Of a stretch of DNA of 64,000 nt, positions 1 to 64,000 are shown piece by piece (within the stretch, counting starts at the first letter, position 1; each line of letters starts with the position of its first letter). Source of the stretch: Streptomyces sp. ST2-7A (GTDB taxonomy: Bacteria > Actinomycetota > Actinomycetes > Streptomycetales > Streptomycetaceae); the NCBI RefSeq assembly GCF_021390475.1, contig NZ_JAJUWS010000021.1:1-64000 (forward strand), written 5' to 3'. The translations under genes and the position numbers were made by a program. The notes below the pieces were generated by a model. The model saw only the letters and a program-made list of their open reading frames with translations. It was not told the origin of the DNA and ran no database searches.

Positions 1-40
1 TCCCCCCACCTCCCTCCCCACTACACACAGTGAGGAACCG

Positions 41-508
41 ATGGACCGCCTGCCCGACACCCCAGCGCCCCCGATCACCCCGACCACCATCACCCCCGCC
101 CCGCTGCCCACCCCGGCGGCCGGGGAACGCGAGGCGATGGTGTGGATCCCCGGCCCCGGCAACGACTTCGTCGCCGTACCCCGCTCCCTGCTGCCCGCCG
201 ACTACCTCACCCCCCACCCCACCGCCAGCCCGGCCCTCGACCCGGAGCCCCGACGGCGGACCGGGATCGACCCCCGCGCGCAGATCCTCACCGCCGCAGG
301 CATCGCGACGGCCGGGGCCGGCTGGGGAGTGGCCCAGGTCGTCTCCGCCCTCGCCGGATTCGGCGCCGCCGGAATCGCCGCCCTGGCCCTGCTCCTGCTC
401 GCCACCCGCATCCCCCGACCCACCACCGACCCCCACCCGAACGCGGGAACCGAAATCCACCTCCACCGGGGTGCCCGGGTCCGCGCCCGCCACCTCACCA
501 TCCGCTGA
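41..508 (+). CDS. Small membrane protein of the mobile element
   Basis: A 155-residue protein. The first 90 residues are Pro-rich and include a MVWIPGPGNDFVAVPR stretch followed by LLPADYL. One or two hydrophobic segments follow at about residues 95-130 (AGAGWGVAQVV, then AAGIAALALLLLA), and the tail is basic. Start chosen at ATG with GAGGAA about 4-9 nt upstream. Small membrane proteins upstream of rep genes in actinomycete elements are often spread (Spd) or accessory proteins; I do not recognise this one specifically, so that role is only a guess from position. Confidence 0.7.
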   Translation: MDRLPDTPAPPITPTTITPAPLPTPAAGEREAMVWIPGPGNDFVAVPRSLLPADYLTPHPTASPALDPEPRRRTGIDPRAQILTAAGIATAGAGWGVAQVVSALAGFGAAGIAALALLLLATRIPRPTTDPHPNAGTEIHLHRGARVRARHLTIR

Positions 509-516
509 AAGGCCCC

Positions 517-690
517 ATGGACGACAACGAGATCTGCGAGCCCGAGTTCATCGACGGCATCCCCCACGGCTGCGGCGCCTGCGAGGAATGCCACCAGGAC
601 GAGTACGACGCCATCGAGGCCGACGTCGAAATGGGCGTCATCACCGACGCCGAAGCCCTCGCCCTCCACCACCGCAACGGCGCGCTCTGA
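517..690 (+). CDS. Acidic Cys-containing mini-protein of the element
   Basis: A 57-residue acidic protein that starts 9 nt after the upstream gene ends, with GAAAGG as ribosome binding site. It carries four cysteines, one near the N-terminus and three in a CGACEEC cluster around residues 21-27, which suggests metal binding or a redox role. Short acidic proteins of this kind are common between the Spd-like and replication genes of Streptomyces elements, but no function can be read from it. It ends just before a hairpin, so it probably shares a transcript with the gene at 41. Confidence 0.6.
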   Translation: MDDNEICEPEFIDGIPHGCGACEECHQDEYDAIEADVEMGVITDAEALALHHRNGAL

Positions 691-704
691 CCCGTACCAC
701 GCAC

Positions 705-744
705 GAGGGCGGCCCGCTTCTCGCCAAAGACCCGGGCCGCCCTC
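705..744 (+). terminator. Hairpin after the mini-protein gene
   Basis: A perfect 12-bp stem (705-716 with 733-744) around a 16-nt loop lies 14 nt after the stop codon and before the ribosome binding site of the primase gene. It would separate the small-protein transcript from the replication operon. Confidence 0.6.
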
Positions 745-782
745 ACACCTTCCCAACCAACACATCAGGAGGTTCCCCCAGC

Positions 783-1640
783 ATGACTCATGACCCCCGT
801 TCCGCGCTGCTACCCGTGGCCCTGGAGTGCGCGACGCTCGGGCTGCCGGTGTTGCCCCTGCGTCGGGGCAAGGTGCCGTTCGGCAACTGCCCGTTGTGTG
901 CGGACAACGCGTGCGGTGGGCGGCCGAACATGAAGGCGCCGGGCCCCTGCGGCTGCCCCCATCCCTGCCACGCGTGGGCCGCCGCGACCACCGACCCGGC
1001 CGTGCTGTCCTCCCCGGCCTGGGTCGATGTCTGGGCCCAGGCGGTGGCCGTGGCCTACCACCCCGGCGGCGCCGATCTGACGGTGGTGGACCTGGACGAC
1101 GCGGACGCCCTCGCGTGGGCCCGTGCCACCCTGCCCGCCACCCGGATCGTGGCGACCACGCGCGGGGAGCACTGGATCTACCGGGGCGCCATGGCCTCCC
1201 GCAACGCGGTGCGGCCGGGCGTGGACATCAAGTCGACCATGGTCTACGCCCGCTGGCTCGGGCCCGGCACCGGCACCATCACCGACCTGCCCCGGGCCGT
1301 GCGCGCCCTGGCGGTGAGCAAGGCGGCCCCCGTCCGGCCGGTGCCGCCGCGTGCGCTCGCCCTGCCCGCACCGGCTGGGGGCGGGGTGTGTTGTCATCGC
1401 ACGCCGACCTATCTGGAGCGTGGCATCGCCATGGCCGAGCAGCGCATCACCGAGGCCCGCAGCGCGATCCACGCCACCGTCTACCGGACCTTCCTGGCCG
1501 TGCTGTCCACCCACGGGCGGTGCGGGTGCCTCACCGACGGGCACATGGAGCGACTGTTCACGGCGGCGCAGGCCAGGGGCGAGTCCGCGCGGCACTGCTC
1601 CGTCGCCTGGGCCAACGCCCGTACCAAGTTGGGGATGTGA
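783..1640 (+). CDS. Bifunctional DNA primase/polymerase (PrimPol, AEP family)
   Basis: A 285-residue replication protein. The archaeo-eukaryotic primase fold is shown by VVDLDD, with acidic residues Asp103 and Asp105 of metal motif I, and by TTRGEHW with His130 of motif II. An N-terminal stretch rich in Cys (CPLCADNACGG, CGCPHPC) could bind zinc. The start is an ATG ten nt after a perfect AGGAGG. It should prime and copy element DNA during excision and transfer. It is translationally coupled to the next gene through a GTGA overlap, and the pair forms a replication module as in prim-pol type AICEs. Confidence 0.85.
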   Translation: MTHDPRSALLPVALECATLGLPVLPLRRGKVPFGNCPLCADNACGGRPNMKAPGPCGCPHPCHAWAAATTDPAVLSSPAWVDVWAQAVAVAYHPGGADLTVVDLDDADALAWARATLPATRIVATTRGEHWIYRGAMASRNAVRPGVDIKSTMVYARWLGPGTGTITDLPRAVRALAVSKAAPVRPVPPRALALPAPAGGGVCCHRTPTYLERGIAMAEQRITEARSAIHATVYRTFLAVLSTHGRCGCLTDGHMERLFTAAQARGESARHCSVAWANARTKLGM

Positions 1641-3121
1641 CGGCTGTGTCCGAGGAGGAGAAGACCCCGGCCCGTGACGTCATCGCGGGCTACGCGCAGG
1701 AGCACTTCCGGTACTTCCGCACCGCCGACGGCACCGTGTACGCCCAGCGCACCGGCCACCCGGTCGCCCGCCCGATCCGCTCCCAGGGCACCACCGGCAG
1801 TCACCGGCAGGAACTCATGGTCGGGCTGTTCCGCGACGGATACGGCGTGTTCAACGGGACCGCATTGAAGGAAGCGTTGGATCTGATCGAAGCCCTTGCG
1901 CTGGACCAGGACGTTCGGCCGGTCCATATCCGGGTGGCGCCCGGGTTCGACGGCGCCACCTGGCTGGACCTCGGTCGGGACGACGGACGGTCGGTCCGCA
2001 TCCACCCCACCGGCTGGACCGTCACCGTTCCCGACCCCCGGGAAGTGTGCTGGCGGCGCACCCAGCTCACCGGCGAACTGCCCCTGCCCGAGAAGGGAAC
2101 GGACGGCAAGGGCATCGACCTGCTGTTGCGGTTGTGCAACTTCGCAGGCGCCGACACCGAGTGCCTGGCCATCGCGTGGCTGGTCGGCTGTCTGGGGCCG
2201 TCGGTGCCGGTCCCGGCACCGTTCCTCACCGGTCCGCAGGGCGCGGGGAAGTCCACCGGCGGACGGATGCTGGTGCGGATCATCGAGGGCATGAGCGGGG
2301 ACCTGCGCCGGGCCCCGAAGGACGAGGAGAGCCTGATCGCGTCCGTCGCGGCCGGATGGGTGACCGCACTGGACAACCTCTCGCACCTGGCCCCGGACCT
2401 CTCGGACCTGATGTGCTGCATCGTCACCGGTGCCGAGACCATCAAAAGGGCCCTTTTCACCGACGGCGACGTCCACCGCTCCCGCTACCGCAGGCCGATG
2501 CTGTTGACCGGCATCGACGTCGGAGTCATCCGGCCCGACCTCGCCGAACGGCTGCTGCCCCTGCGGCTGGAGCGGCCCACCGTCCGGCGGACCGAAGCAG
2601 AACTGTGGGCAGAGTTCGAGGAAGCCCTGCCCACCATCCTCGGCTCGCTCCTGGACCTCACGGTCAAGGTCCGCGCCGCCGATGCGGGCGGCCCGACCGA
2701 TCTGCGGATGGCCGACTTCGCCCAGCTCTGCGCACAGCTCGACACCGCAACCGGACTCGGCTCCCTCAACGCCTACCGGGCCAGCCTGGACGACCTCAAC
2801 GACGACGTCATCGAAGGCGACCTGTTGGCGCAAACCGTGCTCAAGCACGCCGCCACCCTCACCCCGGGTGTCGAGGCTCGGATGACGTCCTCGGAGTGGC
2901 TGCACCTGCTCAGCGGCATCCACAGCGGGGAGGACTGCCGTCCCCTGCCCAAGGGCTGGCCGACCACCGGCAAAGTCCTCTCCGACCGCCTCAAGCGCCT
3001 TCAACCCACCCTTGCCGCCCGGGGCGTGCTCATCGACTGGGGCCGCACCAGGGAGGGCCGCTACATCGAGATGACCCGCCGCCCCACCCCACCCGAGCAC
3101 CAGCAAGAGCAGATGCTCTGA
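1637..3121 (+). CDS. P-loop ATPase / replication helicase-like protein of the element
   Basis: A 494-residue protein with a Walker A motif GPQGAGKS at residues 199-206 and a Walker B-like WVTALDN ending at Asp246. The pattern resembles phage and AICE replicative ATPases related to superfamily 3 helicases that work beside a primase-polymerase. The GTG start overlaps the primase stop codon by four bases; a second GTG at 1646 is equally possible. The C-terminal 100 residues look like a winged-helix or accessory domain. It probably unwinds the element origin next to the iteron array. The assignment to a precise helicase subfamily is uncertain. Confidence 0.75.
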   Translation: MTAVSEEEKTPARDVIAGYAQEHFRYFRTADGTVYAQRTGHPVARPIRSQGTTGSHRQELMVGLFRDGYGVFNGTALKEALDLIEALALDQDVRPVHIRVAPGFDGATWLDLGRDDGRSVRIHPTGWTVTVPDPREVCWRRTQLTGELPLPEKGTDGKGIDLLLRLCNFAGADTECLAIAWLVGCLGPSVPVPAPFLTGPQGAGKSTGGRMLVRIIEGMSGDLRRAPKDEESLIASVAAGWVTALDNLSHLAPDLSDLMCCIVTGAETIKRALFTDGDVHRSRYRRPMLLTGIDVGVIRPDLAERLLPLRLERPTVRRTEAELWAEFEEALPTILGSLLDLTVKVRAADAGGPTDLRMADFAQLCAQLDTATGLGSLNAYRASLDDLNDDVIEGDLLAQTVLKHAATLTPGVEARMTSSEWLHLLSGIHSGEDCRPLPKGWPTTGKVLSDRLKRLQPTLAARGVLIDWGRTREGRYIEMTRRPTPPEHQQEQML

Positions 3122-3139
3122 CAGGGGACGAACCGTTCA

Positions 3140-3186
3140 AGCAAGAGGAGCACCCCGGCCGCACCGGCCGGGGTGCTCCTCTTGCT
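3140..3186 (+). terminator. Strong terminator after the replication operon
   Basis: A perfect 21-bp stem (3140-3160 with 3166-3186) closes a 5-nt loop, 18 nt after the ATPase stop codon. Confidence 0.85.
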
Positions 3187-3300
3187 GTTCGGCGGCAACG
3201 CCGCCCTGCAAGGGTCGCGCCGCGAAGCGGCCCCTTCTTCATCTTCTGAGCCGCGCAGACAACAGAACACCCCCTCCTCTTTTCCTAAGAGAAGAGATCC

Positions 3301-3507
3301 TGCGTCACCTGCGTCACCACGTCACAAAACCGGCCACTGACCAGCGCAAACACCGGTGACGCAGAGCCGATTTTCTGCGTCACCCCTGCGTCACCGCGTC
3401 ACGCCGTGACGCGGCCCTGCGTCACCGGTGACGCACCCCCAACGCTCTGCGTCACCGCGTCACCGCAGGTCAGAACGTGTTCATGACGCAGATGACGCGG
3501 TGACGCA
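3301..3507. repeat. Iteron-like array, candidate replication origin of the element
   Basis: Nine exact copies of the 9-mer TGCGTCACC occur in about 200 bases: forward at 3301, 3310, 3376, 3387, 3418 and 3448, and inverted at 3355, 3427 and 3499. The copies at 3418 and 3427 form a perfect 18-bp palindrome. Partial copies (GCGTCACC, GTGACGC) fill the spaces. The array lies in the gap between the replication operon and xis-int, where no gene is seen from 3122 to 3629. It could be the origin bound by the ATPase/PrimPol pair or an operator for a regulator. Confidence 0.7.
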
Positions 3508-3629
3508 GAAACCCCCACCTCGGACACAGCCGCGTAGGAACAGGCCGCCCGCCACCCAGGAAGCCGCCCCGTCTCGCGGCTCCGATGCTCCCGCCACATC
3601 TACTTCGTAACCCGTCTGAAAGGTCGCTC

Positions 3630-3869
3630 ATGGGAGCGAAGACGCCCGAACCGACCCCAATCCATCGCCTACGACGTGGACTGCCCGACCGCTACCTCAC
3701 TCCCGCTGACCTGGCCTCCCTCCTCGCCGTTCCGGTGGAGACCGTCTACGCCTGGCGCCGCAAGGGCACCGGCCCTCCCGGGTTCCGCGTGGGCAAGCAC
3801 CTGCGCTACGACCCCGGGACCGTTCACACCTGGATCGCTGAACGCACCGCCCCTCGCGACGCTGCCTGA
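3630..3869 (+). CDS. xis: Excisionase (helix-turn-helix, AlpA/MerR-like)
   Basis: A 79-residue DNA-binding protein with the typical excisionase helix-turn-helix: YLTPADLASLLAVPVETV, then YAWRRKGTGPP and FRVGKHLRYDP. ATG start chosen because GAAAGG stands six nt upstream; a longer reading frame upstream has no binding site. It is expected to bend attachment-site DNA and steer the neighbouring integrase toward excision. A strong hairpin separates it from int, so the two genes may be expressed at different levels. Confidence 0.85.
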   Translation: MGAKTPEPTPIHRLRRGLPDRYLTPADLASLLAVPVETVYAWRRKGTGPPGFRVGKHLRYDPGTVHTWIAERTAPRDAA

Positions 3870-3880
3870 CCCCTCACCCC

Positions 3881-3920
3881 AGGGCCCGGTACCGGCACTT
3901 TGATGCCGGTACCGGGCCCT
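3881..3920. terminator. Hairpin between xis and int
   Basis: A perfect 17-bp stem (3881-3897 with 3904-3920) with a 6-nt loop sits between the xis stop and the int ribosome binding site. It may attenuate read-through from xis into int. Confidence 0.75.
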
Positions 3921-3946
3921 TCAGATGCCACAGGAGAGTCACCAAC

Positions 3947-5215
3947 ATGGCAGGCCACATCCAAGACCGCTGGTTCAAAACCGAACCCGACCCGGATGGC
4001 GCCAATCGGCGAGTCAAAACAGATCGGCACGGCATCGGTATGCGATACCGCGCCCGCTACGTCGGACCGGACGGAACCGAGAAGTCCAAAAGCTTCCCCG
4101 ACCGTCAGAAACGCCTTGCGGAAAAGTGGCTCACCCACATCGAGGCCGACATGTCACGCGGTCAATACATCGACCCCAATGCCGGAAAGGTCACCTTTCG
4201 CCAGTACGCCGAGAAGTGGCTATCGACCCAATCCACGGAAGCCACAACTCGAACGTCGGTCGAGGTGCAGGTTCGCAAGCATGCGATTCCTTACCTCGGA
4301 ACACGACCTCTCGGCTCCTTCCAGCCGAGCCATATCCGTGATTGGCTCAGCGAGTTGGAGCGGGCCGTACCGGCTTCTTCATATCGCCGCGTCATCTTCG
4401 GCAGTGTCTCCGGGATTCTCCGGGCGGCCGTTGAAGACGGGCATCTCCGCAAGAACCCCTGCCAGGCCCGCTCGGTCCGTCCCCCTGCACGAGCAACCGG
4501 GAGAGTGGTGCCCTGGAGCGCCGAGCGCACTTTTGCCGTGCGGGAGGCTCTTCCGAGGCGGTTTCGAGCAATGGTGGACGTAGGTGGCGGGTGTGGTCTT
4601 CGGCAGGGAGAAATCTTCGGCTTGGCTGTGGAAGCGGTGCATTTCGATTCCGGTTGGCTTCATGTCGCCTGTCAAGTGAAGGTAGCTGACGGACATCTCG
4701 TCTTCGGGCCACCGAAACGCAACAAGGAACGCGATGTACCCCTCCCTGATCGCGTGGCAATCGCCTTGAAGCAGCACATGGAGGAATTTCCACCCGTGAA
4801 CGTATCATTGCCGTGGCTTCACAAAGATGGCCCCGAAGTCACAAAGCGGCTGCTGTTCACACGACTCGACGGAACCGGAGCCGTACGGCGCACTGACTTC
4901 AATGTGCGTGCATGGAAACCAGCCCTGGTAACTGCTGGCGTGATCCCGAAACCCTCTCCGGGAGAGCGGCATAAACCGACCCGGGAACACGGTATGCATG
5001 CACTGAGGCACTTCTATGCCTCAGTGCTGCTGGACGCTGGGGAGAACATCAAAGCCCTGAGCCACTACCTGGGCCACGCCGATCCCGGCTTCACGCTGCG
5101 GGTGTACACGCACCTGATGCCGAGCAGTGAGGGGCGGACGCGACGGGCCGTGGACGGCATGTACGAGGGCATCGGCAGAACGCCTGACGGCCCCCAGACG
5201 GCCCCGCTTGCCTAG
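3947..5215 (+). CDS. int: Site-specific tyrosine recombinase (integrase)
   Basis: A 422-residue phage-type integrase. An N-terminal arm-binding region is followed by a SAM-like core-binding domain (about residues 85-170) and the catalytic domain. Catalytic residues visible are Arg219 (GCGLRQGE), Lys257 (PPKRNKERDVP), His351 and Arg354 (HALRHF), His377 (LGHADP) and the nucleophile Tyr387 (VYTHL). ATG start with AGGAGA nine nt upstream. Base composition is more A/T-rich than the chromosome to its right. It should integrate and excise the element at a site close to its own 3' end, next to glnA2. Confidence 0.95.
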   Translation: MAGHIQDRWFKTEPDPDGANRRVKTDRHGIGMRYRARYVGPDGTEKSKSFPDRQKRLAEKWLTHIEADMSRGQYIDPNAGKVTFRQYAEKWLSTQSTEATTRTSVEVQVRKHAIPYLGTRPLGSFQPSHIRDWLSELERAVPASSYRRVIFGSVSGILRAAVEDGHLRKNPCQARSVRPPARATGRVVPWSAERTFAVREALPRRFRAMVDVGGGCGLRQGEIFGLAVEAVHFDSGWLHVACQVKVADGHLVFGPPKRNKERDVPLPDRVAIALKQHMEEFPPVNVSLPWLHKDGPEVTKRLLFTRLDGTGAVRRTDFNVRAWKPALVTAGVIPKPSPGERHKPTREHGMHALRHFYASVLLDAGENIKALSHYLGHADPGFTLRVYTHLMPSSEGRTRRAVDGMYEGIGRTPDGPQTAPLA

Positions 5216-5220
5216 AAGCA

Positions 5221-5255
5221 TCGGGGGTGGTGCTCGAAAGACACACCACCCCCGA
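5221..5255. terminator. Bidirectional terminator between int and glnA2
   Basis: A perfect 12-bp stem (5221-5232 with 5244-5255) and 11-nt loop lie 5 nt after the int stop codon and 35 nt beyond the convergent glnA2 stop. Confidence 0.8.
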
Positions 5256-5290
5256 GCCTCAACAGTGCGATAAAGGGCTCTGACCTGGGG

Positions 5291-6652
5291 CTACAGCACC
5301 GGGAGGTTCTTGCGCAGCTCGAAGGGGGTGACCTCGGAGCGGTACTCCTCCCACTCCTGCTTCTTGTTGCGCAGGAAGAAGTCGAAGACGTGCTCGCCCA
5401 GGGTCTCGGCGACCAGTTCGCTGCGCTGCATCAACTCGATGGCCTCGCCGAGGTTCTGCGGCAGCGGGTCGATGCCCATCGCGCGGCGCTCGGCGTCGGT
5501 GAGGGCCCACACGTCGTCCTCGGCGCCGTGCGGCAGCTCGTACCCCTTCTCGATGCCCTCGAGACCGGCGGCGAGCAGCACGGCGTAGGCCAGGTAGGGG
5601 TTGGCACCGGAGTCCAGGGAACGGACCTCGACCCGGGTGGAGCCGGTCTTGCCCGGCTTGTACATCGGCACCCGGATGAGGGCGGAGCGATTGTTGTGAC
5701 CCCAACAGATGTAGGAGGGGGCCTCGCCACCGGCGCCGGCCGGGCGGTTGGCGCCGCCCCAGATCCGCTTGTAGGAGTTGACCCACTGATTGGTGACGGC
5801 GGAGATCTCGGCGGCGTGCTTGAGCAGGCCTGCGATGAAGGAACGGCCCACCTTCGAGAGCTGGTACTCGGAGCCGGTCTCGTGGAAGGCGTTGCGGTCG
5901 CCCTCGAAGAGCGAGAGGTGGGTGTGCATGCCCGAACCGGGGTACTCGGAGAACGGCTTGGGCATGAAGGTGGCCTGTACGCCCTGCTCGAGCGCGACCT
6001 GCTTCATCACCAGCCGGAAGGTCATGATGTTGTCGGCGGTGGTCAGCGCGTCGGCGTAGCGCAGGTCGATCTCCTGCTGACCGGGGGCGCCCTCGTGGTG
6101 GGAGAACTCCACCGAGATACCCATGGACTCCAGCATGGTGATGGCCTGGCGGCGGAAGTCCATGCCCACGTGCTGCGGGGTGTGGTCGAAGTAGCCGGAT
6201 GAGTCGGCGGGCACGGGGGCCCTGCCGTCGGTGGGCTTCTCCTTGAGCAGGAAGAACTCGATCTCGGGGTGGGTGTAGAAGGTGAACCCGAGGTCGGAGG
6301 TGCGCGCGAGGATGCGCTTGAGCACGTACCGGGGGTCCGCGTAGGAGGGCGAGCCGTCGGGCATGAGGATGTCGCAGAACATCCGGGCCGTACCGGGGGC
6401 CTCCGCGCGCCACGGCAGGATCTGGAAGGTGCCGGGGGCCGGCTTGGCGATCATGTCGGATTCGTGGACCCGGGCGAACCCCTCGATCGCCGAGCCGTCG
6501 AAACCGATGCCCTCCTCGAATGCCTGTTCCAGCTCGGCGGGGGCCACGGCCACGGACTTCAGGAAGCCCAGCACATCGGTGAACCACAACCGGACGAACC
6601 GGATGTCGCGCTCTTCCAGGGTGCGGAGCACGAATTCCTGCTGCTTGTCCAT
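5291..6652 (-). CDS. glnA2: Glutamine synthetase-like gamma-glutamylpolyamine synthetase (GlnA2 type)
   Basis: A 453-residue type I glutamine synthetase fold. Visible signatures are GFDGSAIEGF near the N-terminus, HPEIEFFLL, the His-containing PGSGMHTHLS, and NRSALIRVP near the ATP site. It has no Tyr adenylylation loop like that of true GlnA. Length and sequence closely match my recollection of Streptomyces GlnA2 (SCO2241), which ligates glutamate to polyamines such as putrescine for detoxification and catabolism, rather than making glutamine. Start set at the ATG giving MDKQQEF, preceded by a GGAG sequence; upstream in-frame codons lack one. Its 3' end is the boundary of the mobile element, and the reading frame ends naturally. 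Confidence 0.88.
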   Translation of the reverse strand: MDKQQEFVLRTLEERDIRFVRLWFTDVLGFLKSVAVAPAELEQAFEEGIGFDGSAIEGFARVHESDMIAKPAPGTFQILPWRAEAPGTARMFCDILMPDGSPSYADPRYVLKRILARTSDLGFTFYTHPEIEFFLLKEKPTDGRAPVPADSSGYFDHTPQHVGMDFRRQAITMLESMGISVEFSHHEGAPGQQEIDLRYADALTTADNIMTFRLVMKQVALEQGVQATFMPKPFSEYPGSGMHTHLSLFEGDRNAFHETGSEYQLSKVGRSFIAGLLKHAAEISAVTNQWVNSYKRIWGGANRPAGAGGEAPSYICWGHNNRSALIRVPMYKPGKTGSTRVEVRSLDSGANPYLAYAVLLAAGLEGIEKGYELPHGAEDDVWALTDAERRAMGIDPLPQNLGEAIELMQRSELVAETLGEHVFDFFLRNKKQEWEEYRSEVTPFELRKNLPVL

Positions 6653-6839
6653 CTCCACCCAATCCTCGCTGGTCAGGCCGCCCGCTCCCGGGGCACGGAA
6701 ACCGTCCGGGTCACGGGAGCATTCCACCACACCGTTTCGGGGGCGTTGCGCACGCGCGTCCGACCGTCCCGCGGGGCGCGTGCCCCCTCACGGTACTGCC
6801 CGGGGCCCGCCCCGCCGGGAGGAGCGGGCCGGGTACCGG
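6653..6839. other. Upstream region of glnA2, no gene seen
   Basis: With the adjoining hairpin and tandem repeat this makes a gene-free stretch of about 300 bases between phoX-like and glnA2. It must contain the glnA2 promoter. I see no clear -35/-10 pair and no convincing open reading frame. Confidence 0.5.
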
Positions 6840-6884
6840 GGTCACCCCCGCCCCGCCCGGGGCCCGGACGGGGCGGGGGTGACC
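6840..6884 (-). terminator. Terminator of the phoX-like gene
   Basis: A perfect 16-bp stem (6840-6855 with 6869-6884) and 13-nt loop lie about 75 nt past the phoX-like stop codon. Confidence 0.75.
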
Positions 6885-6916
6885 ACCGACCGTCGCCGGT
6901 CGGCACCGGCCGGATC

Positions 6917-6958
6917 GGCGGGCCGGGGTCGGCGGGCCGGGGTCGGCGGGCCGGGGTC
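6917..6958. repeat. Three tandem copies of a 14-bp GC unit
   Basis: The unit GGCGGGCCGGGGTC is repeated exactly three times and runs into the stop codon of the phoX-like gene. It is probably a replication-slippage repeat with no coding role. Confidence 0.8.
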
Positions 6959-8108
6959 AGCGGGAGGTACGGAAGGGGCCGGTCACCTCGTAGGTGATGC
7001 CCCCGCTGCTGGATCCGCCGGTGCCGCGCTGGGAGGAGAAGTACAGCCGGTTGCCGGCCGGGTTGAAGGCCGGGCCGCAGATCTCCGAGGAGTTCTGTCC
7101 GGTGATCCGCAGGAAGGGGGCGACCACGTCCTCGGGGGTGATGACGCAGATCTCCATGTTGCCGCCGTCCTCGGCCACATAGAGGTCCCCGACCGGGGTG
7201 CCGGTGATGTTGTCCACGCCGGTCAGCGGCGGGTTGGCGGTCAGGTTGTCGTCGTAGACGATCTCCAGGGTGTTGGCGGCGGCGTTGTACGCCCACACCC
7301 GGTTGTCGCCCTTGGTGGTGAAGAAGCAGATGTTCCCGCGGTGGTAGCAGCCCTCACCGCCGTTGAAGCGCCGGGTGTCGGCCACCTGGTTGCGAGTGGC
7401 GGTGGAGGCGGCGGAGGGGTCGGGGACCGTGACCCAGCGCAGCGCGCTGCCGGTCTGGGTGAGGATCTGCAGGGTTCCGGAGGAGAGGTTTCCCCAGGTG
7501 GTGGGGATGAAGCGGTAGAAGCCCCCGGTGGTCTCGTCCTCGGTGAGGTAGATGACCCGACGGACCGGGTCGCAGGCGGCGGCCTCGTGGTTGAAACGGC
7601 CCATGGCGGGGCGCCGGACCGCGGCGTTCACTCCGCGCGGGTCGGTCTCGTAGACGTAGCCCCGGCTCACCTCCTCGCAGGACAGCCAGGTGTTCCACGG
7701 GGTCTCGCCGCCCGCGCAGTTGCGGTTGGTGCCCGAGAGGATGGAGTAGGCGTTGGTGATGCCGCCGTTGGCGTCGAAGCGGATCGCGCCGACGCCACCG
7801 GCGCCGTTGGACAGTTCGGCGTTGGAGACGTAGATCCATCCGCTGCCGTCGGCGAAGCAGGCGCCGCCGTCGGGGGCGCCGTGCCAGCGGTACGAGGTGC
7901 CGGCGACGAGTTGGGAGGAGCGGGCGACGATCCGGCTGGTGAAGCCCTGCGGCAGTTGGATACCGTTGGCGTCGGCGGCCCGCAGGGGGCCGTAGGGGCC
8001 GGGACCGGTTTGAGCGGGGTAGCCGAAGGACTCGCGGGTCATGGTGAACCCGAAGGCCACCGCACCCGCGCCGACGACCGCGCCGCGCAGGAGATGACGC
8101 CGTTCCAT
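6957..8108 (-). CDS. Secreted PhoX-like phosphatase (DUF839)
   Basis: A 383-residue exported protein. It begins with a twin-arginine type signal (RRHLLRGAVVGAGAVAFGF). The mature part is a beta-propeller-like DUF839/PhoX sequence with the family signatures NTWLSCEEV, HEAAACDP, YLTEDETTGGFYRF and LYVAEDGGNMEICVI. PhoX proteins are Tat-exported calcium/iron-dependent alkaline phosphatases; this one is shorter than the classical form of about 600-700 residues, so its substrate is uncertain. ATG start with AAGGAG upstream. It stands alone with its own terminator. Confidence 0.8.
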   Translation of the reverse strand: MERRHLLRGAVVGAGAVAFGFTMTRESFGYPAQTGPGPYGPLRAADANGIQLPQGFTSRIVARSSQLVAGTSYRWHGAPDGGACFADGSGWIYVSNAELSNGAGGVGAIRFDANGGITNAYSILSGTNRNCAGGETPWNTWLSCEEVSRGYVYETDPRGVNAAVRRPAMGRFNHEAAACDPVRRVIYLTEDETTGGFYRFIPTTWGNLSSGTLQILTQTGSALRWVTVPDPSAASTATRNQVADTRRFNGGEGCYHRGNICFFTTKGDNRVWAYNAAANTLEIVYDDNLTANPPLTGVDNITGTPVGDLYVAEDGGNMEICVITPEDVVAPFLRITGQNSSEICGPAFNPAGNRLYFSSQRGTGGSSSGGITYEVTGPFRTSR

Positions 8109-8450
8109 GAGTGCTCCTTGGGGAGGCCGGCCCCGCCCCGCGGCGGGGCACCGGGTGAGCGTTGCAGGACACGGGACAACCGGAACGAGCCGGGGACGCG
8201 GTGGCCACCACCCCGGGATCGGCGGCCGGCACGGGAAACCGCGGGTGCCGGGAGGCGCCGGAGGGGCACCCGGGGGTTGGGGGACATCGATGACGGCGGA
8301 CGCCGGCCGATCCGGGATCGAACCGAGCGGAGCGTAGCCGCGCTTCTCCCGCCCGGGCAGGACACATTGGGCGGCCGGGGACCAACCGACTCGTGAACTC
8401 CGCGGAACGCGGCGGGCGTTGGCCCTCCCGGCGGGAGAGCCGGGGAACGT
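8109..8450. other. Gap upstream of phoX-like gene, no gene seen
   Basis: The stretch from 8109 to 8603 carries the phoX-like promoter region, one clear hairpin and a short direct repeat of ACCGGAATTC near 8515. No supported gene on either strand. Confidence 0.5.
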
Positions 8451-8480
8451 CGAACGCCCCCACCGGAGTGGGGGCGTTCG
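8451..8480 (-). terminator. Terminator after the response regulator gene
   Basis: A perfect 13-bp stem (8451-8463 with 8468-8480) with a 4-nt loop, downstream of the regulator gene on the minus strand. Confidence 0.75.
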
Positions 8481-8603
8481 GTTTGCGATCGAGCGTCCGA
8501 GGATCGGGCGGCTCACCGGAATTCACCGGAATTCAACGGCTTCCGGCGGAACCCGGCGGGCCCCTCGGGACGCGCCGGGGCCGGGTGGGACGCGCCGGGT
8601 CGG

Positions 8604-9290
8604 TCAGGAGCGCTCGCGGATCCGCTCGACGATCACGGCGGCCTGGATGCGGCGGCTGACCCCGAGCTTGGCGAGAATGGCCGAGATGCGGTTCTTCACG
8701 GTCTTCTCCGCGAGGTAGAGCCGTCCCGCGATCTGGCGGTTGGTCAGCCCCTCGCCCACCAGCTCCAGGATCTCCCGCTCGCGCGGGGAGAGCCGGGCCA
8801 GCTCCGGCGGCACGTCCGCGCCCTCGGGCTCGCGCAGCCGGGCCATCACCCGGGCGGTGGCCCCGGGGTCGAGCATGGAACGCCCCGCGGCGACGGTGCG
8901 CACCGCCTCGATCAGGTCGGAGCCCTTGATCTGCTTGAGCACATAACCGGCCGCGCCGGCCATGATGGCGTCGAACAGTGCCTCGTCGTCGTCGAAGGAG
9001 GTCAGTATGAGGCAGGCCAACTCCGGCATGCGGGCCCGCAGTTCCCGGCAGACCTCGATGCCCTCGTGATCACCGGCGGGGTCGCCACCGCCCAGCCGGA
9101 CGTCCAGCACTGCCACGTCCGGCCGCACGGCCGGCACCCGTGCCAGCGCCTCGCGCGCGGTCGCCGCCTCGCCCACCACCTCGAGACCGGGGGCCGCCCC
9201 GAGGAGGTCGCGCAGACCGCGCCGCACCACCTCGTGGTCGTCCAGGAGGAAGACCCTGATCGGGTCGCCGCCGGTCGCCGTCTCCACCAT
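8604..9290 (-). CDS. DosR/DevR-like response regulator (NarL/LuxR family)
   Basis: A 228-residue two-component regulator. Receiver domain at residues 10-130 with acidic pocket Asp17-Asp18, phosphoacceptor Asp63 (VLDVRL), and the conserved Lys in GYVLKQIKG. The C-terminal LuxR helix-turn-helix begins [12 protein letters not shown] and contains [19 protein letters not shown]. Start at ATG (MVETATGG); the reading frame continues upstream but without a plausible start. The sequence resembles DevR/DosR and Streptomyces OsdR, regulators of hypoxia and dormancy. A universal stress protein and a GAF sensor kinase sit next to it, as in dormancy regulons. Confidence 0.88.
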
Positions 9291-9405
9291 CGCACTGCCC
9301 CTGTCGCCGGTCGTGCCTCGTCCCCGTGCCGGCCCACGCGACCGCTCCCGGGGGAGCGTCACGCGTCCCGACCTCCCCAACTTTCGCACGGCCCGGGCCG
9401 TGCGG

Positions 9406-9427
9406 GGCAGGGCCGGTCGGCCCTGCC
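9406..9427 (-). terminator. Hairpin after the universal stress protein gene
   Basis: A 9-bp stem with a 4-nt loop, about 80 nt past the stop codon. Confidence 0.5.
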
Positions 9428-9507
9428 GGGGCCGATCGGCCGGTTCCGGTCGCCCCGGGGCGGTGTGACGGGCCGGTGGGTGGAACGGGCGGGACCCGAC
9501 CCCGCCC

Positions 9508-10440
9508 TCAGGTGACGGGGACCAGCAACACCGGACAGTGCGCGTGCTGGAGGACCGCGTGGGTCACCGGCCCCAGCCGCAACCCGAGCCGGCGCGGTCG
9601 GCGGTGGGCGGCCAGGATCAGCACCGATGCCGTGCGGCTGGCCTCCACCAGGACCGGGGCGGGCCGTCCCGTGACGTGCACCGGTTGGACCACGGTCCTC
9701 GGGTGGGCGTCCCGGAAGGGCGCGGCGGCCAGCCGGGGCACCTCCTCGGCGGTGTCCCCGTCCTCGGTGTGCGGCCAGGCGTGCAACAGACGCAGCCGGG
9801 CGCCGCGCCGCCGGGCCTCCTCGAAGCCGAAGGCCACCGCGTCGGTGTCGGCCTCGGACTCGACGCCGACCAGCACCGTCCCGGGGCCGGACAGCCGGGG
9901 CGGTTCGCGACGCACCACCAGCAGCGGTCCCTCGGTGTGCGAGGCCACCCGCAGGCTCACCGAGCCGATGAGCAGTCCGGCGAACCCCCCGTACCCCCGG
10001 GCACCGACCACGGTCAGGGCCGCGCTGCGCCCGAAGTGCACCAGGGCCCGCGGCGCCGACTCCGTGGTGAGCGAGGAGACCACCCGCAGCCCGGGGTGGT
10101 AGGCGCGCGCCCGGTTCGCGGCCTCCTCGACGACCGCGCGGGTGGCTCGGTACCGCATCCGGCCGCTCTCGGCCGAGCGCCCGGCGGGGCCGGGCTCGCG
10201 ATCCCAGGGCCAGCCGCACAGCACCTCCAGGACCGCGTCCCGGCGGGCCGCGTCGGCGGCGGCGATCTCCAGCGCGCGCAGCGAGTGCTCCGAGCCGTCC
10301 ACGCCCACGAGCACGCGGCCCCCCGGTGGTCCGGAGACCTCCCTCCGGACGGGGACGTCGCCGGGGACGATCGATGTGGCGGAACCGGCGGAACCGGGGT
10401 CGTGTCCCCGGATTCCGATCCCGTGGATGGTGTCGGTCAT
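9508..10440 (-). CDS. Tandem universal stress protein
   Basis: A 310-residue protein with two UspA domains (about residues 40-175 and 185-310). The first carries the ATP-binding signature G-x2-G-x9-G-S in [15 protein letters not shown]. In the second, the corresponding stretch [16 protein letters not shown] has lost the first glycines, so only one domain probably binds nucleotide. ATG start with GGGAGG six nt upstream. Such double-Usp proteins are typical members of DosR-type hypoxia regulons, and the gene lies between the matching regulator and sensor kinase genes. Confidence 0.88.
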
Positions 10441-10720
10441 GACCGGCCTCCCTCACGCCTCGGGGGCACCGATGCCGAAAACGGGCCCCCATACCCGCAG
10501 GGTGCCCGGTCCGTGGTGAATCGCCCCGGGGCCGGGCAGTCCGTGCGCGGGGGCCGTTCGGCCCCCGCGCGACGGCCGAACGGAGGCGCGCGACGGCCCG
10601 GGGGAGGTGCGGACCCCGACCTGGCCGAACCCCTCCGCCCCGGGTCGTCCCCGTGGGATCATGCCCCCCGGTGGGACCGGATGGGTGATGACGACGAGCA
10701 CGGCGGAGGGCGGAGGGCGG

Positions 10721-12637
10721 ATGCCGGACGGCGAAGAGCGCGAGCGGACCGGACGGCCACGGACGCGACGGCGACCGGGGAGTCCCGACGGCGGACGCCC
10801 CGCGGTCCCCGGGCAGGGAACGAACGATCGGAAGGACACCGCGGTGGACGGGGGACCCGGGCCCATCACGGAAGGGGGAACCGGCGGCACGGCGCCGGTC
10901 GCGAGGATCGCGGACATCGCGGGGGACGGTCGGTCCGCGCGCTCCCCGCACTTGCGGCTGGACCAGCTGCTGGACGAGTTGCAGTCCCGACTGGACGCCG
11001 CGCGCAGCACCCAGAACCGCATGCACAGCCTGCTGGACGCGGTGCTGAGCGTGGGGCGGGAGCTGGACCTGGAGCAGGTGCTGCGCCGGATCATCGAGGC
11101 GGCGGTGGCCCTGACCGACTCGCAGTACGGCGCGCTGGGCGTGATCGGCGACCGCAACGAACTGGACCAGTTCGTGCACGTCGGGCTGGATCCGGAGCAG
11201 GCGGCGCGGATCGGGGAGCTGCCCAGCGGTCGGGGCATCCTGGGCGAGTTGATCCACCGTCCGGAGCCGTTGCGGCTCAAGGACCTGACCGAACACCCGG
11301 CCAGTCATGGCTTCCCGCCGCACCATCCGCCGATGCGCAGCTTCCTGGGGGTGCCGATCCGGGTCCGCGGGGAGGTGTTCGGCAACATCTACCTCTCCGA
11401 GAAGCGCGGCGCGGAGTTCGACGAGGAGGACGAGGCGGTCCTGGGCACGCTGGCCGTCGCGGCGGGCGTGGCGATCGACAACGCCCGGCTGTACCACGAG
11501 AGTCGGCGTCGCACCCGCTGGCTGGAGGCCCTGGCGGGGATCAACCGGAGCCTGTTGTCGGGGTCCCCGCCGGACGAGGTGCTGCGGCTGATCGCGCGCG
11601 GCGCCATGGAAGTGGCCGACGCGGACAGCGCCTGCATCCTGATGCCCACCGAGGACACCGACCGGCTGCGGATCACCGTCGCCGAGGGGCAGCCCGCCGA
11701 ACGGCTGCTGGGCAGCACCCTGCCCGGCGACGAGTCGCTGGCCGGAGTGGCGGCGCGCACCGGGGAGCCGGTGGTCGCCGGCGATCTGCGCAACGACCCG
11801 CGGGCCCGGCTCTCGCCGGGGGTGGAGGAGGACCACGGTCCGGCGGTGGCGGTGCCGATGCCCACCCGGGAGGAGAGCGGCGGGGCGCTGCGGCTGACCC
11901 GGTTGGCGGGGCGTCCCCGTTTCGACGACACCGAGGTGGGGTTGCTGTCGAACTTCGCGGCCCAGGCGGCCCTGGCGCTGGAGCTGGGCCGGCATCGGGC
12001 GGAGGCCGAGCAACTGGCGTTGCTGCACGATCGGGACCGGATCGCCCGCGACCTGCACGACCTGGCGATCCAACGGCTCTTCGCGACCGGCATGACGCTG
12101 CAGAGCGCCGGTCCGCTGATCGAGCACCCGGCGGCGGCCGAGCGGGTCGGGCGTGCGGTGGACGACCTGGACGAGACGATCAAGATCATCCGGTCCACGA
12201 TCTTCGCGCTGCGCACCGCCGAACAGCGCGGTGGCGATCCGACGTCGCTGCGCCGCCGTCTGGCCCGGGCGGTGGGCGAGGTGGCCGGCCACCTGGGGTT
12301 CACGCCGTCGCTGCGGGTGGAGGGGGCGGTGGACGCCCGGGTGCCGGCGGACATCGCCGAGGAGTTGCTCGCCGTCCTCGCCGAGGCACTGAGCAACACG
12401 CTGCGTCACGCCCGGGCCCGCCGGGTGGACGTGGCGCTGAGCGTGCGGGACCGGATCGTCCTGGTGGTGACCGACGACGGGGTGGGCCTGGGCGACCGCG
12501 AGCCGCGCGGCGGGCTGCTGAACATGCGTTCGCGCGCCGAGTTGCTGGGCGGGGCGCTGCGGTTGGAACCGGGCACGGCGGAGGGCACGGGCACCCGGAT
12601 CCACTGGGAGGTGCCCTTCCCCGAGGAGGAGGGATGA
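10721..12637 (+). CDS. DosS/DevS-like GAF sensor histidine kinase
   Basis: A soluble kinase of about 638 residues. A disordered basic N-terminus is followed by two GAF domains (about residues 110-260 and 280-430), a HisKA_3 dimerisation box with phosphoacceptor His446 in RDLHDLAIQRLF, and an HATPase_c domain (LSNTLRHARA, DDGVGLGD). The first GAF holds HHPPMR followed by FLGVPIRVRGEVFG, the segment that in mycobacterial DosS/DosT surrounds the haem-ligand histidine, so His201/His202 may bind haem. Start is uncertain: ATG 10721 has GGAGGG upstream, while ATG 10688 and 10607 are in frame. Divergent from the Usp and regulator genes, it is the likely partner of the regulator at 8604. Confidence 0.85.
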   Translation: MPDGEERERTGRPRTRRRPGSPDGGRPAVPGQGTNDRKDTAVDGGPGPITEGGTGGTAPVARIADIAGDGRSARSPHLRLDQLLDELQSRLDAARSTQNRMHSLLDAVLSVGRELDLEQVLRRIIEAAVALTDSQYGALGVIGDRNELDQFVHVGLDPEQAARIGELPSGRGILGELIHRPEPLRLKDLTEHPASHGFPPHHPPMRSFLGVPIRVRGEVFGNIYLSEKRGAEFDEEDEAVLGTLAVAAGVAIDNARLYHESRRRTRWLEALAGINRSLLSGSPPDEVLRLIARGAMEVADADSACILMPTEDTDRLRITVAEGQPAERLLGSTLPGDESLAGVAARTGEPVVAGDLRNDPRARLSPGVEEDHGPAVAVPMPTREESGGALRLTRLAGRPRFDDTEVGLLSNFAAQAALALELGRHRAEAEQLALLHDRDRIARDLHDLAIQRLFATGMTLQSAGPLIEHPAAAERVGRAVDDLDETIKIIRSTIFALRTAEQRGGDPTSLRRRLARAVGEVAGHLGFTPSLRVEGAVDARVPADIAEELLAVLAEALSNTLRHARARRVDVALSVRDRIVLVVTDDGVGLGDREPRGGLLNMRSRAELLGGALRLEPGTAEGTGTRIHWEVPFPEEEG

Positions 12638-12667
12638 GCGCCCCGGCGGGGGCGCCGGCCGCGGGCC

Positions 12668-12714
12668 GGGGGTTCCCGTCGGGCCGGGCCGGGGGGTTCC
12701 CGTCGGGCCGGGCC
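12668..12714. repeat. Two 23-bp direct repeats upstream of nadE
   Basis: Identical 23-bp copies at 12668-12690 and 12692-12714, separated by one base, in the spacer between the kinase gene and nadE. Confidence 0.75.
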
Positions 12715-12780
12715 CCGTGGCCCGCACGACACGCCGGGACACCCGTTCGAGCGATAGCGTCACTTGGACGATTAGGGGCG

Positions 12781-12786
12781 TAGACT
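12781..12786 (+). promoter_or_regulatory. -10 hexamer of nadE, leaderless arrangement
   Basis: TAGACT stands exactly seven nt before the GTG start of nadE, so transcription would begin at or next to the start codon. No Shine-Dalgarno sequence is present. No good -35 is seen at the usual 17-18 nt spacing. Confidence 0.6.
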
Positions 12787-12793
12787 CGGGCGC

Positions 12794-14557
12794 GTGCCCC
12801 AGCTCCGCCTCGCCCTGAACCAGACCGACTCCTGTGTCGGTGACCTCCTCGGCAACACCGAGGAGGTGATCCGCATGACCCGGCGGGCCGCCGAACACGG
12901 GGCCCACCTGGTCGCCTTCCCCGAGATGATGCTCACCGGCTACCCGGTGGAGGACCTGGCGCTGCGCCGGTCCTTCGTCGAGGCCGGCCGAATCGCGCTG
13001 GAGGACCTGGCCACGCGTCTGGACCGGGAGGGGTTCGGCGACCTGCCCGTGGTCGTCGGTTACCTGGACCGCAGCGCGGAGGACCACCCGCGTCCCGGCC
13101 GCCCGGCCGGTTCCCCGCAGAACGCCGCCGCCGTGCTGCACGGCGGCCGGGTCGCCCTCTCCTTCGCCAAGCACCACCTGCCGAACTACGGCGTCTTCGA
13201 CGAGTTCCGCTACTTCGTGCCCGGCCGCACGCTGCCGGTCGTCCGGGTGCGCGGGGTGGACGTGGCACTGGCCATCTGCGAGGACCTGTGGCAGGACGGT
13301 GGCCGGGTGCCCGGCGCCCGGGAAGCCGGCGCGGGCCTGCTGCTGTCGATCAACGCCTCGCCCTACGAGATGAAGAAGGACGACGCCCGGCTGGACCTGG
13401 TGCGCCGTCGCGCCCGTGAGGCCGGCTGCGCGCTGGCCTACCTGGCACTCTCCGGGGCCCAGGACGACCTGGTCTTCGACGGCGACAGTATCGTGGTCGA
13501 CGCCCGGGGCGAGGTCGTCGCGCGGGCCCCGCAGTTCACCACCGAGTGTCTGGTGGTGGACCTGGACCTGCCGGCCGCGGCGCCGGAGTCGCCCTCCGGA
13601 ACGGTCGCCGACGACCTGCGGATCGACCACCTGATCCTCTCCGCCGAGCCGGTGCCGGCGTACGAGCCGGAGTACCCGGGCGAGGTCGCCGAACCACTCT
13701 CCGACGAGGCGGAGATGTACGGGGCGCTGGTCGCGGGACTGCGTGCCTACATCACCAAGAACGGCTTCGGGTCGGTACTCATCGGGCTGTCCGGCGGCAT
13801 CGACTCCGCCCTGTGCGCCGCGATCGCCTGTGACGCACTGGGGCCCGAGCGGGTGCACGTGGTGTCGATGCCCTCGCGCTACTCCTCGGACCACTCGCGG
13901 CACGACGCGGCGGAGATGGCCCGTCGCACCGGGATGCACTTCCGGACCGTCTCCATCGCCCCCATGTTCGACGCCTACCTGGGCTCGGTGGAACTGACCG
14001 GCCTGGCGGAGGAGAACCTCCAGGCCAGGCTGCGCGGCACCCTGCTGATGGGCCTCTCCAACCAGGAGGGGCACCTCGTCCTGGCACCGGGCAACAAGAG
14101 CGAACTGGCGGTGGGGTACTCCACCCTCTACGGCGACTCGGTGGGGGCCTACGGCCCGATCAAGGACGTTTACAAGACCTCGGTGTTCCAACTGGCCCGG
14201 TGGCGCAACGCCGAGGCCGAGCGGCGCGGGGAGACCCCGCCGATCCCGGAGAACTCCATCACCAAGCCGCCCAGCGCCGAACTGCGCCCCGGCCAGGTGG
14301 ACAGCGACTCGCTGCCCGACTACGACCTGCTCGACGCGGTCCTGGAGCGGTATGTGGACCGCGACATGGGCAGTGCGGAGATCGTCGCCGAGGGCTTCGA
14401 CCCCGAGACGGTGACCCGGTTGCTGCGGATGGTGGACGCCGCCGAGTACAAGCGGCGTCAGTACCCGCCGGGCACGAAGATCTCCGCCAAGGGTTTCGGC
14501 AAGGACCGCAGGCTCCCCATCACCAGCCGGTGGCGGGAGGACCCGGCCGCCGGCTGA
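12794..14557 (+). CDS. nadE: Glutamine-dependent NAD+ synthetase
   Basis: A 587-residue two-domain enzyme that converts nicotinate adenine dinucleotide to NAD+ with glutamine as nitrogen donor. The N-terminal nitrilase-like glutaminase has its Glu-Lys-Cys triad in FPEMMLTGYP (Glu44), SFAKHHLPNYGVFDE and LAICEDLW. The C-terminal synthetase carries the pyrophosphatase P-loop SGGIDS at residues 333-338 and KNGFGSVLIGLSG before it. GTG start; the upstream -10 suggests a leaderless transcript. A very strong hairpin follows. Full-length for the bacterial glutamine-dependent form. Confidence 0.95.
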   Translation: MPQLRLALNQTDSCVGDLLGNTEEVIRMTRRAAEHGAHLVAFPEMMLTGYPVEDLALRRSFVEAGRIALEDLATRLDREGFGDLPVVVGYLDRSAEDHPRPGRPAGSPQNAAAVLHGGRVALSFAKHHLPNYGVFDEFRYFVPGRTLPVVRVRGVDVALAICEDLWQDGGRVPGAREAGAGLLLSINASPYEMKKDDARLDLVRRRAREAGCALAYLALSGAQDDLVFDGDSIVVDARGEVVARAPQFTTECLVVDLDLPAAAPESPSGTVADDLRIDHLILSAEPVPAYEPEYPGEVAEPLSDEAEMYGALVAGLRAYITKNGFGSVLIGLSGGIDSALCAAIACDALGPERVHVVSMPSRYSSDHSRHDAAEMARRTGMHFRTVSIAPMFDAYLGSVELTGLAEENLQARLRGTLLMGLSNQEGHLVLAPGNKSELAVGYSTLYGDSVGAYGPIKDVYKTSVFQLARWRNAEAERRGETPPIPENSITKPPSAELRPGQVDSDSLPDYDLLDAVLERYVDRDMGSAEIVAEGFDPETVTRLLRMVDAAEYKRRQYPPGTKISAKGFGKDRRLPITSRWREDPAAG

Positions 14558-14593
14558 GGCACGGGCCGGGCACCGCGGGGAACGGGGGCGACG

Positions 14594-14667
14594 GCGGACG
14601 GGGGAATGACGGGAGGGGCGGAACCGGTGGTCGCCGGTTCCGCCCCTCCCGTCATTCCCCCGTCCGC
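14594..14667. terminator. Very long bidirectional terminator
   Basis: A perfect 34-bp stem (14594-14627 with 14634-14667) with a 6-nt loop lies between the convergent nadE and VanJ-like genes and would serve both. Confidence 0.85.
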
Positions 14668-14715
14668 TCCCCACCGCATCGCCGTTCCGTCGCGGCGGCC
14701 CGGGGGGCCGGTCGG

Positions 14716-15855
14716 TCAGGGGTCCAACCGCGCCGCCACCGGCCGGTGGTCGCTCCCGGTACCGGGGAGGGACCACGAGGAGACCGGCACCAACTCCCGC
14801 ACCAGGATGTGGTCGATCCTGGTCAGCGGGAACTCGGAGGGGAAGGTGAACCCGAAGCCTGCGCCCGCCGCTCCCTGGGTGGAGCGCAGTTGTGAGGTGA
14901 GCGGGGCCAGGGCTCGGTCGTTCATGGTGCCGTTCAGGTCGCCCAGCAGGATCGCCCGCTCGTGCGGGTCATCGGCGATGGCCCGGGCCAGCCGGTCCGC
15001 CGAGTCGTCCCGCTGACCGGCGGTGAAACCGGCGCGGAACTGCACCCGCACCGACGGCAGGTGCGCCACGTAGACCGCCATGTCCCCGAATTCCGGAACG
15101 GTGGCCGTGGTGCGCAGCGCACGGGTCCAGCCCAGTCCGATGTCCACCGGCTCGGTGTCCGCCAACGGGTGCCGACTCCAGACCCCGACCGTGCCCTCCA
15201 CCGCCGAGTACGGGTACTCCTCGCCGAGGGTGGCCGCGTACAACGCCAACTCCCCGCGGGGCATCTCCTGCAGGGCGATCAGGTCGGCGTCGCTCTCCAT
15301 CAGTTGGCGGGCGGTCGCGGTCGGATCGGGGTTCCCCGCGTCCACGTTGTGGCTGACCACCGTGAGCGCACCGCCCTCGCCGGTCTTGTCCACCAACAGG
15401 CCGGCGAACAGATTCATCCACACCAGGGCCGAGACGGTCACCGCGGCCACGGCCGTGATCGATCGGCTGAGCAGGGCCGACAGCAGGAGCACCGGCACCA
15501 ACAGACCGAACCACGGCATGAAGGTCTGCACCAGGCTGCCGAGGTTGCCGATGGCGTTGGGGATGCGGGAGTGCAACAGCATCATCGCCGAGAGCGCCAT
15601 GGCGGCGATGATGACGAACTTGCCGCGCTGCCAGCGATCCGCCCGATCCCGCCAACTGCGGCGGGGCGGCGGATCGCCCTCGGGCCGGGCCTCGTCGACC
15701 GGGGCGGAGGCGGAGCGCCGTCGGCGCCACCGACCGCCCCGCCCCTCATCCCTCCCGCCCGGTGGCTCCGCGATCGTCGGAGCCTCGGTCGCCGTGGCGG
15801 CGGGGGACCGCCGGGCCTTCCGCTCCGAGGCGGGCGGGTTGTCGCTGTCTGCCAT
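14716..15855 (-). CDS. Membrane-anchored endonuclease/exonuclease/phosphatase-family protein (VanJ/StaP-like)
   Basis: A 379-residue protein. A charged cytoplasmic N-terminus (about 75 residues) precedes three hydrophobic segments (FVIIAAMALSAMMLL; WFGLLVPVLLLSALL; AVAAVTVSALVWMNL) and an EEP catalytic domain outside the membrane with SHNVDAG, ALQEMP, LLGDLNG and GSDHRPV. This matches VanJ/StaP-type proteins linked to teicoplanin resistance, and I recall the Streptomyces chromosomal homologue being adjacent to panB, as here. The likely substrate is a lipid-linked phosphate. ATG start with GAGGG upstream. Confidence 0.82.
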   Translation of the reverse strand: MADSDNPPASERKARRSPAATATEAPTIAEPPGGRDEGRGGRWRRRRSASAPVDEARPEGDPPPRRSWRDRADRWQRGKFVIIAAMALSAMMLLHSRIPNAIGNLGSLVQTFMPWFGLLVPVLLLSALLSRSITAVAAVTVSALVWMNLFAGLLVDKTGEGGALTVVSHNVDAGNPDPTATARQLMESDADLIALQEMPRGELALYAATLGEEYPYSAVEGTVGVWSRHPLADTEPVDIGLGWTRALRTTATVPEFGDMAVYVAHLPSVRVQFRAGFTAGQRDDSADRLARAIADDPHERAILLGDLNGTMNDRALAPLTSQLRSTQGAAGAGFGFTFPSEFPLTRIDHILVRELVPVSSWSLPGTGSDHRPVAARLDP

Positions 15856-16274
15856 CTGTCACCCTCGCTGACCGTGCCGCTGTGCCGTGAGGTGGACCGT
15901 ATGCCCTCGACCCGCCTTCCGGGGAGTCGGGTACCGAGGACGCCGGGATTGCCGGGATCACCGGAAATACGGCCACCGTCCCTCCCACCTCCGCCCGAAC
16001 CCCCGTCGACCGGGCCGGAGACATGGACCACCTGCCCCGGGGCGGACGCTATCAACCGGGCCGGGGCCGGCCGCCGGCGCGGTCGGCCCCGGCCCGCGGG
16101 GCATCCACCCCCGATCACGGGGACGTGCGGCGGGGAGCCGGGGTTCCCGGATGTCGGCCCGACCCCTCCTTCCGGGGCGTTCCGGGGCTTTCCGGTACCG
16201 AACGGGGATGCGACCATGGAGGGGATCCGGGGACGCCGTGACGGCGCCTCGAGACGACGAAACGGAGTACTGCG
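15856..16274. other. Divergent promoter region, no gene seen
   Basis: A 419-bp gap between the divergent VanJ-like and panB genes. It must hold both promoters; I see no convincing hexamers, repeats or small genes. Confidence 0.5.
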
Positions 16275-17165
16275 ATGACGCGGACGCACACCCCTGCCCA
16301 CTCCTCCCCCGGCGGGGACGACACCTCCCGCACCGGCCTCTACGGCGGGACCACGAATCGACGCGTGACCGTACGGGACATCGCCGCCGCCAAGCGGCGC
16401 GGCGAGAAGTGGCCCATGCTCACCGCCTACGACGCGATGACCGCCTCGGTGTTCGACGAGGCCGGCATCCCGGTGCTGCTGGTCGGCGATTCCATGGGCA
16501 ACTGCCACCTGGGGTACGACAGCACGGTGCCGGTCACCATGGAGCAGGTCCTGATGCTCTCGGCCGCCGTGGTGCGCGGCACCCGGCGGGCCCTGGTCGT
16601 CGGCGACCTGCCCTTCGGCAGCTACCAGGAGGGGTCGGTCCAGGCCCTGCGCAACGCGACCCGGCTGATGAAGGAGGCCGGCGTCGGGGCGGTCAAGCTC
16701 GAGGGCGGGGAACGCTCCGCCGAGCAGATCGACCTACTGGTGCGCTCGGGCATCCCGGTCATGGCCCACGTGGGCCTCACCCCGCAGTCGGTGAACGCCT
16801 ACGGCGGCCACCCGGTGCAGGGGCGCGGCGAGGAGGCGGCACAGCAACTGCTGCGGGACGCCAAGGCGGTGCAGGACGCCGGGGCCTTCGCCGTGGTCCT
16901 GGAGCTGGTGACGGCCGACCTCGCGGCGGAGGTCACCCGGGACCTGCACATCCCGACGGTGGGCATCGGGGCGGGCTCCGAATGCGACGCCCAGGTGCTG
17001 GTGTGGACCGATATGGCGGGGATGACCGACTGGTCCGGCGGGCGCCGCCCGCGCTTCGTCAAGGAGTACGCGCGGGTACGCGAGGTGCTGGCGGGCGCGG
17101 CTCGCGGTTTCGCCGAGGACGTGGTCGGCGGGACCTACCCGGCGCCGGAGCACTCCTTCCGTTGA
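16275..17165 (+). CDS. panB: 3-methyl-2-oxobutanoate hydroxymethyltransferase
   Basis: A 296-residue enzyme of pantothenate synthesis that makes ketopantoate from alpha-ketoisovalerate and methylene-tetrahydrofolate. Signatures: MLTAYDAMTASVFDEAG, VLLVGDSMGN (Mg-binding Asp), AVKLEGG (Lys and Glu ligands), VMAHVGLTPQ and TVGIGAGSECDAQVLV. A hydrophilic 30-residue N-terminal extension is usual for Streptomyces. ATG start with GGAG seven nt upstream. Monocistronic, followed by a hairpin. Confidence 0.95.
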   Translation: MTRTHTPAHSSPGGDDTSRTGLYGGTTNRRVTVRDIAAAKRRGEKWPMLTAYDAMTASVFDEAGIPVLLVGDSMGNCHLGYDSTVPVTMEQVLMLSAAVVRGTRRALVVGDLPFGSYQEGSVQALRNATRLMKEAGVGAVKLEGGERSAEQIDLLVRSGIPVMAHVGLTPQSVNAYGGHPVQGRGEEAAQQLLRDAKAVQDAGAFAVVLELVTADLAAEVTRDLHIPTVGIGAGSECDAQVLVWTDMAGMTDWSGGRRPRFVKEYARVREVLAGAARGFAEDVVGGTYPAPEHSFR

Positions 17166-17214
17166 CCGTCCCGGCGGTTCCCCCGGAGGAACCCGATCCG
17201 CTCGGTCGCGAAAC

Positions 17215-17244
17215 GCCGCCCGTCCCGTACACGGGGCGGGCGGC
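17215..17244. terminator. Hairpin after panB
   Basis: A nearly perfect 14-bp inverted repeat (17215-17228 with 17231-17244), about 50 nt past the panB stop codon. Confidence 0.55.
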
Positions 17245-17305
17245 CTCGGGCGCGCGTTCGGGCTCGGCGATCGGCGGGGCGAACGGGGACGACCGGTCGC
17301 CCGGG

Positions 17306-17509
17306 TCAGGCCCCGCCGCGCTCGCGACGGGCCCGCCGGTGGTAGTACCAGGCCAGGTTGGAGGCCACGGCGGCCAGCAGGATCCAGATGACGCCCAACC
17401 AACTCCCCCGGGTGAAGGCCACCGTCGCCGCCACCAGGGCGGCCACACAGACGATCAGGGCCTGCACGGAGAACCGACGGGCCGAGGTGGGGGGCAGGGG
17501 CTGCGACAT
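17306..17509 (-). CDS. Small two-helix membrane protein
   Basis: A 67-residue protein with two predicted membrane helices (VQALIVCVAALVAATVAF and LGVIWILLAAVASNLAWYY) and a basic C-terminus (HRRARRERGG), so the tail is probably cytoplasmic. The start giving MSQPLPPTS was chosen because GGAAG lies eight nt upstream; two earlier ATG codons lack a binding site. Function unknown. It is convergent with panB. Confidence 0.65.
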   Translation of the reverse strand: MSQPLPPTSARRFSVQALIVCVAALVAATVAFTRGSWLGVIWILLAAVASNLAWYYHRRARRERGGA

Positions 17510-17891
17510 GGGAGCGCTTCCGGACATCGGGGACGGCTGACCCTCCCATTCTCCCCCGGGGCCCCTCATCCGGCGGGCCCGGGGCGGACCACCCGGGGCC
17601 GGCCGGTCCCGGCGACGGCCGGGGGTCCGCGGCGGACGAGGACCGGGGATGCCGGGACCGCGGGAGGAGGGATCGGGGGTTCCGCTCCCGTCGTCACCGC
17701 CGTGCGATCACGCCCCGGCCCGGGGTGCCGGGGTGCCGAACCCCGTCGCGCGGGGTGACGGGCCGCGGGCGCCGGATCACGTGGAACGGGCGCGCGGCAC
17801 CCGGCCGCCGTCCTCCCCGGTGCCCCGACGCCGCGCCGGGGCACGGGGGAACGCGCGGGTCGGCCGCTCCCGGGACCGGTCGGCCGGGTGC
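17510..17891. other. GC-rich gap, no gene seen
   Basis: About 380 bases between the small membrane protein and the npdG terminator. Reading frames here are open only because of extreme GC content, and none has a start with a binding site. Confidence 0.5.
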
Positions 17892-17931
17892 CCCCTGTCC
17901 CGTGTCCCCGACCGGGGACACGGGACAGGGG
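17892..17931 (-). terminator. Terminator of npdG
   Basis: A perfect 19-bp inverted repeat (17892-17910 with 17913-17931) ten nt past the npdG stop codon. Confidence 0.8.
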
Positions 17932-17941
17932 TCCGGAACCG

Positions 17942-18691
17942 TCAGACGTCGGTCAGGCGCACCCCGGCGTGGGCCCGGTAGCGGCGGTTGACCGAGATGA
18001 TGTTGGCCACCAGCGCCTCCACCTGGTGGGCGTTGCGCAGGCGTCCGGCGAAGACACCCCGCATCCCCGGGATCCGCGAGGCCAGCGCCTGCACGACCTC
18101 GCAGTCGGCCCGGGACTCCCCCAGCACCATCACGTCGATCGGGATCTCCGCCACCTTCGGGTCGCACAGCAGGACGGCGGAGAGGTGATGGAAGGCGGCG
18201 GTGACCCGGGAGTCGGGCAGCAGCGCGGCGGCCTGCTCGGCGGCGCTGCCCTCCTCCGGACGCAGCGGATACGCGCCCTTCTTGTCGAAGCCCAGCGGGT
18301 TGACGCAGTCCACCACGAGCTTGCCCGTCAGTTCCTCCCGCAGGGAGGTCAGGGTGGCGGCGTGCCCGTCCCAGGGGACGGCGACGATGACCACGTCGGC
18401 GCGGCGGGCGCACCCGGCGTTGTCATCGCCCTCGACACCGGTGTCGGCGAGGAGGTCCCCGGCGGCGATCTCTCGGGCCCGCTCGGCCGAGCGGGAGCCG
18501 ATGATCACACGGTGACCGGCCAGGGAGAGGCGGTAGGCGAGGCCACGGCCCTGGTCGCCGGTGCCTCCCAGGACGCCGATGGTGAGGTCGGAGACGTCGG
18601 GCAGGTCCCACGGGTCCCTGGCGGGCTTCTTTCCGGTCGGGCCCGGTGCGGCGGCGTCGGGGGTGGCGTTGTCGGCGTTGTCGGGAGTCAT
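17942..18691 (-). CDS. npdG: NADPH-dependent F420 reductase
   Basis: A 249-residue oxidoreductase that moves hydride between NADPH and coenzyme F420. After a 35-residue hydrophilic lead it has a Rossmann dinucleotide site [17 protein letters not shown] with IIGSR as the NADP-binding strand end, then [19 protein letters not shown] and AFHHLSA typical of the Fno/NpdG family. ATG start. Presence of F420 metabolism supports an actinobacterial host. Confidence 0.88.
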
Positions 18692-18752
18692 GGTCGCATC
18701 CTGCCAAAGGCGGGGCGTCGGGGCCGTGAGCCGGGCCACCCCGGGCCCCGGC

Positions 18753-19019
18753 TCAGCGACCGGGACCGTCGGGCCCCGCCCCGGCGCCACCGGGGCCGTC
18801 GTTCGAGCCGTCGTTCCAGCGCGGGTCGGTGCGCCACTCCTCGTTCCGATCCCGGGCGGTGCGCAGGGCCCGCTCGGCCCCGGCCCGGTCGGGGTACGGA
18901 CCGAGGCGATCCCTCGCCGGGCAGTCCGGCCCCTCCTCCACCGACTCGTGGCGCAGGCAGTAGTACCACTCACCCGGCTTGCCGGAGGTGTCGCGGCGGA
19001 AGATCGAGAACAGACCCAT
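18753..19019 (-). CDS. Small SPOR-like conserved protein
   Basis: An 88-residue soluble protein beginning [10 protein letters not shown], with [33 protein letters not shown] and a Gly-rich tail. The [13 protein letters not shown] segment resembles part of a SPOR domain, and I recall similar short proteins beside map in Streptomyces genomes. Function unknown. No ribosome binding site; a -10-like CAGAAT six nt before the ATG suggests a leaderless transcript. Start codons of this gene and map are only 51 bp apart, divergent. Confidence 0.7.
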
Positions 19020-19025
19020 GCCGTC

Positions 19026-19063
19026 ATTCTGCCCCCGGCGGGCGGAACGACGCCGCTTACACT
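19026..19063. promoter_or_regulatory. Divergent leaderless promoters of the SPOR-like gene and map
   Basis: On the plus strand TACACT (19058-19063) stands exactly seven nt before the map ATG. On the minus strand CAGAAT (19031-19026) stands six nt before the other ATG. Neither gene has a Shine-Dalgarno sequence, and both promoters must fit in 51 bp. Confidence 0.6.
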
Positions 19064-19070
19064 CGGGGGC

Positions 19071-19937
19071 ATGTCTGCGCAGTCGCTTCTGGTTCCCGGT
19101 ACCCTCTCCCCCGACCGTTCGGTCCCCGTCACGATCCCGCGTCCGGAGTACGTCGGCAAGTCCGCGCCGACGCCCTACACCGGCCCCGAGGTGCAGGACG
19201 AGGAGACCATCGAGCGGATGCGGGTGGCGGGCCGTCTCGCCGCCCGGGCGCTGGTGGAGACCGCCTCGCACATCGCGCCCGGCGTGACCACCGATCGGTT
19301 GGACGCGGTGGCCCACGAGTTCCTGTGCGACCACGGCGCCTACCCCTCCACCCTGGGGTACCGGAACTTCCCCAAGTCGCTGTGCACCTCGGTGAACGAG
19401 GTCATCTGCCACGGCATCCCGGACTCCACGGTGATGCGCGAGGGCGACATCGTGAACCTGGACATCACCGCCTACCTCGGCGGGGTGCACGGGGACAACA
19501 ACGCCACGTACTTCGTGGGCGGTGAGGAGGCGGTGGACGAGGAGTCCCGCCTGCTGGTGGAGCGCACCCGCGAGTCGCTGAACCGGGCGATCAAGGCGGT
19601 GCGCCCGGGGCGCCGGATCAACATCATCGGCCGGGTCATCGAGTCCTACGCCAAGCGTTTCGGCTACGGCGTGGTGCGGGACTTCACCGGCCACGGCATC
19701 TCGACCTCGTTCCACTCGGGGTTGATCGTCCCGCACTACGACGACCCGAGCGCCGACACCGTGATGCGACCCGGCATGACCTTCACCATCGAGCCGATGC
19801 TGACCCTGGGCACCCATGAGTGGGACATGTGGGAGGACGGCTGGACGGTGGTGACCCGGGACCGGAAGCGGACCGCGCAGTTCGAGCACACCCTGGTGGT
19901 GACCGACGACGGGGCGGAGATCCTGACCCTCCCCTGA
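19071..19937 (+). CDS. map: Methionine aminopeptidase, type I
   Basis: A 288-residue enzyme that removes the initiator methionine. The pita-bread fold signatures are [16 protein letters not shown] (two metal-binding Asp), GHGISTSFH (metal His), TFTIEPML (Glu) and FEHTLVVT (Glu). An N-terminal extension of about 35 residues with Pro/Ser content is usual in actinobacterial type Ic enzymes. ATG start fixed by the -10 hexamer seven nt upstream. Confidence 0.95.
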
Positions 19938-20028
19938 TCCGGCGCGCCGGACCGGCGTGTCGGCGTGCCCCGTGCCGGGCGCCCCCGTACCGCCCCGCCC
20001 CGCTTCTTCCCGACAGGACGTCGGGAAC

Positions 20029-20058
20029 TTGACTTAGGTAAGCCTAAGTAGCGAGGAT
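20029..20058 (+). promoter_or_regulatory. Promoter of haem oxygenase gene with iron box
   Basis: A -35 TTGACT at 20029-20034 is followed after 18 nt by a weak -10 GAGGAT. TTAGGTAAGCCTAA (20034-20047) matches the left and central part of the DtxR/DmdR1/IdeR box and lies in the spacer, so Fe-bound DmdR should block the promoter. Confidence 0.75.
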
Positions 20059-20111
20059 GGGATTCCACCGGGCGTGCCCGTCGCGCCCTCCGCCCCATTC
20101 CGGAGGCCCCC

Positions 20112-20774
20112 GTGACCGCTGTGACCGCCGCGACCCCGTTCTCCACCCTGATCCGCGAGGCCTCGCACGAGCAGCACACCGAGGCGGAGAACTCCACCTT
20201 CATGGGGGACATGCTCGGAGGCCGGCTCGGCGTGGACGCCTACACCCGGTACACCGAGCAATTGTGGTTCGTCTACGCGGCGCTGGAGCGGCACACGGAG
20301 CGGCTGGCGGCCGACCCGGTCGCCGGTCCCTTCCTCCGTCCGGAGCTGTCCCGCCGGGAGGCCCTGGGCCGCGACCTGGACCACCTGCACGGCGGCACGG
20401 AGTGGCGCGAGGGGATCCGCCCGCTGCCGGCCACCGAGGCGTACGCGGCACGGATCGACGAGGTGGCCCGGCAGTGGCCGGGCGGCTACGTCGCCCACCA
20501 CTACACCCGCTACCTCGGCGACCTGTCGGGCGGTCAGATCATCCGGGGCACCGCGGAGAAGACCTGGGGCTTCGCCCGCAAGGGCGACGGCGTACGGTTC
20601 TACGTCTTCGAGGACATCGGCAACCCGGCCGCCTTCAAGCGGGAGTACCGGGCGAGCCTGGACGCCGTGCCGGCGGACGACGCCGAGAAGTCGCGGATCG
20701 TCGGGGAGTGCAAGCGGGCCTTCTCCCTGAACACCGCCGTCTTCCGGGAGTTGGGCACGGCCTTCGCCCACTGA
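20112..20774 (+). CDS. hmuO: Biliverdin-producing haem oxygenase
   Basis: A 220-residue enzyme that opens haem to biliverdin, CO and iron. It aligns closely with corynebacterial HmuO: proximal His22 in EQHTEAENSTFM, DLDHLHG, YVAHHYTRYLGDLSGGQ with the distal helix GDLSGG, and FNAAVF-like NTAVFRELG at the end. GTG start 65 nt after the iron box. It belongs with the HtaA proteins and the haem importer downstream and supplies iron from imported haem. Confidence 0.95.
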   Translation: MTAVTAATPFSTLIREASHEQHTEAENSTFMGDMLGGRLGVDAYTRYTEQLWFVYAALERHTERLAADPVAGPFLRPELSRREALGRDLDHLHGGTEWREGIRPLPATEAYAARIDEVARQWPGGYVAHHYTRYLGDLSGGQIIRGTAEKTWGFARKGDGVRFYVFEDIGNPAAFKREYRASLDAVPADDAEKSRIVGECKRAFSLNTAVFRELGTAFAH

Positions 20775-20822
20775 ACCGGACGGAGCCGGCCGGCTCGGCC
20801 GCCCTTCCGGAAACGTGTGCCG

Positions 20823-20855
20823 CCGGCCCCCGCGACATCCTGTCGCGGGGGCCGG
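20823..20855 (+). terminator. Terminator of hmuO
   Basis: A perfect 15-bp stem (20823-20837 with 20841-20855), 3-nt loop, 48 nt past the stop codon. Confidence 0.85.
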
Positions 20856-21030
20856 TGGCGTTGGTCACGGGAGGACTCGGGCGGAGAGACGCGGGCACCG
20901 TCCCGACCTCCGAACCCGTCCACTGCCGGATGCGGGGCGCCGTACCCCTGATCCGACTCCGTCGGGGTCGGGAGCGGGCTCGGGGCCGCCGATGGAACCG
21001 TTCCCGGCTCCGCGCGGGGCTCCGGTGGTC

Positions 21031-21471
21031 TCAGCGGCTGATCGCGTACGTCCTGAAGGCGGCCCGGGTCTCCGGACCGGCGATGCCATCGATGGGGCCG
21101 TCGTAGCCGTACGCCCTCAGCAGACGCTGGAGTGCCGAAATCGTGCCACCACCGACGATCCCGTCGATCGGCCCGGTGTAGCCGGTGAGCCTGAGGCTGC
21201 GCTGCATCGCCTTCCAACTGTTGGTACCCAGCTGTCCGTCGATCGCGCCGGTGTAGCCGTGCAGGTCACGCAGGTACAGCTGCACCCTCTTGGCCTGCGC
21301 GACGGTCAGGCCGAGGTTGACCACCGAGAGGGGGGCGACGGAGTCCGCGCTCACGGCCGGCGGAGCACTCGGCGGCGGCGCCGCCACGGCCGAGCCGGCC
21401 GTCGCCAGACCACCGGCGGCGATCGCCAGAGCCATACCGGCTCCGACCGTCATCCTCGTCATGTTGCGCAT
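21031..21471 (-). CDS. Secreted peptidoglycan-binding-domain protein
   Basis: A 146-residue exported protein. A signal peptide (TVGAGMALAIAAGGLATAG, cleavage near AVAA) is followed by two PG_binding_1-type repeats: VQLYLRDLHGYTGAIDG with QLGTNSWKAMQRSL, then GGGTISALQRLLRAYGY with GPETRAAF. There is no catalytic domain, so it probably binds cell wall and modulates other proteins. ATG start with GAAGGGG upstream. It reads away from the HtaA genes and has no visible link to haem uptake. Confidence 0.82.
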   Translation of the reverse strand: MRNMTRMTVGAGMALAIAAGGLATAGSAVAAPPPSAPPAVSADSVAPLSVVNLGLTVAQAKRVQLYLRDLHGYTGAIDGQLGTNSWKAMQRSLRLTGYTGPIDGIVGGGTISALQRLLRAYGYDGPIDGIAGPETRAAFRTYAISR

Positions 21472-21827
21472 TCGCGTTCCCCTTCATCGGGTCGAACCGA
21501 CCGGGGCGGCCGGCTCGACAACGAGACTGCCGACGGGGACGCGGGGACGCCGGCGTTCCCACCAGAATGACCCACCCATGGGAACCGCCCCCTCCCCACC
21601 TGCTGAAACGTCGTGCCTCCCGGGCGGCGGCGGGACGGGCGGGGACGCCGGGATCGGCTGCCCGGGTGCCGGTCGTGGTGTCGGTCGCCCGAGGAGGACG
21701 CCGCCGGACGCGATCGGCCACGGAAGCAGGCCCGGGTCCGGAACCGGTGGACCGGGGTCTGAGCCGGTGCGATGACCCTCGCGGCCGGAGGCCCGGCGAT
21801 CCGCTCGGCCGGAAGGAGCGGACGACG
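21472..21827. other. Gap between the PG-binding gene and the htaA terminator, no gene seen
   Basis: About 350 bases. It holds the promoter of the PG-binding gene; I find no supported gene or clear promoter hexamers. Confidence 0.5.
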
Positions 21828-21875
21828 AGGGGCGGTGTCCGTCCGGCCTGTCGGAGCCGGGCGGACACCGCCCCT
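21828..21875 (-). terminator. Terminator of the htaA-like gene
   Basis: A 14-bp perfect stem (21828-21841 with 21862-21875), extended inward by six more pairs with one wobble, 35 nt past the stop codon. Confidence 0.8.
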
Positions 21876-21910
21876 CTGGTCACGCGCGGGGCCCCATGGC
21901 CCCGCGACCC

Positions 21911-23728
21911 TCAGATCGCCAGACCGCCGGTCTCCCCGCCGCCGGAGGCTGCGACGGAGCGTCGACGCACGGCCCACAGGGCCACCGCGCCGCCGGCCGC
22001 GAGGGTCACCGCGCCACCGATCAGCGCCGAGGTCGGCAGGTCGGTACCGGTCGAGGCCAGGGCCCCGCCGCCGAGCGCGCCGCCCACGGCACCGCTGGTG
22101 ACGCCACCCGTCCCGGCGCCGCCCACGGCACCGGTGCCGCCGGTGTTCCCGGTACCCCCGGAGGAGGCGCCGGGGATGGGACCGGGCAGCTCGACGTCAT
22201 CGGCCAGGGCGAGGGCCACGCTGACCGGGTCGAGGTCGTCGCCGGCCGAGTAGAAGCCGCCGAAGGCCTCGGCGCCGTCGGCCGTCAGGACGGCCGGGAG
22301 GTTCTCCAGCACCACGAGGTCGTCCTCGACGGTGAGCGCGGAGGCGGGAACGGTCAGGTTCGCCACGGTGACGCCGGCGCTCTCGGTGACCTCGCCGCTC
22401 GCCCGGTCCTTGGAGGAGACGTCGGCGATCAGCTCACCGGAGGTGCCGTTGAGTTCGACCGCGAGGGAGGAGAACTTCAGCTCCAGCTCGTACTCGCCGT
22501 CGGCCTTCTCATGGCCCAGGAAGGACACGGTGCCCCGGAAGCCGGCGGAGACGGTCTCCTCCTCGGCGTCGAGGTCACCGCCACCGTCGGGGAATCGGTA
22601 ACCACCGTCGGGGTTCTCGGTGGCGCCGTCGGCCAGGTGGACCCGGCCGGAGGCTATCGGGCCCTTGACGTACGAGCGGAAGGACTGCTTGACGCCCCAG
22701 TCCAGGACACCGTCCTCGATGGTGCCGGAGGGAACCTCGTCACCACCGCCGGAGCCGTCGGTGTCACCGCCGGCGTTGGCGGAGCCGTCGCCGTTGGACC
22801 CCTCGGAACCGTTCCCGTTGGAGTTCCCGTCGCTCGACCCCCCGGAGCCGTTGCCGTTGCCGGTGTCGCCCGAGCCGTTGGAGCCGCCGTTGCCCGTGTC
22901 CCCGGACCCGTCCGAGCCACCGTTACCCGTGTCGCCCGTGTCGCCCGTGTCGCCCGTGTCGCCGGTGTCGCCCGAGCCGTCCGAGCCGCCGTTGCCCGTG
23001 TCCCCGGACCCGTCCGAGCCACCGTTGTCACCCGAACCACCGTTGCCCGAACCACCGTTGCCCGAACCACCGTTGCCGCCGCCGGGGGAGGCGGTGGAGA
23101 CGGTCAGCGTGACCGGGTCGAGCGCGTCACCGACGGCGTAGAAGGGGTTGCCGTTGTACGCGAAGACGGCGGCGCCCTCCTCGGTCAGAGTGGCCGCGAT
23201 GTCCGCGAAGACCATCGCTCCGGCCTGCGATCCCCGGTTGGCGGTGCTCATGTCCAGCTCGGCGATCGGCACGTCCTGCGAGGTCTCGCCGTTGGCGGTG
23301 ACATCGGCGAGAACGCTGCCGCCGACGCGGTCGGAGACGAACCGGAGGTCGGAGAACTCCAGGTCCAGGTCACCGTGGTGGCCGGTGAAGTGCACGCTGC
23401 CGTCGAAGGCGGTGTTCACCCCGTGGGTGCCCATGTCGTAGGTGCCGGCGCCGTCCACGAAGCGGAAGGTGCCGTCGGCGTTGCGCTCGGCCCCGCCCGC
23501 GACCGTGATCGAGCCGCCGACGAAGGGCAGCCCGATGTAGTTGCGGAAGGACTGCTTGATCCCCCAGTCGAGGGTGCCGTTCTCCAGCCCGATGAAGGCG
23601 GGCCTGCCGTTGCCGTCGTCGGCGACGGCAACGGGAACGGTGAGGGCGGTCGCCGAGAGGACGGTCGCGGTGGCGGCGGCCAGGAGCAGCGCGCCCCGGC
23701 GGACGGTGCGGACCGGGTGGGCGGTCAT
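21911..23728 (-). CDS. htaA: Cell-wall-anchored haem-binding HtaA-domain protein (LAXTG sortase substrate)
   Basis: A 605-residue surface protein. Signal peptide, then HtaA domain 1 starting NGTLDWGIKQSFRNYIG, a Gly/Ser/Asn/Asp linker of over 100 residues made of short repeats, and HtaA domain 2 starting DGVLDWGVKQSFRSYV. The C-terminus has LASTG (residues 557-561), a hydrophobic stretch and RRRS: the LAXTG signal of class E sortases. HtaA domains of corynebacteria bind haem at conserved Tyr/His residues and pass it to the membrane. ATG start with AGGAGA upstream. It is followed in the same direction after the membrane-anchored homologue, likely co-transcribed. Confidence 0.88.
   Translation of the reverse strand: MTAHPVRTVRRGALLLAAATATVLSATALTVPVAVADDGNGRPAFIGLENGTLDWGIKQSFRNYIGLPFVGGSITVAGGAERNADGTFRFVDGAGTYDMGTHGVNTAFDGSVHFTGHHGDLDLEFSDLRFVSDRVGGSVLADVTANGETSQDVPIAELDMSTANRGSQAGAMVFADIAATLTEEGAAVFAYNGNPFYAVGDALDPVTLTVSTASPGGGNGGSGNGGSGNGGSGDNGGSDGSGDTGNGGSDGSGDTGDTGDTGDTGDTGNGGSDGSGDTGNGGSNGSGDTGNGNGSGGSSDGNSNGNGSEGSNGDGSANAGGDTDGSGGGDEVPSGTIEDGVLDWGVKQSFRSYVKGPIASGRVHLADGATENPDGGYRFPDGGGDLDAEEETVSAGFRGTVSFLGHEKADGEYELELKFSSLAVELNGTSGELIADVSSKDRASGEVTESAGVTVANLTVPASALTVEDDLVVLENLPAVLTADGAEAFGGFYSAGDDLDPVSVALALADDVELPGPIPGASSGGTGNTGGTGAVGGAGTGGVTSGAVGGALGGGALASTGTDLPTSALIGGAVTLAAGGAVALWAVRRRSVAASGGGETGGLAI
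22735..23090. repeat. Tandem coding repeats in the HtaA linker
   Basis: The linker is encoded by imperfect short tandem repeats, including a run of near-identical 9-bp units near 22925-22975 that code for Gly-Asp-Thr, and repeats coding for GGSDGSGDTGN. Units are multiples of three, so copy number can change without breaking the frame. Confidence 0.75.
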
Positions 23729-23795
23729 GGTCGGGTGTTCTCCTTGGGTACCGGGGTGGGTCGGTCGGAGTGTGGGGGTGGGGTTCCGTCCGGGG

Positions 23796-25454
23796 TCACC
23801 GGGCGGGGGTGTCCGGCACGGGTTCACCGGCCGGGCTTCCCGGGTCCTCACGGTCGGCCGGAGGGGCGTCGAGGGCTTCGGTGTCGTCGCCGGCGGCGGC
23901 GGCACCGGCCCCGTCCGTCCCGCCGGTCCCGACGGGGTCGGACCCGGTGGGGTCCCCGTCGTTCGCGGCGCCGGTGGGGTCCGCGGCGCGGCGCCGACGG
24001 CGCCACAGCGGGATCCCGGCCGCGGGAAGCGACAGCAGGAGCGCCGCCCCGACGAGGAGGGGGATGGTGGGGAGGCCGGAGTCCGTGTCGCTCGCGGCGG
24101 GTTCGGGCTCCGGGGCGGGGGTCGGCTCCGGTTCGGCGACCGGTTTCCCGGCGGCCGGCTCGGCACCGAGGTCCGGGAGGGCGGGAAGTTCGGCCTCCTC
24201 GGTGAGGGCGAGGGCGACCGTGATCGGATCCATCTCCGTCTCCGGCGCGTAGAGGCCGCCGAAGACCTCCGCCCCCTCCTCGGTGAGGACGGTGGGAACC
24301 TCGGAGAACAGCGCCAGATCGTCCTCGACGACGAGTTCGGGGACCTCGAAGGTGACGACGGGCAGGGTTCGCGCTTCCCCGCCGTCGGTGACCACGTCCG
24401 CGATCAGGGTTCCGGTGCCGTCGGCGATCTCGACGGCGACCTCTTCCAGCCGCAGGTCCAGCCCGGTACCGGTGAAGTGCAGGGCTCCGGTGAACTCCGC
24501 GCGGGCGGTGCCCGCCTCGGCGTCGAGTTCTCCCCGGCCGTCGGGGAAGCGGAAGAGCGCGCCGCCGTCGAGGGCGCCGTCCTCCAGGTTCCAGGTGCCG
24601 TCGGCGATGGGGCCGGTGACGAACTCCCGGAAGGTGCGCCGCACACCCCAGTCCACGATCGCGTCGTGGAGTTCGGCCCCGCCGGCGTCCTCTCCGTCCT
24701 CCTCCGAGGCGTCCTCGTCGCGATCGTCGCCCTTCTCCTCGCGGGCGTCCTCCGGCTCCGGTTCGGCCACCGGAGGGGCGGGCTCGGGGGCGGCGGGGGC
24801 AAGGCTGTCGGCGGTGAGGCTGACCGGGTCGAGTGGGTCACCGGCGGCGTAGTAGCCGGCGAAGGCCCTGGCTCCCTCGGCCGTGAGCGTGGCCGGGACG
24901 TTGGTGAGGACGATCTGCGAGCCACCGCGCAGGTCCACCCCGCCGAGGGCGAGGGAGGCGAGCGCGACCCGGCTGCTCTGCGTGACCTGTCCGCTGTCGC
25001 GGTCCCGGCTGCGCACGTCGGCGTAGAGGGTGCCGGAACCGCCGGACAGTGAGACCGAGGGGTTGCTGATCGTCAGTTCCAGTTGGTACGCGCCGCTCTC
25101 CTCGCGATGGCCGACGAAGTGGACACCACCCGCGTAGTGCGCCCGGACCGCTCCGGTGTCGGGGTCGTAGGTGCCCTGCGCCGAGTGGAAACGGAATTGT
25201 CCGGAACCGATCGTCCCGGCCCCACCCGACAGGATCCAACTCCCCTGCGCCACGGGGCCGGTGATGTAGGTGAGGAAGGAGGAGCGGATGCCCCAGTCGA
25301 GTCGCCCACCGGAGAGGGTGCGTTCGGCCGCGTGGGCGGGGGAGGCGGGGACGAGCGCCAACGGAAGGGCGATCGCCACCATCAGGAGCGCGAGGACCGC
25401 CGCGGGCAGTGCGGCGACGGAAGTCACCACGGAACGGGCGGATCTGGGCAGCAC
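23796..25454 (-). CDS. Membrane-anchored haem-binding HtaA-domain protein
   Basis: A 552-residue exported protein. Signal peptide (ALLMVAIALPLALVPASPAHA), HtaA domain 1 (GGRLDWGIRSSFLTYITG), an acidic Glu/Asp linker, HtaA domain 2 (DAIVDWGVRRTFREFVTG), a Pro-Glu linker, then a transmembrane helix (IPLLVGAALLLSLPAAGIP) and a basic stop-transfer sequence WRRRRR with a long acidic tail inside the cell. It lacks an LAXTG signal and so stays in the membrane, a likely relay between the wall protein and the importer. GTG start with GGAGG eight nt upstream, directly under the divergent iron box. Confidence 0.88.
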   Translation of the reverse strand: MLPRSARSVVTSVAALPAAVLALLMVAIALPLALVPASPAHAAERTLSGGRLDWGIRSSFLTYITGPVAQGSWILSGGAGTIGSGQFRFHSAQGTYDPDTGAVRAHYAGGVHFVGHREESGAYQLELTISNPSVSLSGGSGTLYADVRSRDRDSGQVTQSSRVALASLALGGVDLRGGSQIVLTNVPATLTAEGARAFAGYYAAGDPLDPVSLTADSLAPAAPEPAPPVAEPEPEDAREEKGDDRDEDASEEDGEDAGGAELHDAIVDWGVRRTFREFVTGPIADGTWNLEDGALDGGALFRFPDGRGELDAEAGTARAEFTGALHFTGTGLDLRLEEVAVEIADGTGTLIADVVTDGGEARTLPVVTFEVPELVVEDDLALFSEVPTVLTEEGAEVFGGLYAPETEMDPITVALALTEEAELPALPDLGAEPAAGKPVAEPEPTPAPEPEPAASDTDSGLPTIPLLVGAALLLSLPAAGIPLWRRRRRAADPTGAANDGDPTGSDPVGTGGTDGAGAAAAGDDTEALDAPPADREDPGSPAGEPVPDTPAR

Positions 25455-25497
25455 GGGACATACCTCCGGGGAACCGGGCCGACCGAATCCGGCCGAC

Positions 25498-25516
25498 CAA
25501 GGTTAGGCTAACCTAA
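25498..25516. promoter_or_regulatory. DmdR1/IdeR-type iron box between the htaA-like genes and the haem importer
   Basis: The 19-bp sequence centred on GGTTAGGCTAACC agrees with the consensus TWAGGTTAGSCTAACCTWA at 18 of 19 positions and is a near-perfect palindrome. It lies between divergent genes, so one site can repress both directions when iron is sufficient. Confidence 0.92.
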
Positions 25517-25519
25517 GCC

Positions 25520-26611
25520 ATGAGTGCTGTTGTGCGGAACCCGGTACGGAAGGCGGAATCCCAGGTGTGGACACGGCCAGGACTGCGAGCGAAATCCGGT
25601 GCCCTGATCGCCGTTCTGCTCGGCGCGAGCCTGTTGGTGGGATGTGCCCCGGGGTCCGCCGACATCGGGAACGGTGACGCGGGGACGACCCCGGCCGCCG
25701 TCGAATCGGCTCCCGACCGGGTCGAGCCGCTGGAGGGTCCCACCCCCGCGCCGGAGTTGCCGGTGACGGTGACCTCCGCCGACGGCGCCGAGGTCACCGT
25801 CACCGCCGCCGACCGGATCGTGCCGCTCAGCGGTTCGCTGGCCGAGATCGTGTGGACCCTGGGCCTGGGCGACCGCGTGGTGGCCCGGGACGTCTCGGCC
25901 ACCTTCGAACAGGCCGCCGACCTCCCCCTGGTGACCCGGGGCCACGAGGTCTCCACCGAGAGCGTGTTGTCCCTGCACCCCGACGTGGTGCTGGTGGAGG
26001 ACACCACCGGTCCCGAGGAGGCGATCGACCGCATCCGCGCGGCCGGTGTCCCGCTGCTGGTCTTCGAGACCGCCGACGAACTCGCCGACGTGACCGAACG
26101 GATCGAGGCGGTGGCCGGGGCCCTGGGTGTCCCGGAGGCGGGTGACGCACTGGTCGGGCGCACCACCGAACGGATCGGGGCGGTGCGCGCGGAATTGCCC
26201 GATGTCCCGGAGGCCGAGCGTCCCCGGGTGGCCTTCCTCTACCTGCGCGGCTCCGCCTCGGTGTACCTCATCGGCGGCGCGGAGTCCGGGGCCGGCTCCC
26301 TGATCGAGGCCGCCGGCGCCGTGGACGCGGGCGCCGAGGCGGGACTGGAGAAGGACTTCACCCCCATCACCAGCGAGGCCCTGGCCGCCGCCGCCCCCGA
26401 TGTGATCCTGGTGATGACCAAGGGACTGACCTCGGTGGGCGGCGTGGACGGACTGTTGGAGATCCCCGGCATCGCCGAGACGCCCGCCGGGATGAACCGT
26501 CGGGTGGCGAACATCGACGACGGCGTGCTGTTGAACTACGGGCCGCGCACCGACGAGGTGTTGGCGAGCCTGGCCGAGCAGATCCACGGCGCCGCGAAGG
26601 AGGGGGCGTGA
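25520..26611 (+). CDS. hmuT: Haem ABC transporter substrate-binding lipoprotein
   Basis: A lipoprotein of up to 363 residues with a lipobox LLVGC (Cys42 from the first ATG) and a class III periplasmic-binding fold (RIVPLSGSLAEIVWTLGLGDRVVARD, LHPDVVLVEDTTGPEEA, RGSASVYLIGGAES, NYGPRTDEVL). This is the HmuT/hemin type. The first ATG lies three nt after the iron box with no binding site; GTG 25565 has GGAAGG upstream and would give a more normal signal peptide. It overlaps hmuU by four bases and opens the importer operon. Confidence 0.9.
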   Translation: MSAVVRNPVRKAESQVWTRPGLRAKSGALIAVLLGASLLVGCAPGSADIGNGDAGTTPAAVESAPDRVEPLEGPTPAPELPVTVTSADGAEVTVTAADRIVPLSGSLAEIVWTLGLGDRVVARDVSATFEQAADLPLVTRGHEVSTESVLSLHPDVVLVEDTTGPEEAIDRIRAAGVPLLVFETADELADVTERIEAVAGALGVPEAGDALVGRTTERIGAVRAELPDVPEAERPRVAFLYLRGSASVYLIGGAESGAGSLIEAAGAVDAGAEAGLEKDFTPITSEALAAAAPDVILVMTKGLTSVGGVDGLLEIPGIAETPAGMNRRVANIDDGVLLNYGPRTDEVLASLAEQIHGAAKEGA

Positions 26612-27870
26612 CGACGGCCCGGGGGGTCGTCGGCACCGCCGGCCCCCCGACCGACCGCCCCGTACCGGACCCCGCCCCGCACGAGGCCCCGGGGTCCACA
26701 CCGGGCACCGATCCGGGCACCGATCCCGGGATCGACGCCCTGGCGGCGGCGGACCACCCCGACGCGGGAACCCCGCCTCCGGCGAAGGCCCTCGGCCCGA
26801 CCGGGCCGAGGGCCCCGGCCCGCCCCGTCCGGGGGCGGCGTCCGTACGGCACCACCGCGCTGCTGACCTCGGGCCTGACCGCCGGGGTGCTGCTGCTCTC
26901 GCTGCTCTCCGCCGGCATCGGCGCCTACCACATACCGGTCGGCGACGTCCTCTCCTCCACCGCGCACCACCTCGGTGTCGGCGGCGCGCCCCTGGATCGG
27001 GTGCCCGAGAGCGTCCTGTGGAACATCCGGTTGCCCCGGATCGTGCTGGCGCTGCTGGTCGGCGCCTCCCTGGGCTGCGCCGGCGCCCTGATGCAGGGCG
27101 TGTTCGGCAACCCGCTGGCGGAGCCGGGCGTGATCGGCATCTCCTCCGGGGCCGCCGTGGGGGCGGTGGCCTCGATCGCCTTCGGGCTGACCGTGCTGGG
27201 GAGTTGGACGGTCACCGCGGGGGCGTTCGTCGCCGGACTGGCGACGGTGCTGGTGGTGTACGCGCTCTCCCGTTCGGGCGGACGCACCGAGGTGGTGACC
27301 CTGATCCTCACCGGGATCGCGGTGAACGCCTTCGCCGGTGCCCTGATCGGCCTGAGCATCTTCTTCGCCGACAACGCGCAGATCTCCGAGATCACCTTCT
27401 GGCAGCTGGGTTCGTTGGCGCAGGCCACCTGGCCCAAGGTGCTCGCGGTCCTGCCGTGCGCCGCCCTCGGCCTGCTGGTCGCCCCCGTGTACGCCCGCCG
27501 GCTGGACCTGCTCTCGCTCGGCGAGCGGCCGGCCCGCCACCTGGGAGTGGACGTGGAGCGGATGCGGATCGCGCTGATCGTGGTGGTGGCGCTGTTGACG
27601 GCGGCGGCGGTCGCCGTCGCGGGCATCATCACCTTCGTCGGACTGGTGGTGCCGCACCTGCTGCGAATGGTCGCCGGACCGGGCCACCGCTTCCTGATCC
27701 CCGGCAGCGCCCTGGCCGGGGCCCTGGTACTGCTCGCCGCCGACCTGGCGGCGCGCACGATCGCCGCCCCGGCGGAGATGCCGTTGGGGGTGCTGACGGC
27801 GCTGATCGGCAGCCCGTTCTTCTTCTGGCTGCTGCGCCGGACCCGACGTCGACAGGGGGGATGGGCGTGA
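26608..27870 (+). CDS. hmuU: Haem ABC transporter permease (FecCD family)
   Basis: A 420-residue permease. The first 75 residues are Pro/Gly/Thr-rich and cytoplasmic, longer than usual. About ten membrane helices follow, with FecCD hallmarks LPRIVLALLVGASLGCAGALMQ, NPLAEPGVIGISSGAAVG and TFVGLVVPHLLRM, the last being the ATPase coupling region. GTG start overlaps the hmuT stop (GTGA) and its own stop overlaps the hmuV start, so the three are translationally coupled. Confidence 0.92.
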   Translation: MTTARGVVGTAGPPTDRPVPDPAPHEAPGSTPGTDPGTDPGIDALAAADHPDAGTPPPAKALGPTGPRAPARPVRGRRPYGTTALLTSGLTAGVLLLSLLSAGIGAYHIPVGDVLSSTAHHLGVGGAPLDRVPESVLWNIRLPRIVLALLVGASLGCAGALMQGVFGNPLAEPGVIGISSGAAVGAVASIAFGLTVLGSWTVTAGAFVAGLATVLVVYALSRSGGRTEVVTLILTGIAVNAFAGALIGLSIFFADNAQISEITFWQLGSLAQATWPKVLAVLPCAALGLLVAPVYARRLDLLSLGERPARHLGVDVERMRIALIVVVALLTAAAVAVAGIITFVGLVVPHLLRMVAGPGHRFLIPGSALAGALVLLAADLAARTIAAPAEMPLGVLTALIGSPFFFWLLRRTRRRQGGWA

Positions 27871-28784
27871 GTGCCGCGGGGATCCGGTCGCTTCTCCGCG
27901 CGGGGGGACGCGACGGGTGGTGGGAACGTCGCCGGGGGGCGGTGCGCGACGCGCTGTTTCCGGCCGCCGTCGAGCCGCCGGCCCGGCCCTCACCCGGCGA
28001 TGTCCTCGCCGAGGCCCGGTCGGTGGGGATGCGTCGCGGCGGCCGGCCGGTGCTGGTCGACGCCTCGCTGCGGGTCGTCGCCGGCGAGGTGCTGGTCCTC
28101 ATCGGCCCCAACGGCGCGGGCAAGTCGACGCTGCTGTCCGTACTGGCCGCCGACACCCTCCCCGACGCCGGGGAGGTGCTCCTGGACGGTCGCCCCGTGA
28201 CCGGATGGCGCCCCCGGGAGTTGGCGCTGCGCCGCTCGGTGCTGCCCCAGGCGGCGGCGCTCTCCTTCCCGTTCCCGGTCGTCGAGGTGGTGCGGATGGG
28301 CCGCGCCCCCCGGGCGGGGACACCGGCCGAGGAGCGGGACGACGCGGTGGTCGCGGCGGCCATGGCCGCCGCGGAGGTGTCCGCGTTCGCCGGGCGGTCC
28401 TTCGCGGAACTGTCCGGCGGCGAGCGGGCCAGGGTGGCCCTGGCCCGGGTGCTGGCGCAACGCGCCCCGCTGATGCTGCTGGACGAGCCGACCGCCGCGC
28501 TCGACCTGCGCCACCAGGAGTTGGTGCTGCGGCTGTGCCGGCAACGGGCGGCGGCCGGGGAGGCGGTGGTGGTGGTCCTGCACGACCTGGCGCTGGCGGC
28601 CGCGTACGCGGATCGGGTGGTGGTCCTGCACGACGGGCGGATCGCCGCCGACGGGCCGCCGGCGGAGGTGTTGACGGAGGAGCTGATCGGTCGGGTCTAC
28701 CGGCATCCGGTGGACGTGCTGCGCCATCCGGACACCGACGTGCCGCTCATCGTCCCGGTCCGTTCCGGGCGCCGGCCGGGGTAA
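27867..28784 (+). CDS. hmuV: Haem ABC transporter ATP-binding protein
   Basis: A 305-residue ATPase with Walker A GPNGAGKS, signature LSGGERARV, Walker B LMLLDEPTAALD and switch His in VVLHDL. A 45-residue hydrophilic N-terminal extension precedes the domain. Start taken as GTG 27867, which forms GTGA with the hmuU stop and has a G-rich binding site six nt upstream; ATG 27861 is in frame but sits on that site. It powers haem import by HmuTU. Confidence 0.92.
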   Translation: MSAAGIRSLLRAGGRDGWWERRRGAVRDALFPAAVEPPARPSPGDVLAEARSVGMRRGGRPVLVDASLRVVAGEVLVLIGPNGAGKSTLLSVLAADTLPDAGEVLLDGRPVTGWRPRELALRRSVLPQAAALSFPFPVVEVVRMGRAPRAGTPAEERDDAVVAAAMAAAEVSAFAGRSFAELSGGERARVALARVLAQRAPLMLLDEPTAALDLRHQELVLRLCRQRAAAGEAVVVVLHDLALAAAYADRVVVLHDGRIAADGPPAEVLTEELIGRVYRHPVDVLRHPDTDVPLIVPVRSGRRPG

Positions 28785-29247
28785 GGGGCCGGGAAAGGCC
28801 GGGAAGGGGGATGTCCCGGCGGGCTCCGTACGCACCGACCGGATATCGATCCGGTTGGCCCGAAAGGGAGTCGATTTTTGGAATACCGCCTTCCGGACCA
28901 CCCATCGGTGACGTGATCCGGGTCACTTCCGCCGGGCCGGGGGTCGGTACCGGCCATGTCCCGGGACTCTCTCCCGTCACACCCGTCCGGCCCTCGTCCC
29001 CCGACCTCCCCCGGTGACCTGGATGTTCCCCGACCGGCGCCGAAAGGGAGCGGAGGGAGCGGTTCCGATGGTTGCGGAATGAAAGTGGCCAACCCCGCCC
29101 GACCCCTCGGGAAAGTTTCAACAAACCGCAGCCGAACACAAGTTGGATCCCCTACTCTCATCATTCGAGTACCCGCGGAGCGGCATGGGGAGATGTCGGT
29201 TCGTGCGGGGAGACGACAGGGGTTCCTGACGGTTTCCGGGGGGTTTC
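28785..29247. other. Gap before the exopolysaccharide locus, no gene seen
   Basis: A 463-bp stretch, more A/T-rich toward 29160. A possible -10 TACTCT at 29153-29158 lies upstream of the sugar transferase, with no good -35. No supported gene. Confidence 0.5.
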
Positions 29248-30789
29248 ATGCAGCACGTCGGTATGTCCGGCACCACTCGCACGACCCGCGCCACCCGTGC
29301 CGCACGCGCGGTGCGGCACGGGGATCCCGGCATCGGCCGTCCGCCGATACCGGGACCGCCCGACGGCGCCGGCGCCAAGGGACGCGGCTACGCCCCCCTC
29401 GCGGTGGCGAGCGACGCCCTGGGCGTACTCGTTCCGGTCGCCGGTGTGTACCACCTGACCGATCAGGGACGCCCCGTGCTCTCGGCGGTGGTCGCCTGTT
29501 CCGCCTGGCTGGTGATCCGCGCCGGTCATCTGCGCTACGTCCGGCGGGTGATCGGCGAGTCCCGCGGGCTGCTGGCCGCCGCGCACGACTGGGCGCTGCT
29601 GGTGGGTGTGCTGGCACTGCTGCGGGTGTTGACCGGGGAGAACTCGGCGATCGGGGCGGCGCTGGCCGCGCTGCTGCCCGCGCTGCTGCTGTCCGCCCTC
29701 ACCGGCGCCCTGATCCACCACCGGCTCGCCGCCCGCCGCCGGGCGGCGGAGGCGGTTCGCCGGGTGTTGGTGGTGGGCGAGGCGGATCCGGTCGCCGGCG
29801 TCACCGCCCGGCTCGCGGCCCGCACCGATCACCCCTACGTGGTGGTCGGGACGGTGCCGGTGGGAGCCGGCGAACCGGCGGACGGGGTCCCGGTGACCGG
29901 GCGCCTGACCTCCGGGCCGGTGCCCGAACGTCCCTCCGCCCCGGAGGGTGACCCGGACGACGGGGTCGTGACGGGCGCCGCCCGGCGCTGTGGCGCCGAT
30001 CTGGTCCTCGTGGTCCCCGGCAGCCGGTTGACCGGTGACCGTCTGCGTCGGCTCTCCTGGCAGGTGCAGGACGCCGGACTGCCCCTGATGATCTCCTCCG
30101 GGTTGGGCGATGTCCCGCCGCGACGGGTACGGGTCTCCACCGCCGCCGGGTTGCAGCTGATCCAAGTCGTCGCACCCACCCGCGGCGGCCCCCAACTGCT
30201 GGTCAAGCACCTGGTGGACCGGGTCGGCGCGGCCCTGGGCCTGGTCCTGCTGGCTCCGCTGTTCGCGGTGATCGCCCTGCTCGTGCGGCTGGACTCGCGC
30301 GGCCCGGTGCTCTTCCGCCAGCTTCGGATCGGCCGGCGGGGCGTGCCCTTCGTGATGTGGAAGTTCCGCAGCATGGTGCCGGACGCCGACCGTCTGCGCG
30401 GCACCCTGGAGGAGGTCAACGAGCAGAGCGGCCCGCTGTTCAAGATGCGGCGCGACCCCCGGGTGACCCGGGTCGGTCGACTGCTGCGCCGCAGCTCCCT
30501 GGACGAACTGCCGCAACTGTGGAACGTGCTGCGCGGCGAGATGTCGCTGGTCGGGCCGCGTCCTCCCCTGCCCGAGGAGGTCGCCCGTTACGGCCCGGTG
30601 GAGCACCGCCGACTGGACGTGCGCCCCGGCCTGACCGGCCCGTGGCAGGTGGAGGGACGTTCGGAGCTCTCCTGGGAGGAGAGCCTGGCCCTGGATCTGT
30701 CCTACACCGACAACTGGTCGCTGACCGGGGACCTGGACGTGCTGGCCCGTACCGCCCGGGCGGTGGCGGGGGGCCGGGGGGCCTACTAG
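29248..30789 (+). CDS. Polyprenyl-phosphate sugar-1-phosphate transferase (WcaJ/WbaP-like)
   Basis: A 513-residue initiating enzyme of exopolysaccharide synthesis. It has an N-terminal membrane block of several helices, a CoA-binding-like middle, and the C-terminal bacterial sugar transferase domain: a re-entrant helix (VGAALGLVLLAPLFAVIALLV), LRIGRRGVPFVMWKFRSM, RRSSLDELPQLWNVL and MSLVGPRPPLPEE, then VRPGLTGPWQV. It transfers hexose-1-phosphate to undecaprenyl phosphate at the membrane. ATG start. First gene of the polysaccharide locus. Confidence 0.92.
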   Translation: MQHVGMSGTTRTTRATRAARAVRHGDPGIGRPPIPGPPDGAGAKGRGYAPLAVASDALGVLVPVAGVYHLTDQGRPVLSAVVACSAWLVIRAGHLRYVRRVIGESRGLLAAAHDWALLVGVLALLRVLTGENSAIGAALAALLPALLLSALTGALIHHRLAARRRAAEAVRRVLVVGEADPVAGVTARLAARTDHPYVVVGTVPVGAGEPADGVPVTGRLTSGPVPERPSAPEGDPDDGVVTGAARRCGADLVLVVPGSRLTGDRLRRLSWQVQDAGLPLMISSGLGDVPPRRVRVSTAAGLQLIQVVAPTRGGPQLLVKHLVDRVGAALGLVLLAPLFAVIALLVRLDSRGPVLFRQLRIGRRGVPFVMWKFRSMVPDADRLRGTLEEVNEQSGPLFKMRRDPRVTRVGRLLRRSSLDELPQLWNVLRGEMSLVGPRPPLPEEVARYGPVEHRRLDVRPGLTGPWQVEGRSELSWEESLALDLSYTDNWSLTGDLDVLARTARAVAGGRGAY

Positions 30790-30961
30790 CGGGCGGGGAG
30801 TCGGGGACCGGGCACCGAGCCGCCCGCCCGCCGGTTCCCGCCCCTCCCCGATCCCCCGTTCCCCTGTTCTTCTCCCCCGTCCGATGCCGTGCGGGGCCGG
30901 TCGGACGACCCGTCGCCGTCCGACCGGCCCGACCGCCCGACCGGGGCGTTCCCGGCGCTTC

Positions 30962-31909
30962 TCAGGAGTTCTCGTGCAACCACCGGTGATAGGTGTCCCG
31001 GATCCCCTCCTCCAGGGGGATCGCCGGGGCGAAGCCCAGCTTGTCCAGGCGGGAGACGTCCAGCAGTTTGCGGGGGGTGCCGTCGGGCCGGGTGGTGTCC
31101 CAGGCGATCCGGCCGGTGAAGCCGGTGACCGAGGCGATGGTCGCCGCCAGTTCGGCGATGGTCAGGTCGGCGCCGCAGCCCACGTTGATCGGCTCGGACT
31201 CGTCGTAGGAACGCAGCAGGAGCAGGCAGGCCGCCGCGAGGTCGTCGCTGTGCAGGAATTCGCGCCGGGGTGTGCCGCTGCCCCACAGCACCACCTCCGG
31301 GGCTCCCGCCCGTCGGGCCTCGTGGAAGCGTCGGATCAGCGCGGGCAGGACGTGCGAGGTCTCCGGGTCGAAGTTGTCGCCGGGGCCGTAGAGGTTGGTC
31401 GGCATGGCCGCGATGTAGCGGCGGCCGTACTGCCGACGGTAGGAGCGCACCTGGCAGATCCCGGCGATCTTGGCGAGGGCGTACGGCTCGTTGGTCGGCT
31501 CCAGCGGCCCGGTGAGCAGCGAGTCCTCCCGGATCGGCTGGGGCGCGTGCTTGGGATAGATGCACGAGGAACCCAGGAACAGCAGCCGGTCCACGTCGGC
31601 GGCGTGCGCGCCACCGATCACGCTCAGTTGGATGCGGAGGTTGTCCTCCAGGAACGGCACCGGGTACCGGTGGTTGGCCATGATCCCGCCGACCCGGGCG
31701 GCGGCCAGCACCACGGCGTCGGGGCGGGTCTCGCGCAGCAGGTCGGCCGTCGCCTCCGCGTCCCGCAGGTCGACCTCCTCGCGGGTGCGGGTGATCACCT
31801 CGTGGCCCTCGGCCTCCAGACGCCGGGTCACGGCGGAACCCACCAGGCCCCGGTGCCCGGCGACGAATATGCGGGCGGTGGACGGCAGCAGGCCGTCGGC
31901 AGCAGTCAT
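30962..31909 (-). CDS. fcl: GDP-L-fucose synthase
   Basis: A 315-residue epimerase/reductase that completes GDP-L-fucose. NAD(P)-binding motif VAGHRGLVGSAVTRRL, catalytic SSCIYPKHAPQPI (Ser) and YALAKIAG (Tyr-x3-Lys), and the Fcl signatures TNLYGPGDNFDPETSHVLPALI and WGSGTPRREFLH. ATG start; no strong binding site. Divergent from gmd, with which it forms a two-step route from GDP-mannose. Confidence 0.93.
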   Translation of the reverse strand: MTAADGLLPSTARIFVAGHRGLVGSAVTRRLEAEGHEVITRTREEVDLRDAEATADLLRETRPDAVVLAAARVGGIMANHRYPVPFLEDNLRIQLSVIGGAHAADVDRLLFLGSSCIYPKHAPQPIREDSLLTGPLEPTNEPYALAKIAGICQVRSYRRQYGRRYIAAMPTNLYGPGDNFDPETSHVLPALIRRFHEARRAGAPEVVLWGSGTPRREFLHSDDLAAACLLLLRSYDESEPINVGCGADLTIAELAATIASVTGFTGRIAWDTTRPDGTPRKLLDVSRLDKLGFAPAIPLEEGIRDTYHRWLHENS

Positions 31910-32102
31910 GGCAGGGGATTGTGCCGGCGTTCCGACCCGTCCCGACGGCGATCGCCGGAAATCGACGCACACGACGGATGTATGACGCGATGTCGTGCCC
32001 GCGCCGCGCCACCCCGCTTCGCGCGCCATCGCGTCACGCCGCACCACCCCGCTCCGGGCCGCGCCCATCGGCCCCGCCACCACCGACCGAGGGAATGACC
32101 CC

Positions 32103-33116
32103 ATGACGAAGACCGCGCTGATCACCGGTGTCACCGGCCAGGACGGTTCCTATCTGGCCGAGCTGTTGCTGGAGAAGGGGTACCGGGTTCACGGCCTGAT
32201 CCGGCGCTCGTCCTCCTTCAACACCGAGCGCATCGACCACATCTACCAGGGCCCGCAGGACCCCGAGCGCAGCCTGGTCCTGCACCACGCCGACCTCTCC
32301 GACGGTGTGGCCCTGGTCAACCTGTTGCGGGAACTGCGGCCCGACGAGGTGTACAACCTGGGGGCACAGTCGCACGTGCGGGTCTCCTTCGACGCACCGT
32401 TGTACACCGGGGACGTCACCGGCCTGGGCAGCATCCGGTTGCTGGAGGCGATCCGGGCCTCCGGGATCGAGACACGGATCTACCAGGCGTCCTCCTCCGA
32501 GATGTTCGGCTCCACGCCCCCGCCGCAGAACGAGCACACCCCGTTCCACCCGCGCAGCCCCTACGGCTGCGCCAAGGTATACGGCTACTGGGCGACGGTG
32601 AACTACCGCGAGGCGTACGGGATGCACGCCTCCAACGGCATCCTGTTCAACCACGAGTCGCCCCGCCGCGGGGAGACCTTCGTGACCCGCAAGATCACCC
32701 GTGCGGTGGCCCGGATCCGGGCGGGTCTGCAGGACCGGCTCTACATGGGCAACCTCGACGCGGTGCGGGACTGGGGGTACGCACCGGAGTACGTCGAGGC
32801 GATGTGGCGGATGCTCCAGCAGGACGAGCCGGACGACTACGTGGTGGCCACCGGGGACGCGGCGAGCGTCCGACAGTTCCTGGAGGTGGCCTTCGCGGCG
32901 GCGGACCTGGAGTGGAGCGCGTACGTGCGCTACGACCCCAAGTACGAGCGTCCCAGTGAGGTGGACGCCCTGATCGGGGACGCGACCAAGGCCCGTGACC
33001 GGCTGGGGTGGGAGCCCGGGGTGCGGTGGCCACGACTGGCCGAACTGATGGTGCGGGCCGACATCGACCTGTTGAACGCCGAGTTGTCGGGGGCCCGGGT
33101 ACGCGTGGACCGCTGA
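32103..33116 (+). CDS. gmd: GDP-mannose 4,6-dehydratase
   Basis: A 337-residue short-chain dehydrogenase-fold enzyme converting GDP-mannose to GDP-4-keto-6-deoxymannose. NADP-binding [17 protein letters not shown], catalytic SSSEMFG and [10 protein letters not shown] (Tyr-x3-Lys), plus [20 protein letters not shown] and LGNL-like [20 protein letters not shown] start with GAGGGA upstream. Supplies the Fcl substrate. Confidence 0.95.
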
Positions 33117-33606
33117 CTCGCCTCCGCCTCCGCCCCCGCTCCCGCTCCCGATCACCGCTCCCGATCGCCGACCCGGTCCCCGGCGGAACGCCGACGGACC
33201 CCGACCGTCCCCTCCACCGGCCCCGGGCATCCCGGGGTCGGTGCCACCCGCCGACCACTCCGGTCCCGACCCCCGCCCGCCCCACCGGGCGCGGCGGGAC
33301 CGCCCCGTCCGGGGCACGGAAGCCACCGGGCCCACCGGAGAATCCCGCACCCACGGGCCTTCCGGACCTCCCGGACCTTGCCGACCTCTTCGGAACCTTT
33401 CCCGAACCCCGGACACGACTCCGTGGTCGGCTCTAGGGTTCCGCTGATCGACTGACCAAGTGTCAGTCGGAATTGACTGATCACACATCGCATGCGACCG
33501 CTTTTCGACCAATATGCGAGCAGGCGTGATCGGATCCGGACCACCCGCCGGATCCCGACCACGGGTCCCGACCTTCCCGGGACCCGCAGCACTAAGTGGG
33601 GGCACC
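33117..33606. other. Upstream region of the LamG protein gene, no gene seen
   Basis: A 490-bp gap; its first 150 bases are pyrimidine-rich and low in complexity. It contains an inverted repeat near 33450 (listed separately) and must hold the promoter of the secreted protein gene. Confidence 0.5.
33444..33482. promoter_or_regulatory. Operator-like inverted and direct repeats
   Basis: GACTGAC (33450-33456) and GTCAGTC (33462-33468) form a perfect 7-bp inverted repeat around CAAGT, flanked by CTGATC and GACTGATC. The cluster lies about 140 nt before the secreted protein gene and looks like a regulator binding site. Confidence 0.5.
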
Positions 33607-36384
33607 ATGAAACCGAGCCGCGGCAGTACGACGAGACGGGCGGTGACGGCCTCGGCCGTCCTGACCCTGACCCTCGGGGCCCTGGCGGGGGCGGAGACCG
33701 CGGTCTCCCCACCCGCCGAGGCCCTGACCCCGCCGGTCGCCATGACCGCCGACACCCTGCCCACCTGGCAGACCAACGGCATCGTCTGGGCGTTGGCCGA
33801 ATCCGACGGCGTGATCTTCGCCGGTGGTTCCTTCACCACCATCCGCCCGCCGGGGGCCGCCCCCGGCACACAGGAGCGGGCCGTGCGCAACTTCGTGGCC
33901 CTCGACGCCGCCACCGGCGCGCCGATCGAGGACTGCGCGCCGGAGTTCACCGTCGGCTCGGGCATCGAGACGGTCCGGGCGCTGGCCGTCTCCCCCGACG
34001 GGGAGACGCTGTACGTCGGCGGGCGCTTCGGCGCCGTCAACGGGACCGGCGCCTCCTCGGTCACCGCCATCGACCTCCCCACCTGCACCCCCAAACCCTT
34101 CTCCGCCGGGGCGAGCAACACCGTGCACGCGCTCGTGGCCACGGACGACCGGGTCTACCTGGCCGGTGACTTCGTCCAGCTCAACGGAGAGCAGCGCCGC
34201 CACTTCGGCGCCGTGGACCCCACCGGTGCCCTGGTGCCCGGCTGGGTGGCCGACGGCGACGAACCCGGCCGCGCCCTGGCCCTGACCCACGACGGGGAGA
34301 ACGTCGTGCTCGGCGGCGACTTCTTCACCATCAACGGGAGCAACTCGCACGCCCTGGCCATCGTGGACGCGGTCGACGCCTCGATGACCCGGGCCTACCC
34401 CCTGGGCTTCATCGAGACCCGCTCGGTCGTCAAGGACCTGCACGCCGACGCGACCGGCATCTACACCGGCAACGAGGGCACCGGCGGCGGTGTCTTCGAC
34501 GGCCGGATCGCCATCGAACCGGACACCCACGACCAACGGTGGCGGGACACCTGCCTGGGCGCCACCCAGGCCGTCCACGTGTACCGCGACGTGCTCTACA
34601 GCGGTCACCACGCCCACGACTGCGCCTCGATGGGGTCCTTCCCCAACCAGCCGCGCTTCCACCTCTTCGCGCAGTCGGTGCACGACCCGTCCCTGCTCGG
34701 CTGGTTCCCCGACACCAACGACGGTCTGGGCGAGCGGATCGGCCCGCGCACCATCACCGTCTCCGAGGATCATCCCGCCACCGGGGTGGACTACATGTGG
34801 GTCGGCGGCGAGTTCACCACCGTCAACGGCTCCCCGCAGTGGGGACTGACCCGTTTCGCGAGCGAACCGGACACCGGCAACCCCGTGACGCCCGAGGCCC
34901 ACGCCTTCAGTCACGTGCCCGGCGAGATCGAGGTGACCTGGCGCTCGAGCCTGGACCTCGACGACAGCCTGCTCACCTACCGGGTGTACCGCAACAACTC
35001 CGTCGTGCCCGTCCACACCGTGCAGGGCTCCTCGGTGCCCTGGCGCCGACCCCAACTTTCCTTCACCGACACCTCGGTCACCGAGGGCGTGACCTACGGC
35101 TACCGGATCACCGCCACCGACGCGGCGGGCAACACCAGCGCCCTGTCCCCCACCGTCTCCGCCACCGCCGCCTCGTCCGTCCAGCCCTACGTCCAGGCCG
35201 TGCTGGCCGACAACCCGGTGCTGTACTGGCGCAGTGACGGGACGGCCGGCAACTTCGCCTCCGACGCCTCGGGGAACGACAACTCCGGCGTGCACCGGGG
35301 CGGCCCGCAGCGCGGGGCGCTCCCGCCGGCCGTCAACGGCCCCTCCGCCGCCTCGATCGGCCACAACGGCACCTCCACCTACACCTACGGCGACACCCCC
35401 TTCGCCTCCACCAACACCTTCTCGGTGGAGACGTGGTTCCGCACCACCACCACGCAGGGCGGCAAGCTGATCGGCTTCGGCAACCGCATCCTGGAGAACA
35501 GCAGCATGCGCGACCGCCACGTCTACATGCGCAACGACGGCCGCCTGGTCTTCGGCGTGAACAGCGGCGGCACCCGCACCATCACCACCAACGCCGCCTA
35601 CAACAACGGGCAGTGGCACCACGTGGTGGCGACCCTGGGCACCAACGGCATGCGGTTGTACGTCAACGGACAGCAGCAGGCGGTCAGCACGCTCTACACC
35701 ACCGCCCAGAACTACGGCTCCACCCCCGGGTTCTGGCGGGCCGGCGGCGACTCGCTGGCCGGTTGGTCCAACCGGCCGTCCACCGACTACTTCCAGGGGC
35801 AGTTGGACGAGATCGCGGTCTACCACTCCACCCTCTCCGCCGCCCGGGTGAACGCCCACTTCCAGGCCGCCTCGGTGCCCTCCGACACGGTGGTGGAGGC
35901 GGTGCCGACCGCCGACACCTACGTGAACCAGGCGGCACCCAACACCGTGCACGGCACCCACCAGCAACTCGCGGTCCGCAGCTCGCCCGCCTACGAGAGC
36001 TACCTGCGCTTCGACGTTCCCACCGCCCCGCCGGGCACCGTCCTCAAGGCGGCCACGCTGCGGATCCGGCTGACCAACGACGGTCACGCGGGGTCCGAGG
36101 ACAGTCAGGTGGTGCTGCCGGTGACCGGCTACTGGAGTGAGGCCGACACCAACTGGAACACCAGGCCCGACCTCGGCACCGAGGTGTTGGGCACCCTCAC
36201 CGGGGCGAACTCGCCCGGCGCGGTGCACGGCGTCCCGCTGGACACCGGGGCGGTGAACGCGGCGCTCGGCGGGGAACTCGACCTCGCGATGGTGGGCGAG
36301 GGACCCTCCAGCCTCTGGTTCTGGTCCCGCCAGGCCTCGGCCGCCAACCAGCCGCGGCTGCTCCTCACCTTCGGGGCCCCCTGA
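33607..36384 (+). CDS. Large secreted beta-propeller / FN3 / LamG / DNRLRE protein
   Basis: A 925-residue exported protein. A signal peptide of about 40 residues precedes beta-propeller repeats of the delta-60 kind (motifs such as IFAGGSFTTI, LYVGGRFGAVNG, VYLAGDFVQLNG, MWVGGEFTTVNG) to about residue 430. A fibronectin type III domain (434-525), a LamG/concanavalin-like domain (530-755; VETWFRTT, NNGQWHHVVATLG, LDEIAVYHSTLS) and a DNRLRE/CBM96-like domain (758-925; ESYLRFDVP, NWNTRP) follow. All domains suggest binding of extracellular glycan. It sits inside the polysaccharide locus and probably acts on or anchors that polymer. Confidence 0.85.
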   Translation: MKPSRGSTTRRAVTASAVLTLTLGALAGAETAVSPPAEALTPPVAMTADTLPTWQTNGIVWALAESDGVIFAGGSFTTIRPPGAAPGTQERAVRNFVALDAATGAPIEDCAPEFTVGSGIETVRALAVSPDGETLYVGGRFGAVNGTGASSVTAIDLPTCTPKPFSAGASNTVHALVATDDRVYLAGDFVQLNGEQRRHFGAVDPTGALVPGWVADGDEPGRALALTHDGENVVLGGDFFTINGSNSHALAIVDAVDASMTRAYPLGFIETRSVVKDLHADATGIYTGNEGTGGGVFDGRIAIEPDTHDQRWRDTCLGATQAVHVYRDVLYSGHHAHDCASMGSFPNQPRFHLFAQSVHDPSLLGWFPDTNDGLGERIGPRTITVSEDHPATGVDYMWVGGEFTTVNGSPQWGLTRFASEPDTGNPVTPEAHAFSHVPGEIEVTWRSSLDLDDSLLTYRVYRNNSVVPVHTVQGSSVPWRRPQLSFTDTSVTEGVTYGYRITATDAAGNTSALSPTVSATAASSVQPYVQAVLADNPVLYWRSDGTAGNFASDASGNDNSGVHRGGPQRGALPPAVNGPSAASIGHNGTSTYTYGDTPFASTNTFSVETWFRTTTTQGGKLIGFGNRILENSSMRDRHVYMRNDGRLVFGVNSGGTRTITTNAAYNNGQWHHVVATLGTNGMRLYVNGQQQAVSTLYTTAQNYGSTPGFWRAGGDSLAGWSNRPSTDYFQGQLDEIAVYHSTLSAARVNAHFQAASVPSDTVVEAVPTADTYVNQAAPNTVHGTHQQLAVRSSPAYESYLRFDVPTAPPGTVLKAATLRIRLTNDGHAGSEDSQVVLPVTGYWSEADTNWNTRPDLGTEVLGTLTGANSPGAVHGVPLDTGAVNAALGGELDLAMVGEGPSSLWFWSRQASAANQPRLLLTFGAP

Positions 36385-36385
36385 G

Positions 36386-37012
36386 ATGCGCGGGCACGGT
36401 TTCCGCGCGGGTGTCGTGACGGCCGCCCTGGTGGCCGTCACGGCGCTCGCCGCGTGCGGGGGCCCCGGCGACGACGCCGGGGCCGCCGTGGCCTCGGGGA
36501 CGGAGACGGCGGCCGGGGCGACCCCGACCACCGGCGACGGTCCCGAGGACACGGACGCCGGTGACACCGACCCCGAGGCCACGGGGGGTACCGACGACGA
36601 CACCGGCCACGAGGGCGACGAGAACGGCCCGGGCGGCGAGGGAAAGGACGAGGAGACCGGGAAGGACGACGACCGGAAGGGCCCCGACGGCGGGCCGGAC
36701 GACGGGGCGGAGGACGCCCCGTCGATGGGCCGGATCGGCGAACCCGCCCCCGACCAGGCACCGGCCGTGGAGGACCGCGCCTTCTCCACCGAGGAGCGGG
36801 AGTACCTCGACGGGCGTGTCCCCCGGGGCGCCGACCCGGCGCCGATCCTCCAGGCCGGTCTGGAGGCGTGCCAACGACTGGGCTACCTCTCCCGGCACGA
36901 CCCGGACGGCGCCGTGGAGGCGCTGCGCGACGGCGAGATCGCCAACGCCGAGGAGGCCGTCCCCACCCTGTGTCCCGAACACCGGGACCTGCTGGACCGG
37001 TCCCGCCGCTGA
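36386..37012 (+). CDS. Acidic lipoprotein
   Basis: A 208-residue lipoprotein with signal and lipobox LAACGG, a very acidic disordered linker of about 85 residues (Gly/Asp/Glu/Thr), and a small folded C-terminus (residues 125-205) with two cysteines (EACQRLGYL and PTLCPEH). It starts one nt after the upstream stop codon without its own clear binding site, so translation is probably coupled to the LamG protein. Function unknown. Confidence 0.7.
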   Translation: MRGHGFRAGVVTAALVAVTALAACGGPGDDAGAAVASGTETAAGATPTTGDGPEDTDAGDTDPEATGGTDDDTGHEGDENGPGGEGKDEETGKDDDRKGPDGGPDDGAEDAPSMGRIGEPAPDQAPAVEDRAFSTEEREYLDGRVPRGADPAPILQAGLEACQRLGYLSRHDPDGAVEALRDGEIANAEEAVPTLCPEHRDLLDRSRR

Positions 37013-37123
37013 GCCGACGGGACCGATGAACCACCCGGTCGCCGCGGACCCGACCACGGGCCCGCGGCGACCGGCCACGACCACGGGGCAGAGCCCCGCG
37101 AGCGAGCAGGGAGTGAGCGCGTC

Positions 37124-38008
37124 ATGACGAGGCTGCCGATCGTGGTGGCGATCCCCACCAAGAACGAGGAGCGCAACATCGCCGGGACGGTGCGCTCGGT
37201 CATCGACCACTTCGAGGCGGTGGTCGTGGTGGACTCCGACAGCACGGACGCCACCCGGGCACTGGCCGAGGCGGAGGGCGCCGAGGTGGTCCCCTACACC
37301 TGGGACGGGAAGTACCCCAAGAAGAAACAGTGGTGCCTGGACCACGTCCGGCCGGACATCGACTGGGTGCTGTTCGTCGACGGTGACGAGGCGCCGAGCC
37401 CGGAACTGCTGGCCGAACTGCGGCACGTCTTCCTGGACGGCAGGCCGGTGCGTCCGGCGGCCTTCGACATCCCGCTGGGCTACTGGTTCGCCGGGCGCCG
37501 GTTGCGGCACGGCTACACCATCGTCAAGCGGGCGCTGGTGGACCGGACCCGGACCCGATTCCCCGAGCCGGACGACCTGGGGGCGCCGGGCATGGGTGAG
37601 CAGGAGGGTCACTACCAGCCGCTCGCCGACCCGGTGCACCGTCTGTCGGGGACCCTCGAACACAACGACCTGGACCCGGTGGGCACCTGGTTCGACCGGC
37701 ACAACCGGTACGCGGAGTGGGAGGCGTGGCTGGAGTGCCGACCGGAGGTGCGCGAGCAGATCCGCACCGCCAAGACCCGGGCGGGACAACTGTTCCACCG
37801 CGCCCCGTTCAAGCCGCTGGTCTCCTTCGCCTACGGCTACGTGCTCAAGCGGGGGTTCCTGGACGGGCGGGCCGGCTTCGACTACGCCCTGGGCCTGAGC
37901 CTGTACCGCTGGCAGATCGGGGTGCGGGCCCGGGAGATGGACCGCCTGGAGCGGGAGGCGGCCGGCGAACGTCCGGCGTCGGGGGCACTCCCGCGCCGAC
38001 CCGCCTGA
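37124..38008 (+). CDS. Glycosyltransferase family 2
   Basis: A 294-residue GT-A fold transferase. Nucleotide-sugar binding shown by VVAIPTKNEERNIAGTVRSV and VVDSDSTD; the metal site is VLFVDGDEAPS. The C-terminal half (HGYTIVKRALVDRTR, GEQEGHYQPL, HRAPFKPLVSFAYGY) resembles LPS-core type family 2 enzymes of the WaaE/KdtX kind. Soluble or peripheral. ATG start with GGGAG upstream. Likely adds a sugar to the polysaccharide repeat unit. Confidence 0.85.
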   Translation: MTRLPIVVAIPTKNEERNIAGTVRSVIDHFEAVVVVDSDSTDATRALAEAEGAEVVPYTWDGKYPKKKQWCLDHVRPDIDWVLFVDGDEAPSPELLAELRHVFLDGRPVRPAAFDIPLGYWFAGRRLRHGYTIVKRALVDRTRTRFPEPDDLGAPGMGEQEGHYQPLADPVHRLSGTLEHNDLDPVGTWFDRHNRYAEWEAWLECRPEVREQIRTAKTRAGQLFHRAPFKPLVSFAYGYVLKRGFLDGRAGFDYALGLSLYRWQIGVRAREMDRLEREAAGERPASGALPRRPA

Positions 38009-38263
38009 CAGCACTCGTCCGGCGCGCGGCCGGCGCGGCCACCGGATGTCCGCGCACGGCGGTCCCGCCGCGACGGGCCCCGCCCGTCCCCCGACGGCCC
38101 GACGGGGGACGGGCGGTCCGGGTCGGATCCCCGGCCCGGCGGATCCGGCCGGGGGCCTGCCGGTCGGCCGGACCGGGGCCCGATGGTCCGCGCCGGGTCG
38201 ACGAGGTGGGGGACGGGACCGAACCGCCGACGCGCCCGGCTTCCGGTCGGCGGTCGGTCGGTG
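38009..38263. other. Gap between convergent glycosyltransferase genes
   Basis: The gap from 38009 to 38395 holds a terminator and a short GC tandem repeat but no supported gene. Confidence 0.5.
38080..38116 (+). terminator. Terminator after the family 2 transferase
   Basis: A perfect 14-bp stem (38080-38093 with 38103-38116), 9-nt loop, about 70 nt past the stop. Confidence 0.75.
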
Positions 38264-38302
38264 CCGGGGCACCGGGGCACCGGGGCGCCGGGGCGCCGGG
38301 GA
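38264..38302. repeat. Five tandem 8-bp units
   Basis: Units of CCGGGGCA or CCGGGGCG repeated five times, the last one incomplete. Each has a GGGG run, so the strand could form a G-quadruplex. Confidence 0.7.
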
Positions 38303-38395
38303 CAACCCCCACCCGACGCCGGGGAGGCCCGATCGTCGGACCGAACCGTTCTCCCACCCGGCCACCGATCCCACCGACCCTCGGCCGGCCGGCCC

Positions 38396-39586
38396 TCAGC
38401 CGGCGGCCCTGCGGGCCAGCACCTCCCGGTACACGCCGCGCAGGGTGTCGGCGACGATGCCATCGGTGAACCGTTCGGCGATCAGCGCGGGCCCGGCGGC
38501 GGATGCCTCCGCGTGGGCCTCCGGCTCCAGCAGCTCCAGGATCGCCCGGCCGACCGCCCCGCCGTTGTCGGCGTCCTCGGCCGGGTCGCTGTCCACCACC
38601 CGTCCCGCGCCGGAGGCCGCCACGTCCGGGGAGAGACCGCCGGTACGGGTCACCACCACCGGCAGCCCCACCGACATCGCCTCCAGGATGGAGACGGCGA
38701 ACGGCTCGAAGGTGGAGGGCAGCACGTACACGTCCGCCTCCTGCATCCGGCTCAGCAGCTCGTCGTGGTCCAGGGCGCCGAGGTACTCCAGGGAGTCGGC
38801 CACGCCGAGGCGGTCCGCGAGGGCGAGCATCTCGTCGGCGAGGGGACCGGTGTCGGGGCCGGCCATCAGGAAACGGGCGTCGGGCACCTTCTCCAGCACG
38901 GTCGGTATGGCGGTGACGAAGTCGCGCGGTCGCTTGACCCGTTGCACCCGGGCGGCGAACAGGATCGTCGGTGGACGGCCGGGCTCGCCGGCGCGCGGCT
39001 CCGGCCGCTCGGGCACCCCGTTGACCAGTCGGTGGGCGGGGGCGAGTGGGGCGGGGGCGACCACCTCGGCGGTGGCGCGGCGCTCCCCCTCCGTCAGGTA
39101 CAGCAGCGCGTCGGCCTCCCGCAGCACCCGGCGGGTTCCCAGCACGTCCACCAGTCGGGCGGGCGGCTTGTCGGTGGGGTCGACCATGCCGTGGGTCTGC
39201 AGGACCAGCGGGCGACGCAGCGCGAGGGCGAGCAGGGCCACCGGCAGGGTGACGAGGTCGCGCATCAGGTGGACGTGCACGATGTCGGCGGACCGCAGGT
39301 ACGCCGGGGCGTTGGCGAGCAGCGCGGGCGAGGTGATGCCGCTGACCTCGAAACGCGGCAGGACGTGGCGGGCGGGGAAGAGCTTGACCGGCACGCCCTC
39401 CACCCGGCGCGGCAGGGACTCCGCCGGCCCTCCCCCACCGTCCTCGGCGAAGCCGTCCCCCAGGGCCAGGACCACGGCCTCGTCCCCGCCGGCCCGCAGA
39501 CTGCGACAGAGGTTGAGCGCCACCCGGGTGGGTCCGCCGAAGGCGTGGGTGGGCGTGTGCAGCGTGACGACGTGCAGGACTCTCAC
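38396..39586 (-). CDS. Glycosyltransferase family 4
   Basis: A 396-residue GT-B transferase. The acceptor-side loop is HAFGGPTRVALNLCRSL; the donor-side domain has FAARVQRVKRPRDFV and the E-x7-E type motif PFAVSILEAMSVGLPVVVT. GTG start. It reads toward the family 2 gene, and its terminator is shared or lies in the convergent gap. Likely builds the repeat unit on the lipid carrier in the cytoplasm. Confidence 0.88.
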   Translation of the reverse strand: MRVLHVVTLHTPTHAFGGPTRVALNLCRSLRAGGDEAVVLALGDGFAEDGGGGPAESLPRRVEGVPVKLFPARHVLPRFEVSGITSPALLANAPAYLRSADIVHVHLMRDLVTLPVALLALALRRPLVLQTHGMVDPTDKPPARLVDVLGTRRVLREADALLYLTEGERRATAEVVAPAPLAPAHRLVNGVPERPEPRAGEPGRPPTILFAARVQRVKRPRDFVTAIPTVLEKVPDARFLMAGPDTGPLADEMLALADRLGVADSLEYLGALDHDELLSRMQEADVYVLPSTFEPFAVSILEAMSVGLPVVVTRTGGLSPDVAASGAGRVVDSDPAEDADNGGAVGRAILELLEPEAHAEASAAGPALIAERFTDGIVADTLRGVYREVLARRAAG

Positions 39587-39813
39587 GATGGGTTCCCCTC
39601 CCGAAAGGCGCGCCCTCCCCTGCGGCGCGACCCGGCAAGCCTAGTCAACCCACCTGGTTCCGGGGCCCGTTCGACCGAACGCAGGTCCGGAAACCACCCC
39701 CGTCCGGCGCCTTCGGCGCCGACTGTTCCCACCGTGGGTCATCCCCTTCACCCTCGAAGGCCGGCCCTCGATTCACACCCTTCGCGCGTGGTCCCCGGAT
39801 GCCGGTAGAACGT

Positions 39814-39866
39814 CCATCGGTGCCGGGCCCGATCACCCGAGCTGTGATCGGGCCCGGCACCGATGG
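39814..39866 (-). terminator. Strong terminator of the peptide-ABC island
   Basis: A perfect 23-bp stem (39814-39836 with 39844-39866) with a 7-nt loop, five nt past the permease stop codon. Confidence 0.88.
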
Positions 39867-39870
39867 AACC

Positions 39871-42075
39871 TCAGTCGGCCTCGGGCGTCCATCGCGCGGC
39901 CTGCCGAAGCGCCTGGACGGTACCCGCGACCCAACTGCCCAACGCCAGGACCACGCCGACGATCGCCATGGCGGCGATCCCGGTCGCGGAGATGCGAGCG
40001 CCGATGAGCGGCACCGTCATCGGCGCCACCAACCAATAGTTCACGAGAAGACCGACAGCCGTGGCCAGGAGGAGAGGGAGACAGATGACCCAGGCGGCGA
40101 TTTCCGCATGAATCCTCCGTTGCCCCGTGAGCACCGTCAAAGGAGCGGCGGCACGACTGAACCGCAGGAACTCGCCGGCGTTGTTCATTGCCACACCAGC
40201 CCCCAGGGAGATCAGGCCGACAACACCCAACAGAACGACCCAATCAACCGTTTGTGCTCGCTGCTTCGCCCCTCCGTACCAGGAATATCCGAGGGTACCG
40301 ACCCCCGGACTCAGGGAAACCTCACGATAGGCGGTGGCCTTCACGGTGTCCACCGGCAGGTCCGTGCCGGACGCCGAAATCAGCACCAGTTGTTCCACCG
40401 GGTGATCGGAGTGACCCGTGGGGGAATCATCCCGGACCACGATCCTCCCACTCGGGCTTTCCCAGTTCGCCAGTTCCGACAATCTCCCATCCGGGTGGGC
40501 GCGGTTGACCTCCGCCCGCCCGTCACAGGCAAGATCCAGTTCGATCAGGACGGAGCACGGCGCCAAGAGAGATTTATCCCCCTCGGAGTCGGGCCAAGTG
40601 AGCCCCAGAGTGAGAATCCCTTCCGGTAACGCCTCGACAAAATTTGAAATACGCGAGGATTCCTCCGGCGCCTTGACCATGATGACACCGGCGCCCACCC
40701 GTTCGAGGGTTTCCTCTGCCGCGATCATCGGTTCACTGATACGACTGGAATGGGCCTGAACCTGTCCCATGAGACCGATACCGATGACGATTCCCGCCAC
40801 CAGGCGTGCCGTTACTCCCGGCTGGGCGGCCATCCACCGACCGGCCACGAGAGCGCTGGAGACCCCCTTCCTCCCACCGAAATTCGCAAGTACCCTCCCC
40901 ACGGTGGAAATCACCAGAGAAACAACCGCCGGGAGCGTCACCAAGGTGCCGACCACGCCCACCGTGTAGATGATGATGAACCAGAAAGGGGAATTCGCGG
41001 CGATCAAATCCGGCCCACGGGTGGCCAGCAGCAGGAACATCGGGCAGAGCAAAACCTTCAGCCGGGGCTGCTTCTCCGCTCGCGCTCGCGGCGACACCGA
41101 CTGTTCTCCCCTCTTCCCCCTCCGCCCTCTTCCGGAACGGTGCAGAAGGACAACCGCGACCAGTACGACAAGGGCGGCGAGAAGCCCTCCGGCACACAGT
41201 TGCCACCAGGCGCTCCGAAGGCTCATGGACGGCATGATGAAACCGGTCAACGGCAGTCGGTAGTCGAGCCCCATGGCCACCACCCAGGGAAGGAGCCCGA
41301 TGACCGCGCCGACGGAGACCGGCAGCACCGCCTCACCGAGGTTGAGGTACGCACGCGCCGACCAACTCCCTCCCAGGGCCTCGATCAGCGCGGATCGCCG
41401 ATCACGCGCGGTCGCCCCGAGACGTGCCGCGATGACGACGAGCACGAGAGCGGGAAGCACGAGAAGGCACAGCAGTGTCGTCTGGAGCGCCCATAGAGGA
41501 GACACCAGGGTGTGCTCTCCGATGCCGCCGCCACCGGGGTTTCCGTATCCGACGATTTCGAACAGTCGAGGATCCTCGAGGTGGGAGGCGTCCGGACGCA
41601 CGTAGGCGATCCACTCGCCCGGGGACTCGAGCCCCGCCTCTTCGATGAATCCGACCGTCTCACCCCACCTGGTGGTGATTCCCTCTCCCCGTCCCGCCTC
41701 CACGAGAGCGGGCGAGAGCACCGCTTCGCCCGGTCCGGGCCACCGCGGGACTCCCGGAGGCAGCGGGGCATCCTCGACGAGGGGGGCGATGAAGATGACC
41801 GAATACTGAAGGTCATCGATGGTGTCGTAGGTGTATCCCCACAGTGCGACCGCTTGTTCCCCGGGGTTCGCCGCCAACGTGTTCGGACTACGGGCGGCCG
41901 CTTTCTCGTCCCGTGTCTCATAGACGACGGAAGCGACCACGACCGCACAGACCGCGATGGTCAACAATGAGGAGGCCATCAGCAGAGCGGTGAACCGCAA
42001 CCGGCCTTCTCTGGCCCCTCTTCCCGCGGCCCAACCCACCCGGAGCAACTGTGAGGCGAGGGCACGCCGGGTCAC
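39871..42075 (-). CDS. FtsX-like ABC permease of the peptide island
   Basis: A 734-residue membrane protein with about ten helices: one near residues 28-50, a group at 190-390, one near 420, and three at about 628-725. Two large extracellular regions (about 50-185 and 430-620) are typical of MacB/FtsX-type permeases that move or sense extracellular peptides. GTG start overlapping the ATPase stop by four bases. Third positions carry clearly more A and T than flanking polysaccharide genes. With the ATPase it forms a transporter whose likely partner is the secreted peptide encoded upstream; export, immunity or sensing are all possible. Confidence 0.8.
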   Translation of the reverse strand: MTRRALASQLLRVGWAAGRGAREGRLRFTALLMASSLLTIAVCAVVVASVVYETRDEKAAARSPNTLAANPGEQAVALWGYTYDTIDDLQYSVIFIAPLVEDAPLPPGVPRWPGPGEAVLSPALVEAGRGEGITTRWGETVGFIEEAGLESPGEWIAYVRPDASHLEDPRLFEIVGYGNPGGGGIGEHTLVSPLWALQTTLLCLLVLPALVLVVIAARLGATARDRRSALIEALGGSWSARAYLNLGEAVLPVSVGAVIGLLPWVVAMGLDYRLPLTGFIMPSMSLRSAWWQLCAGGLLAALVVLVAVVLLHRSGRGRRGKRGEQSVSPRARAEKQPRLKVLLCPMFLLLATRGPDLIAANSPFWFIIIYTVGVVGTLVTLPAVVSLVISTVGRVLANFGGRKGVSSALVAGRWMAAQPGVTARLVAGIVIGIGLMGQVQAHSSRISEPMIAAEETLERVGAGVIMVKAPEESSRISNFVEALPEGILTLGLTWPDSEGDKSLLAPCSVLIELDLACDGRAEVNRAHPDGRLSELANWESPSGRIVVRDDSPTGHSDHPVEQLVLISASGTDLPVDTVKATAYREVSLSPGVGTLGYSWYGGAKQRAQTVDWVVLLGVVGLISLGAGVAMNNAGEFLRFSRAAAPLTVLTGQRRIHAEIAAWVICLPLLLATAVGLLVNYWLVAPMTVPLIGARISATGIAAMAIVGVVLALGSWVAGTVQALRQAARWTPEAD

Positions 42076-42812
42076 TCGGTATCACCTTTCTCCCGGGGTT
42101 CTCTCAGAACCCCGTTCCACAATTCCAACCGACGGTCCGCCCGGCTCGCCACCTCGACATCATGTGTCACCACCACGAGTGCACACCCATGGGTTCCCGG
42201 AAGGTCGAACAAAATGTCGCAGACCTGATCCCGAATCCTCTGGTCAAGGGCTCCGGTGGGCTCGTCCGCGAGAAGCACGGCAGGTTGATTGACCAACGCT
42301 CTCGCGACGGCCACCCGTTGCCTCTCCCCACCGGAGAGCCGCCCCGTCACCGTACGCGAGACGGGAACCTTCAATTCCTCCAACAACTCCTCGGCCCGCT
42401 CGAAAGCGACCCGACGCCCCTGCCCGGCCAGAAGACCCGCCAGAGCCACATTCTCCACCGGTGACAACTCGGGTAGAAGCTCTCCGAATTGGAACACCAT
42501 GCCCAAATGTTCACGACGATGCCGCGCTCTCTGCCCGGCAGAGAGTCCCACCATGTCGCGCCCCGCGACCGAAACAACCCCGGTGTCCGGCCGGATCAAT
42601 CCGAGCGCGCACATGAGCACCGTACTTTTCCCGCTGCCACTCGGCCCCGTAACGGCCACCGACGTACCCGACTCGACCGTGAGCTCCAGGTCAACCAACA
42701 GCATGCGATCGCCGACGATATGCGACACTCCGGACATCTCCAGGGGCGCCGTGACCTCGGAATTCTCCGTCGAGCGGAGCCTCCGGTTTCGAGCCGTCAT
42801 CTCTGGTCCCAC
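42072..42812 (-). CDS. LolD/MacB-type ABC transporter ATPase of the peptide island
   Basis: A 246-residue ATPase. Walker A GPSGSGKS, signature LSGGERQRVAVARAL, Walker B AVLLADEPTGALD, switch VVVTHD, and the family-typical FQFGELLPELSPVENV. Start read as GTG with AAAGGTGG upstream; ATG 42800 is an alternative. Paired with the FtsX-like permease through a GTGA overlap. It is preceded by a hairpin that separates it from the peptide gene. Confidence 0.9.
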   Translation of the reverse strand: MGPEMTARNRRLRSTENSEVTAPLEMSGVSHIVGDRMLLVDLELTVESGTSVAVTGPSGSGKSTVLMCALGLIRPDTGVVSVAGRDMVGLSAGQRARHRREHLGMVFQFGELLPELSPVENVALAGLLAGQGRRVAFERAEELLEELKVPVSRTVTGRLSGGERQRVAVARALVNQPAVLLADEPTGALDQRIRDQVCDILFDLPGTHGCALVVVTHDVEVASRADRRLELWNGVLREPREKGDTE

Positions 42813-42840
42813 TCTGCGAGGACCACCTTTCCGTGGAAGT

Positions 42841-42866
42841 GGGGTCCGCCGCGTTCGGCGGACCCC
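42841..42866 (-). terminator. Hairpin between peptide gene and ABC genes
   Basis: A perfect 11-bp stem (42841-42851 with 42856-42866) and 4-nt loop in the 101-bp gap. It may act as a partial terminator that lowers ABC gene expression relative to the peptide. Confidence 0.6.
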
Positions 42867-42913
42867 GTGTCATCCGTTCTCAGCAGACCCGGTCAGCGGG
42901 ACCGGGTGAGCGA

Positions 42914-43261
42914 TCATGCGGCCCAGTTTCCACATGAGTCGGGGCCCCACTGCTCCTGACGGCACGCACGAATCTTGTACACCTGGGCACCGTCGGAGTA
43001 CACGGTCGTCCCGGCACCGCTCTTGTTCCACAGCGTACGCACCTCGCCCGGCGCAGACTTTCGTTCGTACTGACCGTAGGCCGCACGACTGTCAGCGCTG
43101 GTGTCCTCGACGTTGGCACGACCGTCGGTGACGCCCGCACCCGACTTCGATGTATAGGCCTTCGACCCAGTGGTCGTGGATGTAATCGCGAATGCCGGGG
43201 CACTGCCCAGAAGAACACCTATCCCCAGAGTAACCACCGCAAGACGCCTGGCGATTGCCAT
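42914..43261 (-). CDS. Small secreted two-cysteine peptide (candidate bacteriocin or signal)
   Basis: A 115-residue precursor. A clear Sec signal peptide (RRLAVVTLGIGVLLGSAPAFA) is cut after Ala25, leaving about 90 residues rich in Ser, Thr, Gly and Lys, with RAAYGQYERKS, LWNKSGAGTTVYSDG and a C-terminal segment RACRQEQWGPDSCGNWAA. Cys100 and Cys110 can form one disulphide. ATG start with GGGAGG upstream. No catalytic domain. It does not match lactococcin 972 by eye. First gene of an AT-richer three-gene set with a peptide-type ABC transporter; role inferred only from this layout. Confidence 0.8.
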   Translation of the reverse strand: MAIARRLAVVTLGIGVLLGSAPAFAITSTTTGSKAYTSKSGAGVTDGRANVEDTSADSRAAYGQYERKSAPGEVRTLWNKSGAGTTVYSDGAQVYKIRACRQEQWGPDSCGNWAA

Positions 43262-43324
43262 GCTTTTCCTCCCGAAACGAACCCTTGAGGGGTAACTTGC
43301 AGGCATCGATCGATGCCCTCCGCA

Positions 43325-43355
43325 ACTATCCCCCCCCCGGGGAGTGAGAGATCAA
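43325..43355 (-). promoter_or_regulatory. Candidate promoter of the peptide gene with a homopolymer spacer
   Basis: On the minus strand TTGATC (43355-43350) and GATAGT (43330-43325) are separated by 19 nt. The spacer carries a run of nine G next to CCCC. The long spacer makes the promoter sensitive to the length of the run. Predicted leader is about 57 nt. Confidence 0.45.
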
Positions 43356-43671
43356 CGCCATGATCAACCTTGGCCGATTTCAGTGAATCATCCCTGCTCA
43401 CAGTTACTTCACCTCTCATTCATTCCGGACATGACCCCCATTCGACACCACCCATAGTTACGGTGAGCTGTTCATCCCGTCACAGAGAAAGATGATCAGG
43501 CCAGGTACATGGAGCCACGTACGGTGACCGAGTCCCGGTCCGATGTGGGAACGTTCGCCCTCCCGGTCGCGGGGCACCCCCGCCACGCCGGGTGTGACTC
43601 GTCATCACCGGGGACTCGGACGGATGTCGCCGAAAGGATTCAACCGGCCCGGCATCCAGCGCTCGGAGCAC
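43356..43671. other. Gap between the peptide island and the polymerase gene
   Basis: The gene-free stretch 43262-43738 holds the promoters of both divergent units. Its left half is A/T-richer like the island; composition returns to GC-rich near 43520, which may mark the island edge. Confidence 0.5.
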
Positions 43672-43677
43672 TAGACT
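43672..43677 (+). promoter_or_regulatory. -10 hexamer of the polymerase gene
   Basis: TAGACT, 61 nt before the start codon; no clear -35 at the expected distance. Confidence 0.45.
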
Positions 43678-43738
43678 CCCCTCGGGTGGTGCCGACGGAC
43701 GAGCCGGGGGGCGCGGGCGCGGCGGGGAGGGGGCGGCG

Positions 43739-45205
43739 ATGGCCGTGGAGATGACGGACCGGCCGCGCCGGACGGTGGGTCCGCGGGATCTCCGGGACCG
43801 GGCCCAGTTGTCCCGCGCTACCGCCCTGCCCCTGATCTTCGGCATCGTCGCGGTGATGCCCGTGGCGGTGGCGGCCCAGTCGGGCGAGGGGGTGCGGGAC
43901 ACCGCCTTCGTCCTCCAGCTCGCGCTCGCCTGCTACGCGGGCGTACGGCTGTGCACCATGGTGCTCTCCGGGCGGCGCCGGCTGATCCAGGGCGTCTTCT
44001 GGCTCTTCTGCTACCTGGCCATGGGCATCGCCCCGCTCGCGCAGAGCGTGCTGGGGCGGGACCCGACCCCGGTGCTCGGCCCCCGGTCGGACACCGTCCT
44101 GGCGACCACCCTGGTACTGCTGGGGTTGGTGGCCTTCGACGTGGGGGCGATGCTCGCCCGGCACCGGCCGACGCTGGGGAACCGGGTCCGCCCGCCGGCG
44201 CGGGTGCACCGCACCCGGCTGTACCTGCTGATCGGGGTGGCGTACGCGGGCTCGTTGGTGTTCATCGCCTCGCTGGGGCCGGAGGTCTTCTTCACCAGTC
44301 GACAGGAGCTGGGCGAGAGCCTGGAGGCGTCCGGCGGAAGCGACGGGGGCGAGGCCGGCAACGCGCTGCTGCGCGGGTTCGGCACGGTCCCGGTGCTGTT
44401 GGCGCTGCTGTTGACCACCCGCTGGCTGGTCACCTCGCGGCGGGCACGGCGCAGCCCGTCGGTGCTGCTGCCCTGGGCGGGACTGGTGGTGCTCAACATC
44501 GTGGTGAACAACCCGATGTCGAATCCCCGGTACTGGTTCCTCACGGTGATGTTCGCCCTGCTGTTCACCCTGTTCCCGCGCAGCCCGGTGATGTACCGGG
44601 CGTCGCTGGCGCTGGGCGTGGTGATGGCGCTGCTGGTCTTCCCCTTCGCCGACCGCTTCCGGTACGACGAGGACGGACACCGGCCGATGGACGCGGGCTC
44701 GGTGCTGGAACCGCTGGTGGTCAAGGACTACGACCAGGTACCCATGATCGCCAACACCATCACCTACGCCGAGGACGGCAACGGGCACACCTACGGCAAA
44801 CAGCTCAGCGGCTCGCTGCTGTTCTTCGTACCGCGCTCGCTGTGGTCGGACAAGCCGGTGGACACCGGGGTGCGGGTGGGCGAGTGGATGGGCACCACCA
44901 ACACCAACCTCTCCGCCCCACTGTGGGCGGAACTGTGGCTGGACTTCGGCCCGTTGGGGATGTCCCTGGGCTTCCTGGCGTTGGGATACGCGGCGGCCCG
45001 CACCGACCGACGGTACGTGCAGCGGACGGTGGACGACCCCTCGCCCGGCAACATCCCGGCGATCGTGGTGCCGGTGATCGCCGGGTACTCCTTCATCCTG
45101 TTGCGCGGACCGCTGCTGCAGGCCACCGGACGGATCGCGATCGCCGCCTTCTGCCTGGCGCTGGTGACGACCTTCCGGGACGATCCGCACCGACGCCTGG
45201 AGTGA
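43739..45205 (+). CDS. wzy: Polysaccharide polymerase (Wzy/O-antigen ligase-like)
   Basis: A 488-residue polytopic membrane protein of about 11-12 helices, with a large loop between late helices (about residues 300-400) containing NPRYWFLTVMF, FRYDEDGHRP and TYGKQLSGSLLFFVPRSLW. The NPRYW and PRSLW-type motifs are shared with actinobacterial oligosaccharide polymerases. It would join lipid-linked repeat units outside the membrane. ATG start with GGGGAGGGGG upstream. Confidence 0.8.
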   Translation: MAVEMTDRPRRTVGPRDLRDRAQLSRATALPLIFGIVAVMPVAVAAQSGEGVRDTAFVLQLALACYAGVRLCTMVLSGRRRLIQGVFWLFCYLAMGIAPLAQSVLGRDPTPVLGPRSDTVLATTLVLLGLVAFDVGAMLARHRPTLGNRVRPPARVHRTRLYLLIGVAYAGSLVFIASLGPEVFFTSRQELGESLEASGGSDGGEAGNALLRGFGTVPVLLALLLTTRWLVTSRRARRSPSVLLPWAGLVVLNIVVNNPMSNPRYWFLTVMFALLFTLFPRSPVMYRASLALGVVMALLVFPFADRFRYDEDGHRPMDAGSVLEPLVVKDYDQVPMIANTITYAEDGNGHTYGKQLSGSLLFFVPRSLWSDKPVDTGVRVGEWMGTTNTNLSAPLWAELWLDFGPLGMSLGFLALGYAAARTDRRYVQRTVDDPSPGNIPAIVVPVIAGYSFILLRGPLLQATGRIAIAAFCLALVTTFRDDPHRRLE

Positions 45206-45398
45206 CGCCCGGGGCGTTCCGGGACCGGCGGTTCCGTGCCGGGGACAGCCCGGGCCCCGGACCTTCCGCAGGGGCCCCGCGCCCGGCCGGGTGCCGATGC
45301 GGATCGCACCGGCGGGTACCGCCCGGGAACGGACGGGACCTCCGTCCCACCCGGCCGGGCCGGGTGGGACGGGTGGGACGGGCCGGGTAGGACGGGAC

Positions 45399-45418
45399 GG
45401 GTGGGTGGGTGGGACGGG
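45399..45418 (+). other. G-quadruplex-forming run
   Basis: Five GGG runs with loops of one, one, one and two bases, just beyond the flippase stop codon and downstream of wzy on the sense strand. More GGG-rich repeats precede it from 45362. The RNA or DNA could fold into a very stable quadruplex and act as a terminator or barrier. Confidence 0.65.
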
Positions 45419-45419
45419 A

Positions 45420-46892
45420 TCACACCGGGGGTCGAACCCCGGCGTCCCGGGCGTCCTCCCGGACACCGGCGGGGGTCCTCCCGCAGCCGGGAGCCGCCCC
45501 CGCCCGGCCCTCCGGATCGCGGGGAGCGGCCGTCTCCCCCGGGTCGGCCTCCCCCTCCGGGCCGGGGTCGCGGAGCACCCGGCGCACCCGCCACCAGGCG
45601 GCCAGCGACTTGGCGGCCGACCCCACCACCAGCCCCCACGCCGCGCCGAGCACCCCGCCCAGCAGGTAGCCGCCCACCAGGCAGACCACCGACAGGGCAG
45701 AGAAGGTCACCTGGATCGGAAGGGTGGCACCGGGCCGCAGCACCCGTAGGGTGACCAGGCCGCACACGCCGGCGGCCATGATCGCGTACTGGGTGCCGGT
45801 GGCGGGCAGCAGCACGGCGGCGGCGTCCCAGGTCTCCCCCAGCACCTGCCGTCCGGCCTCCGCCGGCAACAGGTACAGGACCAGTCCCCAGCAGACGGCC
45901 ATGACCGCCAGCGCCCCGCCGGTCGCGGCCGCCGCCCGGGCCCGCCGGGCGGGGGCGCCGAGCCGGTTGAGCAGTGGCGGGCCGAACCCGGTGACGGCGT
46001 TGTACAGCACGTTCATCGGTCCGAAGAGAGTGGTGGCGCCGCGCAGCGCGCCCACCGCCAGGGGGCTGGCGAACACCCCGAGACCGATCACGGCCAGGTG
46101 GGTGCCGGCGTTCCCCACCCCGAACTCGACGACGAAGCGGCGTCCGAGGTGGCCACGGGCCAGCAGCGCGCGCAGCGGACGGCGGGCGGGCCCGTCCCCC
46201 ATCGGTTCACCGCCGCGGTCCCCCGCCGGGTCCGCACCCGGAGTCCCGCCCGGACCCGTCTCCGGGACCCGGCGCGCGGGGCCGATCGCCCGGCGCAGCA
46301 GGAACAACCCCAGCGCCAGCGCCGGCAGCGCGGAGAGCCCCCAGGCCAGCACCGTGCCGAAGGTCCCCGTGCCGGAGGGCAGCATCGCCAGGGCGGGGAG
46401 GACGACGGCCAGCCGCAGCAGGTCCCCGGCCAGCGCCCTGCCGGGACGTCCCAGCAGGGAGAAGGCGTACCGCAGGGCGTCCTGGGTGAGCACCACCGGC
46501 AGGACGAGGCCCAGGGCGGCCAACCCGGAGGGGATCCCGCCCGGCACCACCAGGGCGGGCACGGTGAGCGGCACGGTGAACGCGGCGGCGGCCACCGGGG
46601 TGAAGGCGACGGCCGTGCGGCACTCCCGGGCCCGCTCGGCGGTGTCACCCCGGCACAACACCAGGGCCTGCCCCACGTAGGCGGTGAAGGCCCCCAGCAG
46701 CAGGGTGAAGACCGTGTAGACGACGGCGAAGTGGGCGAAGGTGGCGGCGTCCGCACCGCGCGCCACGAAGACGACGACGGCGATGTTGGTCAGCGCCGCG
46801 ACGCCCTGGTCGGCGACGGAGGCGAGGACGGCGGTGCGGACCCGCCCCGGGCCCCGCCCCGGCCGGGCCGCCGGCACGACGGCGCCGGTCAC
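45420..46892 (-). CDS. wzx: Lipid-linked repeat-unit flippase (Wzx/MATE-fold)
   Basis: A 490-residue membrane protein of about 12-14 helices in the polysaccharide transporter family (QGVAALTNIAVVVFVARG near the N-terminus, FGPMNVLYNAVTGFGPPLLNRL in the middle). A Gly/Asp/Pro-rich cytoplasmic loop separates the two halves, and a charged tail follows the last helix. GTG start overlaps the preceding gene by four bases (GTGA). Moves undecaprenyl-linked repeat units to the outer face for the polymerase. Confidence 0.85.
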   Translation of the reverse strand: MTGAVVPAARPGRGPGRVRTAVLASVADQGVAALTNIAVVVFVARGADAATFAHFAVVYTVFTLLLGAFTAYVGQALVLCRGDTAERARECRTAVAFTPVAAAAFTVPLTVPALVVPGGIPSGLAALGLVLPVVLTQDALRYAFSLLGRPGRALAGDLLRLAVVLPALAMLPSGTGTFGTVLAWGLSALPALALGLFLLRRAIGPARRVPETGPGGTPGADPAGDRGGEPMGDGPARRPLRALLARGHLGRRFVVEFGVGNAGTHLAVIGLGVFASPLAVGALRGATTLFGPMNVLYNAVTGFGPPLLNRLGAPARRARAAAATGGALAVMAVCWGLVLYLLPAEAGRQVLGETWDAAAVLLPATGTQYAIMAAGVCGLVTLRVLRPGATLPIQVTFSALSVVCLVGGYLLGGVLGAAWGLVVGSAAKSLAAWWRVRRVLRDPGPEGEADPGETAAPRDPEGRAGAAPGCGRTPAGVREDARDAGVRPPV

Positions 46893-48739
46893 GGGCGGGG
46901 GGAGCGTTCTTCGAGTTCGGAGGGGTCGACGATGCGCAGCCCCAGCGTCTCCGACCCGAGGTCGCGGGAGCGCGGGCCGGTCCGGGGGTCCCCGTACCGG
47001 GTACCGGGGGCGTCCTCGCCCTCCCTGCGCCGGGGTCGGCCGACGGGTCCGGGGAGCTCCCGGTCCCGGTTCTCCCGGGCCCGCCCGCGCGGTTCGTGTC
47101 CCTCCCGGGCCTCGGCGCCGTCCGGGAGGTCGGCCTCCTCCGGGTCACCCGGTCCGTCGGTGTCCCGGTCGTCCTCCCGTTCCGACCAGCGGTCCACCCC
47201 GGCACCCAGGGAGTGCAGGACGGCGCCCAGGATCATCCCTCCGGCCCCGACGACCAACTCCCGCACCCGGGCCAGGTCGTCGCGCCGCACCTCGCCGGGG
47301 TCGCAGACCACGAGCACGCCGTCCACCCGGTCGATGAGGGCGATGGCGTCGGCGTAGGAGAGCACGGCGGGGGCGAGTACGGTCACCACCGCTCCCCGGG
47401 CGTCGGCGTGGGAGACCAGGCGGCCGGCGGCCGGCGAGGTCAGGGCGCGCGGCACGTTGCGCACCCGGCGGCCGGGCACCAGGTCGAAGACGCCGGATTC
47501 CCCGGCGTCGATCGGGACCCGCCGGCCGGCGGGCCACCCGCCGTCGCCGCCGGGGGAACTCGCCCAGCCGGGGCGCACCCCGTCGGCGTGCCGCAACTGG
47601 TCGGTGAGGGTGGGGGTGCGCAGGTCCGCCTCGATGAGCAGGGCGTCCATGCCCATCTCCGCGAACGCCGCCGAGAGGTTGACGGCGGTGGTCAGGGGTG
47701 TCTCGATGCCGCCGCGCGGCGCCACCACCAGCAGTCGGCGGCGCTTGGCGAAGGTCTCGTCGTAGGCCAGCCGGAAGGCGACCGAGCGGAACTCCTCGGC
47801 CAGGCGTCCGCCGGCGAACAACCGGCCGGAGTCGGGGCGGGCGGTGCGCGGCAACACCCCCAGCACGGGGGCGCGCAGGGCACGGCTGACGTCACCGGCC
47901 GAGCGCACCCGGGGGTCGAAGACCAGCCGGAGCCAGGCGGCGAGCAGCCCGAGGCCGGCACCGAGCATCGCGCCCAGCGCGGTGAGCAGCACCGGTCCCG
48001 GCCCGGAGGCCGAGGCGGGCGGGGCGGCCTCGGTGATGATCCGGCCGCCGGTGGTGTCCAGGGCGGTGAGGGTGTGGACCCGGTCGTTCAGGTCGTTGAT
48101 CCGGGCGGTGAGGGCGGTGCGGGAGGCGAGCGCCTGCTCGTGGGCCGCGCTCCCCTCGGGCAGGCCGGCGATGTAGGAGTCGAGGGTCTCGCGCTCCTCC
48201 AGCAGGGGCTCGCGCTGCTCCTCCAGCGAGGCGACCATGTTCTCCACCATCCGGTCGGCCACCGCCTGCCGGTTCGCCAGGTAGGCGGTGGCGAAGGCGT
48301 TGGCGTAGCGGGCGGCGCGGGCCGGGTCCTCGGCGGTGTAGGAGAAGCGCAGCACCTCGGTGTTGGGCGGGTTGGTGACCTGCAGTCCCTCCTTGACCCG
48401 GTCGGCGTCCTCCTCGGGGAGGTCGAGTTCGGCCGCCGCGGCCCGGGCGACGGTTCCGCTGACGGCGGTACGGCGCTCGGACCCCATCGCCACCCGGTCC
48501 AGGGTGCCGCCGTCGAAGGCGTCCCGGGTGGGGGCGCGCAACACCACCTCGGTGCCGGCGATGTAGGTGTCGGTGGTGCCCATGCCGAGCCAGCCGCCGC
48601 CGAGCAGGCCGACCAACACGCCGATGCCGATCAACAGCCGGTAGCGCAGCAGTTGACGGAACTGCTCGCGCAACTGGTCGGGTTCGTCGTGGCCGTGTCC
48701 GGCGCGGGAGTCCTCGCGGTGCGGTACCGGGTCCCTCAT
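46889..48739 (-). CDS. Wzz/BY-kinase-like chain-length protein with degenerate P-loop
   Basis: A 616-residue protein. Wzz-type N-terminal helix (LLIGIGVLVGLLGGGWLG), a coiled-coil extracellular region (about 150-240), a second helix (VLLTALGAMLGAGLGLLAAW) and a cytoplasmic domain like bacterial tyrosine kinases. The Walker A site reads APRGGIETPLTTAVNL, lacking the GK[ST] core, while Walker A' remains as ALLIEADLRTP. The long charged tail has no Tyr cluster. It therefore probably controls chain length without kinase activity. ATG start overlaps the upstream transferase gene by four bases. Confidence 0.85.
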   Translation of the reverse strand: MRDPVPHREDSRAGHGHDEPDQLREQFRQLLRYRLLIGIGVLVGLLGGGWLGMGTTDTYIAGTEVVLRAPTRDAFDGGTLDRVAMGSERRTAVSGTVARAAAAELDLPEEDADRVKEGLQVTNPPNTEVLRFSYTAEDPARAARYANAFATAYLANRQAVADRMVENMVASLEEQREPLLEERETLDSYIAGLPEGSAAHEQALASRTALTARINDLNDRVHTLTALDTTGGRIITEAAPPASASGPGPVLLTALGAMLGAGLGLLAAWLRLVFDPRVRSAGDVSRALRAPVLGVLPRTARPDSGRLFAGGRLAEEFRSVAFRLAYDETFAKRRRLLVVAPRGGIETPLTTAVNLSAAFAEMGMDALLIEADLRTPTLTDQLRHADGVRPGWASSPGGDGGWPAGRRVPIDAGESGVFDLVPGRRVRNVPRALTSPAAGRLVSHADARGAVVTVLAPAVLSYADAIALIDRVDGVLVVCDPGEVRRDDLARVRELVVGAGGMILGAVLHSLGAGVDRWSEREDDRDTDGPGDPEEADLPDGAEAREGHEPRGRARENRDRELPGPVGRPRRREGEDAPGTRYGDPRTGPRSRDLGSETLGLRIVDPSELEERSPRP

Positions 48740-50190
48740 GCGGTGGCTTCCTTCCGCTCGTCGGGGGTGTCCGGGGCATCCGGGCGGTGGACGGCCAGGG
48801 CCTCGTCGATGAGGGCGGAGATCCGGGCCAGACCGGCCTCGCGACCCAGGTGGGTGCGGGCGTAGTCGAATCCGCGCGCGCCGATGGCGTCGGCCGTCGC
48901 GGGGTCGGCGGCGATCTCGCGGGCGGCCTCGACGATGGCGGCGGGGTTCTCCGGCGGCACCAGGTATCCGGCATCGGAGCGGCGGATCTCCTCGGCGGTG
49001 CCGCCGCCGTCGGCCACCGAGGCGATGACGGGGCGGGCGGCGGTGAAGTACGAGGTGAGCTTGGACGGGACGCTCATGTCGAGGACCGAGGCCCGCTGGG
49101 TGACCATCAGGGCGTCGGCGGCGGCCAGGACATCGGGGAACTCGGCGTCCCCGGCGGGTGGCAGGATCCGCAGGTTCGGCACGCCGGCGGCGGCCCCCAC
49201 CAGATGGGCCCGTCGGTTGCCGTCCCCCATCAGGACCACCAACAGGTCGGGGGCCAGCCGGGCGGTCTCCACCAGGACCTCCAGGCCCTGTTTGAGGCCC
49301 ATGTTGCCCGAGTGCAGCAGCACGGTGCGGCCCGGCTCCCAGCCGAGCCGGGCCCGGGTGTCGGCCCGGGTGCCGGTGGGTCGGGCTACGTGGGCCCAGT
49401 TGGGCACCAGGCGGATCCGGTCGGTCGGTACGCCCAGGGAGCTCACCCGCTCCCGGAAGCTCTCGTGGATGACGCCGACCAGGGTGGCGGCGGCGAGCAC
49501 CCGTCGTTCGAGACCGGTCGCGACCGCGGCGGCCCGACCGCCGCCGTCGATGCCGCTCTGCGCGGCGGCGGCCCCCATCAGGTCCTGCACCACCGGCACG
49601 AAGGGCACCCCGTGGCGGCGGGCGAGCCGGGCGGCGAGCACCCCGCCGGCCAGGGAGGGCATCTGGGCCAGGATCGCGTCGGGGCGGCCGCCGCGGGGCG
49701 GAAGGAACAGGCCGCCCACCAGGATCGACGCCTCGTACAGGCCGCGCCGTACGGCGGTCTGGCGGGTCGGCACGGTGTGGCGGCGGCGGTGCACCCGGAC
49801 GCCGTCGCGCAGTTCGGTGGCCCGCCACCGGCCGCGCCAGGCGGGATCGACGCGCCACGCGGGGTAGTGCGGCATCCCGGCCAGAACGTGCACCTCGGCG
49901 CCGCGGCGGGTCACCCAGTCCTCGGCGATCTGGGCCGCGTAGGGGCCGATGCCGGCGCTCTCGGGGGCGTAGTTGGTGGAGACCAACAGCAGGCGTTCAC
50001 GACGGGCGGGCGGGGGGCCGGGGGCGTCCGGGCCGTCGTGATCACCGGGGGTGTCCGGGGGCGGGGCCCCCGGCGTGCCGGACACCGTCCCGGCCCCGGG
50101 TGTGCCGTCCGCCGCCCGGTCCGCGCCCTCTCCGGGCACGTCCCCCGCCGCGTTTCCCGCCCCGTCGCCGATCGACCGCGCATGGGCCAT
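48736..50190 (-). CDS. Glycosyltransferase family 4 (WcaI/WbuB-like)
   Basis: A 484-residue GT-B enzyme. About 65 disordered residues come first, then LLVSTNYAPESAGIGPYAAQIAEDWV, HVLAGMPHYPAWRVDP, LLHSGNMGLKQGLEVLVE and the donor motif VPSKLTSYFTAARPVIASV. The N-terminal part is typical of WcaI-type transferases, some of which handle fucose, in keeping with gmd and fcl nearby. Start at ATG with GGGGAGGAG eight nt upstream. Heads an operon transferase-Wzz-Wzx with 4-nt overlaps. Confidence 0.87.
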   Translation of the reverse strand: MAHARSIGDGAGNAAGDVPGEGADRAADGTPGAGTVSGTPGAPPPDTPGDHDGPDAPGPPPARRERLLLVSTNYAPESAGIGPYAAQIAEDWVTRRGAEVHVLAGMPHYPAWRVDPAWRGRWRATELRDGVRVHRRRHTVPTRQTAVRRGLYEASILVGGLFLPPRGGRPDAILAQMPSLAGGVLAARLARRHGVPFVPVVQDLMGAAAAQSGIDGGGRAAAVATGLERRVLAAATLVGVIHESFRERVSSLGVPTDRIRLVPNWAHVARPTGTRADTRARLGWEPGRTVLLHSGNMGLKQGLEVLVETARLAPDLLVVLMGDGNRRAHLVGAAAGVPNLRILPPAGDAEFPDVLAAADALMVTQRASVLDMSVPSKLTSYFTAARPVIASVADGGGTAEEIRRSDAGYLVPPENPAAIVEAAREIAADPATADAIGARGFDYARTHLGREAGLARISALIDEALAVHRPDAPDTPDERKEATA

Positions 50191-50438
50191 CGCGGACTCC
50201 TCCCCTGGTCCTCCCCCGGCCGCCGCCTCCCCTGACGACGCCGCGCCCAGCGTAGCCTTATCGCACATGCGTGTGCCGGCGTTCGCCCGCATTCACAGGG
50301 GAGTTGACGCTATGGTCGGGCGGAGGTGCCTCGTTCCGCGCCGGGCCGGGGAGGGCCCGGGGCGGGAGACGGGGCATCCCGGCACGGCACCGCGCGGAAG
50401 ACCGCGCGGACCACCGACTTGGGGGGTGGATTTCCACC

Positions 50439-50912
50439 ATGCGTCAGATCGTGGGTTACGCCTCGGGCGTTTTCGATCTCTTCCACATCGGTCACCTGAA
50501 CATCCTTCGGCATGCCAAGAGCCGGTGCGACCACCTGGTCGCGGGTGTGGTGACGGACGAGGCGGCCGGGGGAATGAAGGGGCGGCCACCGGTCGTCCCC
50601 CTGGTCGAGCGACTGGAGATCGTGCGCAGCGTGCGCCATGTGGACGCCGCCTTCGTGGACACCTCGTCGGACAAGCGGATCGCCTGGCAACAGGTGCGCT
50701 TCGACGTGCTGTTCAAGGGCGACGACTGGCGCGGGACGCCCAAGGGGGACCGTCTGGAGGCGGAGATGGCGGAGGTGGGCGTGGAGGTCGTGTACTTCCC
50801 GTACACCGTGCACACCTCCAGCACCCACCTGCGGCTCGCCCTGGACGCCCTGGCCCGGCCGGCCGCGCCGTCGGCCGGCCCGGGCGAGCCGCTCAGCGGC
50901 GCGGGGCGGTGA
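50439..50912 (+). CDS. Cytidylyltransferase-like protein (TagD/RfaE family)
   Basis: A 157-residue nucleotidyltransferase. The HxGH signature is in GVFDLFHIGHLNILRHAK; Arg-rich substrate loop FKGDDWRGTPKGD; the last motif TSSTHLRL corresponds to ISSTxIR. It would make a CDP-activated alcohol such as CDP-glycerol. It faces the CDP-alcohol transferase gene tail to tail with a 20-bp overlap, and the two probably act in one pathway. ATG start with a GGGGGGTGGA site. Confidence 0.87.
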   Translation: MRQIVGYASGVFDLFHIGHLNILRHAKSRCDHLVAGVVTDEAAGGMKGRPPVVPLVERLEIVRSVRHVDAAFVDTSSDKRIAWQQVRFDVLFKGDDWRGTPKGDRLEAEMAEVGVEVVYFPYTVHTSSTHLRLALDALARPAAPSAGPGEPLSGAGR

Positions 50913-51807
50913 CGGCGACCACCCGCCGGTACCACAGCGCGAGGAAGGCCGCCGCGAAGAGCAGGTTCGCGGCGGCCAGCAGGGCGTAGCCGACGCGGAA
51001 CCACGGGGCCTGCGCGAGCAGCAGGAACGACCAGCACAGCACGCCGTAGTCGGCCGGCAGGAGGGCCAGGGCCCGCCACCACGGGGGCGGTGTCTCCCGG
51101 TCCGCCGCGCCGTCGGCTCCCGTCGATGGTGCGGCGGCCCGTGCGGCCGAGAGCAGTTTGTCGGTCAGCAGGCCGCCGCAGAAGATCACCACCGCCGCCG
51201 TCTGGAAGACGAGCGGGACCAGCAGCCAGCTCTCGGCGGGCAGGTCGTGGAAGCGGTACAACGAGACCAGCACCGCGGCGTGCAGGGCGACGACCTTGGC
51301 GCAGTCCACCATGTGGTCCAGCCACTCCCCCGCCGGGCTCGCCTCCCGGCGCAGGCGGGCGAGTTGGCCGTCCGCCGAGTCCAGGGCGAAGCCGAGGACC
51401 AGCAGGGCCGCCACCGCGATCCCGGTGCCCGGCGACGGCGGGACCAGGGCGATCACCGCGATCCCGGTGTAGGTGAGGGCCGCGCTGATCAGCGTCACGT
51501 GGTTGGGTCTCAGCCCCATGACCAGCGCCGCGGCGGCGGCCGGTCGGCCCAGCGGGCGGTTGACCCACCGGGAGTACAGCGAGACGCCCCGGGCGGACTT
51601 CCGGACGCCGCGCAGTTCGCGCAGGGCGGCGGTGAAGCCGGTGGGCGGAGCGGGGCGGGGTGCGGCCGGTCGGGCCGGCGCGGCGCCGACCTCCGGTCCC
51701 GGTTCGCGCGCGCCGCCGACCACCGTGTCCTCCGCACCCCCGTTCGCGGTCTTCCGTGTCCCCTCGTGCGCGGTGCCGCGCGACGTGTCGCGTGCTGTGT
51801 CCCCCAC
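50893..51807 (-). CDS. CDP-alcohol phosphatidyltransferase
   Basis: A 304-residue membrane enzyme. The CDP-OH-P signature D-x2-DG-x2-AR-x8-9-G-x3-D-x3-D is complete in DSADGQLARLRREASPAG followed by EWLDHMVD. About six helices surround it, and the N-terminal 85 residues are hydrophilic. GTG start with GGAGGGGG upstream. It transfers a phosphoalcohol from a CDP donor to a lipid or glycan. The substrate may come from the neighbouring cytidylyltransferase. Confidence 0.88.
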   Translation of the reverse strand: MGDTARDTSRGTAHEGTRKTANGGAEDTVVGGAREPGPEVGAAPARPAAPRPAPPTGFTAALRELRGVRKSARGVSLYSRWVNRPLGRPAAAAALVMGLRPNHVTLISAALTYTGIAVIALVPPSPGTGIAVAALLVLGFALDSADGQLARLRREASPAGEWLDHMVDCAKVVALHAAVLVSLYRFHDLPAESWLLVPLVFQTAAVVIFCGGLLTDKLLSAARAAAPSTGADGAADRETPPPWWRALALLPADYGVLCWSFLLLAQAPWFRVGYALLAAANLLFAAAFLALWYRRVVAVTAPRR

Positions 51808-52126
51808 CCCGTCCCCCTCCGATCACGATGTCCCGTCCGGCCCGGGCCGGGCCGGACGGCGCCGGCCGTCGTCTCCGCCTCCCCCGCGCGGGCGGGGGAT
51901 CGGGGGATCATCCCATGCCGAACGCCGACACGAACACGGATACGATGCATGGGCTCACGCGACGGTCACCGGGGGGCGGGAAGTCGTACGGGAACCGTGT
52001 GGATCCGGCCGGCGACACCGGCCGACGATCGGCGGGCGGCGAGCGGTCACCAAGGACACCGAGGAAATCGGTCAACGATCAACGGGGCGCGCCGGGGAAC
52101 GGCGTGCCGGCGGCGGGGAGGTCCCC
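51808..52126. other. Upstream region of the lipoprotein gene, no gene seen
   Basis: A 319-bp divergent gap. A possible -10 TACGAT lies at 51941-51946 on the plus strand without a good -35. Confidence 0.45.
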
Positions 52127-53128
52127 ATGGGGGCGGTGCGAACGACGGCCCGGACGAACGCTGTGCCGATGGCGCGCCTGGTCGTACTCCTGGCGGTCAC
52201 GGCACTACTGATGAGCGGCTGCGTGCGGGTGCACGGGGAGAACGCCGTGGTGCCGGCGCTCACCCCGGAGGAGGCGGCGGAGGTCCTGGCCCGCTACGCC
52301 GATATCGGCAACGAGGCCAACCCCGTGTACGACGCCGAACTGAACCGGGAGATCGACACCGGTCCCCTCGGTGAGATCAACCAGGCCGGTCACCGGGCCC
52401 GGCACGCCGTGCACCCGGAGGGGAACCCGAACTACCGGCCGCTGGACTTCACCGACGTCCGCTTCGCCATCCCCCGGCAGGCCGGATGGCCGAAGTTCTT
52501 CCTCGCCGACGCGGAGAGCGGGCGCGCGGGGGACGACAACCGTTGGCTGCTGGTCTTCACCCGGAACTCGATCGAGGAGGAGTGGCGCGCCTCGTACCTG
52601 GCCGTGGTGCCCCCGGGGGACACGCCCGAACCGCTGCTGGACGGGGACGGGTGGGCGGAGGCGGTGCCGGTCACCGGGGAGGCCGGCCGGCTGAGCGGCG
52701 CCTACGCGGACTTCCTCGCCGGGGCCTCCACCGGGAACGCCGGGGAGGCCGGGAACATCGTCTTCGCCGAGGGGCGGCACACCAGCGGCGAGGTGGAGCG
52801 CCGGGAGCAGGAGGGCACCCGCCCCGAATTCGTGGTCCAGTACGGGGACCTGGCCGCCGAGGCCGCCGCGCACGCCCCGGTGGGGCTGCGCACCACCGAC
52901 GGCGGCGCGCTGGTCTTCTTCGCCTCCCACCACCACGAGAAGAAGACCTGGGCCGAGGGTGAGACGCCCGTGGTGGACGAGTACGTGGAGGCGCTGATGG
53001 AGGGCACACCCGATCGTTCGGTGACCTCCGAACGGCTGTCGATCCAGGCCGCCGCGGTCCCCGACGGGGGCGGTCCGGTCCGGGTGCTCGCCCGGATCGC
53101 GATGACGGTCACCGCCAGGGGCGAATGA
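52127..53128 (+). CDS. Lipoprotein of unknown function
   Basis: A 333-residue lipoprotein with lipobox LMSGC near residue 32. The rest is soluble and extracytoplasmic, with repeated acidic segments and motifs such as FTDVRFAIPRQAGWPKFF, RWLLVFTR and ALVFFASHHHEKKTW. It looks like a conserved Streptomyces secreted protein; no enzyme motif is evident. ATG start with GGGGAG seven nt upstream. Confidence 0.75.
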   Translation: MGAVRTTARTNAVPMARLVVLLAVTALLMSGCVRVHGENAVVPALTPEEAAEVLARYADIGNEANPVYDAELNREIDTGPLGEINQAGHRARHAVHPEGNPNYRPLDFTDVRFAIPRQAGWPKFFLADAESGRAGDDNRWLLVFTRNSIEEEWRASYLAVVPPGDTPEPLLDGDGWAEAVPVTGEAGRLSGAYADFLAGASTGNAGEAGNIVFAEGRHTSGEVERREQEGTRPEFVVQYGDLAAEAAAHAPVGLRTTDGGALVFFASHHHEKKTWAEGETPVVDEYVEALMEGTPDRSVTSERLSIQAAAVPDGGGPVRVLARIAMTVTARGE

Positions 53129-53156
53129 GGGGAACCGCCGGCCGGGGCCCCGACGG

Positions 53157-53897
53157 TCAGCGGGCCGGCCAGGCCCCGGCCGGGTGGTCGTCCAGGTGCT
53201 GTTCGGCATGGGTGGCGCAGGCGTCGGTGAGGGCGCCCAGCAGCGACAGCGGGTCGGGGAGCGGGTGCTCGGGGCCGCGCAGCCAGGTGACGGCGGGCGC
53301 GGTCGAGCCGGCGCCGATCGGTCCCGGCAGCCGGGCCGGGGGCACCAGCACGTAGCTGCCCCGGCAGTGCCAGCGCAGACCCGGGTGCTCGACCATGGTC
53401 TCGGGGTGGCAGTCCAGCTCGCAGGGCCACCACTCCTCCTCGTCCTCGGGGGTGCCCCGGGTGGCGGTGAAGAAGAGCATCCGCTCGTCCGGCTCGACCA
53501 GCGCGACCGGGCCGACCTCCACGCCCGCCGCGTTGAGCCGTTCCAGTGCCGGACGACCGGCACCGGCGGGTACGTCCAGCACGTCGTGCACGCGGCCGGT
53601 GGCGGTGATGAAGTTCGCCTCCGGGTCGGCCCGCAGCCAGTGCAGCACTCGGCCGGAGTCGGTGCCGGCCTGGGTCCGCCAGGCCTGGGAGATGGGGTGC
53701 CGGGCCGGGGTGGGGCAGCCGATGCGCTCGCAGGAGCAGCCGTACCCGTCGGGGTGGGCGGCCGGCGCCAGCGGCAGTCCGGCCGCGGCGGCGGCGAGCA
53801 ACAGATCCTCCCGGGCCCGCGCGGCGGCGTCCGCCCCGGCGGCGCGTCGGGCCGCACCGGGCCGCATCCAGCGGAGCAATCCGCGCTCGCTTCTCAT
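53157..53897 (-). CDS. Stand-alone PrimPol-domain protein
   Basis: A 246-residue protein of the bifunctional primase/polymerase family found as a chromosomal single gene in streptomycetes. The zinc-like CSCERIGCPTPARHP and ITATGRVHDVLDVP mark the fold, and RWHCRGSYVLVPPARLPG follows. Motif I here reads LDVP and so has only one acidic residue, unlike the DLD of the mobile-element enzyme. Polymerase activity is therefore doubtful. ATG start. Function unknown. Confidence 0.75.
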   Translation of the reverse strand: MRSERGLLRWMRPGAARRAAGADAAARAREDLLLAAAAAGLPLAPAAHPDGYGCSCERIGCPTPARHPISQAWRTQAGTDSGRVLHWLRADPEANFITATGRVHDVLDVPAGAGRPALERLNAAGVEVGPVALVEPDERMLFFTATRGTPEDEEEWWPCELDCHPETMVEHPGLRWHCRGSYVLVPPARLPGPIGAGSTAPAVTWLRGPEHPLPDPLSLLGALTDACATHAEQHLDDHPAGAWPAR

Positions 53898-54066
53898 GGG
53901 CTGACTACCGCCTCACTTCTCCGAGGTCCGCGTGGCCGTTGTCCGACCATCCTGCCCTGTGCTCGACGCGAATGGGTAATCCGGGGGACACCGAAAGGTC
54001 GAAAACGGTGACACGTTCGTCACACCGGTGTCATGCCACCGGCATGATCCGGATCCCCGGTGAACA

Positions 54067-54086
54067 CCCGGGGGCCGACCCCCGGG
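54067..54086 (-). terminator. Short hairpin after the Rsm22-like gene
   Basis: An 8-bp stem of C and G runs with a 4-nt loop, 50 nt past the stop codon. Confidence 0.4.
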
Positions 54087-54135
54087 CGACGCGTGTTCGC
54101 CCGGTGCCCGGCGGGTGGGCTCCGGTGTCCGCCGC

Positions 54136-55188
54136 TCACCCACCGGCATCGGGATCGGTGTCCCCGGTGGTCGGGGTCGGGTCGGAGGCGTCGCCCCAGG
54201 TCGCGCGGCGGGCCGCCCGGTACGCCTCCCGGTCCCGGCGGGTCACGGTCTCCTCCCGCAGCCCCTCGTCCCGGGTGCACAGGTTCAGCAGGACCAGCCC
54301 CTTGCGGACACGGGGACGGCGCACGATCCGGGCGGCGGCCGGGGACGCCCCCTCGGGCAGCGGGGGCCGCACCACCGCCACCCAGGAGTACTTCTCGTCC
54401 TCGTGACCGAGTTCCCCGCCCTTGACCCGGCGGTGCAGCGCGGACCGCCCGATCCGGGCGGCGAAGTGGCACCAGTCGGCGCCGGGCACGATCGGGCACT
54501 CCCCGTCGTGCGGGCAGGGGGCGAGCAGCCGCATCCCCGCCCCCACCAACCGCTCCCGGACCCGCCGGACGCGGGCGAAGCCCTCGGGGGTGCCCGGCTC
54601 GACGAACACCGCGACCCGGCCGGCGGTCCGCGCGACGGCGTCCACCAGGGCGTCGCGGGTCTCCCCGGTCAGCTCGCCCAACACGTAGGAGACGGTCACC
54701 AACTCGGCCGCCGGGAGGTCGAGTCCGGGCGCCAGGCGGGCCCGGCGCCACTCGGAGGCGCGCAGCGCGGAGGGTGCCCCGGCACCCCGCGCCAGCTCCC
54801 GTCCCAGGTCCAGTGCGGGTCCGGCCCAGTCCAGGACGGTGACCGGGCGCCCGCCGCCCGGCCAGACCGCGTCGGCGGCCCAGATCGCCGCGCCGGTGCC
54901 GCCCCCCACGTCCAGGTGCGAGGCCGGCTCCCATCCCGGCAGACGCGCGGCGAGCGCGTCGAGCGCGGCGGAGACCGCTCCGAAGGTGGCGGGCATCCGG
55001 TAGGCGGCGTAGGCGGCGGCGTCCGCCCGGTCCCGCAGGATCGGGGCGTCGGTGGGGGTGCGTCCACGGTAGTGGTGGATCAGCCGCTCCACCGCCGCGG
55101 CGGTGCCACGTTCGGGCAAACCGTCGAGCAGCACGTCCAGGGCGGCGCGCAGGCGGTCGGCGGGGGCGGGTGCGGTGGTGCCGTTCAC
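54136..55188 (-). CDS. Rsm22-like methyltransferase family protein
   Basis: A 350-residue protein of the small-ribosomal-subunit Rsm22 family. SAM-binding HLDVGGGTGAAIWAA, the family motif TVSYVLGEL, and a four-Cys region CPHDGECP plus WCHFAARI that may hold an Fe-S cluster or zinc. The C-terminus includes VRKGLVLLNLCT. In bacteria its role is not settled; a link to ribosome or rRNA modification is inferred from the family. GTG start overlaps the serine hydrolase stop by four bases. Confidence 0.83.
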   Translation of the reverse strand: MNGTTAPAPADRLRAALDVLLDGLPERGTAAAVERLIHHYRGRTPTDAPILRDRADAAAYAAYRMPATFGAVSAALDALAARLPGWEPASHLDVGGGTGAAIWAADAVWPGGGRPVTVLDWAGPALDLGRELARGAGAPSALRASEWRRARLAPGLDLPAAELVTVSYVLGELTGETRDALVDAVARTAGRVAVFVEPGTPEGFARVRRVRERLVGAGMRLLAPCPHDGECPIVPGADWCHFAARIGRSALHRRVKGGELGHEDEKYSWVAVVRPPLPEGASPAAARIVRRPRVRKGLVLLNLCTRDEGLREETVTRRDREAYRAARRATWGDASDPTPTTGDTDPDAGG

Positions 55189-56348
55189 CCGCCGATTCTA
55201 CGGTCGGCGCGATGGCCGGCCCCGACGGCGATCGCCCGGGCCAGTCGGTCGGCCGCAGCCGCCCGGGGCCGGCTGTCGGGGCGGGCGGGCCGGACCGGGT
55301 GGACGGTGGTGGCCAGCAGCACCAGGAAGGCGTCCGTGGCGCGGTCCAGGACCAGGGAGGTGCCGGTGAAACCGGTGTGGCCGGCGGCGCCGCGTCCGGC
55401 GAGTCCCCCCATGAACCACGGCTGGTCGACCTCGAGACCGAGGCCCGGCGGGTCCAGCAGCAGACGGACCGAGCAGGGGGTGAGGATCGGGCCGCCCCCC
55501 GCGAGCAGGGCCCGGCACAGCCTGCCGAGATCGGCGGCGGTGGAGAAGAGACCGGCGTGCCCGGCGATTCCGCCCAGGGCGAAGGCGTTCTCGTCGTGGA
55601 CCTCGCCGCGCACCATGCCCCGGTCCAGCTTGGCGACGGGACGCCGCTGGTCCTCGGTGGCCGCCGCGCCGGGCACCGGGCCGAAGCCGGTGCGGGTCAT
55701 GCCGAGGGGTTCGGTGATCCACTCGCGGAGCAGGACGTCGGGACGGCGGCCGGTGACGCGTTCCAGCAGCACGCCCAACGCGATGAGGTTGAGGTCGGAG
55801 TAGATCCGGACGGCGCCCGGCGGGTGCAGCGGGGCCTCCCCCCACAGCGGCTCCAGCCGACGACCGGGCGGGGCGTCGTACAGCGGGAGTTCCGGGCGCA
55901 GGCCGGAGGTGTGGGTGAGCAGGTGCCGGACGGTGATCGGGGCCTTGCCCGCCGCCCCGAACCCCGGGAGCCGGTCGGCCACCCGGGTGTCGGGGGCGAG
56001 TTCGCCCTCCTCCATCAGGCGGACGGCGAGGACGGCCGTGAACACCTTGGTGAGGGAGGCCAGGTCGAAGGGGGTGTCGAGGCGGACCGGTTCCCAGCGC
56101 TCCGGCGGGAGTTCGCGGTCCCGGGCGGCCCACCGGAGCGCCCACCCGGCGGCGTGGTGCAGGAGGTCCGCCGGACCGTGCCCGGCGAGCACCACCGCGC
56201 CGCCGCACCAGGGGTGTTCCCCGCGCGGGAGGTCGTCCACCTCCCGGCGCAGGGCGTCGGTCTCGGCGGCCGGGTCGCCGGCTCGCTCCCCGGCCCCGGT
56301 CGAGGTCAGGAGAGGTCGGCCGTCTTCGGCGGGGCGGTGCGCTGCCAT
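55185..56348 (-). CDS. Serine hydrolase of the beta-lactamase (class C-like) family
   Basis: A 387-residue enzyme without signal peptide. The nucleophile motif SxxK is SLTK in TPFDLASLTKVF; the second motif is YSDLN; the third is HTGFTG. HTSGLRPELPLYDA and EWITEPLGMTRTGFG are also typical. No signal peptide suggests a cytoplasmic esterase or amidase rather than an antibiotic hydrolase. It overlaps the efflux gene by 43 bp and the Rsm22-like gene by four, so all three are one operon. ATG start. Confidence 0.85.
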   Translation of the reverse strand: MAAHRPAEDGRPLLTSTGAGERAGDPAAETDALRREVDDLPRGEHPWCGGAVVLAGHGPADLLHHAAGWALRWAARDRELPPERWEPVRLDTPFDLASLTKVFTAVLAVRLMEEGELAPDTRVADRLPGFGAAGKAPITVRHLLTHTSGLRPELPLYDAPPGRRLEPLWGEAPLHPPGAVRIYSDLNLIALGVLLERVTGRRPDVLLREWITEPLGMTRTGFGPVPGAAATEDQRRPVAKLDRGMVRGEVHDENAFALGGIAGHAGLFSTAADLGRLCRALLAGGGPILTPCSVRLLLDPPGLGLEVDQPWFMGGLAGRGAAGHTGFTGTSLVLDRATDAFLVLLATTVHPVRPARPDSRPRAAAADRLARAIAVGAGHRADRRIGG

Positions 56349-57781
56349 GGACGGCACAGTACGAGGAAGGAGACCCCGGCGATGACCGTGGTGACCAACT
56401 GGACGACCGCCATGGGCACGGCGGTGTCCTCCCCCGCCACGCCGACCAGCGGGGAGGCGACCGCCCCGATGAAGAACTGCGCGGCGCCCAGCAGCGCGGA
56501 GGCCGAACCCGCCGCGTGCGGGGTGCGCAGCAGCGCCTCCGAGTTGGCGTTGGGCAGGACCAGGGCCATCGCCGACATGAGGACGAAGAGCGCCACGGCC
56601 AGCGGGAGGAGACCGATCTCGCCGAACATCCCGGCGGTCATGAGCAGCAGGGCCACCGAGGACACCCCGATGATCACCAGGCCGACCACGATCACCGCGT
56701 TCAGCGACACCCGACCGACCAGGATCCGGCCGTTGACCTGACTGAAGGCGATCAGGCCGATGGAATTGACCATGAACAGCAGGCTGAAGGTCTGCGGCGA
56801 GGCACCGTAGATCTCCTGGACAACGAAGGGCGAGGCGGCGACGTAGGCGAACAGCGCGGCGAAGGCGAAGCTGCAGGTGAGCAGATAGCCGACGAACACC
56901 CGGTCGCGGCACAGTCCCCGCATGTCGCGCAGCGCGGGCCCGACGCCGCCGGCGGTGCGCCGCTCCGGCGGCAACGTCTCCGGCAGCAACCGGACGACGA
57001 CCAGGACCAGCAGCACACCACCGACGGCGAGCAACACGAACAGGCCGCGCCAGGAGGTGACCAGCAACAACTGACCACCGACCACCGGCGCCAGGATCGG
57101 TGCCACCCCGGAGATCAGCATCAGGGTGGAGAAGAAACGAGCCATGGCCAGGCCGTCGAACATGTCCCTGACGATCGCGCGGGCGATGACGATGCCCGCC
57201 GCGCCCGCCAACCCCTGGATGGTGCGGAAGACGATGAGCATCTCGATCGACGTGGCGAAGGCGCAGGCCGCCGAGGCCACGATGTAGCAGATCATGCCGG
57301 CGATCAGCGGCCGGCGACGGCCGAGTTGATCGCTCATCGGACCGGTGATCAGCTGGCCCAGTCCCAGGCCCAGGAGGCAGGCGGTGAGGGTGAGCTGGAC
57401 GTTGGCCGCGCCGGTGCCCATCACCTCGCCGATCTCGGGGAGCGCGGGCAGGTAGAGGTCCATCGACAGCGGCGGCAGGGCCGTCAGGCCGCCGAGGATC
57501 AGGGTGATGAGGAGACCGGCGCGGCGACGCCGGGAGAGGGGCGGGGAGATGGGCGAGGTCGCCTTCTCCCCACCGGCCGGGAGGGCTCCGACGACGATGT
57601 CGGGGACGGGGTCGTGTGCGACCGTGGTGACACACGCGTCGGTGGTAGGGGCCGTCTCGTCGGTGGCCGGGCCGTATCGGGTGGGCCGCCGGGATATGTC
57701 CCCGGTCGCCCCGGCGACGGTGCCGGAGGTGAACGGTTCGGGGTCGGGATCGGTCGCGCGGCGGGGACCGGGCTGGGACAT
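56306..57781 (-). CDS. MFS drug efflux transporter (Bcr/CflA family)
   Basis: A 491-residue transporter with 12 helices after a hydrophilic 85-residue N-terminus. Family signatures are PPLSMDLYLPALPEI, GLGLGQLITGPMSDQLGRRRPL (motif A) and RTIQGLAGAAGIVIARAIVRD. Such pumps export drugs or sulphonamides, amino acids or peptides by proton antiport. ATG start with GGAGAAGG upstream. First gene of the operon with the serine hydrolase and Rsm22-like protein. Confidence 0.9.
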   Translation of the reverse strand: MSQPGPRRATDPDPEPFTSGTVAGATGDISRRPTRYGPATDETAPTTDACVTTVAHDPVPDIVVGALPAGGEKATSPISPPLSRRRRAGLLITLILGGLTALPPLSMDLYLPALPEIGEVMGTGAANVQLTLTACLLGLGLGQLITGPMSDQLGRRRPLIAGMICYIVASAACAFATSIEMLIVFRTIQGLAGAAGIVIARAIVRDMFDGLAMARFFSTLMLISGVAPILAPVVGGQLLLVTSWRGLFVLLAVGGVLLVLVVVRLLPETLPPERRTAGGVGPALRDMRGLCRDRVFVGYLLTCSFAFAALFAYVAASPFVVQEIYGASPQTFSLLFMVNSIGLIAFSQVNGRILVGRVSLNAVIVVGLVIIGVSSVALLLMTAGMFGEIGLLPLAVALFVLMSAMALVLPNANSEALLRTPHAAGSASALLGAAQFFIGAVASPLVGVAGEDTAVPMAVVQLVTTVIAGVSFLVLCRPWQRTAPPKTADLS

Positions 57782-58023
57782 ACGCCTTCTCCGGATGTTT
57801 GCAGGAACCACATAATCATTCCATGCCTTTGTGGCCACCCATGGCGATTTTCGGGGAAGCGCGGAGCCGAAGTCCGTCCGGCGCGCCCGGGCGGCGCGCC
57901 CGGCACCGACCGGCGGTGGAGCCGGCCGACGTTCCGTTCCCCCCTCCCGCCCCGACCGGCGGCGTCGGACACGGCCCCGCCACCTCCCGGAATACCCCCA
58001 CCCGCACGATCGTTGCCCCGGGT

Positions 58024-59055
58024 ATGAGTCTTGGCAGCGACCCCGTCCCCTCCCCCGTCCGCTCCCCGGAATCCCCGCCCTCCGGCGACGCCGGTGATCC
58101 CGGCCACACCGGTGATCCGACGGGACACCCACCCGGCCATACGGTGACCGGAGGACGCGAGGTGCTGCACCTGACCGCCTTCTCCGCCGACCCCCGGGGC
58201 GGCAACCCCGCGGGAGTGGTACCCGATTCGGGCGATATGACCGACTCCGAACGGCAGGCCCTCGCCACCCGCCTCGGCTACTCCGAGACCGCCTTCCTCG
58301 CCCCTCCGCCGCCCGACCTCGACGCGCCGCCGGGACACGGCTTCTCCCTGCGGTTCTTCAGTCCGCTCGCCGAGGTGCCGTTCTGCGGCCACGCCACCAT
58401 CGCCACGGCCGTGGCGATGGCCGACCGGGTGGATGGGGCGGGCGGTTCGGGGGTTCGGGGTGGTCCGGCCGAAGCGATCCGGCTGGTCTTCGCCACACCG
58501 GCCGGAGTGGTGCCGGTGTCGGTCACCAGGAGCCCGGAGGGCCCGCTCGCCACCCTGACCAGCGTCCCCGCCGAGGACTTCCCGGCGCCCGCCGGCCTGG
58601 TGGCCGGCGCCCTGGCCGCCCTGGGTTGGTCGGAGGGGGAGTTGGACCCCTCGATCCCGCCCCGGATCGCCTTCGCCGGGGCCCGGCACCTGGTGCTGGC
58701 CGCCGCCGGGCGCGACCGGTTGGCGGACATCGGTTACGACACCGACCGCCTCACCCGCCTGATGCTCGCCCACGACCTGACCACCGTGACCCTGATGTGG
58801 CGACTGGACGCCACCACCCTGCTGGTGCGCAACCCCTTCCCCGTGGGCGGTGTGGTCGAGGACCCGGCGACCGGCGCGGCCGCGGCGGCGCTGGGCGGCT
58901 ACCTGCGCTCGGTCGGTGTGGTCGCGGCGGACGCCCGGCTGACCATCCATCAGGGGGTGGAGATGGGACGCCCCTCGGTGCTCTCGGTCGAACTCCGGGC
59001 CGGCGACCCCCGGGTCCGGGTCTCGGGTACCGCCGCGCGCGTCCCGGTGTCCTGA
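58024..59055 (+). CDS. PhzF-like isomerase/epimerase family protein
   Basis: A 343-residue member of the PhzF family (diaminopimelate epimerase fold). Signatures: LTAFSADPRGGNPAGVV, YSETAFL with the catalytic Glu, FFSPLAEVPFCGHATIATA, and VVEDPATGAAAAALGGYL. About 40 residues of Pro/Ser/Asp-rich sequence precede the fold. Start is uncertain: ATG 58024 or GTG 58144, neither with a clear binding site. Substrate unknown. Divergent from the efflux gene. Confidence 0.8.
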   Translation: MSLGSDPVPSPVRSPESPPSGDAGDPGHTGDPTGHPPGHTVTGGREVLHLTAFSADPRGGNPAGVVPDSGDMTDSERQALATRLGYSETAFLAPPPPDLDAPPGHGFSLRFFSPLAEVPFCGHATIATAVAMADRVDGAGGSGVRGGPAEAIRLVFATPAGVVPVSVTRSPEGPLATLTSVPAEDFPAPAGLVAGALAALGWSEGELDPSIPPRIAFAGARHLVLAAAGRDRLADIGYDTDRLTRLMLAHDLTTVTLMWRLDATTLLVRNPFPVGGVVEDPATGAAAAALGGYLRSVGVVAADARLTIHQGVEMGRPSVLSVELRAGDPRVRVSGTAARVPVS

Positions 59056-59225
59056 CACCCCGACACCCCCACCGCCCCCGGGTCACGCGGCCGTCACCCG
59101 TGCCCCGGGGGTGTGTGCCCCTCGTACCGTTGGCCCGGAGCCCGGGGCGGGAGGGGACGTATTCACGACGGAACCCCTTCCCGTTCACCTTCCCGTCCCC
59201 GGCGGCGTGCCCGTGAATCGGTGTC

Positions 59226-60911
59226 ATGAGAAGACACCCGTACGGACGGACCGCACTCCGCCTCCTCGGCGTCGCCACCACCTGCCTCCTGATGCTGCCG
59301 CCCGGCGCCGCCGGCGCCGCCCCCGCCGCGCCGCCCGGCACGGGGTTCCCGACGGCCGCCCTGGACGCCCTGCTGCAGGACCCCCGTCTGGCCGGCGCCC
59401 GGGCCGCCGTCGTCGTTCGCGACACCGACACCGGGGCGGTGCTGTACGACCGCGGGGGTCACGACCACCTGACCCCCGCGCAGACCCTGATGGTCGCGAC
59501 CTCCGCCGCCGTCCTGGAACGGCTCGGGCCCCACCACGAGGCGCAGGCACCGTACCGCTGGCACACCGAGGTCGTGGAGATCGCGGGCTCCTCGCCGGGC
59601 ACCACCGACCTCGTGCTGCGCGGGTACGGCGACCCCACCACGACCGTCTCCGATTACCGGGACCTCGCCGAGCAGGTCGCGGACGCCGGGATCACCACCG
59701 TCACCGGGGACCTCGTGATCGCCTCCGGCGTCTTCGGCGGCCTCTTCTCCCCGGACCGGTACGGAACCGGCTGGACCGTGGACGACCTCGGCACACCCTC
59801 CGGCGCCCCGGTCTCGCAGCTGACCCTCTCCCCCGACCCGGACCCCGGAGCGGGAGGTGGGGACGGGCGATACCTCACCAACACCGTGCGACTCACCGTC
59901 GAACCGGGCGCGGACGGTTGGTCGCCGCCGACGGTGACGGTCCATCCGGAGTCCTCCGCCGTACCGGTGGACCCGCGGGTGACCACCTCCTCCGAGACCC
60001 GCCTCCTCGCGTACCGGAACCCGGGCGACGGCACGCTCGTCGTCGTCGGATGGATCGCCCCCGGCGCCGAGCCCCCGGTGGTCCACCTGCCGGTCCCCGA
60101 TCCGCACCGCCACGCGGGAGAGGTGTTCGCCGCCGCGCTCGCCGACGCCGGGGTGGAGGTGGCGGGTGATCTGCGCGTCGACCTCGACATGACCGGGTAC
60201 CTCGAGCCGGTGGCCGAGCACCTCTCCGCCCCGATCACCGACATGGCACGGCACCTGCTCGAACACCCGAACGTCCCGCACGCCGAGGCCTGGCTGCGCA
60301 CCCTCGGGTGGGAGAACACCGGGGTGGGAACCGTGGAGCAGGGCCTGCTGATGGTGGCCGGGGCCCTGGCCGACCTCGGCCTCACGGAGTCGATCCCCCG
60401 CCAGGTGGACGGCTCGGGACTGTCGCGGGACAACCTGGTCGACGCGCACGGGCTCACCGAGGTGTTGCTCGGCACCCGGGACCGCTTCTGGTACCCGGCG
60501 TGGTACGACGCGTTGCCGAAGGCCTGCGCGGCCGACGGGTCCGGGGCCCTCGCGGAGCGGTTCTGCGACGGCCCGGCGGCCGGCGTCACCCGGGCCGTTC
60601 CCGGTGAACTGCCGGGAATCGACGGACTGGTGGGGTACACCACCGACACCGATGGGCGCGAACTGGCCTTCGCCGTACTGCTGAACCACGTGCGGGAGCC
60701 GGCCGCCGCGCGGGAGGTGGTGGACGCCGTCGTCACCACCCTGGCCGGGGGCGGGGCGGCCCCTCCGAAGCCGGGGCCGGGAAAGCCCGGGAAACCGGGC
60801 GGGCCGGGCAAGCCCGGAGTGCCCGGTGGACCGCGTGACACCGAGGCCGTCGCCTCCACCCCGACCGTCCGGGTCACCGCCGACCGTCCCGTCCGGCGCG
60901 GGACGCGCTGA
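59226..60911 (+). CDS. PBP4/DacB-like D-Ala-D-Ala carboxypeptidase homologue, probably inactive
   Basis: A 561-residue exported protein of the peptidase S13 family. Signal peptide, then VVVRDTDTGAVLYDRG. Where active enzymes have PASNTK, this one reads PAQTLM, so both the catalytic Ser and Lys are absent. DGSGLSRDNLV is kept, but the KTG motif is replaced by RAVPGELPGIDGLVGYT. The tail is collagen-like (PKPGPGKPGKPGGPGKPG) and basic. It should bind rather than cut peptidoglycan. ATG start; no neighbour is clearly linked. Confidence 0.85.
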   Translation: MRRHPYGRTALRLLGVATTCLLMLPPGAAGAAPAAPPGTGFPTAALDALLQDPRLAGARAAVVVRDTDTGAVLYDRGGHDHLTPAQTLMVATSAAVLERLGPHHEAQAPYRWHTEVVEIAGSSPGTTDLVLRGYGDPTTTVSDYRDLAEQVADAGITTVTGDLVIASGVFGGLFSPDRYGTGWTVDDLGTPSGAPVSQLTLSPDPDPGAGGGDGRYLTNTVRLTVEPGADGWSPPTVTVHPESSAVPVDPRVTTSSETRLLAYRNPGDGTLVVVGWIAPGAEPPVVHLPVPDPHRHAGEVFAAALADAGVEVAGDLRVDLDMTGYLEPVAEHLSAPITDMARHLLEHPNVPHAEAWLRTLGWENTGVGTVEQGLLMVAGALADLGLTESIPRQVDGSGLSRDNLVDAHGLTEVLLGTRDRFWYPAWYDALPKACAADGSGALAERFCDGPAAGVTRAVPGELPGIDGLVGYTTDTDGRELAFAVLLNHVREPAAAREVVDAVVTTLAGGGAAPPKPGPGKPGKPGGPGKPGVPGGPRDTEAVASTPTVRVTADRPVRRGTR

Positions 60912-60920
60912 CCCGGTTTC

Positions 60921-60951
60921 CCGGGGCGTCCGCGTGACGCGGGCGCCCCGG
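60921..60951 (+). terminator. Terminator of the DacB-like gene
   Basis: A 13-bp stem with one wobble pair (60921-60933 with 60939-60951), ten nt past the stop. Confidence 0.7.
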
Positions 60952-61135
60952 CCCACCGGTGGTTCCGTACCCGGCCGGTCGGCGGGTTCCTCCGCGTCGA
61001 GCTGCCCGGATCACCCGGCCGGGGCGGACCCGGCCGGGGCGGTGGGGAGAGGTCGGAAATCCCGCCCCGGCGAGCGGGAGGAGCGGGTCCTCCCGTCGGG
61101 GTCCCCCGCCCGGGGCCCCGGGACGACCGGGCCGC

Positions 61136-62452
61136 TCACCGGACGTCGCGGACCGCCGGCAGCCGCAGGGCCAGCAGGGCCACGTCGTCCGGATGGTGGT
61201 CGGCCAGCAGGCCGGCGAGCAGTTCGTCGCAGAACACCGGGAGCGGCTCGCGGGCCAGGGCGGCGGCGTGCTGCCGCAACCGGGTCAGGCCCAGGTCGAT
61301 GCTCTCCCCGCGTCGCTCGATCAGCCCGTCGGTGTACAACACCAGGGTCGAACGGGCCGGGAGCCGATCGACGGCGCTGGGCCGATTCACCCCGGGGGAG
61401 ACCCCGAGCATCATGCCCCGCCCGCCCTCCAGGTAGTGGGTGTCGCCCTCCGGGCCGACCAGCAGCATGGGCAGGTGACCGGCCGAGGAGTGGTTCAGCT
61501 CCCACACCCCGTCCTCGGGGTGTCGCAGGACCGCGTACAGGCAGGTGGCGGTGGTCCGGGAGACCGTGTGGTGGGCCAGGTCGAGGCGCCCGATGATCTT
61601 CCCCGGCGGCTCCTGCCGGTCGCAGGCGATACCGCGCAGCATGTTCCGCAGCTGGCTCATCTCCACGGCGGCGCGCATGTCGTGGCCGGTCACGTCGCCG
61701 ATGATCAGCGCGGTGTCGCCGGTGGGCAGCAGGAAGCCGTCGTACCAGTCACCGCCGACCTCGGCGGCCTCGGTCCGCGCGGGGACGTACCGGGCGGCGA
61801 GTTCCAGGTGCCCCACCCGTGAGAGGTCGGGCAGCAGGGCCCGCTGGAACTGTTCGGCGGTGTGCCGGACCTCCCGGTGCAGGCGGGCGTTGTCGACCGC
61901 CAGCGCGATCCGGTGGCACAGGTCGTCCACCAGTTCGAGATGGTCGGTGTCGAAAGGCTGCTCGCGTTCGGCCGTCCGGGCGAGGGTGAGGACGCCCAGG
62001 ACACGACGACGGGCCCGCAGCGGGGCCACCACGGCGGAGGTCGCGGGCACCCGACCCAGCAGTTCGGGGGAGTCCGCCGCGGGGGGGTCGGTGGGCTCCG
62101 GCGGATCGGTGATCAGCAGGGGCCCGGCACCGCGCAGCACCCGGACCGCCGGACCGCCGGCACCCCGGGGATGCCGGGGCAGCCGTCCGGTGGGCAGATC
62201 GGGCGGCAGGGTGGGCGGGTCGTGGTGCACGACGACCACGCGATGCAGGTGGTGGCCCCCGTCGTCACGTTCCACGTCCTCGATCAGGTCCACGGCACAC
62301 CAGTCGGCGAGCTGCGGCACCAGGATGCGACACACCCGCCGCAAGCCCTTGGCCGCGTCCAGGGTGCTGCCCAGGGCCGTGGTGACCTCGGCGATGAGGG
62401 CGAGCCGGCTCAGCGCGCGCTGCAGCACGTCGTCCAGGTCGTAAGCGTCCAC
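61136..62452 (-). CDS. GAF-domain PP2C phosphatase (SpoIIE/RsbU family)
   Basis: A 438-residue regulator. A GAF domain (about residues 20-195) precedes the PP2C phosphatase with AARYVPARTEAAEVGGDWYD, ALIIGDVTGHDMRAA, HSSAGHLPMLL and LYTDGLIERRG; the metal-binding Asp residues are in GGDWYD, GDVTGH and YTDG. It should dephosphorylate an anti-sigma antagonist and so activate a stress or development sigma factor. GTG start (VDAYDLDD) with GGAGGAGG upstream; further upstream starts lack support. Confidence 0.88.
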   Translation of the reverse strand: MDAYDLDDVLQRALSRLALIAEVTTALGSTLDAAKGLRRVCRILVPQLADWCAVDLIEDVERDDGGHHLHRVVVVHHDPPTLPPDLPTGRLPRHPRGAGGPAVRVLRGAGPLLITDPPEPTDPPAADSPELLGRVPATSAVVAPLRARRRVLGVLTLARTAEREQPFDTDHLELVDDLCHRIALAVDNARLHREVRHTAEQFQRALLPDLSRVGHLELAARYVPARTEAAEVGGDWYDGFLLPTGDTALIIGDVTGHDMRAAVEMSQLRNMLRGIACDRQEPPGKIIGRLDLAHHTVSRTTATCLYAVLRHPEDGVWELNHSSAGHLPMLLVGPEGDTHYLEGGRGMMLGVSPGVNRPSAVDRLPARSTLVLYTDGLIERRGESIDLGLTRLRQHAAALAREPLPVFCDELLAGLLADHHPDDVALLALRLPAVRDVR

Positions 62453-62812
62453 GTACCTCCTCCCGGATGCCGTTCCCGTCCCGTCCCGACGCGGAGCCGG
62501 GACCCCCACCCTGCCCCCATCCGGCGGGAACCGCCCCCTCGGCGAACCGTGAATCCCGCCCCCCCGCCTGTTATACACCCTTTCGGAAAGGTTTCCGGGG
62601 GCGGCGGGACGGCGGTACCCCGCGACACGACGGTGCCCGATCGCACGGGGCCGCTTCGGGGACGACCACCGGAGGGAGGACCGAGGGGAACCGGTCCCGG
62701 GGGGAGGCCGGGGGGTGTCCCCGGGTGGCGACCCGTGACGGTGGGCGGGGGCCGGTCCCGGGGACCGGGGAGGCCGGCTTCACCGGGGTTCGAACCACCG
62801 ACGACGGCACAG
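62453..62812. other. Promoter region of the phosphatase gene, no gene seen
   Basis: A 360-bp gap up to the RNase P RNA 3' end. On the minus strand TATAAC (62575-62570) is a good -10 giving a leader of about 110 nt; a -35 is not clear. Confidence 0.5.
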
Positions 62813-63231
62813 CGGCAGACGAGTCGCGCTGTACGCCGGGTTCTGTCTCCCGGGGGCCTCGCGGCCCCGGGGGAGGCGGTCATCCATCTAGGACTGCCGT
62901 TGCCGACAGCCTCCAGCGGCCTACCCGCGGACTCGGGCGGGCAGCCCTCGAACGTCCGCGCAGGACCGCCTCGCGGCGGTCCCTCTCGGCCTTGCTCCGG
63001 GTGAGGTTTACCGAGCCGCCCGGGTCACCCCGGGCGCTGGTGGTCTCTTACACCACCGTTTCACCCTTACCGGGTGCCGCCGAAGCGGCCCCGGCGGTCT
63101 GTTTTCTGTGGCACTGTCTCGCGGGTCACCCCGGGTGGCCATTAGCCACCACCCTGCCCTGCGGAGCCCGGACGTTCCTCGTCGGCGCCCCCGGGGGCGC
63201 CGACGCGACCGCCCGCGCGACTCGTCTGCCG
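62813..63231 (-). ncRNA. rnpB: RNase P RNA, bacterial class A
   Basis: A structured RNA of about 419 nt. Its 5' and 3' ends pair as helix P1 (63231-63216 with 62828-62813, 16 bp with CGGCAGACGAGTCGCG). The conserved P4 segment GAGGAACGTCCGGGCTCC lies at 63180-63163, ACAGAAA-type sequence and GCGAGACAGTGCCACAG follow, and the 3' part has AGAACCCGGCGTACAG. This is the catalytic RNA for tRNA 5' maturation. Ends are estimated from P1. Confidence 0.93.
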
Positions 63232-63384
63232 TGATCACATCCTACCCGGCTGGCGTTCCCGCTCCCGACCGGCCCGGGAGCCCCGCGCACCCGCCCGGAA
63301 CGCCCCGGCACGGGCGCCCCGTACGCTGACCGGTGGCCGACCGGAGAGGCCGGCGGGGAGGTCGAGGCGAGGAGAGGGAACGCC

Positions 63385-64000
63385 GTGCTGGTGCTGTTGC
63401 CACCGTCCGAGGGAAAGGCCGAGCGGGAGGGGGACGGTCCGCCGCTGGATCTCGGCTCCCTCGCCCTGCCCGGGCTGAACGACGCCCGGAGGACCGTGCT
63501 GACCGAGTTGGTGGAGCTGTGCTCCGGCGATCCCGACAAGGCCCGCGAGGTGCTGGGGCTCGGCCCCCGCCGGGCCGGGGAGATCGGTCTCAACGCCGCA
63601 CTGTGGTCGGCACCCACCCTCCCGGCGGGCGAGCTGTACACCGGGGTGCTGTACGACGCCCTGGACCTGCCCTCCCTGGGCCCGGAGGCCCGGCGACGGG
63701 CCGCGGAGTCGGTGCTGATCCTCTCCGGACCGCTGGGCGCGCTGCGGGTGGACGACCGGGTGCCCGCCCACCGCTGTTCGGTGGGGGTGCGATTGCCGGC
63801 GCTGGGCGGACTGGGGCCGTTCTGGCGGGGCCCGATGGCGGAGACGATGCCCGCCGAGGCCGGGAAACGGCCGATCCTCGACCTGCGCTCGGCCGCCTAC
63901 GCCACCATGTGGAAGCCGACCGGCGAGTGGGCCCGTCGCACGATCACCGTCCGGGTACTGCACTCCCGGACGGTGGACGGCGAGGAGAAGCGGAGCGTGG
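63385..64000 (+). CDS. yaaA: YaaA-family peroxide stress protein (partial)
   Basis: A reading frame of at least 205 codons that runs off the window. It starts MLVLLPPSEGKA-like after a GTG with AGGAGAGGG upstream. The family motifs LLPPSEGK, LYTGVLYDAL, ILSGPLGALR and YATMWKP are visible. YaaA proteins bind DNA and reduce iron-mediated damage under peroxide stress. The last residues are outside the window. Confidence 0.9.
   Translation, partial: MLVLLPPSEGKAEREGDGPPLDLGSLALPGLNDARRTVLTELVELCSGDPDKAREVLGLGPRRAGEIGLNAALWSAPTLPAGELYTGVLYDALDLPSLGPEARRRAAESVLILSGPLGALRVDDRVPAHRCSVGVRLPALGGLGPFWRGPMAETMPAEAGKRPILDLRSAAYATMWKPTGEWARRTITVRVLHSRTVDGEEKRSV

Follow-up and report, generated by a model that had tools for sequence, protein, structure and literature searches.

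Why should the gene of a small secreted peptide lie beside the genes of an ABC ATPase and a permease, on an island of A/T-richer DNA inside an exopolysaccharide locus? This arrangement is found in Streptomyces sp. ST2-7A, in the first 64,000 nucleotides of contig NZ_JAJUWS010000021.1 (the whole stretch analysed, called the window here). The three genes occupy positions 39871–43261 of the reverse strand in the order peptide, LolD-like ATPase and FtsX-like permease, and the latter two overlap by 4 nt. The original prediction of such a set on one strand, with a peptide of the secreted type, was borne out. The limits of the whole cassette were set at 39871–43298 (reverse strand), the interval over which its DNA resembles that of the nearest relative cassette, L066; blastn aligned the two at 68.6% over 3460 columns. 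Outside the interval, window positions 36000–47000 gave no blastn match to L066 at E≤1e-5. The proteins of the two cassettes are approximately 70% identical, and the flanks of the relative are unrelated to those of the window.

The composition of the cassette sets it apart from its surroundings. The GC content is 62–66% in 40001–44000, compared with about 70–78% in kilobases nearby. GC3 is 0.68, 0.72 and 0.76 in the cassette and 0.89–0.95 in 12 flanking ORFs, which were chosen by hand. The cassette is therefore A/T-richer than its neighbours, as had been noticed from the letters; equal GC3 had been named beforehand as an argument against transfer, and the difference found upholds a foreign composition. 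In 29/29 fetched relatives the neighbouring exopolysaccharide gene has no adjoining cassette. This upholds insertion beside that gene against the proposed counter-argument of conserved synteny, with one exception: in 6 of the loci compared, cassettes of one subclade follow a globin gene in shared chromosomal synteny. That subclade looks more like one with a house-keeping role. Directly past the permease stop there is a perfect 23-bp inverted repeat (39814–39836 and 39844–39866, together 39814–39866, assigned to neither strand). The repeat is as predicted and terminator-like; it has no T-run and was not called by the terminator scan.

The peptide gene (42914–43261, reverse strand) encodes 115 residues, of which about 90 would form the mature peptide, and it is preceded by a strong RBS-like stretch, gggaggaa, at 43266–43273. 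The N-terminus is hydrophobic and ends in AFA; judged by eye, residues 1–25 (43187–43261, reverse strand) are a predicted Sec signal peptide. Near the C-terminus lies a C-X9-C module, Cys100–Cys110, with the sequence C-RQEQWGPDS-C (42932–42964, reverse strand). Among 50 peptides (the window peptide plus matches with E≤1e-15 and at least 100 residues), the last Cys pair has exactly this 9-residue spacing in 49, and the remaining one has no Cys. Beyond that E-value cut, L105, L113 and L116 are linked to open ABC frames and carry other cysteines, and the C-terminal pair is absent from them. The pI is mostly acidic, with a median of 5.45 and values above 7 in 13/50.

That the peptide belongs to no recognised class, as first stated, agrees with the library searches. 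The window peptide matched 0 families in Pfam and NCBIfam, and it falls outside every family library searched, save for one weak PHROG match (phrog_11880, of unknown function; 2/45 peptides, window peptide E 3.7e-4). Neither the peptide nor the permease had a match in phages. No description of the peptide family was found in a literature search whose scope excluded most subscription papers. The best AlphaFold2 model is all-β with a pLDDT of 73.5, and the other four models reach 49.5–53.4. Fold matches of this model were weak (best Foldseek E 0.29; highest Z 5.5, for a designed protein), and its immunoglobulin- or fibronectin-III-like matches are within the chance range for small β sandwiches. 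A PDB sequence search with the peptide profile gave β-propeller blades over approximately 29 positions, of which no stretch passed alone and which were judged to be chance, together with scattered weak matches.

The ATPase gene (42072–42812, reverse strand; 246 residues) starts with GTG, with an ATG four codons in, and its product matches Pfam ABC_tran at 2.3e-31. Against the LolD family (TIGR02211), it scores 187.3 bits, below the curated cut-off of 307.75 bits; by sequence, the ATPase is classed as LolD-like and not as LolD. It scores 145.6 bits against TIGR03608, a putative bacteriocin export ABC ATPase, under the required 254.85. Several PADLOC models, mad3 (9.6e-24) among them, also match the ATPase; these matches seem to be generic to ATPases and were set aside.

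The permease gene (39871–42075, reverse strand) encodes 734 residues with about 10 predicted transmembrane segments. Hydropathy and loop charge place two large loops outside the membrane, at about residues 48–198 (41482–41934, reverse strand) and 434–612 (40240–40776, reverse strand). PF02687 (FtsX) matches 27/44 aligned permeases, with a best E of 1.1e-6; the window permease itself matches neither PF02687 nor any NCBIfam family. An invariant cysteine pair, Cys507 and Cys517 (40525–40557, reverse strand), is present in 44/44 aligned permeases, at a spacing of 9 in 36, 11 in 7 and 13 in 1. C-X9-C is absent from the 5 permeases of an outer clade and the 8 lactococcin-972-type permeases examined. 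The structure model of the permease has a mean pLDDT of 46.6, and its PDB sequence search gave a single match at E 0.72. A paralogue in the same genome (G000:C32) is 28% identical over part of its length; no peptide gene was found in its fetched flank, which by reading holds a PadR-like frame instead. The window permease gene carries one TTA codon (codon 483; 40627–40629, reverse strand), the type that the bldA tRNA reads in Streptomyces.

How firmly the peptide is tied to the ABC pair was established by counting neighbours. The peptide profile matches 66/392 genomes of the genus, and in 48/392, the window included, the peptide adjoins both ABC genes (about one in eight genomes). Among the 50 strongest matches, which represent 49 loci (one with tandem peptides) with close relatives kept in, 46 adjoin both ABC genes. 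These counts come from 67 of the 78 non-window matches; the other 11 lie between E 2.0e-4 and 9.2e-4. The seeds of profile A1 include L008 (E 0.007), which was retained in part for the ATPase gene after it, and some members of profile A2 had themselves been found with A1. A recount without the L008 subclade (8 matches: L030, L065, L074, L076, L079, L081, L085 and L098) still has 39/42 strongest matches adjoining both genes. Class-wide, strong matches are ABC-linked in 9/9 cases (6 in new genomes; the window and two earlier ones included). The linkage also holds in reverse: of 27 permease matches (E≤1.4e-38, 199 genomes, window included, overlapping the peptide-search set), 21 have an apparently whole adjoining peptide frame and 3 a truncated one, and for 3 no peptide frame was found alongside. 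The expectation that homologues mostly sit beside the ATPase–permease pair is thus confirmed. Departures from the full set occur. In L071 and L074, both peptide and permease are intact and no ATPase lies in cis, and L092 and L093 hold a lone peptide; both arrangements would be awkward for a potent toxin. L075, L169, L173 and L004 have a second peptide beside one ABC pair. The annotation of the Nocardioides plasmid pNOCA01 shows no ABC genes close to its peptide-like match (E 0.4).

Since the same peptide–ATPase–permease order recurs in many genomes, the arrangement is more than chance, and it is well shown that the peptide and the ABC pair form a module. LolD-like ATPases are common in Streptomyces, and class-wide the weak peptide-like matches are ABC-linked within 1.5 kb in 0/19 cases, as might be expected if an unrelated secreted protein of merely odd composition had come to lie beside ABC genes. 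The two linkage counts for strong matches refute this idea, the cassettes on plasmids and in other genera also speak against it, and we give it practically no credence. The cassette is a small, horizontally moving three-gene unit of Streptomyces and other actinobacteria. In the annotated plasmid records examined, the annotation reads only "hypothetical protein".

The peptide and the permease have diverged together. Their identities correlate with r=0.857 over 50 rows (Mantel test, 0 of 2000 permutations). The partial correlation of peptide and permease given the ATPase is 0.61, compared with 0.08 for peptide and ATPase given the permease. A domain-wise correlation singles out no permease loop (0.18 and 0.17, partial given the transmembrane part). 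In 11 close pairs, the dN/dS of the peptide is 0.07–0.39 in 10 and above 1 in one pair of very low dS, and that of the ATPase and the permease is 0.08–0.35. No positive selection was seen among these pairs; as the values are mostly low, no strong arms race is visible. The peptide gene is truncated or split beside two open ABC genes in G107, G088, G363, G025 and the plasmid NZ_CP108982, which is the order of loss expected for a toxin and its immunity.

A GC-rich hairpin with an 11-bp stem and a 4-nt loop (42841–42866, reverse strand) lies in the gap between the peptide and ATPase genes, with z −3.4 in the window. We tried 53 cassettes (52 matches with E≤1e-12 and the window), of which 33 were folded; in 7 the gap was under 40 nt, and 13 were not located or had gaps of at least 400 nt. 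The z value is below −2 in 26/33 folded cassettes, compared with 4/92 random stretches. The hairpin is possibly an attenuator or a 3′ stabiliser.

Taken as a whole, the cassette has the look of a peptide weapon that has not been described before and that brings its own self-protection. We give an even chance to a mobile bacteriocin-like cassette in which the peptide is exported by Sec and the ABC pair protects the producer. The peptide would leave the cell by Sec, fold into a small β sandwich closed by the disulphide and act on the envelope of related actinomycetes. MacB-, LolCDE- and FtsX-type ABC machines perform extracytoplasmic mechanical work; the ABC pair here would not export the peptide. 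At the membrane of the producer itself, it would instead remove the peptide or free the peptide's target, and the permease would make the specific contact. The hairpin past the peptide gene would let one transcript yield much peptide and little ABC protein. Counted in favour of this reading are the linkage both ways, the co-divergence, the broken peptides with open ABC genes, the double peptides, the plasmids and the hairpin; it is also supported by a layout shared with lactococcin 972. Counted against it are the mostly purifying selection, the acidic pI, the loci with no ATPase in cis or a lone peptide, the subclade in shared synteny, the members without the C-terminal Cys pair and the lack of profile similarity to lactococcin 972.

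The same data were weighed against other functions. The tight linkage would suit export of the peptide by the ABC pair. The N-terminus, judged by eye, is of the Sec type, and to our knowledge, LolD/FtsX-type machines do not translocate polypeptides across the inner membrane; the pair is probably not the exporter, and we hold that reading to be highly improbable. Of the predicted "own ABC transporter", the linkage stands, and transport of the peptide is improbable. The permease might instead have the peptide as its partner or ligand in an envelope-stress device, in which the complex would protect the cell wall or remove lipid-II-type antibiotics and no weapon would be involved. Co-divergence, purifying selection and the syntenic chromosomal subclade suit a partner; a distribution that is patchy and partly on plasmids fits one less well, as do the broken peptide genes next to open ABC frames. 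Two ABC pairs of S. coelicolor similar to lipoprotein-release components, SCO3089–3090 and SCO3110–3111, lend this reading weight, as the accessible part of their description reports induction of at least 30-fold by three envelope antibiotics and a fall in bacitracin MIC from 40–45 to below 10 μg/ml when both pairs are deleted (PMC3123327). They are likened to the cassette by description only, with no secreted peptide mentioned in that part of the text, and we consider the device rather unlikely. A small secreted protein that co-diverges with a permease of large outside loops could also be a signal or a developmental surface protein, the ABC pair being its receptor or clearance system, and the TTA codon of the window permease would agree with this. 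TTA is found in only 2/43 other permeases and 9/41 ATPases, no regulator family stands beside more than 4/49 loci (response regulators and XRE-type regulators reach 4 each), and most genomes of the genus have no linked cassette; such a role appears improbable.

Competition among Streptomyces has so far been studied mostly via small molecules. If the bacteriocin-like reading is true, about one in eight of the genomes of the genus searched carries a mobile protein weapon of only three genes, its cognate self-protection included. The cassettes could then supply new narrow-spectrum antibacterials and serve as a simple model of cell-surface protection by FtsX-type ABC machines.

Among known systems, the closest in plan is the lactococcin 972 family, with the lcn972 operon of pBL1, streptococcin B and mediterrocin. 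In the text available, lactococcin 972 is a Sec-secreted peptide with a reported β sandwich, accompanied by two predicted immunity/transporter genes (PMC11796350, PMC4055356), and pBL1 and streptococcin B likewise comprise three genes, for a small Sec-secreted peptide, a large membrane protein and an ABC ATPase (PMC11796350). The order in pBL1 is peptide–permease–ATPase, unlike that of the window cassette. The immunity model is itself weak, because according to the same portion of that source even in lactococcin 972 loci experiments had not verified what the two ABC-type genes do (PMC11796350). Membership in the family was rejected, with an hhalign probability of 0.3% each for the peptides (A2 against A5) and the permeases. 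At E≤1, the 45 aligned peptides do not match PF09683/TIGR01653, nor do the 44 aligned permeases match TIGR01654 (the lactococcin 972-associated 7-TM protein). In the window's own genome, PF09683 has no match at E≤0.01 (13/121 genomes of the genus exceed the cut-off), and TIGR01654 has none, with a positive L. lactis control. Lactococcin 972 is absent from the best 50 matches listed by either fold program, which is uninformative for relationship. The bacteriocins described in PMC12328743 belong to another class.

SCO3089–3090 and SCO3110–3111 likewise combine an ATPase with a large permease and an envelope role; the part of their description available mentions no peptide gene, unlike the window cassette (PMC3123327). 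The FtsX/LolCDE/MacB-type machines resemble the cassette in its LolD-like ATPase and in the FtsX domain of 27/44 permeases, and among the matches listed no curated NCBIfam cut-off was reached. The single permease of approximately 10 TM segments, its two outside loops, the invariant Cys pair and the peptide linkage are unlike them. The outer clade (L214, L215, L218) has homologous permeases (five of them compared by hhalign: probability 99.9%, E 8e-38) and, upstream, a secreted protein ending in R-[AV]-C-RDRGSxHPDN-C, which shares only its C-terminal 20 columns with the window family (probability 6.3%, E 0.0059). Tentatively, and with more doubt than belief, the window peptides may be a new actinobacterial bacteriocin family convergent on the lactococcin-972 plan, with C-X9-C as the permease handle in most of them. 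The ABC-linked L105, L113 and L116, without the C-terminal pair, weaken this reading; in it, the invariant Cys pair sits in the second outside loop of the permease. Because a second peptide family with only that module adjoins homologous permeases, C-X9-C would mark a larger peptide–ABC conflict system in Streptomyces.

The cassette runs from 43261 to 39871 on the minus strand: the peptide gene comes first, then the ATPase gene and last the permease gene. The peptide preprotein has 115 residues, and its hydrophobic N-terminus, with AFA at its end, precedes a mature part of 90 residues with a pI of 8.7 and two cysteines. The ATPase is LolD-like. Its gene overlaps by 4 nt with that of the permease, a protein of some ten hydrophobic segments whose two outside loops measure approximately 150 and 180 residues. 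The GC3 of the cassette genes is 0.68, 0.72 and 0.76, compared with 0.89–0.95 in twelve selected flanking ORFs. The cassette ends in an inverted repeat of 23 bp with perfectly matching arms and no T-run. A strong GC-rich hairpin lies between the peptide and ATPase genes (z<−2 in 26 of 33 folded cassettes, median −3.4; the 33 include close relatives, and seven others with gaps below 40 nt were left out). Its sequence showed no visible conservation among the cassettes. The same threshold was passed by 4/92 random stretches, 2/46 stretches within the peptide gene, 13/46 upstream of it and 7/42 after the permease.

The peptide, ATPase and permease make up a conserved module. With a profile built from eight peptides, matches were found in 66 of 392 genomes (E≤0.001), and linkage was examined in 67 of the 78 non-window matches. 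Among the 50 matches with E<1e-15, both ABC genes come next on the same strand in 43 and are divergent in three; two have the permease alone and two have neither gene. Both genes accompany three of the seven matches between 1e-15 and 1e-8 (a single split gene accounts for two of the three) and four of the ten weaker ones, with neither present in the remaining four and six. The total is 53 ABC-linked matches of 67, in 47 genomes plus the window genome. When the search was widened to 394 genomes of the class, nine matches reached E≤2.7e-12, all adjoining the ABC pair; the window and two genomes already found are among them, and three belong to two other families. No ABC genes were found within 1.5 kb of the 19 weaker class-wide matches. 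Searching 199 genomes from the permease gave 27 matches (E≤1.4e-38, window included), with an apparently whole peptide frame in 21 and a truncated one in three (genomes G107, G088 and G025). No peptide frame was found at three loci: L199 and L207, where 700–800 nt before the ATPase were read, and L210, a partial permease. The three-gene unit also occurs in Streptomyces poonensis and Actinomadura pelletieri; translations of the latter show a peptide frame without a signal sequence and an interrupted ATPase frame.

Small secreted proteins of actinobacteria form a broader pool (loci L114, L115, L118, L119 and L132–L150) with weak similarity to the peptide profile, and their fetched flanks held no ABC match.

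Permease relatives were found in seventeen plasmid records of Streptomyces, and the cassette is present on plasmid NZ_CP081497.1 of Streptomyces sp. BHT-5-2. Seven of nine plasmid records inspected carry the peptide, two of them in tandem duplicate; it is annotated as "hypothetical protein" in six and left unannotated in the seventh. Another retains only a C-terminal peptide remnant adjoining an IS3 transposase, and in the last an IS3 transposase replaces the peptide and the permease frame is split. One plasmid, from Streptomyces goshikiensis, has two ATP-grasp RiPP genes, tgmA and tgmB (L171:7656-8833), close to the cassette.

At the window locus, the cassette is an insertion. Protein relatives of the plus-strand neighbour (43739-45205) occur in 90 of the 246 genomes searched in the genus, window genome counted, and the 30 best loci, one being the window, were compared with at most 1.5 kb per side. 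None of the 29 non-window loci has cassette genes beside the neighbour (E≤1e-5, within that distance). In 21, a divergent glycosyltransferase gene starts about 195–855 nt from the neighbour; in the window this gene flanks the cassette, at a distance of 4.15 kb. It lies on the other side of the neighbour in three loci and was not seen within 1.5 kb per side in five. The seven nearest neighbour relatives (70–73% identity) are all among these eight loci, so the flank is rearranged or unseen in the closest loci. The nearest relative cassette, L066, shares 69.8% (permease), 71.6% (ATPase) and 67.0% (peptide) identity with the window. Its DNA match spans 39871-43298, with no other match within 36000-47000. 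On the two sides of the L066 cassette (L066:7400-8236 and 524-1813), the translations read as a transposase-like frame and a Hint-domain polymorphic-toxin-like frame.

The last two peptide cysteines are exactly nine residues apart in 49 of 50 peptides examined; eleven carry another pair as well, and one lacks cysteine altogether. Two invariant cysteines are also found in the second outside loop of all 44 aligned permeases, spaced by nine residues in 36, eleven in seven and thirteen in one. No C-X9-C occurs in five outer-clade or eight lactococcin-type permeases. In the window permease the pair is residues 507 and 517 (40525-40557), and the nine-residue spacing equals that of the peptide. The outer clade comprises sixteen weaker permease matches, of which five were read, one (L217) from a stretch that stops just before the ATPase. 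In three (L214:277-717, L215:3509-4003 and L218:3766-4335), a different small secreted protein, ending R-[AV]-C-RDRGSxHPDN-C, is encoded directly upstream of the ATPase of a homologous ATPase-permease pair; none was found upstream of the ATPase in L216. This protein resembles the window peptide family at the C-terminal end only, which is no more than a hint that permease and C-terminal disulphide module belong together. The module is not indispensable, because L105, L113 and L116 (outside those 50, ABC genes open) keep the inner cysteine pair and have lost the C-terminal one.

Over 50 rows, in which one cassette is counted twice and one peptide is split, the correlation between peptide identity and permease identity is 0.857 (0 of 2000 permutations). 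The partial correlation is 0.61 for peptide and permease given the ATPase and 0.08 for peptide and ATPase given the permease; these become 0.49 and 0.10 when only pairs below 60% permease identity are taken. No single permease loop stood out. Such co-divergence fits direct recognition; it is not proof, since variation is also lower in the ATPase. In G107, G088 and G363 both ABC genes are open beside a truncated or split peptide frame, and the same is seen in G025 and one plasmid. Contrary cases are of two kinds: L071 and L074 lack an ATPase in cis to their intact peptide and permease, and L092 and L093 (G392, G306) have the peptide alone, with no ABC genes nearby. L096 combines a broken permease frame with a peptide free of cysteine. 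Single decay cases may reflect sequencing error. The ATPase is present in L074 relatives that share its upstream genes, and the lone peptides of L092 and L093 sit, by reading, between parB-like and rsmG-like genes.

We favour a putative bacteriocin-like peptide with the ABC pair for self-protection, a reading to which we give an even chance. It calls for caution because selection on the cassette genes is mostly purifying, the pI is acidic in most relatives and one subclade has shared synteny. An envelope-stress device with the peptide as partner is rather unlikely; possible counterparts would be the Streptomyces coelicolor ABC pairs to which PMC3123327 gives envelope roles. That the peptide is a signal seems improbable, more so than the stress device.

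AlphaFold2, run on four sequences, gave as its best model of the peptide an all-beta fold of six strands (pLDDT 73.5; 49.5–53.4 for the other four models). The closest folds found for this model are sandwiches, fibronectin-like or designed, with scores no better than chance, and the peptide is likely a small beta sandwich by this prediction.

Membership of the bacteriocin family lactococcin 972 is rejected: no window protein reaches its family models, and profile–profile comparison gave 0.3% probability for the peptides and 0.3% for the permeases. In control comparisons with the outer clade, reversed profiles scored 0.4 and 0.6% and the true permease profile 99.9%. Lactococcin 972-type peptides (PF09683) do exist in the genus, above cut-off in 13 of 121 genomes. 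The likeness in layout is striking, with a Sec-secreted peptide, a membrane protein and an ATPase also described for lcn972 (PMC4055356, PMC11796350, PMC12345188). Because this layout is shared, yet gene order, models and profiles differ, the cassette perhaps works like lactococcin 972 without being a member of that family.
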